Source: Neisseria sp. (GTDB lineage: Bacteria > Pseudomonadota > Gammaproteobacteria > Burkholderiales > Neisseriaceae). Taken from it: 43,867 nucleotides of DNA. A program made the translations under genes and the position numbers. The DNA lies in the NCBI RefSeq assembly GCF_030523955.1, contig NZ_JAUNHL010000021.1, positions 1 to 43,867 on the forward strand, written 5' to 3'. Position 1 is the first letter of the stretch; each line of letters opens with the position of its first letter. Below are positions 1 to 43,867 of this stretch, piece after piece. The notes under the pieces are model-generated. The model worked only from the letters and a program-made list of their open reading frames with translations. It did not search any database and had not been told where the DNA came from.

Positions 1-180
1 CTGCTTTATGGGCACCTCTTCGCATTTGTTGCACTTAGATTGTCAATTCAAGGGGCAAAAACCGCGTATGCAAGGCAAAAAGCACAGCAAGGTTGGGCAT
101 CTTGCGAGCATTTTCAACGCCGCAGACGGGGATTTTTGACCAAAAACAACGCCGTTGCGTTAATTGTCAATAGATCCTAG
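1..180 (+). other. Left-edge open frame and dispersed repeat, possibly an IS remnant
   Basis: Frame 1 is open from the first base to a TAG at 178-180 (59 codons, no start inside the window). The first residues read like LLYGHLFAFVALRLSIQ, which is vaguely like the tail of an IS30-type transposase; this is a guess. Bases of about 80-130, read on the other strand, match 23069-23110 closely (both contain AATGCTCGCAAGATG and CTTTTTGCCTTG), so at least part of the stretch is a dispersed repeat rather than a unique gene. Confidence 0.3.
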
Positions 181-182
181 AA

Positions 183-194
183 TGCCTGTCTGAA
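183..194 (+). repeat. DNA uptake sequence, wad dialect (single)
   Basis: Exact TGCCTGTCTGAA just upstream of the DUF456 gene. Neisseriaceae take up DNA carrying their own 12-mer dialect through the type IV pilus and ComP; this dialect is the one described for N. wadsworthii and N. shayeganii. Confidence 0.9.
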
Positions 195-218
195 AACTTT
201 TTACGGAGTAGAGTAGCA

Positions 219-707
219 ATGACTACCTTATTGATTATCGGCGGCCTGATTTGCTTGCTGATCGGCTTGCTCGGTACCGTTTACCCGGCTATTCCCGGCT
301 TGGGATTGATGTTTGCCGGTTCCTGGTTGTTGGCATATGCCGGCGATTACCAGATTATCGGAACCGGCACGCTGATTGCGCTGGCGATATTTGCTGTAGT
401 CGGCACCGCAATGGATTATGTAGCAGGCATGTTGGGTGCCAAATTCAGCGGCGCCAGCAAACAAGCGGTATGGGGCGCGTTGATCGGCGGTATTGTCGGT
501 GCCTTCTTCTCCATTCCGGGCCTGTTGCTCGGCCCCTTGATTGGCGCGGCCATCGGCGAATGGTGGGTACGCCGGGATTTGTTGAAAGCCGGCAAAGTCG
601 GGCTGAGTACCTTTATCGGCTTTATCTTGGGTGTGGTCGCAAAGGTCGGTTGCGCACTGGCGATTGTGATGACGTTGGCGGTAATGGGCATCGTGAGCCT
701 GTTTTAA
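219..707 (+). CDS. DUF456 family inner-membrane protein
   Basis: A 162-residue, almost wholly hydrophobic protein with about four membrane segments and two glycine-rich stretches (roughly residues 5-30 and 80-115, the latter with GALIGGIVGAFFSIPGLLLG). This Gly-rich repeated pattern and the length match the DUF456 family of small integral membrane proteins, whose role is unknown. The ATG follows a GGAG-containing ribosome binding site at about 205-209. It stands alone, with a DUS upstream and a shared bidirectional terminator downstream facing the methyltransferase gene. The family call is good; no function can be given. Confidence 0.8.
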   Translation: MTTLLIIGGLICLLIGLLGTVYPAIPGLGLMFAGSWLLAYAGDYQIIGTGTLIALAIFAVVGTAMDYVAGMLGAKFSGASKQAVWGALIGGIVGAFFSIPGLLLGPLIGAAIGEWWVRRDLLKAGKVGLSTFIGFILGVVAKVGCALAIVMTLAVMGIVSLF

Positions 708-724
708 GTTTGATTTGCAGAAAA

Positions 725-760
725 AAAGCGGCAGAACGGAAAAAACCGTTCTGCCGCTTT
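725..760. terminator. Bidirectional intrinsic terminator
   Basis: A perfect 15-bp stem (AAAGCGGCAGAACGG with its complement) closes a loop of six A. It lies between convergent genes, 18 bases after the DUF456 stop and 26 bases from the methyltransferase stop, with A/T tracts suited to both directions. Confidence 0.9.
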
Positions 761-785
761 GTTGTGTTCATCAAAATATTGAAGT

Positions 786-1481
786 TCAGTCGGCCCTCAC
801 TTTAGCAGGCGTCAGCACCACCGCATCCTCTTTTTCCGCCAGTTTTTCCTGTAATTCCGGCAGAATGGTCATGCCGGCCTGACGCTTCAATAATACTACG
901 CCGTAAGCCGCTGATGCGTGCGGCCACCAACGGTTGCCGGCGGCTTCCATAAAACGCCAGCGGCGCAGTGCCCGCTCGCTGTGAACGGCCGGTACATAGG
1001 CCATAAAACGCCCGCTTTCGATGGTAAAGCCAATATCTGTCGCATAGCGTTTCAATAAGGGCAGGGGCAGACATTTGCGTGCGTGGGGCAGTTGTTTGCC
1101 GTCGAAACACCTACCCAGCCGCCAGAGAGAGTGCGGATTAAACCCGCTTAACAATACACGACCGCCGGGTTTCAAGCAGCGCCAGCTTTCGGCCAATATC
1201 TGATAAGGTGCGCCGCTGCATTCGAGGATATGCGGCAGGATCAATAAATCCAAGCTGGCGTCTGCCCAAGCCATTGCTTCGGGTGTCATGCGCACATCAT
1301 CGGGAACTTGCATCATGCTGCATACAGGCAACAGATGCCAATCCGGCATACCGAACTGTACCGACGCCCCCAAAAGGCCGTAGCGTTCGGTGAGCGTGCC
1401 GAAAAAATCTTTTTCCTGACGTGCCAGATAAAGTCCTAGGTTTGATTGTTCAAACCATTGATTTAGTTTTAAATAATTCAA
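786..1481 (-). CDS. Class I SAM-dependent methyltransferase (YafS-like)
   Basis: 231 residues. The C-terminal half of a methyltransferase-11 fold is clear: a motif with ADASLDLLILPHILE (about residues 73-87) and LKPGGRVLLSGFNP (about 104-117). The glycine-rich SAM loop near the N-terminus is degenerate (QFGMPDWHLL), as is usual in the YafS-type subgroup that sits near gloB, rnhA and mltD in many proteobacteria; here mltD is the divergent neighbour. The start is TTG, chosen because AGGAAG lies a few bases upstream and no ATG occurs until residue 45. The substrate is unknown. The family call is firm, the orthology moderate. Confidence 0.75.
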   Translation of the reverse strand: MNYLKLNQWFEQSNLGLYLARQEKDFFGTLTERYGLLGASVQFGMPDWHLLPVCSMMQVPDDVRMTPEAMAWADASLDLLILPHILECSGAPYQILAESWRCLKPGGRVLLSGFNPHSLWRLGRCFDGKQLPHARKCLPLPLLKRYATDIGFTIESGRFMAYVPAVHSERALRRWRFMEAAGNRWWPHASAAYGVVLLKRQAGMTILPELQEKLAEKEDAVVLTPAKVRAD

Positions 1482-1604
1482 TTTCTTCCTGTGTGCGTCT
1501 GATAAATGTCGGTTGCCGAAATTATTCTTTTGTCACAGTATAACCGAATGTCGGATAACACCGAGAAATGATAATATATTGAAAAACTTTACTTTGTTGG
1601 AATC

Positions 1605-1634
1605 TTGACGGTAACAGGCAAGCTAAAGTACTAT
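1605..1634 (+). promoter_or_regulatory. Predicted sigma70 promoter of mltD
   Basis: TTGACG (1605-1610) and TACTAT (1629-1634) are separated by 18 bases, about 40 bases before the mltD ATG. Read by eye; no start site is known. Confidence 0.5.
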
Positions 1635-1671
1635 CTATAAGGTTAAACATCAGATTATTTGAAATAATATC

Positions 1672-3828
1672 ATGGCATCATTGAAAACCCTTACACTGGC
1701 GGTAGCCGGTCTGACTGCTTCAGCAACTGTTTACAGCCAGAATTATTCGCCCAGTCAAATTGGTATGGCGATGATGCGCTTGAATGCCGCATCGCTGGAT
1801 CACGGTAAATCCACTGTCGCCTCAGGCAGTATTTGGGCGAAAATCCGCAAAGATTTTCGTATGGATGAAGTCAATCCCGAGCTGGTTCGCCGCCATGAAG
1901 CGAAATTTGCAGCCAACTCCGCTTATTTCAATCGTACGGTTAGCCGAAGCAAACCGTATATGTATCATATTTTCAAAGAAGTTGAAAAACGCAACATGCC
2001 TGCTGAAATCGCGCTGTTGCCGTTTATCGAAAGTGCTTATGTAGTTAAGGCAAAATCACACGTTGGCGCATCCGGCTTGTGGCAATTCATGCCTGCTACC
2101 GGCCGTCATTACGGTTTGGAACAAACCCCGATGTACGACGGCCGTCATGATGTCGCCGCCTCAACCGATGCGGCGCTTAATTATCTGCAATATCTGCACG
2201 GTTTGTTTGGTGACTGGTCATTGGCTCTGGCTGCTTACAACTGGGGTGAAGGCAATGTCTCCCGGGCAGTCAACCGCGCTCGTGCGCAAGGTTTGGACCC
2301 GGTATATGAAAACCTGAGAATGCCGGCGGAAACACGCAACTATGTACCGAAATTGATGGCAGTGCGCAATATCGTCAGCAACCCGCAATATTTCGGCATG
2401 AATCTGGATGAAATCGATAATAAACCTTATTTCAAGGCAGTTAATCTTGATCAGCCGATTGATATTTCCGCCGCCGTCAGCTTGGCCGGCATCAGTGAAG
2501 ACGAATTCCGTGCATTGAACCCTGCGTTTAAACAATCGGTATTCATTCCCAACAGCAGCCGTAAAATGCTGTTGCCGGTGGCGGCGGTTAATACTTTCGA
2601 ACAAAATTATCGTAAGGCTGATCCGACTACCTTGTTAACTTGGAACCGCAGTAATACCGTTACTTCACCGGCCTCGGGCAGCGTGCAAAGCGATTTGGCA
2701 AGCTTGGATCGTGATCCGAATCCCCAACACAACCGTTTGCAGACAGTGGAGCCCATGCCTGTATTGGCTGTCAACAATGCTGCGGCGCGTTCTTATGCCG
2801 CTGCGCCGCAAATCGTACCGCCGCAAACCCGTGTTGCTACCGTGGCACCTGCTCCTCAAGCATCTGATTTTGTGCAGGTTGCTAACCGTGCTCCTGCTGA
2901 AGCGGTTGCCATCAAAGCGGATAATAAACCGGCAGTAATGGCCATTAACCAACCGTTGCCGCTGCCAACCCAACCATATCAGAAACCGGCCGAGCCGGTG
3001 ACTACGGTTGCTCAAACTGCTCCTGCTGCCACACCGGTTACTGTGGCAACAGCTGAAGCTAAGCCGGAAGTTGCCAGCACGTCCCCCGCTAATGTGGCTG
3101 TGGCGCAAGTTTCAACTGCCGCGCCTACTACAGCAGAAGCGCCAATCAGTGTAGCCGAAGCGCAACCTGAGCCCGCTGTTGTGGCGCAAACTGCAGCACT
3201 GTCAACTGCCCAATCTGCTGCCGCTCCTTTGGCTATGGCTCAAGCTGAGGCACCTGCAACCTTGCCGGTTGCAATCGAACAGCCGATTACCGGTGTTAAT
3301 CAGTTGGCTGCCAACCAAGGGGCTGATGATCTGCAAAATCTGGTGGAAAACAATAATATGCGCAGCAGTGCTGCTACAGCGGTTCGTGAAGCGCTGGCTC
3401 GTGCCGATATGGAAGAAGCGCGTGCTGCCAAAGCGGCGGCCGCCCGTGCCAAGCAGCAACAACGCACTGAAGAGCGTTTGGCTCGCGCCAATGCGCAACG
3501 GCAAAATCTTGCTGCTTCGACACACCGTGTAACCGATGGCGATACTCTGTATAACATTTCGCAGCGCTATGGCGTGAGTGTGGCTGATTTGGTGGCCCAG
3601 AATCAGATTCAAGGCAACAATATCCGTAAAGGCCAAGTGTTGAATGTTGTCGCAGCCAAATCTCGTAACAGCGGAGGTACGCAGCAGGTTTCTTATACCG
3701 TACGCAAAGGTGATACGCTGACCAATATTGCCAACCGCTTTAACCTCAGCGTTAATGATATCCGTCGTTGGAACGGCAATACCTCCGTGATTACGCCGGG
3801 CCAGCGGATTAAATTGATTGGTTTGTAA
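1672..3828 (+). CDS. mltD: Membrane-bound lytic murein transglycosylase D
   Basis: 718 residues, longer than E. coli MltD (about 450). It cleaves the glycan strand of peptidoglycan to give 1,6-anhydro-muramic ends. Order: hydrophobic signal segment (residues 1-22, no lipobox Cys seen), SLT/lysozyme-like domain (about 75-240) with catalytic Glu120 in PFIESAY followed by the family signature SGLWQFMPATG, then a long Ala/Pro/Val-rich linker (about 370-550), an Ala/Arg-rich probable helix (about 565-612), and two LysM peptidoglycan-binding repeats (about 617-660 and 671-717). The extra length is in the low-complexity linker, which may let the enzyme span the periplasm. The ribosome binding site is weak. 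A DUS pair forms the terminator. Confidence 0.92.
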   Translation: MASLKTLTLAVAGLTASATVYSQNYSPSQIGMAMMRLNAASLDHGKSTVASGSIWAKIRKDFRMDEVNPELVRRHEAKFAANSAYFNRTVSRSKPYMYHIFKEVEKRNMPAEIALLPFIESAYVVKAKSHVGASGLWQFMPATGRHYGLEQTPMYDGRHDVAASTDAALNYLQYLHGLFGDWSLALAAYNWGEGNVSRAVNRARAQGLDPVYENLRMPAETRNYVPKLMAVRNIVSNPQYFGMNLDEIDNKPYFKAVNLDQPIDISAAVSLAGISEDEFRALNPAFKQSVFIPNSSRKMLLPVAAVNTFEQNYRKADPTTLLTWNRSNTVTSPASGSVQSDLASLDRDPNPQHNRLQTVEPMPVLAVNNAAARSYAAAPQIVPPQTRVATVAPAPQASDFVQVANRAPAEAVAIKADNKPAVMAINQPLPLPTQPYQKPAEPVTTVAQTAPAATPVTVATAEAKPEVASTSPANVAVAQVSTAAPTTAEAPISVAEAQPEPAVVAQTAALSTAQSAAAPLAMAQAEAPATLPVAIEQPITGVNQLAANQGADDLQNLVENNNMRSSAATAVREALARADMEEARAAKAAAARAKQQQRTEERLARANAQRQNLAASTHRVTDGDTLYNISQRYGVSVADLVAQNQIQGNNIRKGQVLNVVAAKSRNSGGTQQVSYTVRKGDTLTNIANRFNLSVNDIRRWNGNTSVITPGQRIKLIGL

Positions 3829-3850
3829 TAGCCATATTTTTTGAATTAAA

Positions 3851-3902
3851 TGCCTGTCTGAAAAGAATTTTCCGTGATACGGTGATGACTTTCAGACAGG
3901 CA
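3851..3902. terminator. Inverted DUS pair acting as terminator after mltD
   Basis: TGCCTGTCTGAA (3851-3862) and its complement (3891-3902) can form a 12-bp or longer stem 22 bases after the mltD stop, flanked by AT-rich sequence. Inverted DUS pairs commonly serve as terminators in Neisseria. Confidence 0.8.
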
Positions 3903-3964
3903 TTTGTTGATGGTGGCGGTTATAAGCCGCTGTAACATCTGTTTCACTGATACTCGAATCTTTT

Positions 3965-4480
3965 ATGATGCACAGCATAAATACGGTTCCGGTTTGGTTA
4001 CCGCAATTACCCCCTTTAACCGTTCCGTTATCGGAAGAAGTTTTAGAACTCATACAGCAGCCTTCGTTGACACGTGCCTTCAAATCGTTGGGCGGGGAAT
4101 TTACTGTGAACTTACTTTATTTAGGTAAAGGTAAGAATGATACGGGGTGGCTGCAGCAGGCAGGAGACTGTTGTATACGCGATGTTTTGCTCTCTTATAA
4201 CGGAATCCCGGTGGTATGGGCACGCAGTTTATGCCTGTCTGAAGCTTGGGAGTGGCGCCGGATTCTCGATTGCGGTACCCGTCCGTTGGGTGAACAGTTG
4301 TTTGACGCTTCGTTGGCGGTCACACGAAGCCCGGTTGAATATGCGATAGTAGGAGATTGTTCTTTACCCGGTTTCGATGGTCAGGCCCTGCTTGCACGCC
4401 GGTCGGTATTTACCTTAAACGGCCAGACGTTAAATTTGGCGGAGTGCTTCTTGCACGGTGTGGCAGAAATAGGTAAATAA
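3965..4480 (+). CDS. ubiC: Chorismate--pyruvate lyase
   Basis: 171 residues, the usual size. It converts chorismate to 4-hydroxybenzoate and pyruvate, the first committed step to ubiquinone, in the cytoplasm. Visible family features are an Arg in CIRDVLLSYNGIPVVWARSL (product pocket), PLGEQLF in the middle, and LARRSVFTLNG followed by LAECFL with the conserved Glu near the C-terminus. Start: two adjacent ATGs (3965 and 3968); either would serve. An exact DUS at 4232-4243 lies inside the coding sequence and is read as C-L-S-E. An intrinsic terminator follows at once. UbiA is not in the window; UbiB is, at 35-36.7 kb. Confidence 0.88.
   Translation: MMHSINTVPVWLPQLPPLTVPLSEEVLELIQQPSLTRAFKSLGGEFTVNLLYLGKGKNDTGWLQQAGDCCIRDVLLSYNGIPVVWARSLCLSEAWEWRRILDCGTRPLGEQLFDASLAVTRSPVEYAIVGDCSLPGFDGQALLARRSVFTLNGQTLNLAECFLHGVAEIGK
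4232..4243 (+). repeat. DUS inside ubiC coding sequence
   Basis: Exact TGCCTGTCTGAA in the ubiC reading frame. Coding DUS are less common than intergenic ones and constrain the protein at these codons. Confidence 0.85.
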
Positions 4481-4512
4481 AAATCCGACGGCTTATCGCG
4501 GTCGGATTTTTT
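4480..4512 (+). terminator. Intrinsic terminator of ubiC
   Basis: AAAATCCGAC / GTCGGATTTT 10-bp stem followed by T residues, directly after the ubiC stop; it also has A residues on the other side and could serve the convergent DUF1232 gene. Confidence 0.85.
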
Positions 4513-4519
4513 AAACCTT

Positions 4520-4882
4520 TTATTTCAACAGTTTTTCTGTTGCTTCGCGCGCGCGTACTTTTATGTCTTCTGTCAGATAAGCTTTCATTTGCGCGTAAAC
4601 CAATGCGATAACCGCGATGTCGTCGGTAAAGCCGAGCGGGCCCAGCAAATCGGGTAAGCTGTCGAGCGGGCTGAAGAAATAAACCAATGCACCAAGAATA
4701 ATCATCTTAGCCCGTTTCGGTGTGGCAGGTGATTTGTAAAGATAATATAGCGCATACAATTGTCTGACCGCAGGTGCGCCTAAGCGTGCGGCAAAACGTG
4801 CCACTTTTTTTAAGAAACCCGGCTCGTCTAACTTGCGGCGGCGAAAAGAGGGGATAAAATCCTCGGGTGATTTTTGTTCCAT
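4520..4882 (-). CDS. YkvA/DUF1232 family membrane-associated protein
   Basis: 120 residues from the chosen ATG. The DUF1232 core is clear: GALVYFFSPLDSLPDLLGPLGFTDD at about residues 65-90, with the family's SP-D-x-x-PD pattern followed by a Asp-Asp pair. It is a small protein likely to sit at the membrane; function unknown. An in-frame TTG at 4906 would add eight residues, but the ATG at 4882 has AAGGAA at a suitable distance upstream, so the shorter form is preferred. It is convergent with ubiC. Confidence 0.8.
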   Translation of the reverse strand: MEQKSPEDFIPSFRRRKLDEPGFLKKVARFAARLGAPAVRQLYALYYLYKSPATPKRAKMIILGALVYFFSPLDSLPDLLGPLGFTDDIAVIALVYAQMKAYLTEDIKVRAREATEKLLK

Positions 4883-5281
4883 CAATCTAGTTTCCTTATG
4901 AGTCAAAACGGCAAAGGCGAAACAACAAACAATGTGCTTATTTGTACAGAAAGCAAAGTGGAGGGTAATCGGGTGATTTCAATAGCTGCGCCGAGTGAAT
5001 AGTTTAGCTTGGGGCGGCTGATCCGACGGAAATGCCTGTCTGAAACCAAATTCTTTACCGGCTTATGGATGAGTATGGCATTTAATATTTCTTTTGTTTC
5101 TAATGGTTTAAGCGATTCTTGGATGAATTTGAACCAATATGGCAAGATTGTTTTGTAATATTTTCCGGCAAGTTGCGAAGTTTTGCAAAGATGTAACGGG
5201 CTGATGGCTGATAGAAACAGCAGCCACAAAAAAGACCTTTAAGGTGATAGATCCTTAAAGGTCTTTTTTATCTGAAGAAGT
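4883..5281. other. Gene-free interval with one DUS
   Basis: Holds a single exact DUS at 5033-5044 and the terminator at 5228-5268. The minus-strand open frame here (4903-5229) reads through the DUS and has no family resemblance or good ribosome binding site, so it is not called as a gene. Confidence 0.6.
5228..5268 (-). terminator. Strong intrinsic terminator
   Basis: A perfect 16-bp stem (AAAAAGACCTTTAAGG and complement) around a 9-base loop with long A/T tracts on both sides. It lies just beyond the stop of the minus-strand gene ending at 5282. Confidence 0.9.
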
Positions 5282-5827
5282 TTAGAACAAATTATCCATC
5301 ACTTCTTTTTTTGCCGGTGCGGTAGGTTGTTGTGCCGGTCGTTCGGCCGGCGGCGCAGGTGCACGGGCAGGTTGTCTGTTTATCGGTTCGACCGGTGTTT
5401 CTGCCGTGGTAGCTGGACGGTTACTGCGTGAAGGCGTTGTTGTTGCGTTCCCGCTATCGTCGTTTTCGGTAGCGGCTTGGTTTCGTTGGCGACGCTGGTT
5501 TTGTCGGGTAGTGGCCGCTTGTTGTTCGGTTTCCGAAGCAGCTTCGTTTTGCGGAGGATCGCTGGCGGTACTATCTGATGCGGCATCAGGTTGATTCGCT
5601 GCTTGCTGGCTGGCGGAAACAGTTTGGGTGGTGACAATTTTATTGCCGCCGGGGGTAAGGATTTCGACGGTAGAGCTATCAGAAGCGGCTTGGTTATTCT
5701 GAATTCGGATATTTTCTTTTTTCGACATGGTGGTAAAGACACTGAATACGAGGCCGACAACCACTAAGGCGATGATGACCAGTGCGCCGAACAGCAGTTT
5801 GCGCGGAGTCAGTTGGAATTTGCTCAT
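5282..5827 (-). CDS. Hypothetical single-pass membrane protein with Gln/Ala/Pro-rich tail
   Basis: 181 residues, not recognised. A short basic N-terminus (MSKFQLTPRK) precedes one strong membrane helix (about residues 11-33), then a long hydrophilic low-complexity region rich in Gln, Asn, Ala, Thr and later Pro (about 75-170), ending in a distinct short tail KKEVMDNLF. Topology is probably a cytoplasmic N-terminus and a periplasmic disordered tail. It has its own strong terminator and no obvious operon partner. The conserved-looking final residues suggest a docking peptide, but that is inference only. Confidence 0.65.
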   Translation of the reverse strand: MSKFQLTPRKLLFGALVIIALVVVGLVFSVFTTMSKKENIRIQNNQAASDSSTVEILTPGGNKIVTTQTVSASQQAANQPDAASDSTASDPPQNEAASETEQQAATTRQNQRRQRNQAATENDDSGNATTTPSRSNRPATTAETPVEPINRQPARAPAPPAERPAQQPTAPAKKEVMDNLF

Positions 5828-5906
5828 ATATTAGTTCCGATGTGTGTTTGTAGGAGCGTTTGTATTTGAATGGGGAAAGTAAAAATTTTCCTACGGCCTT
5901 ATCAGA

Positions 5907-5939
5907 AAACGGGCTCCGCCGGTTTGAGCGGTGCCCGTA
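5907..5939 (-). terminator. Intrinsic terminator of the yraN-gmhA-dolP operon
   Basis: On the minus strand ACGGGC pairs with GCCCGT, enclosing a partly paired inner arm (CCGC/GCGG), followed by four T residues. It lies 17 bases after the dolP stop. Confidence 0.7.
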
Positions 5940-5955
5940 TCAGATTCGCGGTGCT

Positions 5956-6579
5956 TTATTGTGAAGCGGCACCGGCAGTCGGTTTGTAATAATCTTGATA
6001 GAGGGTAACGACTTTTTGTACGCCGGACGTGGTGCTGACCCGTTGGGTAACCGCGGCTTGCTCTTCCGGGGTAAGGATGCCCATTACATAGGTAACGCCC
6101 CCATAGGTAACGATTTTCACGCGGCCGGGATAGACGCCTTGTATGCCCAGCAAGGTGGTGCGTACTTTGGTGGTGCTCCAGGTATCGGCGCTGACATTGC
6201 CGAAGGTGCGGGCTTGCGGGCTTACTTCGATGTAGTTGTATACTGCTTGGGCGGATTGTTCGGCACGGGCGACGCGTTCGACAAATTGTTTCTCTTCTTC
6301 GGTGGCAACTTGGCCCAGCAACAAGATATGACGGTTGTAGCTGACAACCGAGAGCTTGGGTTGGATGCCGGAGGCTTGGCTGTTTTGTTTCAGGTAATCG
6401 ATTGCGGTTTTTCGGATGCGCACTTCCATGATGTTGTCGTCAGCCTGTGCGCCGGTGCTACGGCGGTCTAGGGCGGAATCACCGGCAACGGCAGCCCCGC
6501 CCACTAAAGCGGCGGCGCAACCGCTAAGCGAAGCGGCCAGGGTGAGAGAAAGCAGCAGGGATTTAACGGTAGTGTTCAT
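5956..6579 (-). CDS. dolP: BON-domain outer-membrane lipoprotein DolP (YraP, GNA2091-like)
   Basis: 207 residues. A lipoprotein signal (MNTTVKSLLLSLTLAASLSGCA) places lipidated Cys21 after LSG. Two BON domains follow: about residues 48-118 (with LLLGQVATEEEK) and about 125-200 (with YVMGILTPEEQ). DolP is a periplasm-facing outer-membrane lipoprotein that supports BamA and membrane integrity; the meningococcal counterpart is antigen GNA2091. It follows gmhA and yraN on the same strand, the order also found in meningococcus and, with diaA, in E. coli. It is the last gene of the operon, though 112 bases separate it from gmhA, so it may have its own promoter. Confidence 0.9.
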   Translation of the reverse strand: MNTTVKSLLLSLTLAASLSGCAAALVGGAAVAGDSALDRRSTGAQADDNIMEVRIRKTAIDYLKQNSQASGIQPKLSVVSYNRHILLLGQVATEEEKQFVERVARAEQSAQAVYNYIEVSPQARTFGNVSADTWSTTKVRTTLLGIQGVYPGRVKIVTYGGVTYVMGILTPEEQAAVTQRVSTTSGVQKVVTLYQDYYKPTAGAASQ

Positions 6580-6691
6580 GCGTTTTTCCTTTCTTGCGCA
6601 AACAAAACAGGCGGCGTGCCTGCCGGATTGCGGGGTATTTTAACGGTTTGTCGCCGTTTTGGCACGTTTTTCGGCTTTTTTCGGTGTTCTG

Positions 6692-7282
6692 TTATTCGCC
6701 GAACAGTGCGCTGTCGATGCAGTCGCACAGGGCGTGTATCAGTACGATGTGGTTTTCCTGGATGCGGGCGGTACGGGGATGGGGCACGTTGAGCAAAACG
6801 TCATCGTCTTTCAACAGGCCGGCGATTTTGCCGCCGTCACGCCCGGTAAAGGCGATGACTTGCATGTCGCGTTCGTGGGCGGCGTGGATGGCTTCGATGA
6901 TGTTGGCGGAGTTGCCAGAGGTGGAAATGCCCATCAGGATATCGCCGGGACGGCCCAGAGCACGCACCTGTTTGCTGAAGATATGGTCGAAGCCGTAGTC
7001 GTTGCCGATGGCGGTGAGGGCGGAGGTATCGGTGGTCAGCGCGATGGCGGCCAATTCCATGCGTTCTTTTTCAAAGCGGCCGGTCATTTCGGCGGCGAAA
7101 TGCTGCGCATCGGCTGCGGAACCGCCGTTGCCGCAAACCAGAATCTTGCCGTCGTTCATCAGGCAGTTAATCATCATCTGTGCAGCTTCGGCGGTGGGGG
7201 CGGCCAATACTTCAACGGCTTGTTGTTTGGCTGCGATGCTCTCTTCAAAATGCGCGGTGATGCGCGATTGTAAATTACTCAT
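6692..7282 (-). CDS. gmhA: Phosphoheptose isomerase (SIS domain; GmhA/DiaA family)
   Basis: 196 residues, one SIS domain. GmhA turns sedoheptulose 7-phosphate into D-glycero-D-manno-heptose 7-phosphate for the LPS/LOS inner core. The overall sequence and the yraN-x-dolP position resemble E. coli DiaA (a DnaA-binding protein), but the catalytic pair of GmhA is present: Glu65 in [11 protein letters not shown] and His183 in [10 protein letters not shown], which DiaA lacks. The phosphate loop is [11 protein letters not shown] (51-61) and the STSGNS motif is at 120-125. I therefore call the isomerase; a double role is possible. It is 6 bases downstream of yraN, so clearly cotranscribed. Confidence 0.87.
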
Positions 7283-7288
7283 CTTTTG

Positions 7289-7636
7289 TTAACCTGTGAT
7301 GTTGGTGAGCCAAACCGGGGTACTGCCGCCTTCTATCAATACTGCATCCAGCCTGCAAGGAATGTTGCCGGGTTGTTGGGTTTGCAGGTAATAATCAATC
7401 GTGCGGTTCAGTTTGGCCAGTTTGGCCGGGGTAATGCTGGCAATCGCACCGCCGAAGGCTTGGCTGCGGCGGTAGCGTACTTCTACGAACACCAGTATCT
7501 TACCGTGTTTGACGATTAAATCAATCTCGCCGAACGGGCAGTGCCAGTTGCGGGCGATGAGTTTGCAGCCTTGCGCTTGGAGAAAGGCAAGTGCGGCATC
7601 TTCGCCGGCGCATCCTTGTTTATGGTTCAGGCGCAT
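7289..7636 (-). CDS. yraN: YraN family (UPF0102) endonuclease-like protein
   Basis: 115 residues, standard for the family. The PD-(D/E)XK-like core is visible: Glu in G-x-x-GED near residue 12, FGEIDLIVKHGKILVFVEVRYR (about 35-56) with the conserved E-I-D and V-E-V-R motifs. Its function is not established; it has the fold of Holliday-junction resolvases. First gene of yraN-gmhA-dolP and divergent from rsmI, with about 60 bases between the two starts that contain a DUS. Confidence 0.88.
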   Translation of the reverse strand: MRLNHKQGCAGEDAALAFLQAQGCKLIARNWHCPFGEIDLIVKHGKILVFVEVRYRRSQAFGGAIASITPAKLAKLNRTIDYYLQTQQPGNIPCRLDAVLIEGGSTPVWLTNITG

Positions 7637-7681
7637 TTTGCCGTTCCCCTTTATAATGTGGTTTTTATTGGTTTCCTATTT

Positions 7682-7693
7682 TTCAGACAGGCA
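7682..7693 (-). repeat. DUS in the yraN/rsmI divergent promoter region
   Basis: Exact complement TTCAGACAGGCA, ending three bases before the rsmI ATG. Its closeness to the start means it overlaps the expected ribosome binding site. Confidence 0.9.
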
Positions 7694-7696
7694 TTT

Positions 7697-8575
7697 ATGT
7701 TTCAGAAATTCTATCAAAAAGCCTGCGACAGCTTATTGCCGCAAACATTATATGTGGTGGCCACGCCGATAGGCAATCTGGCTGATATTACTTTGCGCGC
7801 GCTGGCGGTATTGAGCAAAGCGGATGTGGTGTGTGCGGAGGATACGCGGGTAACGGCGCAGCTGTTGGGGGCATACGGCATACAGGCGCGCTTGTTGAGC
7901 GTGCGCGAGCACAACGAGCGGCAGATGGCGGAGAAAGTCATCGCGGCGCTGGCGGAGGGCAAAATCGTGGCGCAGGTATCCGATGCGGGTACGCCGGCGG
8001 TGTGCGATCCAGGTGCGCGGCTGGTGGAGAGTGTGCGCGAGGCGGGCTGTGCGGTGGTGCCGGTGATGGGGGCCAGCGCGGTGATGGCGGCCTTAAGTGT
8101 GGCCGGTATTGCTGATTCCACTTTTTATTTCGCCGGTTTCTTACCGGCCAAGGCGGGGGAGCGGCAGAAACGTTTGGCACAGTGGCAAGAGGCGGATTTT
8201 CCGGTGGTAATGTTCGAAACGCCGCACCGTATCGCGGCGACGCTCTCGGATATGCAAACGCTGTTTCCCGGGCGGCGGCTGATGTTGGGGCGCGAGATTT
8301 CCAAAACATTCGAAACTTTTTTAAGCGGTACGGCAGACGAATTGGCTGCTTGTTTGCAGGCCGACAGCAACCAGAGCCGCGGTGAAATGGTGTTGGTGCT
8401 GCATCCGGCGGCGCAGCGCGAAGCGGGCGGTCTGCCGCCCGAGGCGCAGCAGGTGATGAAGATTTTGGCGGCCGAGCTGCCGACCAAACAGGCAGCCGAG
8501 CTGGCGGCGAAAATCAGCGGCGCCAACAAAAAAGCCTTGTATGATTTGGCGCTGGAATGGAAGAAAACATCTTAA
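7697..8575 (+). CDS. rsmI: 16S rRNA (cytidine(1402)-2'-O)-methyltransferase
   Basis: 292 residues. RsmI methylates the 2'-O of C1402 in 16S rRNA, using SAM. The tetrapyrrole-methylase fold shows in LYVVATPIGNLADITLRAL (about 17-35), CAEDTR (about 45-50), SDAGTPAVCDPG (about 93-104) and the FYFAGFLP motif (about 138). The frame is open further upstream to 7541, but that would overlap yraN; the ATG at 7697 gives the family length and is preferred. No good ribosome binding site is seen because the DUS sits there. A DUF488 gene follows 18 bases later and is probably cotranscribed. Confidence 0.9.
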   Translation: MFQKFYQKACDSLLPQTLYVVATPIGNLADITLRALAVLSKADVVCAEDTRVTAQLLGAYGIQARLLSVREHNERQMAEKVIAALAEGKIVAQVSDAGTPAVCDPGARLVESVREAGCAVVPVMGASAVMAALSVAGIADSTFYFAGFLPAKAGERQKRLAQWQEADFPVVMFETPHRIAATLSDMQTLFPGRRLMLGREISKTFETFLSGTADELAACLQADSNQSRGEMVLVLHPAAQREAGGLPPEAQQVMKILAAELPTKQAAELAAKISGANKKALYDLALEWKKTS

Positions 8576-8593
8576 ATAAGGCGGGAGACGGAT

Positions 8594-8956
8594 ATGAAGG
8601 TGAGCAGGATTTACGGTTTCCAAGCGGCGGACGGCGAAACTTTGGTTTTTGTCGACCGTCTGTATCCGCGCGGCATCAGTAAAGAGCAGATGGCCGGTGT
8701 GCATTGGTTGAAAGACATCGCGCCTTCTGCCGGATTGCGCCGTTGGTATCATGCTGCGCCGCAACAGCGCTTTGATGAATTCGCCACGCGTTATCGCGAG
8801 GAATTGCAGGGCGAGGTGCAGCAGGCGGCGATGGCACAATTACGCAGTTGGCAGCAAGTGGGCGAAGTATGTTTGTTGACGGCGGTAAAACATCCGCAAC
8901 GTTCGCATGTATCGGTTTTATTAGAAGTAATGGGCGAGCCGTTTGTAACGGATTAA
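8594..8956 (+). CDS. DUF488 family protein (YeaO-like)
   Basis: 120 residues. The family pattern is clear: VDRLYPRGISKEQM near residues 21-34, with W-L-K-D-I-A-P-S at 38-45, LRRWYHAAP, and VCLLTAVKHPQRSHVSVL (about 94-111). DUF488 proteins are small, widespread and without assigned function. The ATG has GGGAGA upstream. It follows rsmI closely on the same strand and ends at a DUS-pair terminator. Confidence 0.85.
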   Translation: MKVSRIYGFQAADGETLVFVDRLYPRGISKEQMAGVHWLKDIAPSAGLRRWYHAAPQQRFDEFATRYREELQGEVQQAAMAQLRSWQQVGEVCLLTAVKHPQRSHVSVLLEVMGEPFVTD

Positions 8957-8973
8957 ATCATCAAGATTCGATA

Positions 8974-9016
8974 TGCCTGTCTGAAAAAATAACGGATATT
9001 TGTTTTCAGACAGGCA
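8974..9016. terminator. Inverted DUS pair terminator
   Basis: Exact DUS at 8974-8985 and complement at 9005-9016, with the pairing extended by flanking AT and A/T tracts, after the DUF488 stop. Confidence 0.85.
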
Positions 9017-9072
9017 TATCGATTGATTATCAAATATAGTGAAATCACGAATAAGATTAAAAACAGAGTGTT

Positions 9073-9714
9073 ATGGAATTACCTTCGGAATCCCTGATTG
9101 TTTATACGCTGGATATGGTCGGCATTTTCGCCTGCGCGGTGGCGGCCACCGTGCTGGCCAAGCGTTTGAAGTTTGATATTTTCGGCGCGATGCTGGTGTC
9201 TTTTGTCGGCGCGGTGGGCGGCGGAACGCTGCGCGATTTGCTGCTCGACCGAACGCCGATATTCTGGCTTTATGACCTGAATTATTTTTACCTGATTGTC
9301 GCCACTTCTCTGTTGGTACAGGTGTTTTACTACCAATTCGAACGCTTGGACAGGGCGATGCGCTGGTTTGATGCGCTGGGCTTGGCCGCGTTTACCGTTA
9401 TCGGTATCGAGGCGGCGCTGGAAAAACAAATGGCTTGGCCGATCGTATTGACCATGGGGGTAATGACCGCTTCGGTGGGCGGGATTATGCGCGATGTGGT
9501 GTGCCGGCAGCTGCCTTTGCTGTTGCAACGGGAAATCTATCTGACCGCCTCGCTCAGCGGCGGCTTATTGTATTGGCTGATGTATACCTTGGATTTTTCG
9601 TTGTGGCTGCGCGATGTATTGACACTGCTGTTTATTTTTGCTTTCCGCATGCTGGCGGTTTACCGCAATTGGAATCTGCCTAACCTGACTTTAATGCCCG
9701 ATAGCGGGGATTGA
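9073..9714 (+). CDS. TRIC cation channel family / UPF0126 membrane protein
   Basis: 213 residues with about seven membrane helices in two homologous halves. Each half carries the family signature: GAVGGGTLRDLL (about 48-60) and ASVGGIMRDVV (about 135-145), both followed by a hydrophobic stretch. These Gly-Gly-x-x-R-D motifs are those of the bacterial TRIC-type (YicG/YadS) proteins, which form trimeric K+-permeable channels; the physiological substrate here is unknown. Standalone gene; the convergent metallopeptidase follows after 11 bases. Confidence 0.85.
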   Translation: MELPSESLIVYTLDMVGIFACAVAATVLAKRLKFDIFGAMLVSFVGAVGGGTLRDLLLDRTPIFWLYDLNYFYLIVATSLLVQVFYYQFERLDRAMRWFDALGLAAFTVIGIEAALEKQMAWPIVLTMGVMTASVGGIMRDVVCRQLPLLLQREIYLTASLSGGLLYWLMYTLDFSLWLRDVLTLLFIFAFRMLAVYRNWNLPNLTLMPDSGD

Positions 9715-9725
9715 TATGCTCGGGT

Positions 9726-10418
9726 TTAGCGCGGCGCATCCAGCCAAAACAACTCGCTGCCGTATTGTTTTAGCCAGCGTTTGGCCGAATCGGTATGCGG
9801 CGTGTGGCGGTTGACCAGTGCCCAAAATCGCGAGCTGTGGTCGGGGTGGGGCAGGTGGCACAATTCGTGCACGCAGATATAGTCCAACACAAAATCCGGC
9901 GCGCCGATTAAACGCCAGTTCAAACGGATGCCGGTGCGTGCGCGGCAAACGCCCCAGAACCCTCTGGCATTGGACAAATCCATTGCCGCCGGAAAAAGCG
10001 CGAGGCGCTCGCTGTGTTCGGCCAAACGCGGCAACAGCCGTTCGCGGGCGCGCTGCTGCAAAAAACGGCGCAACTGCGCCTGCTGCTGCGGCCAGGCTTG
10101 CGGCGGCAACAATAGCTTGGGCGTATCGACGGCAATGTGCGCCGCATCGTGTTCGCCTAATTGATGCGGCATACCGAGGTACCAGATGTGGCCGGGTCGC
10201 TGGCCGGCGGTATTTTCCGGTGCACGGGCGAGTACATCAAGCAGCACGGTTTGGTTGTTGGCCAGCCAGTTTACCAGTTGGCGGCGGCTCAAGCGCGGCG
10301 GGATATTGATGCTGATCGAATCGTGCGAGAGCGCGCGCAAAATAATATTTTTGCGCGCGCTGCGTTTGAGCAGTATGCGAATCGGCCGGCCGGCGACGGA
10401 GTAATTCAGTTCGTTCAT
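9726..10418 (-). CDS. YgjP-like zinc metallopeptidase (DUF45, M48-like)
   Basis: 230 residues from ATG 10418. The zinc site is HELCHLPHPDHSSRFW near residue 182, i.e. H-E-x-x-H with a third His five residues on, as in YgjP/WLM-type minigluzincins. Upstream lie ARGFWGVCRA and LNWRLIGAPDFVLDYICVHEL, the typical run-up. The frame stays open to 10475, but the extension would translate a DUS (10432-10443), so the internal ATG is chosen. Its substrate is unknown. It is convergent with the TRIC gene and divergent from argG. Confidence 0.82.
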   Translation of the reverse strand: MNELNYSVAGRPIRILLKRSARKNIILRALSHDSISINIPPRLSRRQLVNWLANNQTVLLDVLARAPENTAGQRPGHIWYLGMPHQLGEHDAAHIAVDTPKLLLPPQAWPQQQAQLRRFLQQRARERLLPRLAEHSERLALFPAAMDLSNARGFWGVCRARTGIRLNWRLIGAPDFVLDYICVHELCHLPHPDHSSRFWALVNRHTPHTDSAKRWLKQYGSELFWLDAPR

Positions 10419-10431
10419 AAAGTAATGGTTT

Positions 10432-10486
10432 TTCAGACAGGCATACCGCCAAATCAATATAATTAAGGGCACCATGCCTGTCTGAA
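10432..10486. repeat. Two divergently oriented DUS between metallopeptidase gene and argG
   Basis: Complement DUS at 10432-10443 and forward DUS at 10475-10486. The order is outward-facing, opposite to the hairpin-terminator pairs, so a terminator role is less obvious, although they can still pair across 31 bases. Confidence 0.8.
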
Positions 10487-10562
10487 AGCATATCGTGCAG
10501 CCAAGCGGCGGCCGAAATCATTAACAGAGGCTGGACGTTGGCGCCAAATCGTACAATAATAA

Positions 10563-11963
<1,401 letters not shown>

Positions 11964-11981
11964 GTTTTCCGGTTTAAAAAA

Positions 11982-12012
11982 TGCCTGTCTGAAAGAAGTT
12001 TTCAGACAGGCA
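11982..12012. terminator. Inverted DUS pair terminator between argG and pepD
   Basis: Exact DUS 11982-11993 and complement 12001-12012 with only seven bases between, plus pairing AAA/TTT flanks, giving a strong hairpin between convergent genes. Confidence 0.9.
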
Positions 12013-12039
12013 TTTCCTATCCAAGCGCCCAAGCACGGT

Positions 12040-13491
12040 CTAAGCCGGCGTATGTTTCAACACCCGCAGCAATAATTCCCAGCATTCGGCCACGGTTGCG
12101 ATTTCCACCCGTTCGCGCGGCGTGTGCGCGCCCTCGATGGTGGGGCCGAACGATATCATTTCCACTTCGGGCAAGCGCTGCTGCATCAGGCCGCATTCAA
12201 GGCCGGCGGGAATCACCTTGATGCGCGGCTCGCGCCCCAGATAATCGCGGAACACTTGGCGGGCGGCGGCAAACAGCTCGGATGACGCATCGGGTGTCCA
12301 ACCCGGATAATCGCCGTCTAGTCGCAACGCAGCGCCACTTAAGCGGGCGAGGGCGGCGAGGCGGCGGCTCACTTCATCTTTCGGCGTTTCCAACAGCGAG
12401 CGCATCAGCAGGCAGATATGAACGGATTGTTCATCGGTATGGGCAACGCTCAAGCAAATCGACGTTTCGGTAACACCGGGGAAGTCGTCGCTGGTGCGTA
12501 ATACGCCGTCGGGCAGGGCGCAGAGCAAATCGATGGCGCGGCGGCTGTCGGCCTCGCAGAAGGCCTGGCCGCTATGCGTTGCCACCCGGTCGGCCGCGAT
12601 ACGCAGCTTCTCGGCGTGCACACCCCATTCGGCGCGTACCTGTTGCTCCGCTTCGGCCAGCAGAGCCGCTAAACCATCGCCTTGGCCGGCCGGTAACACG
12701 ATTTCCGCATAGGCCTCGCGTGGAATCACATTGCGCAACAGCCCGCCGTGGAAAGCGGCCAGCCGAAGCGTATGCCTGTCTGAAACACGGTTCAACACAT
12801 CGGCCAGTAATTTAATGGCATTGCCGCGGCCGCGGTGGATATCAATACCCGAATGCCCGCCGATTAAACCTTCCACGGTAATTTTCCAGCGTTCGCCCTC
12901 GGCGCATTCACTTTTCATGGCTAAATTGAATTCAGCATCACGGCCGCCGGCGCAACCCAAATAAATACTGCCGTGTTCCTCGGTATCCAAATTCAACAGA
13001 TAACGGCCTTGCAGATAATCGCTGCGAACCGCCCGCACGCCGCCCATACCGATTTCTTCTTCAACGGTCAGCAAAACTTCCAGCGGCGGATGTTCGATAT
13101 CCTCGGCAAACAACACCGCCAACGCCATCGCTGCCCCCATACCGTTATCGGCACCCAGCGTCGTGTTATCGGCATACACCCAATCCCCTTTGATACGCGC
13201 TCGGATCGGATCACAATCGAAATCATGCGGCGAATCAGGCGTTTTCTGCGCCACCATATCGATATGCGCCTGCAAAATCACCCCGGCTTTTTCCGCCATA
13301 CCCGCCCCGGCCGCCGGCTTATAAAGATAAACATTGCCCTTGTCATCCGAACGCGCCTCTAAGCCACGATCCCGGGTGTGCCGCATAATATAGGCCGCCA
13401 GCGCAGCTTCCCGGTAAGTAGGGTGGGGGATAGAGCAGATATCTGCAAACCATTGCCAAACGGGGGCAGGGGAGAGATGGCGGATAGACAT
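12040..13491 (-). CDS. pepD: Aminoacyl-histidine dipeptidase (peptidase D, M20C)
   Basis: 483 residues, as E. coli PepD. It hydrolyses Xaa-His and other dipeptides in the cytoplasm using two zinc ions. Metal and catalytic motifs in order: VILQAHIDMVAQ (His about 76, Asp about 78), GADNGMGAAMAL (bridging Asp about 115), TVEEEIGMGG (catalytic and metal Glu about 145-147), then NLDTEEHG and a C-terminal IEGAHTPRE with the last metal His. An exact DUS at 12773-12784 lies within the coding region. Convergent with argG. Confidence 0.93.
   Translation of the reverse strand: MSIRHLSPAPVWQWFADICSIPHPTYREAALAAYIMRHTRDRGLEARSDDKGNVYLYKPAAGAGMAEKAGVILQAHIDMVAQKTPDSPHDFDCDPIRARIKGDWVYADNTTLGADNGMGAAMALAVLFAEDIEHPPLEVLLTVEEEIGMGGVRAVRSDYLQGRYLLNLDTEEHGSIYLGCAGGRDAEFNLAMKSECAEGERWKITVEGLIGGHSGIDIHRGRGNAIKLLADVLNRVSDRHTLRLAAFHGGLLRNVIPREAYAEIVLPAGQGDGLAALLAEAEQQVRAEWGVHAEKLRIAADRVATHSGQAFCEADSRRAIDLLCALPDGVLRTSDDFPGVTETSICLSVAHTDEQSVHICLLMRSLLETPKDEVSRRLAALARLSGAALRLDGDYPGWTPDASSELFAAARQVFRDYLGREPRIKVIPAGLECGLMQQRLPEVEMISFGPTIEGAHTPRERVEIATVAECWELLLRVLKHTPA
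12773..12784 (+). repeat. DUS inside pepD
   Basis: Exact TGCCTGTCTGAA within the pepD coding region, antisense to the gene; it encodes part of VSDRHTLRL in the lid/dimerisation region. Confidence 0.85.
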
Positions 13492-13576
13492 ACCGTTTCC
13501 TGTCGAAATTAAAAATAAGATATTTTACGGCGGATAAACGGAATAATCATCCGCAGAAATGCCATAGAAAACAAAA

Positions 13577-13619
13577 TGCCTGTCTGAAAAAAAGATACGG
13601 ATATTTTTCAGACAGGCCT
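13577..13619. repeat. Inverted DUS pair (second copy with C end)
   Basis: Exact DUS at 13577-13588 and a copy at 13608-13619 ending GGCC rather than GGCA. It lies upstream of pepD and downstream of the RAYT gene, where it could end transcription of the latter. Confidence 0.75.
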
Positions 13620-13683
13620 ATTGACAATTGCAAGGAGCACAAACACGCATATGGCTGTTTGCTTTCTTATCCCCAAACTTTCA

Positions 13684-14214
13684 TTACTCACCAAAATGCG
13701 TCGCCCAAGTTTCGGCCGTTCCGCCCCAATCCAGCGGCAGCAAACCGTCGCGCACGAAGCGGTGGAATGAAGAAAACGGCCAATCTTTTACATTAGCCGT
13801 CAAACCATGTTTCACCGGATTGAAATGCACATAATCCACCACACGCCATAAATCCACATCATCACGCACGGTATGTTCGTAAAAACGGCGCTGCCAAATC
13901 CCTTTTTCATGCCGTCGCCGTTTGCTGGCGGATAAAGTATTTGATGCGGAAAAATGATTGGAAAAACCGGTTTTGATTAAACGCCAACGCAGCGGATAAT
14001 CGCTATCGCCATCGGGCAAAGTCCAAACCGCATGAAGATGGTTGGGCATGACGCAAATGGCCACCGTTTCAAACGGATAGCGTTTTTGCACCGAGGTGTA
14101 GACTTCGCGAAGCAGATTGATATGTTCGACTAGTAAACGCGATTTCGGGTCGGCAAGTTTAACGGTAAAGAAAAACGTACCGCCTTCGATGTAGTTGCGG
14201 CGATAGTGAGACAT
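13684..14214 (-). CDS. REP-associated tyrosine transposase (RAYT, Y1-type)
   Basis: 176 residues, complete. The HUH motif is MPNHLHAVW with His59 and His61; the catalytic Tyr candidates are Tyr112 (RRFYEHTVRDDVD) and Tyr128 (VVDYVHFNPVKHGL), the latter motif being diagnostic of RAYTs. These are domesticated relatives of IS200/IS605 transposases that bind and cut REP hairpins as single-stranded DNA rather than moving as an IS. Immediately upstream (14.27-14.95 kb) is a tandem hairpin array, its likely substrate. The start ATG at 14214 gives the expected N-terminus (MSHYRRNY...GGTFFFTV). No IS ends were found. Confidence 0.9.
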   Translation of the reverse strand: MSHYRRNYIEGGTFFFTVKLADPKSRLLVEHINLLREVYTSVQKRYPFETVAICVMPNHLHAVWTLPDGDSDYPLRWRLIKTGFSNHFSASNTLSASKRRRHEKGIWQRRFYEHTVRDDVDLWRVVDYVHFNPVKHGLTANVKDWPFSSFHRFVRDGLLPLDWGGTAETWATHFGE

Positions 14215-14273
14215 TTATTTCCCTTGTTATTATTTCGACTTGCGCCATCATAACAAAGGCAGTGAGAAAGCAA

Positions 14274-14958
14274 AAGGCCGCCTGAAATGTATCGGTTTCA
14301 GACGGCCTTAAAGTATGGCTGCTTATTCCAAACAACGTGTGTGTGCCCTAAGGCACACACCCTACGCCTGAAATCGGCAAGCGTTGAATCGGCGGTAGGG
14401 TGTGTGGCGCAGCCACGCACGCGGTGGTGGGGTTATGCGGGGATTCGGGTTATTTTCTTTTTGTCTCAACGGGTTTTATAAAAACATAGAGAAAAAGGCC
14501 GTCTGAAATAAATTGTTCAGACAGGCCTTGTGTATGGATTGCCCCACTCAAACAACGCGTGCGTGCCTTAGGGCACACACCCTACGTCTGAAATCGGCAA
14601 GCGTTGAATCGGCGGTAGGGTGTGTGGCGCAGCCACGCACGCGGTGGTGGGGTTATGCGGGGATTCGGGTTATTTTCTTTTTGTCTCAACGGGTTTTATA
14701 AAAACATAGAGAAAAAGGCCGTCTGAAATAAATTGTTCAGACAGGCCTTGTGTATGGATTGCCCCACTCAAACAACGCGTGCGTGCCTTAGGGCACACAC
14801 CCTACGTCTGAAATCGGCAAGCGTTGAACCGGCGGTAGGGTGTGTGGCGTAAGCCACGCACGCGGTAGGTGAGGCATACAGGCTACGCTTACTACGCCTG
14901 AAATCGGCAAGCGTTGAATTGGCGGTAGGGTGTGTGGCGCAGCCACGCACGCGGTGGT
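14274..14958. repeat. Tandem array of ~220-bp units with REP-like hairpins
   Basis: Units start at 14331, 14551 and 14771, i.e. exactly 220 bp apart; units 1 and 2 are almost identical over full length, unit 3 breaks off near 14870 and a further half unit follows to 14958. Each unit has a large inverted repeat: left arm GCGTGCGTGCC..GGGCACACACCCTAC and right arm GTAGGGTGTGTGGC..GCCACGCACGC (e.g. 14557-14585 with 14615-14642), separated by about 29 bases. Each full unit also holds an inverted DUS pair (14496-14528, 14716-14747). Sitting next to a RAYT gene, the hairpins are best read as its REP/BIME elements. No long ORF is supported here. Confidence 0.85.
14496..14528. repeat. Mixed-dialect inverted DUS pair
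   Basis: Left arm AGGCCGTCTGAA (ordinary Neisseria AG-DUS, 14496-14507), right arm the complement of GGCCTGTCTGAA (wad-type core, 14516-14527). The two arms are off by one base in the stem. The same hybrid pair recurs at 14716-14747. Confidence 0.85.
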
Positions 14959-15006
14959 GTGGGTTATGCAGGCTACGCTTGCTACGGCTTGCTTGTTTTT
15001 GGAGTT

Positions 15007-15804
15007 TTATAGTTCATCTAGATCTAGATTAGAAGTCGTACTTCTCATATTTTCATGAATTAATCGACGAACCACAGTACGAGGTACTTCACCACTAAAA
15101 TAATCCATAATTTGTTCAGGAGATATGCCATGCTTTACCATATCTGCAACTTTTGATTTAAGTAAAGGCAAAGGGAGTCGTGCACGCTCTCTCTCTTTCA
15201 TAACCTCAACTTCTCTTTCTAACCCTCTCATTTTTTGGCTTAACGTCCGGGTGTTTTCTAAAATTTCTGCTAGCATATCTCCCTGTGGTCGAGGCTTCGA
15301 TTGGGTTTTATCTTGAGGCTGAGTACTTTCTATAATTGAAGTAAATCCCTCCTCGAATTGTGGCCAATATGTATCAAATACTTGGTCCAATACACGAGGG
15401 TCTAGCCCATTACTACCAAGACTGTTGTTGAGAGTCCTTACAAGTTCAATCATATTTTCTTTTTTGGGAAAAGTATGATTAAACTGAGCTAATGGATCTT
15501 CAATATCTTTTGGTTCAAGATCAATCAAAAGAGTGCATACTCTCGCTGTAGAAAGTCCTTTGGCTAAAGCACCGGCTTCAAACAATATCCAAGGTCGATT
15601 TTTATTTTCTTGGGTTAAGCAAATTATGCCAACAGATGTATCTTTTAGTTGATCATTTATTTCACTAAACCATAATGAGCCACGATCAATATCTTTAGAA
15701 GAAATCCATGGCCGAGCAGCTTGAATTACACAGCAAAGCCAATTATTTAAAAGAAGAGCAACCTGTTTACTTCTTTCCCCTGATCAGCTCAAAAATACTT
15801 TCAT
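15007..15804 (-). pseudogene. TIR-domain protein gene interrupted by TGA at codon 7
   Basis: Reading from ATG 15804 (AGGATA upstream) gives MKVFLS-stop-SGERSKQVALLLNNWL and so on, in one frame for 265 codons to TAA at 15007-15009; the only internal stop is TGA at 15784-15786. Family members start MKxFLSWSGERS, so TGG to TGA, a single transition, explains it. The TIR_2-type domain spans about 1-130, with a likely catalytic Glu48 in LWFSEIND and GIICLTQENKNRPWILFEAGALAKG. The rest (about 150-265) is probably coiled coil plus a small helical tail. Bacterial TIR proteins often cleave NAD+ or make cyclic ADP-ribose signals in antiphage defence. No partner such as ThsA is adjacent. The gene is clearly lower in GC than uvrA, 43 bases upstream. 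Confidence 0.8.
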
Positions 15805-15847
15805 TTCAATATCCTAATCAAATTAAAATCAACAAAAAACTTATTTT

Positions 15848-18682
15848 TTACAAGACATCTTGCAAATACTTTCCCGTATAACTCTCCTTAACCTTTGCCA
15901 CTTCCTCAGGGCTACCTGAAGCAATAATCCGCCCGCCGCCATCGCCGCCTTCCGGCCCCAAGTCGACAATATAATCCGCGGTTTTAATCACGTCCAGATT
16001 ATGCTCGATAATCACAATCGAGTTGCCTTTGCCTTTCAGACGGCCTATGACTTCGAGCAGTAGGGCGATGTCGGCAAAGTGTAGACCGGTAGTCGGTTCG
16101 TCGAGGATATAGAGAGTGCGGCCGGTGTCGCGTTTGGAGAGTTCGAGCGCGAGTTTGACGCGCTGGGCTTCGCCGCCGGAGAGAGTGGTGGCGGATTGGC
16201 CGAGGCGGATGTAGCCTAAGCCGACGTCCATCAGGGTTTGCAGTTTGCGCGATACGGTGGGCACGGCGTCGAAGAATTCCCGGGCTTCTTCTACGGTCAT
16301 ATCCAGCACTTGGCTGATGTTTTTGCCTTTGTATTGTACTTCGAGGGTTTCGCGGTTGTAGCGTTTGCCGTGGCACACTTCGCAGGGCACATACACGTCG
16401 GGCAAAAAGTGCATTTCGACTTTGATTACGCCGTCGCCCTGGCAGGCTTCGCAGCGGCCGCCTTTGACGTTGAATGAGAAGCGGCCGACGTTGTAGCCGC
16501 GTTCGCGCGAAAGGGGCACGCTGGCGAACAGGTCGCGGATGGGGGTGAACAGGCCGGTGTAGGTGGCGGGGTTGGAGCGCGGGGTGCGGCCGATGGGGGA
16601 TTGGTCGACGTTGATCACTTTGTCGAGGTGGTCGAGGCCGGTAATGTCGTCGTAGGGTGCGGGTTCTTCGTGGGCGCGGTTAAGCTCGCGGGCGGTGATT
16701 TTGGCGAGCGTGTCGTTAATCAGGGTGGATTTGCCGCTGCCGGATACGCCGGTGATGCAGGTAATCAAGCCCAGCGGCAGTTCGAGGGTAACGTTTTTGA
16801 GGTTGTTGCCGCGCGCGCCTTTTAACACCAGCATTCTTTCGGGGTTGACGGGTGTCCTAACAGAGGGCACTTCGATTTTCTTTTTGCCGCTTAAATATTG
16901 GCCGGTAACGGATTCTTTGCAGGAGGCGACTTTGGCGGGGGTGTCGGCAACCAGCACGGTGCCGCCGTGTTCGCCGGCGCCGGGGCCCATGTCGATCACG
17001 AAATCGGCTTCGCGGATGGCGTCTTCGTCGTGTTCGACCACAATCACGCTGTTGCCCAAGTCGCGCAGGCGTTTGAGGGTGGCCAGCAGGCGGTCGTTGT
17101 CGCGCTGGTGCAGGCCGATGGAGGGTTCGTCGAGCACATACATCACGCCGGTTAAACCGCTGCCGATTTGGCTGGCGAGCCGGATGCGCTGGGCTTCGCC
17201 GCCGGAGAGGGTTTCGGCGGAGCGGGCGAGGTTGAGGTAGTCGAGGCCGACGTTAATCAGAAAGCCCAAGCGCTCGGTGATTTCTTTGAGGATTTTTTCG
17301 GCAATCTGTTTTTTGTTGCCTTCCAAATCGAGTTTTTCAAAGAATTCATGGGTTTTGGTGAGCGGCCAGGCGGAAAGCTCGTGCAGCGGCTGTTTGCCTA
17401 CATACACATAGCGCGCTTCTTTGCGCAGGCGTGCGCCGCCGCAGCTCGGGCAGGCTTTGTGGCTTTGGTATTGCAGCAGCTCTTCGCGCACGGTGGCGGA
17501 ATCGGTTTCGCGGAAACGGCGTTCGAGGTTGGGGATGATGCCTTCGAAGGCGTGGCTGCGGTTGAAGGTGGTGCCTTTTTCGGAAAGGTAGCGGAAGTCG
17601 ATCACTTCTTTGCCGGAGCCGTGCAGCACCACTTTTTTCACTTTTTCAGGCAGGCTTTCAAACGGCGTATCCACGTCGAAGCCGTAATGGGCGGCCAGCG
17701 ACTGAATCATTTGGAAATAAAACTGGTTACGCTTGTCCCAGCCTTTGATCGCGCCTGCGGCCAGCGACAATTCGGGGTGCAGCACCACGCGTTCGGGGTC
17801 GAAAAAATTCATATTGCCCAAGCCGTCGCAAGTGGGGCAGGCGCCGACGGGGTTGTTGAAGGAAAACAGGCGCGGCTCCAGCTCGGGCAGGCTGTATGAG
17901 CAGACGGGGCAGGCGAATTGGGCGGAAAACCAGTGTTCTTCGCCGCTGTCCATTTCCAAGGCCAGCGCGCGCTCGCCGCCGTGGCGCAGGGCGGTTTCGA
18001 AGCTTTCGGCCAAGCGCTGTTTGATGTCGGCTTTTACCTTAACGCGATCGATCACCACGTCGATATTGTGTTTGATGTTTTTTTCCAGCTTCGGCACTTC
18101 GTCGAGCTGATAGACTTCGCCGTCCACGCGCACGCGGGCAAAGCCCTGCGCCTGCAAGTCGGCGAAAAATTCAACGAATTCGCCCTTGCGCTCGCGCACG
18201 GCGGGGGCGAGAATCATCACGCGGCTGTCTTCCGGCAGCTTCAGCACGGCATCCACCATCTGTGACACGGTTTGGCTTGCCAAAGGCAGGTTATGTTCGG
18301 GGCAATAAGGCGTGCCGACGCGGGCATACAAGAGGCGCAAATAATCGTGGATTTCGGTTACCGTGCCGACGGTGGAGCGCGGGTTGTGGCTGGTGGATTT
18401 CTGTTCGATGGAAATGGCGGGCGAGAGGCCTTCGATAAGATCGACGTCGGGTTTGTCCATCATCTGCAAAAACTGGCGCGCATAGGCCGAAAGGCTTTCC
18501 ACATAGCGGCGCTGGCCTTCGGCATAAAGCGTGTCGAAGGCCAGGCTCGATTTGCCGCTGCCCGACAGGCCGGTTACCACCACGAGTTTGTGGCGGGGGA
18601 TGTCGAGGTCGATGTTTTTCAAGTTGTGGGTGCGGGCGCCCCGGATGCGGATGGTGTCGTTGTCGTGTGTATGTCGGCTCAT
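15848..18682 (-). CDS. uvrA: UvrABC excinuclease subunit A
   Basis: 944 residues, standard. UvrA is the damage-sensing ATPase of nucleotide excision repair. Two ABC ATPase modules: Walker [13 protein letters not shown] (about residue 38) with signature [16 protein letters not shown] (about 490) and the second [12 protein letters not shown] (about 645) with [16 protein letters not shown] (about 830). Zinc modules are CPVC..CPTC (about 259-286) and CEAC..CEVC (about 743-770). The ATG at 18682 follows an extended -10 promoter. An ordinary-dialect AG-DUS lies inside at 16035-16046. The TIR gene follows 43 bases downstream on the same strand. Confidence 0.97.
16035..16046 (-). repeat. Ordinary Neisseria AG-DUS inside uvrA
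   Basis: TTCAGACGGCCT, i.e. AGGCCGTCTGAA read on the minus strand, in the uvrA coding sequence (codons for RLK region). It differs from the dialect that dominates this window. Confidence 0.85.
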
Positions 18683-18715
18683 GATGATTGAAGTAAAGCG
18701 TAAAATAAGTCTTTG

Positions 18716-18724
18716 ATTATAACA
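18716..18724 (-). promoter_or_regulatory. Extended -10 promoter of uvrA
   Basis: On the minus strand TGTTATAAT (TGn plus a perfect TATAAT), about 34 bases before the uvrA ATG. No good -35 is seen, as expected for an extended -10. No LexA-like palindrome was recognised. Confidence 0.55.
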
Positions 18725-18744
18725 TTTTTAACGTAAAAAATATT

Positions 18745-18756
18745 TTCAGACAGGCA
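18745..18756 (-). repeat. Single DUS between uvrA and the sirtuin gene
   Basis: Exact complement TTCAGACAGGCA upstream of both divergent genes. Confidence 0.9.
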
Positions 18757-18876
18757 TGATAAACAAGGTGGCAACCGTATATCAGGCGATGATTCCGCCA
18801 AGCACAGGAATCAGCGGTTGTTGAAAGAAATCGATACTATGATCTTTCCATTTATAACAATAAGGTAAAACAGATC

Positions 18877-19566
18877 ATGAGAAAATGCGTGATACTCAGC
18901 GGCGCGGGGATTAGCGCCGACAGCGGTCTGAAAACGTTTCGTGATGCCAGCGGGCTGTGGGAAGGCCACCGGGTAGAAGATGTGTGTACACCGCAGGCAT
19001 ACGCGAAAAATCCTCAACTGGTGTTGGATTTTTATAACCAGCGTCGCCGGCAGGCAGCGGAAGCTTTGCCGAATGCCGCACACTATGCTTTGGCTGAATT
19101 GGCTGATTATTATGATGTAAGTATCATTACCCAGAATGTAGATGATTTACACGAACGGGCCGGTAGCCGTCGTGTTTTGCATCTGCACGGGCAGCTGAAC
19201 AAATTGCGCAGTTGCTTGGATGAAAATTATGTTATCGATTGGCAGGGCGATCAAAGTTTGGAAACGGTAGACCACAACGGTTATCCGATGCGGCCGCATA
19301 TTGTGTGGTTCGGCGAGAGTGTGCCGCTGTTCGGTGATGCGGTACATGAAATCCGCGAAGCGGATGTGGTACTGGTAGTCGGTACTTCGTTGAAAGTGTA
19401 TCCGGCGGCCTCTTTGCTTTCTTATGTATCGCCGCAAGCCGAGATTTTTGTGATAGATCCAAACCCGCAGGCGGCTTGGCAGAATATGGAAATTATTCCG
19501 AAAAATGCAGCTGCCGGCGTCCCTTCGGTGGTACAGGATTTAATACGTATTGCATCGGCTGCTTGA
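18877..19566 (+). CDS. Sir2-family NAD-dependent protein deacylase lacking the zinc cysteines
   Basis: 229 residues. Sirtuins remove acyl groups from lysine using NAD+. NAD-binding GAGISADSGLKTFRD (about 9-23), TQNVDDLHERAG (about 85-96), catalytic His104 in LHLHGQL, and GTSLKVYPAASL are intact. Tyr53 and Arg56 in DFYNQRRRQ match the Tyr-x-x-Arg pair that lets CobB and SIRT5 remove succinyl and other acidic acyl groups. Between the catalytic His and PHIVWFGE there is only one Cys (Cys113); the usual four-Cys zinc site is absent, replaced by a short loop. This resembles a zinc-less sirtuin subgroup, known to me mainly from Bacteroidetes. Ends at a DUS pair. Confidence 0.87.
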   Translation: MRKCVILSGAGISADSGLKTFRDASGLWEGHRVEDVCTPQAYAKNPQLVLDFYNQRRRQAAEALPNAAHYALAELADYYDVSIITQNVDDLHERAGSRRVLHLHGQLNKLRSCLDENYVIDWQGDQSLETVDHNGYPMRPHIVWFGESVPLFGDAVHEIREADVVLVVGTSLKVYPAASLLSYVSPQAEIFVIDPNPQAAWQNMEIIPKNAAAGVPSVVQDLIRIASAA

Positions 19567-19920
19567 TATCGTATTATAGGTAAGTGAATGAATCAAAAAA
19601 TGCCTGTCTGAAAATATATTTTCAGACAGGTATTTTTTGTCTTGTGTGCTGATTGATTTAACGTTAAATTAACAATAGTGAAATTTTTTTATTCTCAATA
19701 AGCGCTATAAATTTCTGCGCAGTATGGGTGTGCGGCGGTTTTAAGAGTACAGATTTTTCCGCTACATGATGAGTTTGATTATTTTGTTTTGCTATAGTGG
19801 ATTAGGGAGTGTAGACAGAAAGTGTTGCTGCGGCTTGCTCCTTGTATCGAAGTAATTAAATCCACTATATGACTTGAGACAATATAATAAATATCTGATT
19901 CTAAAAAAAAGGAGGCGGGT
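19567..19920. other. Gene-free AT-rich interval with DUS pair and a small inverted-repeat element
   Basis: Contains the DUS pair 19601-19632 (second arm ends GGTA) acting as terminator for the sirtuin gene, and a 77-bp element at 19793-19869. The strong AGGAGG site of the next gene lies at its right end. Confidence 0.7.
19793..19869. repeat. 77-bp element bounded by TATAGTGGATT inverted repeats
   Basis: Begins TATAGTGGATTA and ends AATCCACTATA, so the two ends are inverted copies. The end sequence is that of the Neisseria Correia-type mini-elements (TATAG[C/T]GGATTA), but the interior (GCTGCGGCTTGCTCC) is short, so it is probably a degenerate or deleted copy. Confidence 0.6.
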
Positions 19921-20952
19921 ATGAGAGTGAATATCAGCAAAGCAGGTGTATGCTTTTTATTGGCTGCATGGATACCGCAAGCTGTGGCGGCGGATGAATG
20001 GGTGCCTGTAGGCAGTAGTACAACGCAGGCACCTGCTGCGGAAGCTGCTCCGACGCCGGAAAAGCAGGGAACTTGGATAGACCGCCAGCACGGTTCTGCC
20101 AGCTCGGGAATCGATAGAATTGCCCACCGTTTGGATAGCTGGTTCGGTACGCCGGACCCCAACCGCCCGGCCGATGCTGGCTTGCGGGTGATTTTAGATA
20201 CGGAATGGAATAAACATGACCAGTTTTCCGTAAAACCGCGTATAAGAGGACGCTTAAAATTACCCAAGCTCGAAGAGCATTTAAGCGTGGTATTTGGTGA
20301 CGATACGCTGGATAACCAGTTGAGTAATTCGGCTCATTTGGGAGAAGATGGCCGTCAGCAAAACGAACCAGACAGCACTTATAACAGCCGGCGTGTGCGC
20401 GATGATAATGCTTCATTGGCTTTACGATGGTCGGATATCGACCGCTATGCCGGTGTAGATAGCGATTTTGATCTTGGTTTGCGCTCGGGCGATGATATTT
20501 TTGCACGCGTTAAAGTGAATAAAGGTTGGCAGTTAGACAATAATATTCACACGTTTGCCGAACAAATTTACCGTTATGGCATAGACAGCAAACATTATGC
20601 GCGTACCAATCTGGAAGTACGTCATGCGGTACCGGCCAAGCCGTTTATCGCCAACCATCTGCACTTCCAATACGAAAATGATTATGAGGAAGAAGAATGG
20701 AGTTGGGGCAACAGCTTATACCGGCAACATGATTTCGCTCCGGGTAAATGGCTGAATTACGGTCTATACGGTGGTGGCTATATCGAAAATAAAAAAGTCA
20801 GCTTGAACGGTTATGGGCCGTTTATCGGTTATCGCCAGCCTTTTTTGCGTGATTGGCTGTTTGTACAAACGGAAGTCAATTATTATAACGATCGTCGCGC
20901 CAACCGTAGCCATCATCCCGGTGCATTGTTGCGCTTTGAGGCACTGTTTTAG
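19921..20952 (+). CDS. Putative outer-membrane beta-barrel protein, hypothetical
   Basis: 343 residues, family not recognised. A Sec signal (about residues 1-24, ending AVAA-DE) is followed by a short Ala/Pro linker (about 33-48) and then alternating polar and hydrophobic segments rich in aromatic residues and Asp/Tyr/Asn, as in barrel strands (for example LRVILDTEWNKHDQFSVKPRIRGRL, LHFQYENDYEEEEWSWGNSLY and LFVQTEVNYYNDR). The last residue is Phe in LLRFEALF, the usual signal for BAM-mediated insertion. A near-perfect AGGAGG site precedes the ATG. Standalone gene ended by a terminator shared with gap. Outer membrane location is well supported; function is not. Confidence 0.75.
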   Translation: MRVNISKAGVCFLLAAWIPQAVAADEWVPVGSSTTQAPAAEAAPTPEKQGTWIDRQHGSASSGIDRIAHRLDSWFGTPDPNRPADAGLRVILDTEWNKHDQFSVKPRIRGRLKLPKLEEHLSVVFGDDTLDNQLSNSAHLGEDGRQQNEPDSTYNSRRVRDDNASLALRWSDIDRYAGVDSDFDLGLRSGDDIFARVKVNKGWQLDNNIHTFAEQIYRYGIDSKHYARTNLEVRHAVPAKPFIANHLHFQYENDYEEEEWSWGNSLYRQHDFAPGKWLNYGLYGGGYIENKKVSLNGYGPFIGYRQPFLRDWLFVQTEVNYYNDRRANRSHHPGALLRFEALF

Positions 20953-20980
20953 AGCATATTTTTGTAGATTGAGAATCAAA

Positions 20981-21008
20981 AAAGCGGAACTGGAAAGGGT
21001 TCCGCTTT
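20981..21008. terminator. Bidirectional terminator between barrel protein and gap
   Basis: AAAGCGGAAC pairs perfectly with GTTCCGCTTT around an 8-base loop, with A residues to the left; it serves the two convergent genes. Confidence 0.85.
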
Positions 21009-21022
21009 CATCGTTTTATTGT

Positions 21023-22057
21023 TTATGATTTCGGATAAGGGCGTACTTCCAAGCCGAACATGGTGCGGGCGGTATTGAGCATTTGGCAGCTGAAGCCCCA
21101 TTCGTTGTCGTACCAAGCGAATACTTTAACCATATTGCCGTTGCTCACTTTGGTGAGATTGGCATCAAAAGTACTGGCTTGCGTGGTGTGGTTAAAATCC
21201 ATAGATACCAACGGCAGGCTATTGTATGCCAACACGCCTTTCATGTTGTTGTCCGCAGCTTCTTTCATGATGGCGTTGATTTCTTTCACGCTGGTATCAC
21301 GCGCCGCTTCGAAGCTTAAATCCACCAAAGAGACATTGGTGGTCGGTACGCGGATGGCCAAACCGTCGAGCTTGCCGTTTAATTCCGGTAATACCAAACC
21401 GACAGCCTTGGCCGCTCCGGTTTTGGTGGGGATCAGGTTTTCTACTGCGCTGCGGGCACGGCGCAAATCTTTATGGCGCACATCGGTAACGGTTTGATCG
21501 TTGGTCATGGCGTGGATGGTGGTCATCAAGCCTTTGATGATGCCTATTTCATCGTTCAACACTTTGGCTACCGGGGCGAGGCAATTGGTGGTGCAGGAGG
21601 CATTGGAGATAACGGTCATCTCCGGGGTAATGATATCGTGGTTGACACCATAAACTATGGTGGCATCGACATCAGAATCACCCGGAGCAGAAATCAACAC
21701 TTTTTTGGCACCGGATTCCAGATGCACTTGAGCCTTGGATTTGCTGGTAAATGATCCGGTACATTCCATAACAAGATCAACGCCTAATTCGCCCCATGGT
21801 AATTCGGCCGGATTGCGGGTAGAGAAAAATGGAATCGGGCGGCCGTTAATAATAAGGTGTTGCGGGTCATGAGAAATATCAGCGCTGAAACGGCCGTGAA
21901 TCGTATCGTACTTGGTAAGATGGGCATTGGTTTCCAGAGAGCCGCTGGCGTTGATGGCAACGATTTCCAGTTGGTCTTCCAACCCATAATCGTAAATAGC
22001 GCGCAAAACTTGACGGCCGATGCGGCCGTAACCATTGATGGCAACTTTAATGCCCAT
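21023..22057 (-). CDS. gap: Glyceraldehyde-3-phosphate dehydrogenase, likely NADP-preferring type
   Basis: 344 residues from ATG 22057 ([15 protein letters not shown]). Catalytic Cys155 sits in SNASCTTNC, with the partner His in the THAMTNDQ segment. The residue after the second beta strand, which is Asp in NAD-specific GapA (N-D-L), is here Asn-Ala-Ser (35-38), so NADP use is likely. Meningococcus has two GAPDHs and this sequence resembles, from memory, its GapA-2 type, the gluconeogenic, NADP-using one. The open frame continues to 22171 but would read through the promoter; the internal ATG fits the family start. Confidence 0.93.
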
Positions 22058-22170
22058 TTTATCAATCCTTTTATGAAGTAAGAGAAGGGAGTTCCTGGTT
22101 CTTGTTAAAATGAAACTTAAGGTAAGCGGGTAGGAGTAGAAAGTCTTAACTACCCGGATAACGAGGGGCA

Positions 22171-22179
22171 TTATATCAG
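22171..22179 (-). promoter_or_regulatory. Extended -10 promoter of gap
   Basis: Minus-strand TGATATAAT, a perfect -10 with the TGn extension, about 114 bases before the gap ATG, leaving a leader of about 105 bases. Confidence 0.55.
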
Positions 22180-22687
22180 AAATGTAGTCAAAAGTAGTTG
22201 AAATTAACGACGAACAATTCGTTTTAGTAAAATTTTTGTTTTAAAATTACATATAAATCATTGCTATATTATAAAAAGACACAGAATGTTGTATTTTTTG
22301 AGGTGGTTATTTTGCAACAATCAATTACATTGAGCAAGAATAGATCAGAGTGAAATACATGCTTTTATGTATATCGAGATAAATATTTTAAGTGATGGCT
22401 CTTGTAGTAGCAGATTAGGAACATTTTATTGATAAATATACTGATTTTATGTTGGAGTCGAGGGGTGTTTGATCTTGATATAGTGAAAGATAGTGAATTA
22501 ATATGTTTTTGATATGATATTAAAGCAGGAAGCAGCGGATGTTACAAAGTAGTGGAAACAGATTTTATTGCTTCTTTAGCCGCTTACAAGATCGCTCTTT
22601 TTAGCTTTGATGCAGCAATGGGGGGGCGGAAGTTAATATTATTAGCTGCCGTTAATTTTAAATCATCTTTTGAAGCTGAAAATGGAT

Positions 22688-22795
22688 AAAAAAACGCCAT
22701 CTATACCAAGGGGAAGATATAGATGGCCAAACACATTACGGGGAAAACGTCTTACTCACTTACTTGCTGTTGAGCAAGTACTTGTCAGACAGGTG
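22688..22795 (-). ncRNA. Small RNA candidate, sibling copy 1
   Basis: Read on the minus strand: a TACTTGCT-CAAC-AGCAAGTA hairpin (22761-22780), a linker with UUUUCCCC, and a terminal hairpin CCATCTATA..TATAGATGG (22697-22726) with loop containing CUUCCCCUUG, followed by CG and seven U. Bases 22697-22765 match copy 2 at 67 of 69 positions. TATTAT at about 22797-22802 is a possible -10. The 5' end is estimated. The layout (two tandem near-identical RNAs, C-rich unpaired segments fit for pairing with ribosome binding sites) recalls the Neisseria sibling sRNAs NmsRA/NmsRB (RcoF2/RcoF1), but homology could not be checked. Confidence 0.65.
22697..22726 (-). terminator. Intrinsic terminator of sRNA copy 1
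   Basis: 9-bp stem CCATCTATA/TATAGATGG (the tenth pair is a C-A mismatch), U-run on the minus strand over 22688-22694. Confidence 0.8.
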
Positions 22796-22980
22796 GATAA
22801 TAGGGTAGTTCCCCGGATTAGATATTTTTTTTTCTATAAACGTATCTGCTTTTCGATAAGCGGTAGTTTCAAGTGTGTTTTTTAACAACGATAAGCTATT
22901 GTATATTAATAAATTTTGTAATTATTTTTTCTGATTATAATTTTATTTAAGGATATTATTTTGGAGAACTTTGTTTGTTT

Positions 22981-23212
22981 TAGGGAGTGTTGTCGACTGC
23001 GTTGCGGCGGCACGTTGGGTTAAAATCCGCATCTGCTCCGTTAGCTAGCGTACCGGATTTGGGAAGCTAAAATGCTCGCAAGATGTTCAATCTTGCTGTA
23101 CTTTTTGCCTTGAGTTTGTGGATTTTCCCTCAAAAAACAGTTTCATAAGCATTATGACTACACGCTCTAAGGTGCAGCAGCGCTGTAGCAAAAGTTAAGT
23201 TAATCCGCTATA
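22981..23212. repeat. Degenerate repeat element between the two sRNA copies
   Basis: Starts TAGGGAGTGTTGTCGAC; near 23157-23169 an inverted version (TACACGCTCTA) occurs. Its centre (23069-23110) matches the left edge of the window in inverse orientation. It ends with TAATCCGCTATA (23201-23212), the complement of a Correia-type end TATAGCGGATTA. No coding potential is seen. Confidence 0.5.
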
Positions 23213-23276
23213 ACTCATACATCATCATGATTAGGGTAGTGGTTTTTGCTGTAAATATAAGGCATGAATTTCAGAT

Positions 23277-23388
23277 AAAAAAAACCATCTATACCAAGGG
23301 GAAAGTATAGATGGCCAAACACATTACGGGGAAAACGTCTTACTCACTTACTTACTTTGGGAAAGTAAGTGTTTATCAGACTGACTTG
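23277..23388 (-). ncRNA. Small RNA candidate, sibling copy 2
   Basis: Minus strand: hairpin ACTTACTTT-CCC-AAAGTAAGT (about 23350-23370), the same UUUUCCCC-bearing linker as copy 1, and a perfect 10-bp terminal hairpin (23285-23314) followed by eight U. The 5' hairpin differs from copy 1 in sequence yet keeps its stem, which points to selection for RNA structure. The 5' end is estimated from the end of similarity; a possible -35 TTGAAC lies near 23398. The target sites would be purine-rich ribosome binding sites (GGGGAAA). Confidence 0.68.
23285..23314 (-). terminator. Intrinsic terminator of sRNA copy 2
   Basis: Perfect CCATCTATAC/GTATAGATGG stem, 10-base loop, U8 tail on the minus strand (23277-23284). 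The tail fixes the direction of transcription. Confidence 0.88.
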
Positions 23389-23469
23389 TTTCAAAATAGT
23401 TCAAAAATAATATGTTAATTAATGTAAACAACAAAATATCTATATAAATTCATGATTTTAAATGTATTT

Positions 23470-24177
23470 TTATTTTTCGTTTTCAATCTTTTCATCTGCT
23501 CTGATGAACTTCCATTCGCCGGGTGTCAAACCGTCTTCATCCCAGTTGCCGAAACGTAAGCGGTGAAGTTGTTCCACGCGGTTGCCGGCGGCAGCTACCA
23601 TACGTTTTACTTGGTGATATTTTCCTTCGCTTATGGTGAGCAGCAGGGTTGTGGGGCTGGATAACTCGGCTGCGCTGGCGGCGACGGTTTCGTTGTCGTC
23701 GTGTAAAAGTACGCCGTTTAGCAGGGTTTGGCAGAAATGGTCATCGGCGGGATGTTTCAGACAGGCCTGATAGAGTTTATCGACTTTGTGCTTGGGCGAA
23801 GTCATGCGGTGGTTGAATTGGCCGTCGTTGGTAATCAAGATGACGCCGGTGGTGTCTGCATCGAGGCGGCCGACGGCTTGTAGGTCGAGTTCGCGTAATT
23901 GGTCAGGCAATAGGCTGAAAATACTGGGATAGTCGCGCGGTTTGTGCGAAGTTTCGTAGCCTGCCGGTTTGTTTAACAGAATATAGAAATAGGGTAACGG
24001 AACAACGATTTTCGGCTCTCCGTCTATCGAGAGAGTGTGCACATCTTCAGGTTGGATTTCTTGTTTGGGGAAATTGACGGTTTGGCCATTGATGGCGACG
24101 CAATCGTTTTCAATCAGCCATTGGCAGCTTCTACGGCTGCCTATGCCTTGTGCTTGCAGGTATTTGAGCAATTGCAT
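23470..24177 (-). CDS. rsuA: 16S rRNA pseudouridine(516) synthase
   Basis: 235 residues. S4-like RNA-binding domain at the N-terminus (LLKYLQAQGIGSRRSCQWLIENDCVAING, residues 3-31), then the RsuA-type catalytic domain with NKPAGYETSHKPRDYPSIF (about 69-87) and VGRLDADTTGVILITNDG (about 102-119, catalytic Asp in RLDADTTG). KYHQVKRMVAAAGNRVEQLHRLRFG is the conserved C-terminal part. It converts U516 of 16S rRNA to pseudouridine; closely related RluE/RluF enzymes act on 23S, but the length and S4 domain favour RsuA. A DUS-like TTTCAGACAGGCC lies inside the gene at 23756-23768. Confidence 0.87.
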   Translation of the reverse strand: MQLLKYLQAQGIGSRRSCQWLIENDCVAINGQTVNFPKQEIQPEDVHTLSIDGEPKIVVPLPYFYILLNKPAGYETSHKPRDYPSIFSLLPDQLRELDLQAVGRLDADTTGVILITNDGQFNHRMTSPKHKVDKLYQACLKHPADDHFCQTLLNGVLLHDDNETVAASAAELSSPTTLLLTISEGKYHQVKRMVAAAGNRVEQLHRLRFGNWDEDGLTPGEWKFIRADEKIENEK

Positions 24178-24237
24178 GGGTATTCTATATATAAAAGGAT
24201 CCTGTCTGAAAAACTGAGACAGATTGTGGAAATGGGC

Positions 24238-24266
24238 AAAAAAAAGCTCCTACATTATATAGGAGC
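24238..24266 (-). terminator. Minus-strand intrinsic terminator
   Basis: GCTCCTA/TAGGAGC 7-bp stem (24246-24266) with a 7-base loop and eight U on the minus strand. It lies 186 bases after the stop of the 24452 gene; any transcript from there would carry a long 3' tail. Confidence 0.8.
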
Positions 24267-24329
24267 GTAAAAGGAACACAAACCACTAGTAAATCGGTAC
24301 AGCTGGCTTTTGATGAGGAGGAAGCCGCT

Positions 24330-24428
24330 ATGCTGAATAGGGTAAAAAAATTGTTTGCTTGCTGTTTTGCTGCGTTGCTATCTGAAACTGAAATTTTAAA
24401 TCTATTGCTTTATTCTCTCCCTGTATAG
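24330..24428 (+). CDS. Possible 32-codon small protein
   Basis: ATG at 24330 preceded by GAGGAGGA (24315-24322) at ideal spacing; the frame reads MLNRVKKLFACCFAALLSET and so on to TAG. It has a basic start followed by a hydrophobic run with two adjacent Cys, like a tiny membrane peptide or a truncated signal. No family is known. The good ribosome binding site is the only real support. Confidence 0.3.
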   Translation: MLNRVKKLFACCFAALLSETEILNLLLYSLPV

Positions 24429-24434
24429 ACTCCA

Positions 24435-24446
24435 TGCCTGTCTGAA
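24435..24446 (+). repeat. Single DUS
   Basis: Exact TGCCTGTCTGAA just beyond the stop of the 24452 gene. Confidence 0.9.
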
Positions 24447-24451
24447 AAGGC

Positions 24452-24889
24452 TTAGCTATTGCAAGCGGCGACGGCTAGGGCTTTGCGTAAATCTTCCGGC
24501 GAAACGGCGTGGTGTACATGTTGAGGCGTGCACAGGCAGCCTTGCGCTGGCCTTATCTGCCAAATATCGGGTAATTGTTCGGGGTGGGTATGCAGCAGCG
24601 CAGCCAGTCGGCAACCGATATGCGGAGCGGGATGCTCTGCGGCATAATTTTCCAGTTCTGCAACCCAGCTGATCCGGCTGTCTCCGTTTTCGGATTCGAT
24701 CATCAGAATGCCGGCCGTATGACTGGATTCATCAGGTTTGCCGTTGAGCGGGCAGGCATAGTAGCAACCGTTATCATGTATACATACAGCTTGGCAAACG
24801 CTGTTTTCGGTAGCCAACCAGCAACGGGCAGGGCGTTGGTGTAGTTGGGCTATATGAGGAACGAGCTGGTGTAGGATAAATTCCGGCAT
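24452..24889 (-). CDS. Hypothetical protein, possibly iron-regulated
   Basis: 145 residues, family not recognised. Rich in His and Cys: VCQAVCIHDNGCYYACPLNG (residues 31-50) and a C-terminal GCLCTPQHVHHAVSPEDLRKAL, both suggestive of metal binding, though no known motif is matched. No signal peptide or membrane segment, so probably cytoplasmic. Transcribed away from dnaQ; about 99 bases upstream is a palindrome resembling a Fur box (24988-25010), which suggests repression by iron. The start ATG at 24889 has GGAGGACAC directly upstream, supporting this start. Confidence 0.6.
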   Translation of the reverse strand: MPEFILHQLVPHIAQLHQRPARCWLATENSVCQAVCIHDNGCYYACPLNGKPDESSHTAGILMIESENGDSRISWVAELENYAAEHPAPHIGCRLAALLHTHPEQLPDIWQIRPAQGCLCTPQHVHHAVSPEDLRKALAVAACNS

Positions 24890-25227
24890 GGTGTCCTCCC
24901 GGCGTTTTTCTGATTATTGTTTGGCTGCTGCTTGCATCTGGTAGCCAGCGGGTTAAGTCGAATATTAATTGAAAATTATTATATTTGCAAATGATAATAC
25001 TTATTATTTGTATTTAAATTTATAAGATTATGTTTTAAAAAAAGAATTTTTTATTGGATGTTTATTGGAAAAGCTGAAACTGGAGTTTTTATGAATAATG
25101 GATATAAAAATAAGATGGATGAAAAATGTGAGTAGGTTGGTAAGCGAGTCTTTACCAATAGGGAAAAGTGCAGATTTCGGTTAGAATGATACCGTTTGCC
25201 CGGTGAGCGGGCGCGCTGATTAATTTT
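24890..25227. other. Divergent intergenic region with Fur-box-like site
   Basis: AT-rich, with the palindrome at 24988-25010. No gene is supported; the minus-strand frame 25051-25344 overlaps dnaQ and looks spurious. Confidence 0.6.
24988..25010. promoter_or_regulatory. Fur-box-like palindrome
   Basis: CAAATGATAATACTTATTATTTG, given here in parts: CAAATGATAAT and the inverted TTATTATTTG around a central AC. It resembles the Fur consensus GATAATGATAATCATTATC. Closest start is the 24452 gene (minus strand, about 99 bases); dnaQ starts 218 bases away. Confidence 0.55.
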
Positions 25228-25974
25228 ATGGCAAGAGTGCGGATGATGAGTAGAGAACGCCAGATTATTCTGGATACCGAAACCACTGGTTTTTATCCCG
25301 ATAAAGGGGACCGTTTGCTGGAGTTTGCCGGAATCGAAATGCAAAAACGCCAGTTAAACGGCAATTATCTGCATCTTTATGTTGATCCGGAGCGTGATAT
25401 TCCGGAAGAGGCGATTGCGGTTCACGGTATTACGCAGGAGCGGTTGGAAGAGGAAAATGCGCAAAAATTTGCGGCGGTAGGGCGGCAAATTGCGGATTTT
25501 CTGCGCGGCGCTGAATTGATTATCCATAATGCGCGTTTCGATGTGGGTTTCCTTAATATGGAGTTTGCCCGCATGGGCTTGCCTTCGATTGAGGAGTTGG
25601 ACTGCGAGGTAACCGATACGCTGGCGATGGCGCGCGAAATGTTCCCCGGGCAGAAGGCAAGTTTGGATGCTTTGTGTTCGCGCTTTGACGTGGATCGCAG
25701 CAAGCGTGTGTATCACGGTGCGCTGATCGATTGCGAGCTGTTGGCGGAAGTTTATCTGGCGATGACGCGCGGCCAGTTCAGCCTGATGGGCGAAGAGGGT
25801 GGTGAAACGGTAAAAGAGGCGGTAAACATTGTTTCGCAGCGTCCGGCGCAATTGAAAGTATTGTTGGCCAGTACGGAAGAGGCCGCGGAACACGAGGCTT
25901 ATCTTGACGGCTTGGATAAGGCGGTGGGCGGCAGCTGCGTGTGGCGTGAAATACCATCGTCGGAGCATTTGTGA
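25228..25974 (+). CDS. dnaQ: DNA polymerase III epsilon subunit (3'-5' proofreading exonuclease)
   Basis: 248 residues. DEDD-type exonuclease: ILDTETTGFYPDKGDR (Asp and Glu of ExoI near residues 15-17), LIIHNARFDVGFLN (ExoII Asp near 103), and VYHGALIDCELLAEVY (ExoIII His and Asp near 161-166). The C-terminal part beyond 185 would bind the alpha subunit. In-frame Met6 and Met7 are alternative starts and perhaps more likely, since the MSRERQ start matches homologues better. Its stop overlaps the ispD start (TGATG), so the two are translationally coupled. Confidence 0.92.
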   Translation: MARVRMMSRERQIILDTETTGFYPDKGDRLLEFAGIEMQKRQLNGNYLHLYVDPERDIPEEAIAVHGITQERLEEENAQKFAAVGRQIADFLRGAELIIHNARFDVGFLNMEFARMGLPSIEELDCEVTDTLAMAREMFPGQKASLDALCSRFDVDRSKRVYHGALIDCELLAEVYLAMTRGQFSLMGEEGGETVKEAVNIVSQRPAQLKVLLASTEEAAEHEAYLDGLDKAVGGSCVWREIPSSEHL

Positions 25975-26669
25975 TGCGGCGCCATATTGCCTTGATTCCG
26001 GCTGCGGGCGTGGGCTTGCGCTTTGGAGCCGGCAAGCCTAAGCAATATGTGGAAATTGCCGGCAAAACGGTATTGCAGCATACCTTGGATGTGTTTTTAA
26101 GCCATGCGTCAATTGATAAGGTGGCGCTGGTGCTCTCGCCCGATGATGCGGTTTTTCAGACAGGCATCAATCAGGATAAGCTGCTGGTATTGCGGGTGGG
26201 TGGCGAAACGCGCGCAGAGAGTGTGCGCAATGGCGTGCGGGAATTATTGCAACAAGGCTGGGCGCAAGATGACGACAATATTTTGGTACATGATGCGGCG
26301 CGTTGTTGTTTGAGTACGCCGGCTCTGGAACGGTTAATAGAACAAGCCGGCGAGCGGCCGGAGGGCGGTATTTTGGCGGTTCCGGTGGCCGATACTTTGA
26401 AACGTGCCGGTGACGGCAGCCATATTGGCCATACGGTCGAGCGCGCCGGTTTGTGGCAGGCGCAAACGCCGCAGCTGTTTCGTGCGGCTTTGCTGTTGCG
26501 GGCTTTGTCGGAACAGGATTTGAGCCGGGTAACCGATGAGGCTTCGGCGGTGGAAGCGCTGGGCATCAAGCCTTTATTGGTGGAGGGCGAAAGCAGTAAT
26601 TTGAAGCTGACGCTGCCGCAGGACGAAATCATTGTGCGCTTGTTGCTGGAGAGCCGAGGAAAGGCTTAA
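25974..26669 (+). CDS. ispD: 2-C-methyl-D-erythritol 4-phosphate cytidylyltransferase
   Basis: 231 residues. Third step of the MEP isoprenoid pathway: couples MEP with CTP. The nucleotide-binding PAAGVGLRFGAGKPKQY motif is at about 9-25, followed by LVHDAARCCLS (about 105-115) and VPVADTLKRA (about 137-146), with TPQLFRAALLLRAL and VTDEASAVEALG near the C-terminus. ATG 25974 shares one base with the dnaQ stop; the GTG three bases earlier is less likely. An exact DUS (26155-26166) lies in the coding region, read as Phe-Gln-Thr-Gly. ispF follows 154 bases on, after a palindromic DUS. Confidence 0.93.
   Translation: MRRHIALIPAAGVGLRFGAGKPKQYVEIAGKTVLQHTLDVFLSHASIDKVALVLSPDDAVFQTGINQDKLLVLRVGGETRAESVRNGVRELLQQGWAQDDDNILVHDAARCCLSTPALERLIEQAGERPEGGILAVPVADTLKRAGDGSHIGHTVERAGLWQAQTPQLFRAALLLRALSEQDLSRVTDEASAVEALGIKPLLVEGESSNLKLTLPQDEIIVRLLLESRGKA
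26155..26166 (-). repeat. DUS inside ispD
   Basis: Exact TTCAGACAGGCA in the ispD frame. Confidence 0.88.
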
Positions 26670-26774
26670 CGGCTGATCAGCGAACCTAATTTTGCGTTGG
26701 TTCGCTTTGTTATACTACTTGTATTTTCGGCGGCTCGTTGCTTTTTGGTAATGTTAAATTAGATTGGCAGGGTT

Positions 26775-26796
26775 TTTCAGACAGGCCTGTCTGAAA
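26775..26796. repeat. Overlapping palindromic DUS pair
   Basis: TTTCAGACAGG directly followed by CCTGTCTGAAA: a perfect 22-bp palindrome in which the two DUS share their GGCC core, leaving no loop. It lies between ispD and ispF. Confidence 0.85.
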
Positions 26797-26823
26797 CCGT
26801 ATGGATTGAAGGAAGGATGAGAG

Positions 26824-27300
26824 ATGAATTTTCGAGTCGGGCAAGGTTATGACGTGCATCAGTTGGTCGAGGGGCGACCATTAATCTTGGGCGGGGTAAG
26901 CATTCCGTTTGATAAAGGCTTGCTCGGTCATTCCGATGCCGATGCGTTGCTGCATGCGGTAACCGATGCATTGCTCGGTGCGGCCGGTTTGGGTGATATC
27001 GGCAGCCATTTCCCCGATACTTCCGATGAATTTAAAGATGCCGACAGCCGGAAATTGCTGCGTCGTGCTTATGCGGCGGTACAAGAGCGCGGTTGGCAGG
27101 TGGTGAACCTCGATACCACCATTATCGCGCAACAGCCCAAACTTGCGCCGCATATTCCGGCGATGCGCAAAGTGTTGGCGGAGGATTTGAACATTGAAGA
27201 GTCGGCGGTCAACATTAAAGGCAAAACCAACGAAAAATTGGGTTATCTCGGCCGTTGCGAGGCGATAGAGGCACAGGCAGTGGTGGTGTTGTCGGAGTAA
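26824..27300 (+). CDS. ispF: 2-C-methyl-D-erythritol 2,4-cyclodiphosphate synthase
   Basis: 158 residues, standard. Fifth step of the MEP pathway. Zinc ligands Asp10 and His12 in GQGYDVHQL and His44 in [12 protein letters not shown]; family signatures [30 protein letters not shown] and [28 protein letters not shown] at the C-terminus (here [12 protein letters not shown]). GGAAGGA precedes the ATG. Same strand as dnaQ-ispD. Confidence 0.95.
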
Positions 27301-27339
27301 ACGCATCGGTGGTCGGAACGGTGTTATCGTGCTGAGTCT

Positions 27340-27371
27340 CGACTTGTCCTATTCTGAATTTAAGCGACTAT
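27340..27371 (+). repeat. Fragment of a Correia-type element
   Basis: CTTGTCCTATTCTGAATTTAAG..ACTAT matches the right end of the full element at 32449-32554 with about two or three changes; the left end is missing. Confidence 0.6.
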
Positions 27372-27521
27372 CAGGAAAACCGGTTGTTTTCGGATTTCTG
27401 ACCAAGCAATGTATACGAACCGACAAGCTTTTAAACGGTTGCCGATTCGGCTATGATTAAAAGATAAAGTTATTACCCACCGGAAGCCTTGGGGCTTCGT
27501 TATCCAGAAAGGAATCGTTTT

Positions 27522-28187
27522 ATGTTATCGCAAGAAGAATTGAAGCGTATGGCGGCTGAAAAAGCCGTTGAATTTGTGCCGGAAAACGAATATATCGGCA
27601 TCGGTACCGGCACCACCGTTAATCTTTTTGTGGAAGCTTTGGGCAAAAGCGGTAAGAAGATCAAGGGTGCGGTGGCTACTTCGAAGAAAACCTCGGAATT
27701 GATGGCGCAATTCGGCATTCCCGAAGTGCAATTGAGCGAGGTATCGAAGCTGGCGGTGTATGTAGACGGTGCCGATGAAATCAACCACACTTTGCAGATG
27801 ATTAAAGGCGGCGGCGCGGCGCTGTTGGCGGAAAAAATCGTAGCCAGTGCTGCCGACCGCTTTGTTTGCGTGGCGGACGAGAGTAAATATGTTTCCCGCC
27901 TGGGTAAATTCCCGCTGCCGATTGAAGTGATTCCTTTGTCGCGTTCGCTGGTGTCGCGGCGCTTGGTGGCGTTGGGCGGTGATCCCGAGTTGCGTTTGAA
28001 CTGCACCACTGCTTCCGGCCACCAAATCGTAGACGTGCGCAATCTGGATTTGTCCAAACCTTTAACCATGGAAGAGGAACTGAACAAGATTCCGGGCGTG
28101 GTGGAAAACGGCTTGTTTGCCCGCCATCCGGCAGATGTGTTGGTGTTGGGTACGCAAAAAGGCGTGGAAGTCTTCACGGTAGGTTAA
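27522..28187 (+). CDS. rpiA: Ribose-5-phosphate isomerase A
   Basis: 221 residues. Interconverts ribose 5-phosphate and ribulose 5-phosphate in the pentose phosphate pathway. Motifs: IGIGTGTTVNLFVEAL (about 25-40), VYVDGADEINHTLQMIKGGGAALLAEKI (about 81-108, with catalytic Asp and Glu), and IEVIPLSRSLVSRRL (about 133). ATG 27522 has AGAAAGGA upstream and gives the family length; an upstream extension to 27489 is rejected. A small GAAGCC/GGCTTC hairpin (27483-27498) lies just before the ribosome binding site and might modulate translation. Confidence 0.93.
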   Translation: MLSQEELKRMAAEKAVEFVPENEYIGIGTGTTVNLFVEALGKSGKKIKGAVATSKKTSELMAQFGIPEVQLSEVSKLAVYVDGADEINHTLQMIKGGGAALLAEKIVASAADRFVCVADESKYVSRLGKFPLPIEVIPLSRSLVSRRLVALGGDPELRLNCTTASGHQIVDVRNLDLSKPLTMEEELNKIPGVVENGLFARHPADVLVLGTQKGVEVFTVG

Positions 28188-28316
28188 AGGAAATACGCCT
28201 TGGTGCAATAAAGGCGGCGACCTCATAAAATGTAGATGACAGGGCGGTTTTGCCGTAAAGCGGTAACGGTGAAACCGGCCTTGTTTTGTGTATGACTGTT
28301 CTGAATGGCGAATGAT

Positions 28317-28892
28317 ATGAAAACATCTCCCGCGTGGGCTTGGTTGCCGGCTGTTTTATTATTGGGCGGCTGTTTTTTTGTGCCGATAGAGTCGCAGCAA
28401 GATGTGCGCGGCAAAAGCGTGCAAGCGCAACACAAGCAGGCCGAGCTTTATCCGGCTACGGTCAGCCGCATCAGCGACGGGGATACGCTGCATGTGCTCG
28501 ACCGGAACGGCCTGAAACACAAATTGCGACTCGCTTATATTGATGCGCCGGAATTGCAGCAGGCACACGGCGAGGCCAGCCGGCAAGCGTTGCAGCATCT
28601 TTTGGGTAAGAAAGTGGAAGTAAGCGTATTCGGGCATGACCGCTATCGGCGCGAGTTGGCAAAAGTGAGCCTGAACGGGCGCGACATCAGTTTGCAGCAG
28701 TTACAGCAGGGACATGCTTGGCATTATGAAAGTTATGCCAAACGCCGGCAAACCGCGGATGATTATGCCGCTTATGCGGCGGCGCAACGGCAGGCGAAAC
28801 AAAACCGCAGCGGTTTGTGGCGTGCCTATCAGGTGCAGGCGCCTTGGGAGTTCCGCAAGCAGAGCCGACAAGAAGCGGCTTCGGATGAATAG
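28317..28892 (+). CDS. Thermonuclease-like (SNase) lipoprotein
   Basis: 191 residues from ATG 28317 (an ATG at 28305 is possible). Signal with lipobox LLLGGC places lipid on Cys19. SNase domain about 45-165: SDGDTLHV (Ca2+ Asp), KLRLAYIDAPE (catalytic Arg, Asp, Glu), DRYRRELAKV (second catalytic Arg), then QQGHAWHY. The family cuts single- and double-stranded DNA and RNA; the gonococcal relative Nuc degrades neutrophil DNA traps, so a surface or periplasmic nuclease is likely. A DUS pair follows. Confidence 0.85.
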   Translation: MKTSPAWAWLPAVLLLGGCFFVPIESQQDVRGKSVQAQHKQAELYPATVSRISDGDTLHVLDRNGLKHKLRLAYIDAPELQQAHGEASRQALQHLLGKKVEVSVFGHDRYRRELAKVSLNGRDISLQQLQQGHAWHYESYAKRRQTADDYAAYAAAQRQAKQNRSGLWRAYQVQAPWEFRKQSRQEAASDE

Positions 28893-28898
28893 TGCGAA

Positions 28899-28934
28899 TG
28901 CCTGTCTGAAAGCGTAAAATTTTTCAGACAGGCA
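28899..28934. terminator. Inverted DUS pair terminator
   Basis: Exact DUS 28899-28910 and complement 28923-28934, just after the thermonuclease stop, followed by a T-rich tail. A further single DUS lies at 29000-29011 before nth. Confidence 0.88.
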
Positions 28935-29039
28935 TTTTGCTGTCTGGACGGAAAAGACTTTTTCGGGTGTTTAAATTTAAACCGCTTTTTATTATAGAAT
29001 GCCTGTCTGAAAACAATTTGCAACCTTACGAGTGCTTTA

Positions 29040-29681
29040 ATGAACCAACAAAAACGCCGCGAAATTTTCGAGCGGTTGCGCGCGGACAATCCGCATCCGA
29101 CTACCGAATTGAATTATTCCAGCCCGTTCGAGCTTCTGATTGCCGTGTTATTGTCGGCGCAAGCCACCGATGCGGGCGTAAACAAAGCCACTGCCAAACT
29201 GTTTGCTGCCGCCAATACGCCGCAAGCGATGCTGGATTTGGGCTTGGAGCAGGTGATGGAATACACGCGTACCATCGGCCTTTATCAAACCAAGTCCAAA
29301 CACATTATGGAAACCTGCCGCCTACTGCTGGAAAAACACAACGGCGAAGTGCCGCAAACCCGCGAGGAATTGGAAGCCTTGCCCGGAGTGGGGCGGAAAA
29401 CCGCCAACGTGGTACTCAATACGGCGTTCGGCCAACCGACGATGGCGGTGGACACTCATATTTTCCGCGTCAGCAACCGTACCCGCATCGCACCGGGCAA
29501 GAATGTCCGCGAGGTGGAAGATAAGCTGATGCGTTTCATTCCTAAAGAATTTTTACTGGATGCGCACCACTGGCTGATTCTGCTCGGCCGCTATACTTGC
29601 AAAGCGCAAAAACCGCAATGCGAACGTTGCGTTATTCTGGATTTGTGCGAGTATCCTGCCAAAACGGTGAGTACCCGATAA
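29040..29681 (+). CDS. nth: Endonuclease III
   Basis: 213 residues. Base-excision repair glycosylase and AP lyase for oxidised pyrimidines. Helix-hairpin-helix LPGVGRKTANVV with catalytic Lys120, catalytic Asp138 in TMAVDTHIFRV, and a C-terminal 4Fe-4S site CKAQKPQCERCVILDLC (C-x6-C-x2-C-x5-C). All key residues are present. The ribosome binding site is weak. Confidence 0.96.
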   Translation: MNQQKRREIFERLRADNPHPTTELNYSSPFELLIAVLLSAQATDAGVNKATAKLFAAANTPQAMLDLGLEQVMEYTRTIGLYQTKSKHIMETCRLLLEKHNGEVPQTREELEALPGVGRKTANVVLNTAFGQPTMAVDTHIFRVSNRTRIAPGKNVREVEDKLMRFIPKEFLLDAHHWLILLGRYTCKAQKPQCERCVILDLCEYPAKTVSTR

Positions 29682-29796
29682 GGCGAGTGATATAGCGTAA
29701 AAATCCCGATTTAACAAAGCTTAAGCCTGTTCAGACAGGCTGTTTTTGTTTACAATTCAACACGGTTTTTCCCAAACAATCAGAGAAGGAAACGTA

Positions 29797-31278
29797 GTGA
29801 AAACAACACACAAATATCTGGCCTTGCTGGTAGCAGCTGTTTTTGCTTTAAACGGTTGTAAAGAGAGCGCACAGAACGATAATAAAAAACCGGTGGAAGA
29901 AACGCAAAAAGTTCAGACCAAAGACGAAATCAATATGCTGGTGCCCGATTTTGCCAAACTGGTGGAGCAGGAGGGCGCTACCGTGGTCAATATCCAAGCC
30001 TACAAAAATACTTCGGCCGGCAGCAAGCCCGATAACGGCGGCATGGATTTGAACCAACTGCCGGACAACGACCCCTTCTATGATTTTTTCAAACGTCTGG
30101 TGCCCAGCACGCCTGAAGTGCCGCAGCAGGAAGATGAGGAAGATCAAAACTTTGGTTCCGGTTTTTTAATCAGCCCGGACGGCTATATCCTCACCAATAC
30201 CCACGTGGTCGGCGGCTTGGACGGTATCAAAGTAACCCTGAACGACAAACGCGAGTTTCAGGCCAAGTTAATCGGCTCCGATCCGCAAACCGATATCGCG
30301 CTGTTGAAAATTGATGCCAGCGATTTACCGGCCGTAAAAATCGGCAATGCCAAAGATTTGAAACCCGGCGAATGGGTAGCCGCCATCGGTGCGCCGTTCG
30401 GTTTTGACAACAGCGTTACCGCCGGCATCGTATCGGCCAAAGGACGCAGTTTGCCGGGCGAGAATTACACGCCGTTTATCCAAACCGACGTGGCGATTAA
30501 CCCGGGTAACTCGGGCGGCCCGCTGTTTAACCTGAAAGGACAGGTAGTCGGCATCAATTCGCAGATTTACAGCCGCAGCGGCGGCTTTATGGGTATTTCC
30601 TTCGCCATTCCGATTGATGTGGCGATGAATGTGGCCGAGCAACTGAAAAATAGCGGCAAGGTACAGCGTGGCCAGCTGGGCGTGATCATTCAAGAAGTAT
30701 CGTACGGCTTGGCCAAATCGTTCGGACTTGATAAACCTACCGGCGCGCTGATTGCCAAAGTATTGCCGGATGGTCCGGCTGCTAAAGCCGGTTTGCAGGT
30801 AGGTGATATTGTGCGCAGCGTGAACGGCGAGGAAGTGCGTACGTCTACCGAATTGCCGGTGATGGTGGGTAATTTGGTGCCAGGCAAAGAAGTCACCCTG
30901 GGTATTTGGCGAAAAGGCCAGCAGATTGAGCAGAAAGTTATTCTGGGTTCGGCTAGTGACGGCCAGAAAGGCAATGAAGTGGAGCTTGGTGCGGTTGAGC
31001 CGCAAAGTACCGAGAGCAAACAGTTTGCCATTGAGAATCTGGGCCTGACCATGCGTGAGATAGATAAGCAAGGGCAGAAAGAGTTGGTGGTAGCCGCGGT
31101 AAACGGCCCGGCGCATAATGCCGGCTTGCGTGTGGGCGACCGTATTTTGTCAGTCGGCCAAGCAAGCATTACCGACGAAGCCAGCCTGCGTGCAGCGCTG
31201 GAAGCCGCCGGTAAGAATATCCCGCTGTTGGTTGAACGCCAGGGCAGTACGTTGTTTTTGGCGATCAGTATCCAGTAA
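29797..31278 (+). CDS. Do-type periplasmic serine protease (DegQ/MucD-like), putative lipoprotein
   Basis: 493 residues from GTG 29797, preceded by AGAAGGA. The N-terminus MKTTHKYLALLVAAVFALNGC suggests a lipoprotein signal with Cys21, though Asn at -2 is not the usual residue. Trypsin-like domain: catalytic His136 (NTHVVGG), Asp166 (DPQTDIALL) and Ser239 (NPGNSGGPL). Two PDZ domains follow, about 285-370 (AAKAGLQVGDIVRSVNG) and 410-490 (AHNAGLRVGDRILSVG). Such proteases degrade misfolded envelope proteins. The acidic linker PQQEDEEDQNFG precedes the protease domain. Confidence 0.9.
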   Translation: MKTTHKYLALLVAAVFALNGCKESAQNDNKKPVEETQKVQTKDEINMLVPDFAKLVEQEGATVVNIQAYKNTSAGSKPDNGGMDLNQLPDNDPFYDFFKRLVPSTPEVPQQEDEEDQNFGSGFLISPDGYILTNTHVVGGLDGIKVTLNDKREFQAKLIGSDPQTDIALLKIDASDLPAVKIGNAKDLKPGEWVAAIGAPFGFDNSVTAGIVSAKGRSLPGENYTPFIQTDVAINPGNSGGPLFNLKGQVVGINSQIYSRSGGFMGISFAIPIDVAMNVAEQLKNSGKVQRGQLGVIIQEVSYGLAKSFGLDKPTGALIAKVLPDGPAAKAGLQVGDIVRSVNGEEVRTSTELPVMVGNLVPGKEVTLGIWRKGQQIEQKVILGSASDGQKGNEVELGAVEPQSTESKQFAIENLGLTMREIDKQGQKELVVAAVNGPAHNAGLRVGDRILSVGQASITDEASLRAALEAAGKNIPLLVERQGSTLFLAISIQ

Positions 31279-31311
31279 TCCAAGTGTCGGGATACACGGA
31301 TGCTGTTATCT

Positions 31312-31337
31312 TTCAGACAGGCATATGCCTGTCTGAA
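31312..31337. repeat. Outward-facing DUS pair
   Basis: Complement DUS 31312-31323, two bases, forward DUS 31326-31337: TTTCAGACAGGCATATGCCTGTCTGAAA is a 28-bp palindrome with no free loop, 34 bases after the protease stop. Confidence 0.85.
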
Positions 31338-31361
31338 ACTTATGAAGGAAAGATTAAATAA

Positions 31362-32447
31362 ATGACTGCAATTGCAATACCGCGCGGCCCGGTAATGGCC
31401 GATGTGAATGCTTTTGTATTGACTGAAGAAGAAAAACAGCGCTTGTGCGACCCGGCCGTCGGCGGGGTGATTTTATTCCGTCGCAATTTCGAAAATGTGG
31501 CGCAGCTTAAAGCATTGGTAGCCGATATCAAGGCCTTGCGTACGCCCGAACTATTGGTGGCGGTCGATCATGAAGGCGGCCGTGTGCAGCGTTTTATCGA
31601 AGGATTTACCCGTCTGCCGGCGATGGCGGTGTTGGGCGAAATTTGGGATGAGCAGGGAGCGCAAGCGGCCAAACAGCGTGCCGAACAGGTAGGCTGGGTG
31701 TTGGCCGCCGAGTTGAGCGCCTGCGGTGTGGATTTGTCGTTTACGCCGGTGCTGGATTTAAATTGGGGGCAGTGCGCGGTCATCGGCAACCGCAGTTTTC
31801 ATTGCGATGCCGCGGTGGTAACCGAATTGGCCTTGGCATTGCAGCGCGGTTTGAACAAGGGCGGCATGAAATCCTGCGGCAAACACTTCCCCGGCCACGG
31901 TTTTGTAGAGGGTGACAGCCACCACACGCTGCCGCAAGACGACCGTACGCTTGCCCAATTGCAGGCGGCGGATATTTTGCCGTTTGAGCAATTAAGCGCC
32001 GCTGGTATGGCGGCGGTGATGCCGGCGCATGTGGTGTATCCGCAAGTCGACGGCTTGCCGGCAGGCTTTTCCGCCAAATGGTTGAAGCAGGTTCTGCGCC
32101 AAGACATCGGTTTTGACGGCGTGATTTTTTCCGATGATTTAACCATGGAGGGGGCGGTAAGCGCCGGCGGTATCCGCGAGCGTGCGCGGCTGGCGTTTGC
32201 CGCCGGTTGCGATATTGTGCTGGTATGCAACCGGCCGGATTTGGTAGACGAATTGCGCGCAGATTTTGAGATGCCGGAAAATCCGGCGCTGGCGGCGCGC
32301 TGGCAATATATGGCCAATACTTTGAGCGCGCAGGAGGCAAGCGAAATGATGCAGCGTGGGGATTTTCGTGAGGCGCAGCAGCTAACCGCAGAATTGGCGA
32401 CGCCGAAAGACGTGGCCGGCGGTGTGAAAGTGGGCGAGCAGTTTTAA
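31362..32447 (+). CDS. nagZ: Beta-N-acetylhexosaminidase (peptidoglycan recycling)
   Basis: 361 residues, glycoside hydrolase family 3. Removes N-acetylglucosamine from anhydro-muropeptides in the cytoplasm, downstream of lytic transglycosylases such as MltD in this window. VAVDHEGGRVQRF (about 66-78), GKHFPGHGFVEGDSHH (about 171-186, with the mobile catalytic loop His) and the nucleophile Asp in FSDDLTMEGA (about 249-258) are all intact. AAGGAAAG lies upstream. A Correia element begins two bases after the stop. Confidence 0.95.
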   Translation: MTAIAIPRGPVMADVNAFVLTEEEKQRLCDPAVGGVILFRRNFENVAQLKALVADIKALRTPELLVAVDHEGGRVQRFIEGFTRLPAMAVLGEIWDEQGAQAAKQRAEQVGWVLAAELSACGVDLSFTPVLDLNWGQCAVIGNRSFHCDAAVVTELALALQRGLNKGGMKSCGKHFPGHGFVEGDSHHTLPQDDRTLAQLQAADILPFEQLSAAGMAAVMPAHVVYPQVDGLPAGFSAKWLKQVLRQDIGFDGVIFSDDLTMEGAVSAGGIRERARLAFAAGCDIVLVCNRPDLVDELRADFEMPENPALAARWQYMANTLSAQEASEMMQRGDFREAQQLTAELATPKDVAGGVKVGEQF

Positions 32448-32448
32448 T

Positions 32449-32554
32449 TATAGTGACTTAAATTCAGAATAGTACGGCGTTGCCTCGCCTTGCCGTACTA
32501 TCTGTACTGTCTTCGGCTCGGCGCCTTGTCCTACTCTGAATTTAAGCCACTATA
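32449..32554. mobile_element. Correia repeat enclosed element (CREE), short form
   Basis: 106 bp with inverted ends: left TATAGTGACTTAAATTCAGA, right (complement) TATAGTGGCTTAAATTCAGA. The interior AGTACGGCGTTGCCTCGCC and CTTCGGCTCGGCGCCTTGTCC is the conserved interior of Neisseria Correia elements. It has TA at both ends as expected for TA target duplication. CREEs can add promoters, IHF or RNase III sites next to genes; here it lies directly behind nagZ. Confidence 0.85.
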
Positions 32555-32579
32555 GTTTGCTGCCGTGTGGCAGAAAAAA

Positions 32580-32608
32580 TGCCTGTCTGAAACTGTTTCA
32601 GACAGGCA
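32580..32608. terminator. Inverted DUS pair terminator between nagZ and coaD
   Basis: Exact DUS 32580-32591, complement 32597-32608, five-base spacer, convergent genes. Confidence 0.88.
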
Positions 32609-32630
32609 TTGTTGTACTGACCGAGAGCGT

Positions 32631-33140
32631 TTAGGCCTGATTTTCGTGGTCTTTTAAAATTTTGTCGTACACCGCATCGGGAACATAGCGGCGTATCATC
32701 TGCCGCCAGCCTTGCGGGCCGACCATGCCTTTGACCATGGTGGAGGAAACTTCGGCGTATTCGCGCGGCGGCATCAGGAAAACGGTGGTGATTTCCGGGT
32801 GTAGATCGGCATTGATGTAGCGAATGGAACGCTCGTATTCATAATCGGATGGGGTGCGGATGCCGCGGATAATGAATTTGGCATCGACACTATGGGCGTA
32901 ATTGACCAGAAACTGTTTCTCGAAAGAGCTGATCCGTACATTCGGAAACTCGCTGGTAATCGCTTCGAGCATGGCTTGGCGCTCGGGTATTGAATAGGTG
33001 CTTTTTTTATCGGCATTCACGCCGATGGCGACAAACACTTCATCAAACATTTTTTGCGCTTCGCAAATCATCCAGAGATGGCCGTTGGTCGGCGGGTCGA
33101 AGCTGCCGGCGTAAACGGCGCGGCGTAGGGCTTGGGTCAT
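32631..33140 (-). CDS. coaD: Phosphopantetheine adenylyltransferase
   Basis: 169 residues from ATG 33140. Penultimate step of coenzyme A synthesis. Nucleotidyltransferase motif [16 protein letters not shown] (about 9-24, T/S-F-D-P and T-x-G-H), substrate loop [15 protein letters not shown] (about 84-98) and C-terminal [10 protein letters not shown] (about 128-137). An upstream extension to 33197 is Cys-rich and improbable. Convergent with nagZ. Confidence 0.95.
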
Positions 33141-33209
33141 GGCGCAGTGGGTTGATAACAATTTAAAGAAAAAGCAGCATAGACAATTTGCTTGCAAATG
33201 TCAAAACAA

Positions 33210-33239
33210 ATGCCTGTCTGAAAAAGTTTTCAGACAGGC
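33210..33239. terminator. Inverted DUS pair terminator
   Basis: Exact DUS 33210-33221 and complement 33228-33239, extended by pairing flanks, after the YccA-type gene on the minus strand. Confidence 0.88.
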
Positions 33240-33257
33240 ATTTGATTGGCTTGCGGC

Positions 33258-33947
33258 TTAGTCTTCGCCGTTGAAAATACCCAACAGTTGCAGCAGGCTG
33301 CTGAAGATGTTGTAGATGGAAATAAAGATGGTCAGCGCGGCGCTGATGTGGCTGGTTTCGCCGCCTTCGATAATGGTACGTACTTGCCACATAATAACCA
33401 GTGAGCTGAAAATCGCAAAGCCGGCGGAAACGGTTAAGGTTAATGCCGGAATGGCGAGGAACCAGCTGGCGATCATGCCGATAATCAATACTACGGCGCC
33501 GACGGTGAGGAAGCCGGCCAGTTTGCTGGTGTTGATGTTGGCTTTGCGCGCCAGGGTAGACATGGTGAGGAATACGCCGGCAGTCATGGCAGCAGCGATA
33601 CCGATTAATTCGCCGCCGTTGCTGTAGCCCAGCGTGCGTTGCAGCAGCGGTGAAATCAGGATGCCGACGCCGAAGGTGAACACCATCAGCAAGGCCACAC
33701 CGGTGTTGTTGTAGCGGTTTTTCTCAATCATGAAAATCATGCCGTACATAAACGCGAAGAATACGAGCAGGGCAACCCAAGGGCTGCCGAACAGCGCGAA
33801 AATGTTGAAACCCATTTGAGTGCTGGCAACCGCGCCGATAACTGCGGGGATAAACGAAATGCCGAGCAGGGTATAGGTTTTGCGCAATACGGTGTTTTGC
33901 GATACGGCACCGGAAGCGGAATAGCCGTCGTAGATCTCATTTTGCAT
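33258..33947 (-). CDS. Bax inhibitor-1 / YccA family membrane protein
   Basis: 229 residues with seven predicted helices. N-terminus TVLRKTYTLLGISFIPAVIGA and the end FISIYNIFSSLLQLLGIFNGED are typical of the YccA/YbhL group, in which Asp and His residues near the C-terminus form a pH sensor. E. coli YccA modulates the membrane protease FtsH; the role here is inferred only. Ribosome binding site AGGAAA lies before the ATG. Confidence 0.9.
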   Translation of the reverse strand: MQNEIYDGYSASGAVSQNTVLRKTYTLLGISFIPAVIGAVASTQMGFNIFALFGSPWVALLVFFAFMYGMIFMIEKNRYNNTGVALLMVFTFGVGILISPLLQRTLGYSNGGELIGIAAAMTAGVFLTMSTLARKANINTSKLAGFLTVGAVVLIIGMIASWFLAIPALTLTVSAGFAIFSSLVIMWQVRTIIEGGETSHISAALTIFISIYNIFSSLLQLLGIFNGED

Positions 33948-34091
33948 GGTGTTTCCTTTTTTGTGTTTCGATTGATGTTATATAGGGTATTGGGTAGCGT
34001 TTGATTGTAACAGCAAATTGGAACTTTTCAATGAAATTCAAGTGTTTTCGATAAAATTTTTTGCAGATGGCTACTGTTTCGGATAAGCGGT

Positions 34092-34988
34092 TCAAACCGA
34101 TAGCCAAAGCAAAATAGTCCATAGCAAAACCGTCAGGCTCCAACGGGGCAGAAGTGGGTCGAAAGCATAACCGGTTACACGGCCTACTGCAGCTAGGTGA
34201 GAGCCGGTAAACAAGCACAAAACCAGTAGCAGCCAAACCGGCGTATCCGGTAAAACCAAAAGCCAGATGCTCCACAGTAGGGCGGCTGTTAATGCCAAGA
34301 AGTGATGATAATGTTTGGCCAACGGCAAGCCCAGACGGGCGGCGATGGTGAGTTTGCCCGCGGCCAGATCGCTGCGGATGTCGCGCATATTATTGAGGTT
34401 GAGCACCATGCTGCACCATAAACCTAAGGCGGTGGCGGGCAGCAGTGCGGCTGCTTCGAAGTTGCCGGTTTGCAGATAGGCCGAGCCCAATACACCGGCC
34501 CAGCCGAAAAATAAGCAGACTGCCGCGTCACCCCAGCCGGCGTAACCGTAAGGGCGGCTGCCGGCCGTATAGCGGTAGGCAGCTGTGATACAGGCAGTAC
34601 CGGCAGCCAGCCAGAACAGCCAGCCGCCGGCGGTAGCAGTGTTCAGTGCGACGCTGAGTAACAGAATACCGAGCAGGCAGCAAAGTATGGTCATACCGAT
34701 GAGTGCACGCTGCATGGCGGCGGCAGACAAGCGTCCGGATGCGACCATGCGTGCCGGGCCTTGTCGACCGCTGTGGTCGGCGCCGTTTTGTGCGTCGCCG
34801 TAGTCGTTGGCCAAATTGCTGAAAATTTGCAGGGTAAGTGCGGTAGCCAGACATAACAGCAGAATAAGCGGGCGTAAGCCGTCTTGTACCTGTGCAACAT
34901 AACCGCCGCACAGTATCGAAGCGGCGGCTAAGGGCAGGGTACGCAGGCGGGCGGCGGCCAGCCAGAAGCGGAGGGCGTTTTTTTTCAT
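34092..34988 (-). CDS. menA: UbiA-type prenyltransferase, MenA-like
   Basis: 298 residues, about eight helices. First prenyl-diphosphate motif NLANDYGDAQNGAD (about 57-70), followed by GRQGPARMVASGRLS (about 73-87), which is characteristic of 1,4-dihydroxy-2-naphthoate prenyltransferase; second Asp-rich motif MVLNLNNMRDIRSDLAAGKLTIAARLG (about 193-219). It would make demethylmenaquinone. The neighbouring gene ubiB belongs to ubiquinone synthesis, so the cell may carry both routes or this enzyme may act differently. No other men gene is in the window. Confidence 0.8.
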   Translation of the reverse strand: MKKNALRFWLAAARLRTLPLAAASILCGGYVAQVQDGLRPLILLLCLATALTLQIFSNLANDYGDAQNGADHSGRQGPARMVASGRLSAAAMQRALIGMTILCCLLGILLLSVALNTATAGGWLFWLAAGTACITAAYRYTAGSRPYGYAGWGDAAVCLFFGWAGVLGSAYLQTGNFEAAALLPATALGLWCSMVLNLNNMRDIRSDLAAGKLTIAARLGLPLAKHYHHFLALTAALLWSIWLLVLPDTPVWLLLVLCLFTGSHLAAVGRVTGYAFDPLLPRWSLTVLLWTILLWLSV

Positions 34989-35043
34989 GGTGTTTTGAAA
35001 CTGGCAGGCGAAAAGACGAGCGCCTGGCTTTTCGGAAATACCG

Positions 35044-36693
35044 TTAATGTTTGCCTGAACGCCAAATCGACCAAATCAACCAAATGCTGTTGGCAAAGGC
35101 CAGTAAGTAGCCGAGAAAACCGATGAATTTCGGACCGGTTTCGATGCTCATTACAATGGAGGAGCCAACAATCAATGCGCCGGTAACGATGCCCATGGTC
35201 AGGCGGTTGGTGGCGCGGTCGAGCTGGTGGCTTAACTGCTCAAGACGTTTGACATCCAAATTCAGGTTAAGCTGGCCTTTTTGAATGCGGCGTGACAGGC
35301 GGATGATGTTTTGCGGCAGTTCGTCCAAGGCTTGCAACAAGGTGAGGCTGTGCATTTTGCTTTTCTGCACGATATGGTCGCTGGAAAAGCGCTCTTTGAT
35401 GACTTCTTCGACAATCGGCTTGGCTTTATCCAGCATTTCGGCGCTGCCGTCGAGCTGTTTGACCACACCTTCCAGCGTAATCAGGGTTTTAAACAACATC
35501 ACCAAATCGCCGGGCAGGGTAAGGCCGTGCTGGCGCATAATCTGGGTAATGTCGTTGATAACCTGGCTGATGCGCAAGTCGCGCATGGCGGTGTGTTCGT
35601 AGTTGAGCAGCATTTCCAGTACGTCTGCGCCCAACAGATTTTCATCGGGCAATTCGCCTTGTGCCCAGTTGCTCAATACATATTGCATGGTGAACTGGTC
35701 GCGCCGGGTCAGTGCGTTAATCAGGTCGATGATTTCTCGGCGGCGGGTTGTGGAAAGATGGCCGACCAAGCCGAAATCGATCAGGGTAATGGTGCCCTGA
35801 TCGTTGATGAAGATGTTGCCCGGATGAGGGTCGGCGTGGAAAAAGCCCTGTTTTAAAATCATGGTAAACAGCGCTTCAGTGATACGGTGGGCCAGTTGGC
35901 TGCGGATTTCCTGCGTAAGGGTATCAAGCGGCAGATTGCGCAAAAGGGTGTCGCCGATATATTCCTGCACCAGAATCTGCCGGTTGGAATAATCGCTGTA
36001 TACCTTGGGAATGTGAATGTAGCCGTGACCATTAAAGGTTTGGCCGAAACGCTGCATGTAGCGCAGCTCTACTGATAAATCGGTTTCTTTGGCCAGGCTG
36101 CGGGCAAAATACTGCACCATTTGTACCGGTTGGTAGCGGCGCGCTTCGGGAATTTCCGACTCAATCAGCTGGGCCAGATGGGTGAGGATGCGTAAATCGG
36201 CGTTGACGACTTTTTCAATATCCGGCCGTTTGATTTTCACCGCCACCACTTCGCCGCTTAGCAAAACCGCTTTGTGCACTTGGGCAATCGAAGCGCTGCC
36301 GATGGGTTTGGGGTCGATGCTGCTGAAAAAATTATGGAAAGGCTGACCCAAGCTAGATGCTACCAAGGCTTGGATATCGGTAACCGGAATGGGTGCGACA
36401 TCGCTTTGCAGTTGCTCGAATTCTTCTATCCATTCGGCGTTAAAGATGTCGACGCGGGTGGAGAGAATTTGGCCCAGTTTCACAAAAGTAGGGCCGAGTT
36501 CTTCGAAAGCCAGCCTGAAACGGCGGGGCGTGCTCATGTAGCGGCTTTCCGGTTTGGCTTCGATTTCGTTTAATGTTTGGCCGGATAACTTGATGCGCTG
36601 AACAAACTCTCCTAAGCCGTATTTGGTTAAGATAGCCATAATTTCCCGCAGACGGGAAAAATCACGCATGGCAAGTAAAGTTGGTATCATCAT
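35044..36693 (-). CDS. ubiB: ABC1/UbiB family atypical kinase (ubiquinone biosynthesis)
   Basis: 549 residues. The K-x-G-Q motif is FVKLGQILSTRVD (about 70-82), the Ala-rich loop is PIGSASIAQVHKA (about 129-141), VAVKIKRPDIE carries the ATP-binding Lys, and the catalytic loop HADPHPGNIFI (about 288-298) and LIDFGLVGHLS follow. Two C-terminal helices (about 500-545) anchor it in the membrane. UbiB assists the late steps of ubiquinone synthesis through its ATPase activity. The start is uncertain: Met1, Met2 or Met9 are all without a good ribosome binding site. Confidence 0.9.
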   Translation of the reverse strand: MMIPTLLAMRDFSRLREIMAILTKYGLGEFVQRIKLSGQTLNEIEAKPESRYMSTPRRFRLAFEELGPTFVKLGQILSTRVDIFNAEWIEEFEQLQSDVAPIPVTDIQALVASSLGQPFHNFFSSIDPKPIGSASIAQVHKAVLLSGEVVAVKIKRPDIEKVVNADLRILTHLAQLIESEIPEARRYQPVQMVQYFARSLAKETDLSVELRYMQRFGQTFNGHGYIHIPKVYSDYSNRQILVQEYIGDTLLRNLPLDTLTQEIRSQLAHRITEALFTMILKQGFFHADPHPGNIFINDQGTITLIDFGLVGHLSTTRRREIIDLINALTRRDQFTMQYVLSNWAQGELPDENLLGADVLEMLLNYEHTAMRDLRISQVINDITQIMRQHGLTLPGDLVMLFKTLITLEGVVKQLDGSAEMLDKAKPIVEEVIKERFSSDHIVQKSKMHSLTLLQALDELPQNIIRLSRRIQKGQLNLNLDVKRLEQLSHQLDRATNRLTMGIVTGALIVGSSIVMSIETGPKFIGFLGYLLAFANSIWLIWSIWRSGKH

Positions 36694-37064
36694 AGGATTT
36701 GCGGTATCTTACGGATTCTGGCAGCGAACATAGCATAGCATAAAGCGTTTTGAGAAAAATGCTTTTTTGTTGTGTTGTCAGAAAAAGTCTATATTTACAG
36801 AGAATTATCTGGAATTCGAAATACAGCGGGCTGATGACTCTGCCCGCACCTCTCTCGGCTTTACACAAATCAAGCTGCAGGAAACGCTACAATAGACATG
36901 GAAAAACCGGCTGCAACAGCGGTGGCGGTTTGTCTTTGCTGCTGAAAAAAAGTGCAAATACTGGTTAAGATGGGGTAGAAAAAAGTATACGCATTTTGCT
37001 GGTACCGGCAACGTTGCGTAATCGGTTTTATCTGTGGTCGGGAGAAATGGGATGGAATGTTGGA
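36694..37064. other. Gene-free divergent promoter region
   Basis: About 370 bases between ubiB and the NlpC/P60 gene. No DUS, terminator or repeat was recognised, apart from a short imperfect inverted repeat near 36905-36935 (AACCGGCTGC..GCGGTGGCGGTTT). Presumably it holds both promoters. Confidence 0.5.
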
Positions 37065-37625
37065 ATGAAGTATTGGAAAAAAATAGGGATATGGCTACCG
37101 GCTTTGTTGGTGGTGTTTTTGTTTCATGTACAGCAAGTGCGCGCCGATGATTTGGAGCAGTTTATCCGTTTGAACGCTGGCGAGATCTACGAACCGATGC
37201 CGACCGGCCGCCAGCTCAACCAGCGCGAGGCTGACCAGCTAATCGGCAGTGCCATGAGTTTATTGGGTGTGGCTTACCGCTTCGGTGGTACTTCGCCTAC
37301 TACCGGTATGGATTGTAGCGGCTTTATGCAATATATTTTCCGCCGTACCATGCAGGTCAGCCTGCCGAGAACGGCGGCGGAACAGGCGCAGATGGGTGTG
37401 CAGGTTAGCCGCAGCGCTTTGCAGGCGGGCGATATGGTGTTTTTCAATACTTCCGGCCGCCGTATCTCGCACGTTGGGCTTTATATCGGCAACGACCGTT
37501 TTATCCATGCACCGCGTACCGGTAAAAATATCGAAATCACGAGTTTGAGCAATAAATACTGGAGCCGCCGTTATATTACTGCGCGACGGGTGAAGAAAAA
37601 CGATCCTTCGCAGTTTTTAAATTGA
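37065..37625 (+). CDS. NlpC/P60 (C40) peptidoglycan endopeptidase
   Basis: 186 residues from ATG 37065. Sec signal MKYWKKIGIWLPALLVVFLF..VRA then DDLEQF, without lipobox. NlpC/P60 domain about 60-175: catalytic Cys in MDCSGFMQYIF, His in ISHVGLYIGNDRF and the third residue His in FIHAPRTGKN. Resembles MepS/Spr, which cuts peptide cross-links during wall growth, but is not lipidated. Longer starts (36996, 37047) are in frame but add nothing signal-like. A small gene follows 11 bases on. Confidence 0.88.
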   Translation: MKYWKKIGIWLPALLVVFLFHVQQVRADDLEQFIRLNAGEIYEPMPTGRQLNQREADQLIGSAMSLLGVAYRFGGTSPTTGMDCSGFMQYIFRRTMQVSLPRTAAEQAQMGVQVSRSALQAGDMVFFNTSGRRISHVGLYIGNDRFIHAPRTGKNIEITSLSNKYWSRRYITARRVKKNDPSQFLN

Positions 37626-37636
37626 GGGAATGAAAA

Positions 37637-37852
37637 ATGAGTATGCCCGATATTCCGAAGTGGTATGCGGATGACGGTTCGATTATCTCCTGCACCGAAA
37701 AAGTCAAAGTGATGAGCGAAAACATGAACGAGCTGTACAGTGTGGCGCAGGATGCTTTTGAAGATGCGCTGCTGATGGGTTGCGGCGAAGCACAATTGCG
37801 TGATTATCTGGTCAAATTAATCGAGGGTTTGGAGAATCCTTACCGCAAGTAA
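37637..37852 (+). CDS. Conserved hypothetical small protein
   Basis: 71 residues, acidic, one probable helical bundle, no signal or membrane segment: MSMPDIPKWYADDGSIISC at the start, then an amphipathic run ELYSVAQDAFEDALLMGC and QLRDYLVKLIEGLENPYRK. GAGGGA lies upstream, and it begins 11 bases after the NlpC/P60 gene, so the two form an operon. The sequence looks like a compact real protein, but I cannot name a family. Confidence 0.7.
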   Translation: MSMPDIPKWYADDGSIISCTEKVKVMSENMNELYSVAQDAFEDALLMGCGEAQLRDYLVKLIEGLENPYRK

Positions 37853-37939
37853 TCCGGCTTGGCAACGGCTGTGACAGTTGTACTGTCGGAGTCACCAAGC
37901 GTTTTATCTTGCATATTATCGGCAGAAAACAGCATACTA

Positions 37940-37978
37940 TGCCTGTCTGAAAACCTTCGGCGGTTTTTCAGACAGGCA
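37940..37978. terminator. Inverted DUS pair terminator
   Basis: Exact DUS 37940-37951, complement 37967-37978, with extended pairing through AAACC..GGTTT. Confidence 0.88.
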
Positions 37979-38013
37979 TTATTGTTCGGTTTCATTAAAG
38001 AAACGGGTAAACC

Positions 38014-38349
38014 ATGATTTTGGCTTTGAGCATCATTTTTGGCTGCCTGGCGGTGGGCGAGGCGGTGGTTCATTTCAGCGGCATCAAACTGCCCGGCAGC
38101 GTAATCGGCATGGCTTGTTTGTTTATCGCGCTTAAGGCCGGCTGGGTGAAGCCGGCGCAGCTGCAAAAAGTGGTGGATGTGATGATGGCCAATTTATCAT
38201 TGCTGCTGGTGCCGCCTTGTGTGGCGGTGATGAGTTATTTGGATTTAATCGCGCGTGATTTTTGGTCGATTATGCTTTCCACTTTAATCAGTACGTTTAT
38301 CGTGTTGTTTGTGACCGGTAAAAGCCATGAGTGGATGAGGAGGCGCTGA
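38014..38349 (+). CDS. lrgA: LrgA/CidA family holin-like protein
   Basis: 111 residues, four helices. Family pattern FGCLAVGEAVVHFSGIKLPGSVIGMACLF (about 9-37) and LLLVPPCVAVMSYLD (about 63-77). CidA/LrgA proteins are holin-like and influence lysis or, in some bacteria, pyruvate and metabolite transport. Stop codon overlaps the lrgB start (TGATG), so translation is coupled. Confidence 0.85.
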   Translation: MILALSIIFGCLAVGEAVVHFSGIKLPGSVIGMACLFIALKAGWVKPAQLQKVVDVMMANLSLLLVPPCVAVMSYLDLIARDFWSIMLSTLISTFIVLFVTGKSHEWMRRR

Positions 38350-39044
38350 TGGAAATGTTGCAACATCCTATGGTTTTGTTGTGGTTGACCGTTAGCGTGT
38401 ATTGGCTGGCCAACACTTTGCGCGCCCGCACCGGCAGCGTGTGGTTCAATCCGGTGTTGCTAAGCACCGCCAGCCTGATTGCCTATCTGAAAATATTCGG
38501 TATTTCTTACGAGCGCTATCACGAAGCAGGCCAGTTTATTGATTTCTGGTTGAAACCGGCTGTGGTCGGATTGGCGTTGCCGTTGTATCTGAACTGGGAA
38601 AAAATACGCAAACAATGGTTGCCGATTCTTGTTTCACAAGGTGCCGGAAGCGTGGCCGGTATCGTTAGCGGGGTGTATATCGCCAAACTGATGGGAGCGG
38701 AGCGCGAAGTCTTGCTGAGCCTGGCTTCCAAGTCGGTAACCAATCCGATAGCCATTGAGATTACCAACAGCATGGGCGGTATTCCGGCGATTACCGCCGC
38801 TACTGTGATCATCGCCGGTATGAGTGGACAAATGGCGGGTTACCGCATGATGCGCGCCAGTACGGTTAACCGGCCGATGTCGCAAGGTATATCGATGGGC
38901 ACAGCATCTCATGCAATGGGCATCGCCGCTTCTTTGGAAAAAGGGCGGAAATTCGCCGCCTATGCGAGCTTGGGCTTGATTTTCAACGGTATTCTTACCG
39001 CAATATTGGTTCCTATTTTGTTGCCTTTGATGGGTGTGGTTTAG
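38349..39044 (+). CDS. lrgB: LrgB/CidB family membrane protein
   Basis: 231 residues, about seven helices. Signature GISYERYHEAGQFIDFWLKPAVVGLALPLY (about 43-72), SLASKSVTNPIAIEI (about 121-135) and GTASHAMGIAASLE (about 184-197) are the classic LrgB motifs. ATG 38349 is preceded by GAGGAGGCG and shares one base with the lrgA stop, which decides it over an in-frame ATG at 38331. Confidence 0.9.
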   Translation: MEMLQHPMVLLWLTVSVYWLANTLRARTGSVWFNPVLLSTASLIAYLKIFGISYERYHEAGQFIDFWLKPAVVGLALPLYLNWEKIRKQWLPILVSQGAGSVAGIVSGVYIAKLMGAEREVLLSLASKSVTNPIAIEITNSMGGIPAITAATVIIAGMSGQMAGYRMMRASTVNRPMSQGISMGTASHAMGIAASLEKGRKFAAYASLGLIFNGILTAILVPILLPLMGVV

Positions 39045-39053
39045 AAACATAAA

Positions 39054-39082
39054 TGCCTGTCTGAAACGTTCCAGACAGGCAT
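39054..39082. terminator. Inverted DUS pair, one arm mutated
   Basis: DUS 39054-39065 exact; the partner reads TCCAGACAGGCA (39071-39082), one base off the DUS, but the first arm is followed by ACG so the hairpin persists. A second, exact pair lies at 39195-39206 and 39213-39224, before the pntB stop. Confidence 0.8.
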
Positions 39083-39194
39083 TTTTCATCAGGAGTTAAC
39101 TTGGGCGGAAACTTATTTTTGTCATTAAGACGGCAAGCCATAGTCGAAAATGTGTGAATCCGCTATATTGTTTTGCACCGGTTAACTACAAAAA

Positions 39195-39224
39195 TGCCTG
39201 TCTGAAATATTTTTCAGACAGGCA
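39195..39224. terminator. Inverted DUS pair terminator of pntAB
   Basis: Exact arms with a six-base spacer and AAAAA/TTTTT extension, 22 bases beyond the pntB stop. Confidence 0.85.
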
Positions 39225-39245
39225 TTGCTGCTTTGCAGACGGCCT

Positions 39246-40631
39246 TTATTTCTTCAATTCGGCCAGAATCTCATCTACCGTGGCTTTGGCATCGCCGAAG
39301 CACATCACGCTGTTTTCGTTGAAAAAGAGCGGGTTTTGCACGCCTGCGTAGCCGGTGTTCATCGAGCGTTTGAACACCACCACTTCTTTGGCTTTCCACA
39401 CTTCCAACACCGGCATGCCGGCAATCGGCGAGTTGGGGTCGGTTTGTGCGGCGGGGTTGACCGTATCGTTGGCGCCGATTACCAGCACCACGTCGGTTTC
39501 GGGGAAATCGTCGTTGATTTCGTCCATCTCCAATACGATGTCGTAAGGCACTTTGGCCTCGGCCAGCAACACGTTCATATGGCCGGGCAGGCGGCCGGCG
39601 ACGGGGTGGATGCCGAAGCGCACCTCGGTGCCGTTTTTACGCAAAAGCTCGGTGATTTCGGCCACCGGATATTGCGCCTGCGCCACCGCCATGCCGTAAC
39701 CCGGGGTGATGATGACGCTGTGGGCGTTTTTCAGCATTTCGGCCACTTCGGCGGGCTTGGCTTCGCGGTATTCGCCCACTTCTTCGCTGCCTGCGGCGGC
39801 GGAGGTGCCGTCGGTGCCGAAGCCGCCAGCAATCACCGAAATAAACGAGCGGTTCATGGCCTTACACATAATATACGACAAAATCGCGCCGCTCGAACCA
39901 ACCAGTGCACCAGTAACAATCAGCAAATCGTTGCCGAGCATAAAGCCCGCCGCAGCGGCCGCCCAACCCGAATAAGAGTTGAGCATGGACACCACCACCG
40001 GCATATCGGCGCCGCCGATAGAAGCCACCAAATGCCAGCCGAATGCCAGCGCGATTAGGGTCATCAGAATCAGGGCGAACCAGCTGCCGTCTGCGCCGAC
40101 AAAGCCAAGTAGCAGCAAAAATGATACTACCAAAGCCGCCAGGTTCAGCTTGTGTTTGTGCGGCAGTTGCAGCGGTTTGCTGCTGATTTTGCCGTTGAGT
40201 TTTCCGAAGGCCACAATCGAGCCGGTAAACGTTACCGCGCCGATAAATACGCCTAAAAACACTTCAATCAAGTGGATGGTGTGCATTTCCGGATCAACGT
40301 TGCCCGCTTCGATAAAGCTGTTGAAGCCCACCAGCACGGCGGCCAGGCCGACGAAACTGTGCAACAGCGCAATCAGCTCCGGCATTTCGGTCATTTCGAC
40401 TTTTTGCGCTTTATAAATACCCGCAGCCGCACCGATAACCATAGCGATGATAATCCAACCCAAGCCGGAGGTGCTTTCGCTGAAAATCGTGGCGAACAGC
40501 GCAATCACCATACCGACGATGCCGTAATAGCAGCCGTTTTTGGCGGTTTCCTGTTTGGAAAGCCCCGCCAGCGAGAAAATAAACAGAATGGCGGCAACGA
40601 TGTATGCCGCGGTTACCAATCCTTGAGACAT
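39246..40631 (-). CDS. pntB: NAD(P) transhydrogenase subunit beta
   Basis: 461 residues (E. coli 462). About nine membrane helices (domain II) and a C-terminal NADP-binding domain III with [11 protein letters not shown] (about 312-322), [18 protein letters not shown] and [14 protein letters not shown]. Uses the proton gradient to reduce NADP with NADH. ATG 40631 (AAAGGGG upstream) is preferred to a GTG three bases before. It follows pntA by a few bases: one operon. Confidence 0.95.
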
Positions 40632-40635
40632 CACA

Positions 40636-42177
40636 TTACCCCTTTCTAAACATATTCAACATACGGCGGGTAACATAAAAACCGCCGAAGATATTCACGC
40701 TGGCAATCAGCACCGCGATAAAGGCGAGAAGCGACACAAAACCGTTGCCCTGGCCGATTTGCAAAAGCGCGCCGACCACGATGATGCCCGAAATCGCATT
40801 GGTTACCGACATCAGCGGCGTATGCAGCGAGTGGCTCACGTTCCACACCACGTAATAGCCAATCACGCAGGCGAGCACGAACACGATAAAGTGGTTCAGA
40901 AAGGCGGCCGGTGCCACCGCGCCGACCCATAAAACCAACACTGCGCCGATTACGGCAGGCGCCAGTTTTTTCCAAGCGGGAACGGGTTTCGGCTCGGGTT
41001 TGGCTGCGGGTGCGGCTTTTTCAGACGGCGTTTGCTGCGGTGCGGCGGAAACCTGGATGGCGGGCGGCGGGAACGTGATTTCGCCCTCGCGGGTAACGGT
41101 CATGTTGCGGATAATCACGTCTTCGAAATCCAGCGCGATTTCACCGTCTTTATTGGGGCTTAACAGCTTGGTTAAATTGACCAGATTGGTGGCGTAAAGC
41201 TGGGAAGACTGCCCCGCCAGGCGGTTGGCCATATCGGTGTAACCAATGATTTTCACGCCGTTGTCAGTGATGAACAATTCGCCCGGGCGGGTCAGCTCGC
41301 AGTTGCCGCCGGTGGCTGCGGCCAAATCCACAATCACGCTGCCGGCCTTCATGCTTTCCACCATTTCTTTGGTAATCAGCTTGGGCGCGGGTTTGCCGGG
41401 AATGGCGGCAGTGGTGATGATAATGTCCACCTCTTTGGCCTGCTCGGCAAACAGCTTCATTTCGGCGGCGATGAATTCTTCGCTCATCACTTTGGCGTAG
41501 CCGTCGCCGCTGCCGCCCGCTTCCTGCGGGAAATCGAGTTTTAAGAACTGACCGCCCATCGATTCGATCTGCTCGGCCACTTCCAAGCGCGTATCGAACG
41601 CTTTTACAACGGCGCCCAAAGAGTTTGCCGTGCCGATGGCCGCCAAACCGGCCACACCCGCGCCGATAATCAGCACTTGTGCGGGCGGCACTTTGCCCGC
41701 GGCGGTAATCTGGCCGGTAAAGAAACGGCCGAACGCGTTGGCCGCTTCAATCACGGCGCGGTAGCCGCTGATGTTGGCCATAGAAGAGAGCGCATCCAAA
41801 GCCTGCGCACGCGAAATGCGCGGCACCATATCCATCGCCAACACATTCACTTTTTTATCGGCAAGTTTTTGCACGAGCTCGGGGTTTTGCGCCGGCCACA
41901 AAAAGCTCACCAGCGTTTGGCCGGCTTTTAAGGCGGCTACTTCCAGGTCGGAAGGAGCGTTTACTTTGTAAATCAACGGGCAGGCCCAGATTTCATCGCG
42001 GGTGGCAATAGCGGCGCCGGCTGCTTCATAGGCCGTATCCAGTAATCCTGCTGCGATGCCTGCGCCGCTTTCCACTGCTACTTCGAACCCCAGTTTTTGC
42101 AACTGGCTAACGGTAGCAGGCGTAGCGGCGACGCGGGTTTCGCCGGGCAAGGATTCCATTGGTATACCAATTTTCAT
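40636..42177 (-). CDS. pntA: NAD(P) transhydrogenase subunit alpha
   Basis: 513 residues (E. coli 510). NAD-binding domain I occupies about 1-380 with [24 protein letters not shown] (about 120-143), [22 protein letters not shown] and [18 protein letters not shown]; an Ala/Pro/Lys-rich linker (about 380-405) joins the short membrane part (about 410-510, four helices). The linker contains an ordinary-dialect DUS core at 41020-41029. First gene of pntAB. Confidence 0.95.
41020..41029 (-). repeat. Ordinary Neisseria DUS core inside pntA
   Basis: TTCAGACGGC, i.e. the 10-mer GCCGTCTGAA, in the flexible linker of PntA where the coding constraint is weakest. Confidence 0.8.
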
Positions 42178-42416
42178 CTCTTGATTCCTTTTGTTTATGA
42201 AGGTGAATTTAATGGGACGTGAAACGGATGTTATTTGTTGTATCTGGCTTTAAAAATGCTAATTTAGGATTATGTTTATAACGAATTTTGGCAGCGAAGA
42301 CAACCTCAACGAAGCTTTTTATTAACGGTTTGTTTGATATGCAACAGTACCTGCCTGAAAAAAACCGATATGCTAAAATAGCAAAAAATATAATATTTTC
42401 AACGAAAGGAACCATG

Positions 42417-42803
42417 ATGCGAATCTTGCATACGATGCTGCGTGTTGGCAATCTTGATAAATCATTAGCTTTTTATCAAGAAGTTTTGGGTATGAAATTG
42501 CTGCGTAAAAACGATTATCCGGAAGGTCGTTTTACCTTGGCTTTTGTCGGCTATGGTGATGAGTCTGACCACACCGTTTTGGAACTCACCCACAACTGGG
42601 ATACCGAACGTTATGATTTGGGCAATGCGTTCGGCCACATTGCGCTGGAAGTTGATGACGCTTATGCCGCTTGCGAGGCGGTAAAAGCCAAGGGCGGCAA
42701 GGTTACCCGCGAAGCCGGCCCGATGAAGCACGGCACCACCGTGATTGCGTTTGTGGAAGATCCGGATGGTTATAAGATTGAGTTTATTCAGAAGAATACC
42801 TGA
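42417..42803 (+). CDS. gloA: Lactoylglutathione lyase (glyoxalase I)
   Basis: 128 residues from ATG 42417 (a second ATG three bases earlier; AAAGGA at 42405-42410). Converts the methylglyoxal-glutathione adduct to lactoylglutathione. Metal ligands as in the Ni2+-type E. coli enzyme: His5 (MRILHTML), Glu in [10 protein letters not shown], His in FGHIALEV and Glu in YKIEFIQ. The longer open frame to 42288 is not protein-like. Ends at a strong terminator. Confidence 0.95.
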
Positions 42804-43316
42804 AGGTGTTGGAAAGACAGGTTTTTTTACATGTTGTTATGCCAATAAACAGAGGACTTGGTGAGAATCCAGTTGGCACCATTTCAAAATTTCTGCGCTA
42901 TGCCCGGGATTGACCCGGGCATCTTTTTGCCTCAAAAAACACTTCGCCGGTTGATGGTCAACAGCACCTAGGTTTCAAGCATTTGGATTTCTATTGATAT
43001 TTGGATGCAATCTTTATTTGATTTTGTAAATTTTTATTATTTATTGTTTGTTAAATATTAATTTTTTTTGTTTTTATGAAGGATGAATGAATAGGTAAGC
43101 ATACAAATGGTGGTGAAAATATTCTAAACGGTTTTTATATGGATTGCTTTATTATTGGAAATATTACACTGTGGATTGTTAATTAGGTTGAAATAAATCG
43201 CTATCAGAACTTTTTAAGGCCATTTTCATCATAATTGTTCATGATGTTTATGTAAGATGAATGATGTCTTATATATGATTTTATTGAGTGATTTAAATTA
43301 ATATTGAGTTAGGTGT
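42804..43316. other. Gene-free AT-rich interval
   Basis: Contains the gloA terminator at 42900-42928; the rest (42940-43316) is very AT-rich with no recognised gene or repeat, and is the presumed promoter region of the next gene. Confidence 0.6.
42900..42928 (+). terminator. Intrinsic terminator of gloA
   Basis: ATGCCCGGG/CCCGGGCAT 9-bp GC-rich stem, five-base loop, then CTTTTT. It follows the gloA stop by about 97 bases. Confidence 0.85.
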
Positions 43317-43867
43317 ATGGTTATGAGAAATAGTGAAGAGGCTTTGGGTTTAACAAAAACAAAATTAGGTTTACGAAATGATACGGAAAATTGGTTGCAA
43401 AATGATGCAGGCAGTTGGAAGGAGCAGTGGGATCAGGCTTGGGAAGAAATTCATTCGGACTTGACTGAGGAATGGGCCGAGGCCAACGATCATTTTTCTT
43501 CTATTATAATGACTCCGCAAGATTATAGTCGGATGTATGCCGAATATACAGATTCGTTTGGCAGCGGTGCTATAGCCTCCGATGCGGCTGTAATGGATTA
43601 TGTTGAGGCTGGTGAGTTAAACGGCGATGGGTCAGATAAGTATCATAACGCCGGCAAAAAGGCATTAGGGATAGGTGCTTTGGTACTGGGCGGATTAGGG
43701 CTTGCTATGACCAATTCTGGTTCGAAAGGCAATGAGGGCAGGGTGACTGATACTGCAAATACAGCGGTAGACGAAACAGAAACGGAGCCAAATGCCCTCA
43801 CAGCACCCAATACTCCTCAGCCGACTACGCCTGATGAACCGACTACATCGGAAGAGCCGACTACGCC
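43317..43867 (+). CDS. N-terminal part of a probable large repeat-containing surface protein (partial)
   Basis: Open from ATG 43317 (or 43323) to the right edge, 183 codons without stop. The N-terminus (MVMRNSEEALGLTKTKLGLR) has no signal peptide. Residues to about 65 are Trp- and Glu-rich (WLQNDAGSWKEQWDQAWEEIH), then an acidic Tyr/Asp region, one hydrophobic glycine-rich segment (about 119-132, LGIGALVLGGLGLAM), and from about 160 a Pro-Thr-Glu-rich part with PTTPDEPTTSEEPTTP repeats running on. Such an arrangement suits a long stalk protein or a type I-secreted adhesin, but the family is not recognised. No terminator or close operon partner is seen. Confidence 0.6.
   Translation, partial: MVMRNSEEALGLTKTKLGLRNDTENWLQNDAGSWKEQWDQAWEEIHSDLTEEWAEANDHFSSIIMTPQDYSRMYAEYTDSFGSGAIASDAAVMDYVEAGELNGDGSDKYHNAGKKALGIGALVLGGLGLAMTNSGSKGNEGRVTDTANTAVDETETEPNALTAPNTPQPTTPDEPTTSEEPTT

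Follow-up and report, generated by a model that had tools for sequence, protein, structure and literature searches.

Between an rsuA-like gene and gapA in a Neisseria sp. genome lie two nearly identical units on one strand. The question raised by this locus is whether they are sibling small RNA genes and, if so, whether the siblings have diverged in the mRNAs they regulate or in the signals they obey. The window, meaning the whole stretch of DNA analysed, comprises 43,867 nucleotides (contig NZ_JAUNHL010000021.1), and all positions given for it are counted from its first letter.

Two sibling units between an rsuA-like gene and gapA

An 80-nt direct repeat with 94% identity and a spacing of 588 is present at 22689-22768 and 23277-23356. 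Each minus-strand unit is about 105 nt long; after a short 5' segment come the 5' hairpin, then the linker, and finally the terminator hairpin with its U-run. Sibling A is a predicted sRNA gene of about 103 nt (22689..22791, minus strand; 107 bits with R1, the family model described below), and sibling B is a second one of about 106 nt (23277..23382, minus strand; 116.8 bits). They are flanked by an rsuA-like pseudouridine synthase gene (23470..24177; Pfam PF00849 and PF01479), which is the conserved neighbour in one class of loci, and, downstream of A, by a gapA-type glyceraldehyde-3-phosphate dehydrogenase gene (21023..22171 as the ORF was listed; PF00044 and PF02800), whose protein probably starts near 22057 rather than at the listed ORF start. 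All four are encoded on the minus strand. A single ORF of at least 60 aa overlaps a unit, a mechanical TTG frame of 71 aa on the opposite strand (22670-22885).

Over linker and terminator, counted from GTGAGTAAGACG through the U-run, 67/71 positions are identical in A and B. A preliminary description of the locus had counted 67 of 69 over the linker and terminal hairpin; the near-identity holds, while the exact stretch behind that count was not reproduced. The 5' hairpins (SL1) differ in sequence, as the same description had it. In plus-strand letters, SL1 of A is TACTTGCT-GTTG-AGCAAGTA (22761..22780, minus strand) and SL1 of B is CACTTACTTACTTTGGGAAAGTAAGTG (23345..23371, minus strand). The strongly conserved linker GUAAGACGUUUUCCCCGUAAUGUGUUUGGCC, whose last bases enter the terminator stem, is identical in B (23313..23343) and A (22725..22755), and its UUCCC is predicted to be unpaired with a probability of 0.98 in B and 0.99 in A. 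Terminator hairpin and U-run occupy 22689..22727 in A and 23277..23316 in B, again on the minus strand. The C-rich segments noticed earlier, UUUUCCCC in the linker and UUCCCCUUG in the terminator loop, occur in both units. The spacing and the two terminators thus located also bear out the earlier view of tandem minus-strand siblings about 590 bp apart, each with an intrinsic terminator.

Folding and terminator scans agree on the strand. The minus-strand folds are far more stable than dinucleotide shuffles (z -5.42 for A and -4.78 for B, with 0/200 shuffles as good in each case), and the plus-strand folds less so (z -3.17 and -2.77; 1/200 and 3/200 as good). The 5' hairpin of A taken alone is unexceptional, since 24/200 shuffles fold equally well (z -1.15). 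Shuffles of 22200-23700 gave 0.8 terminator-like sites and the real sequence three; the minus strand holds two of these, the ones of A and B, and the same scan placed no plus-strand terminator-like site adjoining either unit.

The preliminary description had named a repeat present in many copies genome-wide as a finding that would speak against sRNA genes. Only few copies were found in the own genome. A blastn search with A recovered both copies and, on another contig, an 82% relative; eight further matches were weaker (E 0.08-3.4). R1 gave five matches at E<=0.01, the weakest being a degenerate array. Other stretches at the locus do behave as interspersed repeats: 23069-23144 and 23169-23216, between the siblings, and 22522-22617, beside them, have several relatives in the own-genome pieces compared. 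Such stretches may account for the sibling spacing of 588 bp here, compared with 258-338 bp in five relatives.

A Neisseriaceae family with a conserved structure

The two units belong to a family with a conserved structure, several gene neighbourhoods and two differently phased upstream repeats. Scanned across the named genome collection, the pattern GTAAGACGTTTTCCC-N(0-4)-AATG gave 44 stretches, of which 37 come from Neisseriaceae (Neisseria, Bergeriella, Snodgrassella and other Neisseriaceae), and the other seven, from other bacteria, resemble chance matches. Pattern scan and genome searches together yielded 63 distinct rows, from which L008 and L071 were dropped as chance matches; rows differing only in the U-run were collapsed, and the 55 aligned members were used for the model R1. 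A model search across Neisseriaceae, of the kind that had been proposed as a check, was carried out with R1. It found matches in 76/83 Neisseriaceae genomes at E<=0.1 and in 69/83 at E<=1e-5, including 44/46 genomes of the window's genus at the latter threshold. Elsewhere in the class, 2/142 other genomes matched at E<=0.01 (0.0025 and 0.0037), and both lack the linker by eye.

Members fall into locus classes according to their neighbours: rsuA-like and/or gapA, RsmE-IMPase, moeB-nhaC and, in other genera, ptsI-leuS. A gonococcal chromosome carries three strong copies, one each at rsuA-like/gapA, RsmE-IMPase and moeB-nhaC. In 6/46 genomes of the genus, the window's included, the rsuA locus has a pair of copies no more than about 600 nt apart. 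In N. elongata, a gapA-adjacent and an rsuA-adjacent member lie at two separate places (L044 1233-2446 and L083 1306-1412), an arrangement that points to gapA as the proper neighbour of the A copy and to rsuA as that of the B copy.

The window's assembly (G000) contains the RsmE-IMPase-sRNA neighbourhood twice, on contigs C35 and C36 (L148, L206), with different versions of the sRNA. One of the two may be foreign, given the 3.8% contamination of the assembly, and for this reason four intact paralogs in one cell are not claimed. Degenerate arrays, one of three and one of four linker-like pieces (each up to 3 changes away from CCGTAATGTGTTTGGCC), were also encountered, at L147 2910-3013 and L142 1015-1250 (G014). 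The L147 array corresponds to about 55910-56013 of contig C18 in G000, where, by eye, it is antisense and immediately upstream of a short pilin-like ORF that is truncated. These arrays could be decayed copies, decoys or targets.

The earlier claim that structure is kept while the hairpin sequence drifts is confirmed for the family as a whole, from covariation in the terminator and SL1 and from the folding of 5' regions, the hairpin of A on its own being ordinary. In the family alignment, 8/11 pairs of the terminator stem show changes on both sides with pairing kept. The terminator stem and a middle helix together have 97.8% of cells paired, compared with 24.8-50.9% when the partners are slid, and contain 71 double-changed cells, compared with 14.1 in shuffles (0/500 as many). 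The count of double-changed pairs does not exceed the shuffles (8 vs 6.3; 62/500). In the 19 members at the rsuA locus, SL1 has 3/11 pairs double-changed and every cell paired. Among 34 non-redundant 5' regions the median folding z is -2.64, and 28/34 lie below -1.5. The middle helix, ACGUU/AAUGU, is weak; it pairs in 98.2% of cells, shows no double-sided change in the family alignment and would expose CCCC in its loop.

Different upstream repeats, one shared linker

Besides SL1, the siblings diverge in the region upstream of the gene. B is preceded by a 10-bp direct repeat, TTTAC-N5-TTAAC (23414..23428, minus strand), a candidate regulator site 30 nt from the -10-like box, a weak TATTTT overlapped by GAACTA (23393..23402, minus strand). 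A has no such 10-bp box. Instead, it is preceded by a repeat spaced at 20 bp, CCGCTTAT-N12-ACGTTTAT (22836..22863, minus strand), a candidate site for a different regulator, and by GGAACTA with a -10-like TATTAT (22797..22812, minus strand). Near the -10, GAACTA occurs in 28/61 family upstreams, those of A and B included. A scan for consensus promoters picked the promoter of neither A nor B.

The 10-bp box is widespread in the family. In its general form, TTWAY-N5-TTWAY at exactly 10-bp spacing, it is found in 29/56 upstreams filtered at <80% identity, compared with 2.6 in dinucleotide shuffles, and in 13/33 of a stricter set (<70% identity), compared with 1.0; 0/500 shuffles reached either count. 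With a looser redundancy filter it occurs in 32/67 upstreams (2.2 in shuffles). In this looser set the spacings of 16 and 20 are mildly raised, with 7 upstreams each (a count reached by 5/500 and 2/500 shuffles), and none of the other spacings from 5 to 25 exceeds 7. The box was located in 37/71 upstreams: in 17 its start lies 36 nt before the -10-like element, and in ten 26 nt. The difference amounts to one helical turn and follows locus class, the ten 26-nt cases being the RsmE-IMPase and ptsI-leuS members; the remainder are scattered, with B at 30 nt. Phased direct repeats are usual for OmpR/PhoB-type response regulators. MisR was considered as the reader of the 10-bp box and rejected: its consensus, KWWWTGTAARGNNWH (PMC7286886), fits only in part by eye, and no regulator is therefore named.

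The 20-bp repeat is rarer. The CCGYTTRT pair at this spacing, with one mismatch allowed per half, is present in 7/56 upstreams, compared with 0.04 in shuffles, and 0/500 shuffles reached this count at any spacing of 8-39. Its carriers are A in the window, the gapA- and rsuA-locus members of N. elongata and of G012, and both siblings of L082. A clean split, with the 20-bp repeat on A and the 10-bp box on B, meets the counting rule in the window only, and is partial or absent elsewhere. The two tandem siblings of L082 each have the 20-bp repeat. In the N. wadsworthii-like pairs (L010-L012), the 10-bp box stands upstream of sibling B, and sibling A has neither element under the rule, with a worn 20-bp pair visible by eye.

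The linker is the constant part of these RNAs. UUUUCCC is found in 55/55 aligned members, a figure partly built in because the members were collected with that core, and 37 of them have UUUUCCCC. Among 23 further model matches UUUCCC occurs in 18; L204 and L203:215, both within the 18, are doubtful members, and L147 and L142 are the degenerate arrays. The linker UUCCC is predicted to be unpaired (P>0.7) in 55/61 members. The CCC of the terminator loop is absent in 6/55 aligned members. If only one part of the RNA pairs with targets, it would thus be the linker, which A and B have in common. The earlier proposal that different loops give the siblings different target sets appears doubtful, because the part they share is the linker and their divergence, apart from SL1, is in the upstream region.

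Pairing of the C-rich segments with GGGGAAA-type ribosome binding sites had been suggested; the segments exist, and a general affinity of the linker for translation starts was not seen with crudely called starts. Over 101 own-genome translation starts the linker did no better than shuffled linkers (69/150 as good), and it bound coding windows better than starts (-14.1 vs -13.0 kcal/mol, own genome); this test is weak because the starts were those of 101 ORFs called by a crude rule. The own genome contains the exact complement, GGGAAAACG, 49 times, compared with 16 for the reversed pattern, and the gonococcal chromosome 61 times, compared with 14, the sRNA genes being counted in both. Codon usage may explain this excess. 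Some start codon with an ORF of at least 60 aa follows just downstream at 13/49 own sites and at 16/57 gonococcal sites (61 found). Most of these sites are inside other reading frames by eye, and one was kept in each genome. The own-genome site (C75) is at the start codon of a gene for a 248-aa protein without a Pfam match, and this gene was found in 1/44 genomes of the genus, its own, and not in the other 43 searched. The gonococcal site is the start region of ispD (L292, N. gonorrhoeae W01:1017200-1018800), where GGGGAAAACGcATG is exactly complementary to the linker CGUUUUCCCC, as a single case. The earlier interpretation is supported as regards two tandem sRNA-like units that end in terminators; the searches for targets came out negative or turned up isolated sites lacking conservation.

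Readings of the locus and known systems

From these comparisons, A and B are probably sRNA genes of a Neisseriaceae-wide family whose members have a common linker and divergent 5' hairpins and upstream repeats, and which likely act in trans on mRNAs through the exposed UUUUCCCC. Each sibling would have a promoter of its own, and its transcription would end at its own intrinsic terminator. The 10-bp repeat would be read by a factor that switches B, and likewise many members at other loci, and the 20-bp repeat by another factor that switches A, so that the siblings would answer different signals. Both RNAs would act on one common set of mRNAs through the same linker, most simply by blocking translation start or promoting mRNA decay, with help from Hfq and/or ProQ. 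A more tentative extension is a post-transcriptional hub of the Neisseriaceae, in which paralogs in at least four neighbourhoods carry the same pairing element, each locus answers its own signal through an upstream repeat of its own phasing, and A and B form a two-input OR gate on one regulon.

An unlikely alternative is that A and B are leader or read-through elements, serving as terminators or attenuators of their neighbours (B at the 3' end of the rsuA-like gene, A in the 5' leader of gapA), with the RNAs as by-products. The common strand of the rsuA-like gene, B, A and gapA would fit this explanation, as would the members of N. elongata (L044) and L082 that end about 90-100 nt upstream of the gapA match. 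However, the same linker adjoins the unrelated RsmE-IMPase, moeB-nhaC and ptsI-leuS genes, which argues for a role in trans, and many rsuA-locus stretches (about 1.5 kb on each side) contain no gapA. An attenuator, moreover, needs no conserved unpaired linker at every locus, and A and B each have their own upstream elements. We also regard it as improbable that the RNAs mainly bind protein, the linker being a site for ProQ, Hfq or another RNA-binding protein that is titrated with little base pairing. Conservation of the linker over about 30 nt is more than a seed requires and was counted against the pairing reading; the negative target scans point the same way, and structured sRNAs are bound by the minimal ProQ of N. 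meningitidis (PMC7272453). Against a mainly protein-binding role, C-rich unpaired segments perform the pairing in NmsRA (PMC5362039).

An RNA on the plus strand, as modelled by Rfam, is very unlikely. The Rfam family RF02861, IR_84 (Neisseria sRNA 84), scores 55.2 bits on the plus strand of B, above its gathering threshold of 51, and 44.5 bits on that of A. Its matches span 22680-22859 and 23263-23429 of the window. Against a plus-strand RNA are the weaker plus-strand fold, an A run that precedes the hairpin, and the lack of a plus-strand terminator-like site by A or B. The IR_84 consensus, when reverse-complemented, resembles the RsmE-IMPase-locus member of the A/B family; IR_84 models the opposite strand, and the terminator and U-run belong to the strand outside its model. 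We infer that the entry was built on the wrong strand, because its consensus opens with an A run before a hairpin, the mirror image of a terminator U-run; to judge from the same consensus, it was probably built on one locus class. A mobile or inert repeat without RNA function can hardly be credited. The degenerate linker-like arrays in the own genome (C18) and in G014, and the interspersed repeats between A and B, would agree with it, and the few copies per genome, the conserved neighbours and the covarying stems contradict it.

If the sRNA reading is true, the family provides a set of sRNAs with several paralogs per genome, and hence a regulon open to mapping in commensals. In Rfam it is found only as the seemingly wrong-strand entry IR_84. 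The full-text searches made found no published name for it and no paper giving its core sequence; members may stand in supplementary sRNA lists (PMC4423775, PMC4176332, 10.1093/nar/gkx168). With their different upstream repeats, A and B would allow a direct test of whether promoters rather than targets diverged after sRNA duplication.

Among the nearest systems described are the sibling sRNAs NmsRA/NmsRB of pathogenic Neisseria, equivalent to NgncR_162/163 and to RcoF. These RNAs form three stem-loops and carry anti-SD segments in two places, one in the SL2 loop and one between SL1 and SL2; they repress TCA-cycle mRNAs and are under RelA control. The preliminary description had taken A and B for a possible divergent counterpart of them and proposed the comparison, which was made with the gonococcal pair and does not favour homology. 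NmsRA/NmsRB are located between dsbB and lrp (PMC5362039), whereas A and B lie between the rsuA-like gene and gapA. Beside dsbB, the gonococcal chromosome contains a tandem pair with the core TTTCTCCTCTACTTCTCCTTTGTAGACTTGGCACACATT, which the smRNA8 probe printed in PMC4148029 fits by eye. The blastn matches of this pair to A and B are of 7-8 nt only, R1 has no match on the gonococcal dsbB-lrp stretch (L088), and homology was rejected. In the own genome, dsbB is on a contig of 4.3 kb that R1 does not match.

The likeness to NmsR/RcoF is one of working principle. Tandem siblings, U-run terminators and C/U-rich unpaired segments are common to both, and the published NmsR/RcoF work offers a works-like analogue for translational repression (PMC5362039, PMC9973317). 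By analogy, the linker may act as the anti-SD segments of NmsRA do. In NmsRA (PMC5362039), mutating either C-rich anti-SD segment abolished repression of all confirmed targets except gltA, whose repression depended on the second segment only. The segments differ: by eye the gonococcal NmsR-locus pair has UCUCC-type ones, and A/B have UUUUCCCC. Of the NmsR stem-loop plan, SL1 and the terminator are firm in A/B and the middle helix is weak. A and B would represent a new RNA family of a known kind, that of sibling sRNAs with a predicted action in trans. Qrr1-5 and OmrA/OmrB are sibling sRNA sets that use one seed and several promoters. In the reading proposed here, A, B and their relatives would resemble these sets by description, as paralogous trans-acting sRNAs with a common pairing segment placed under different promoters.
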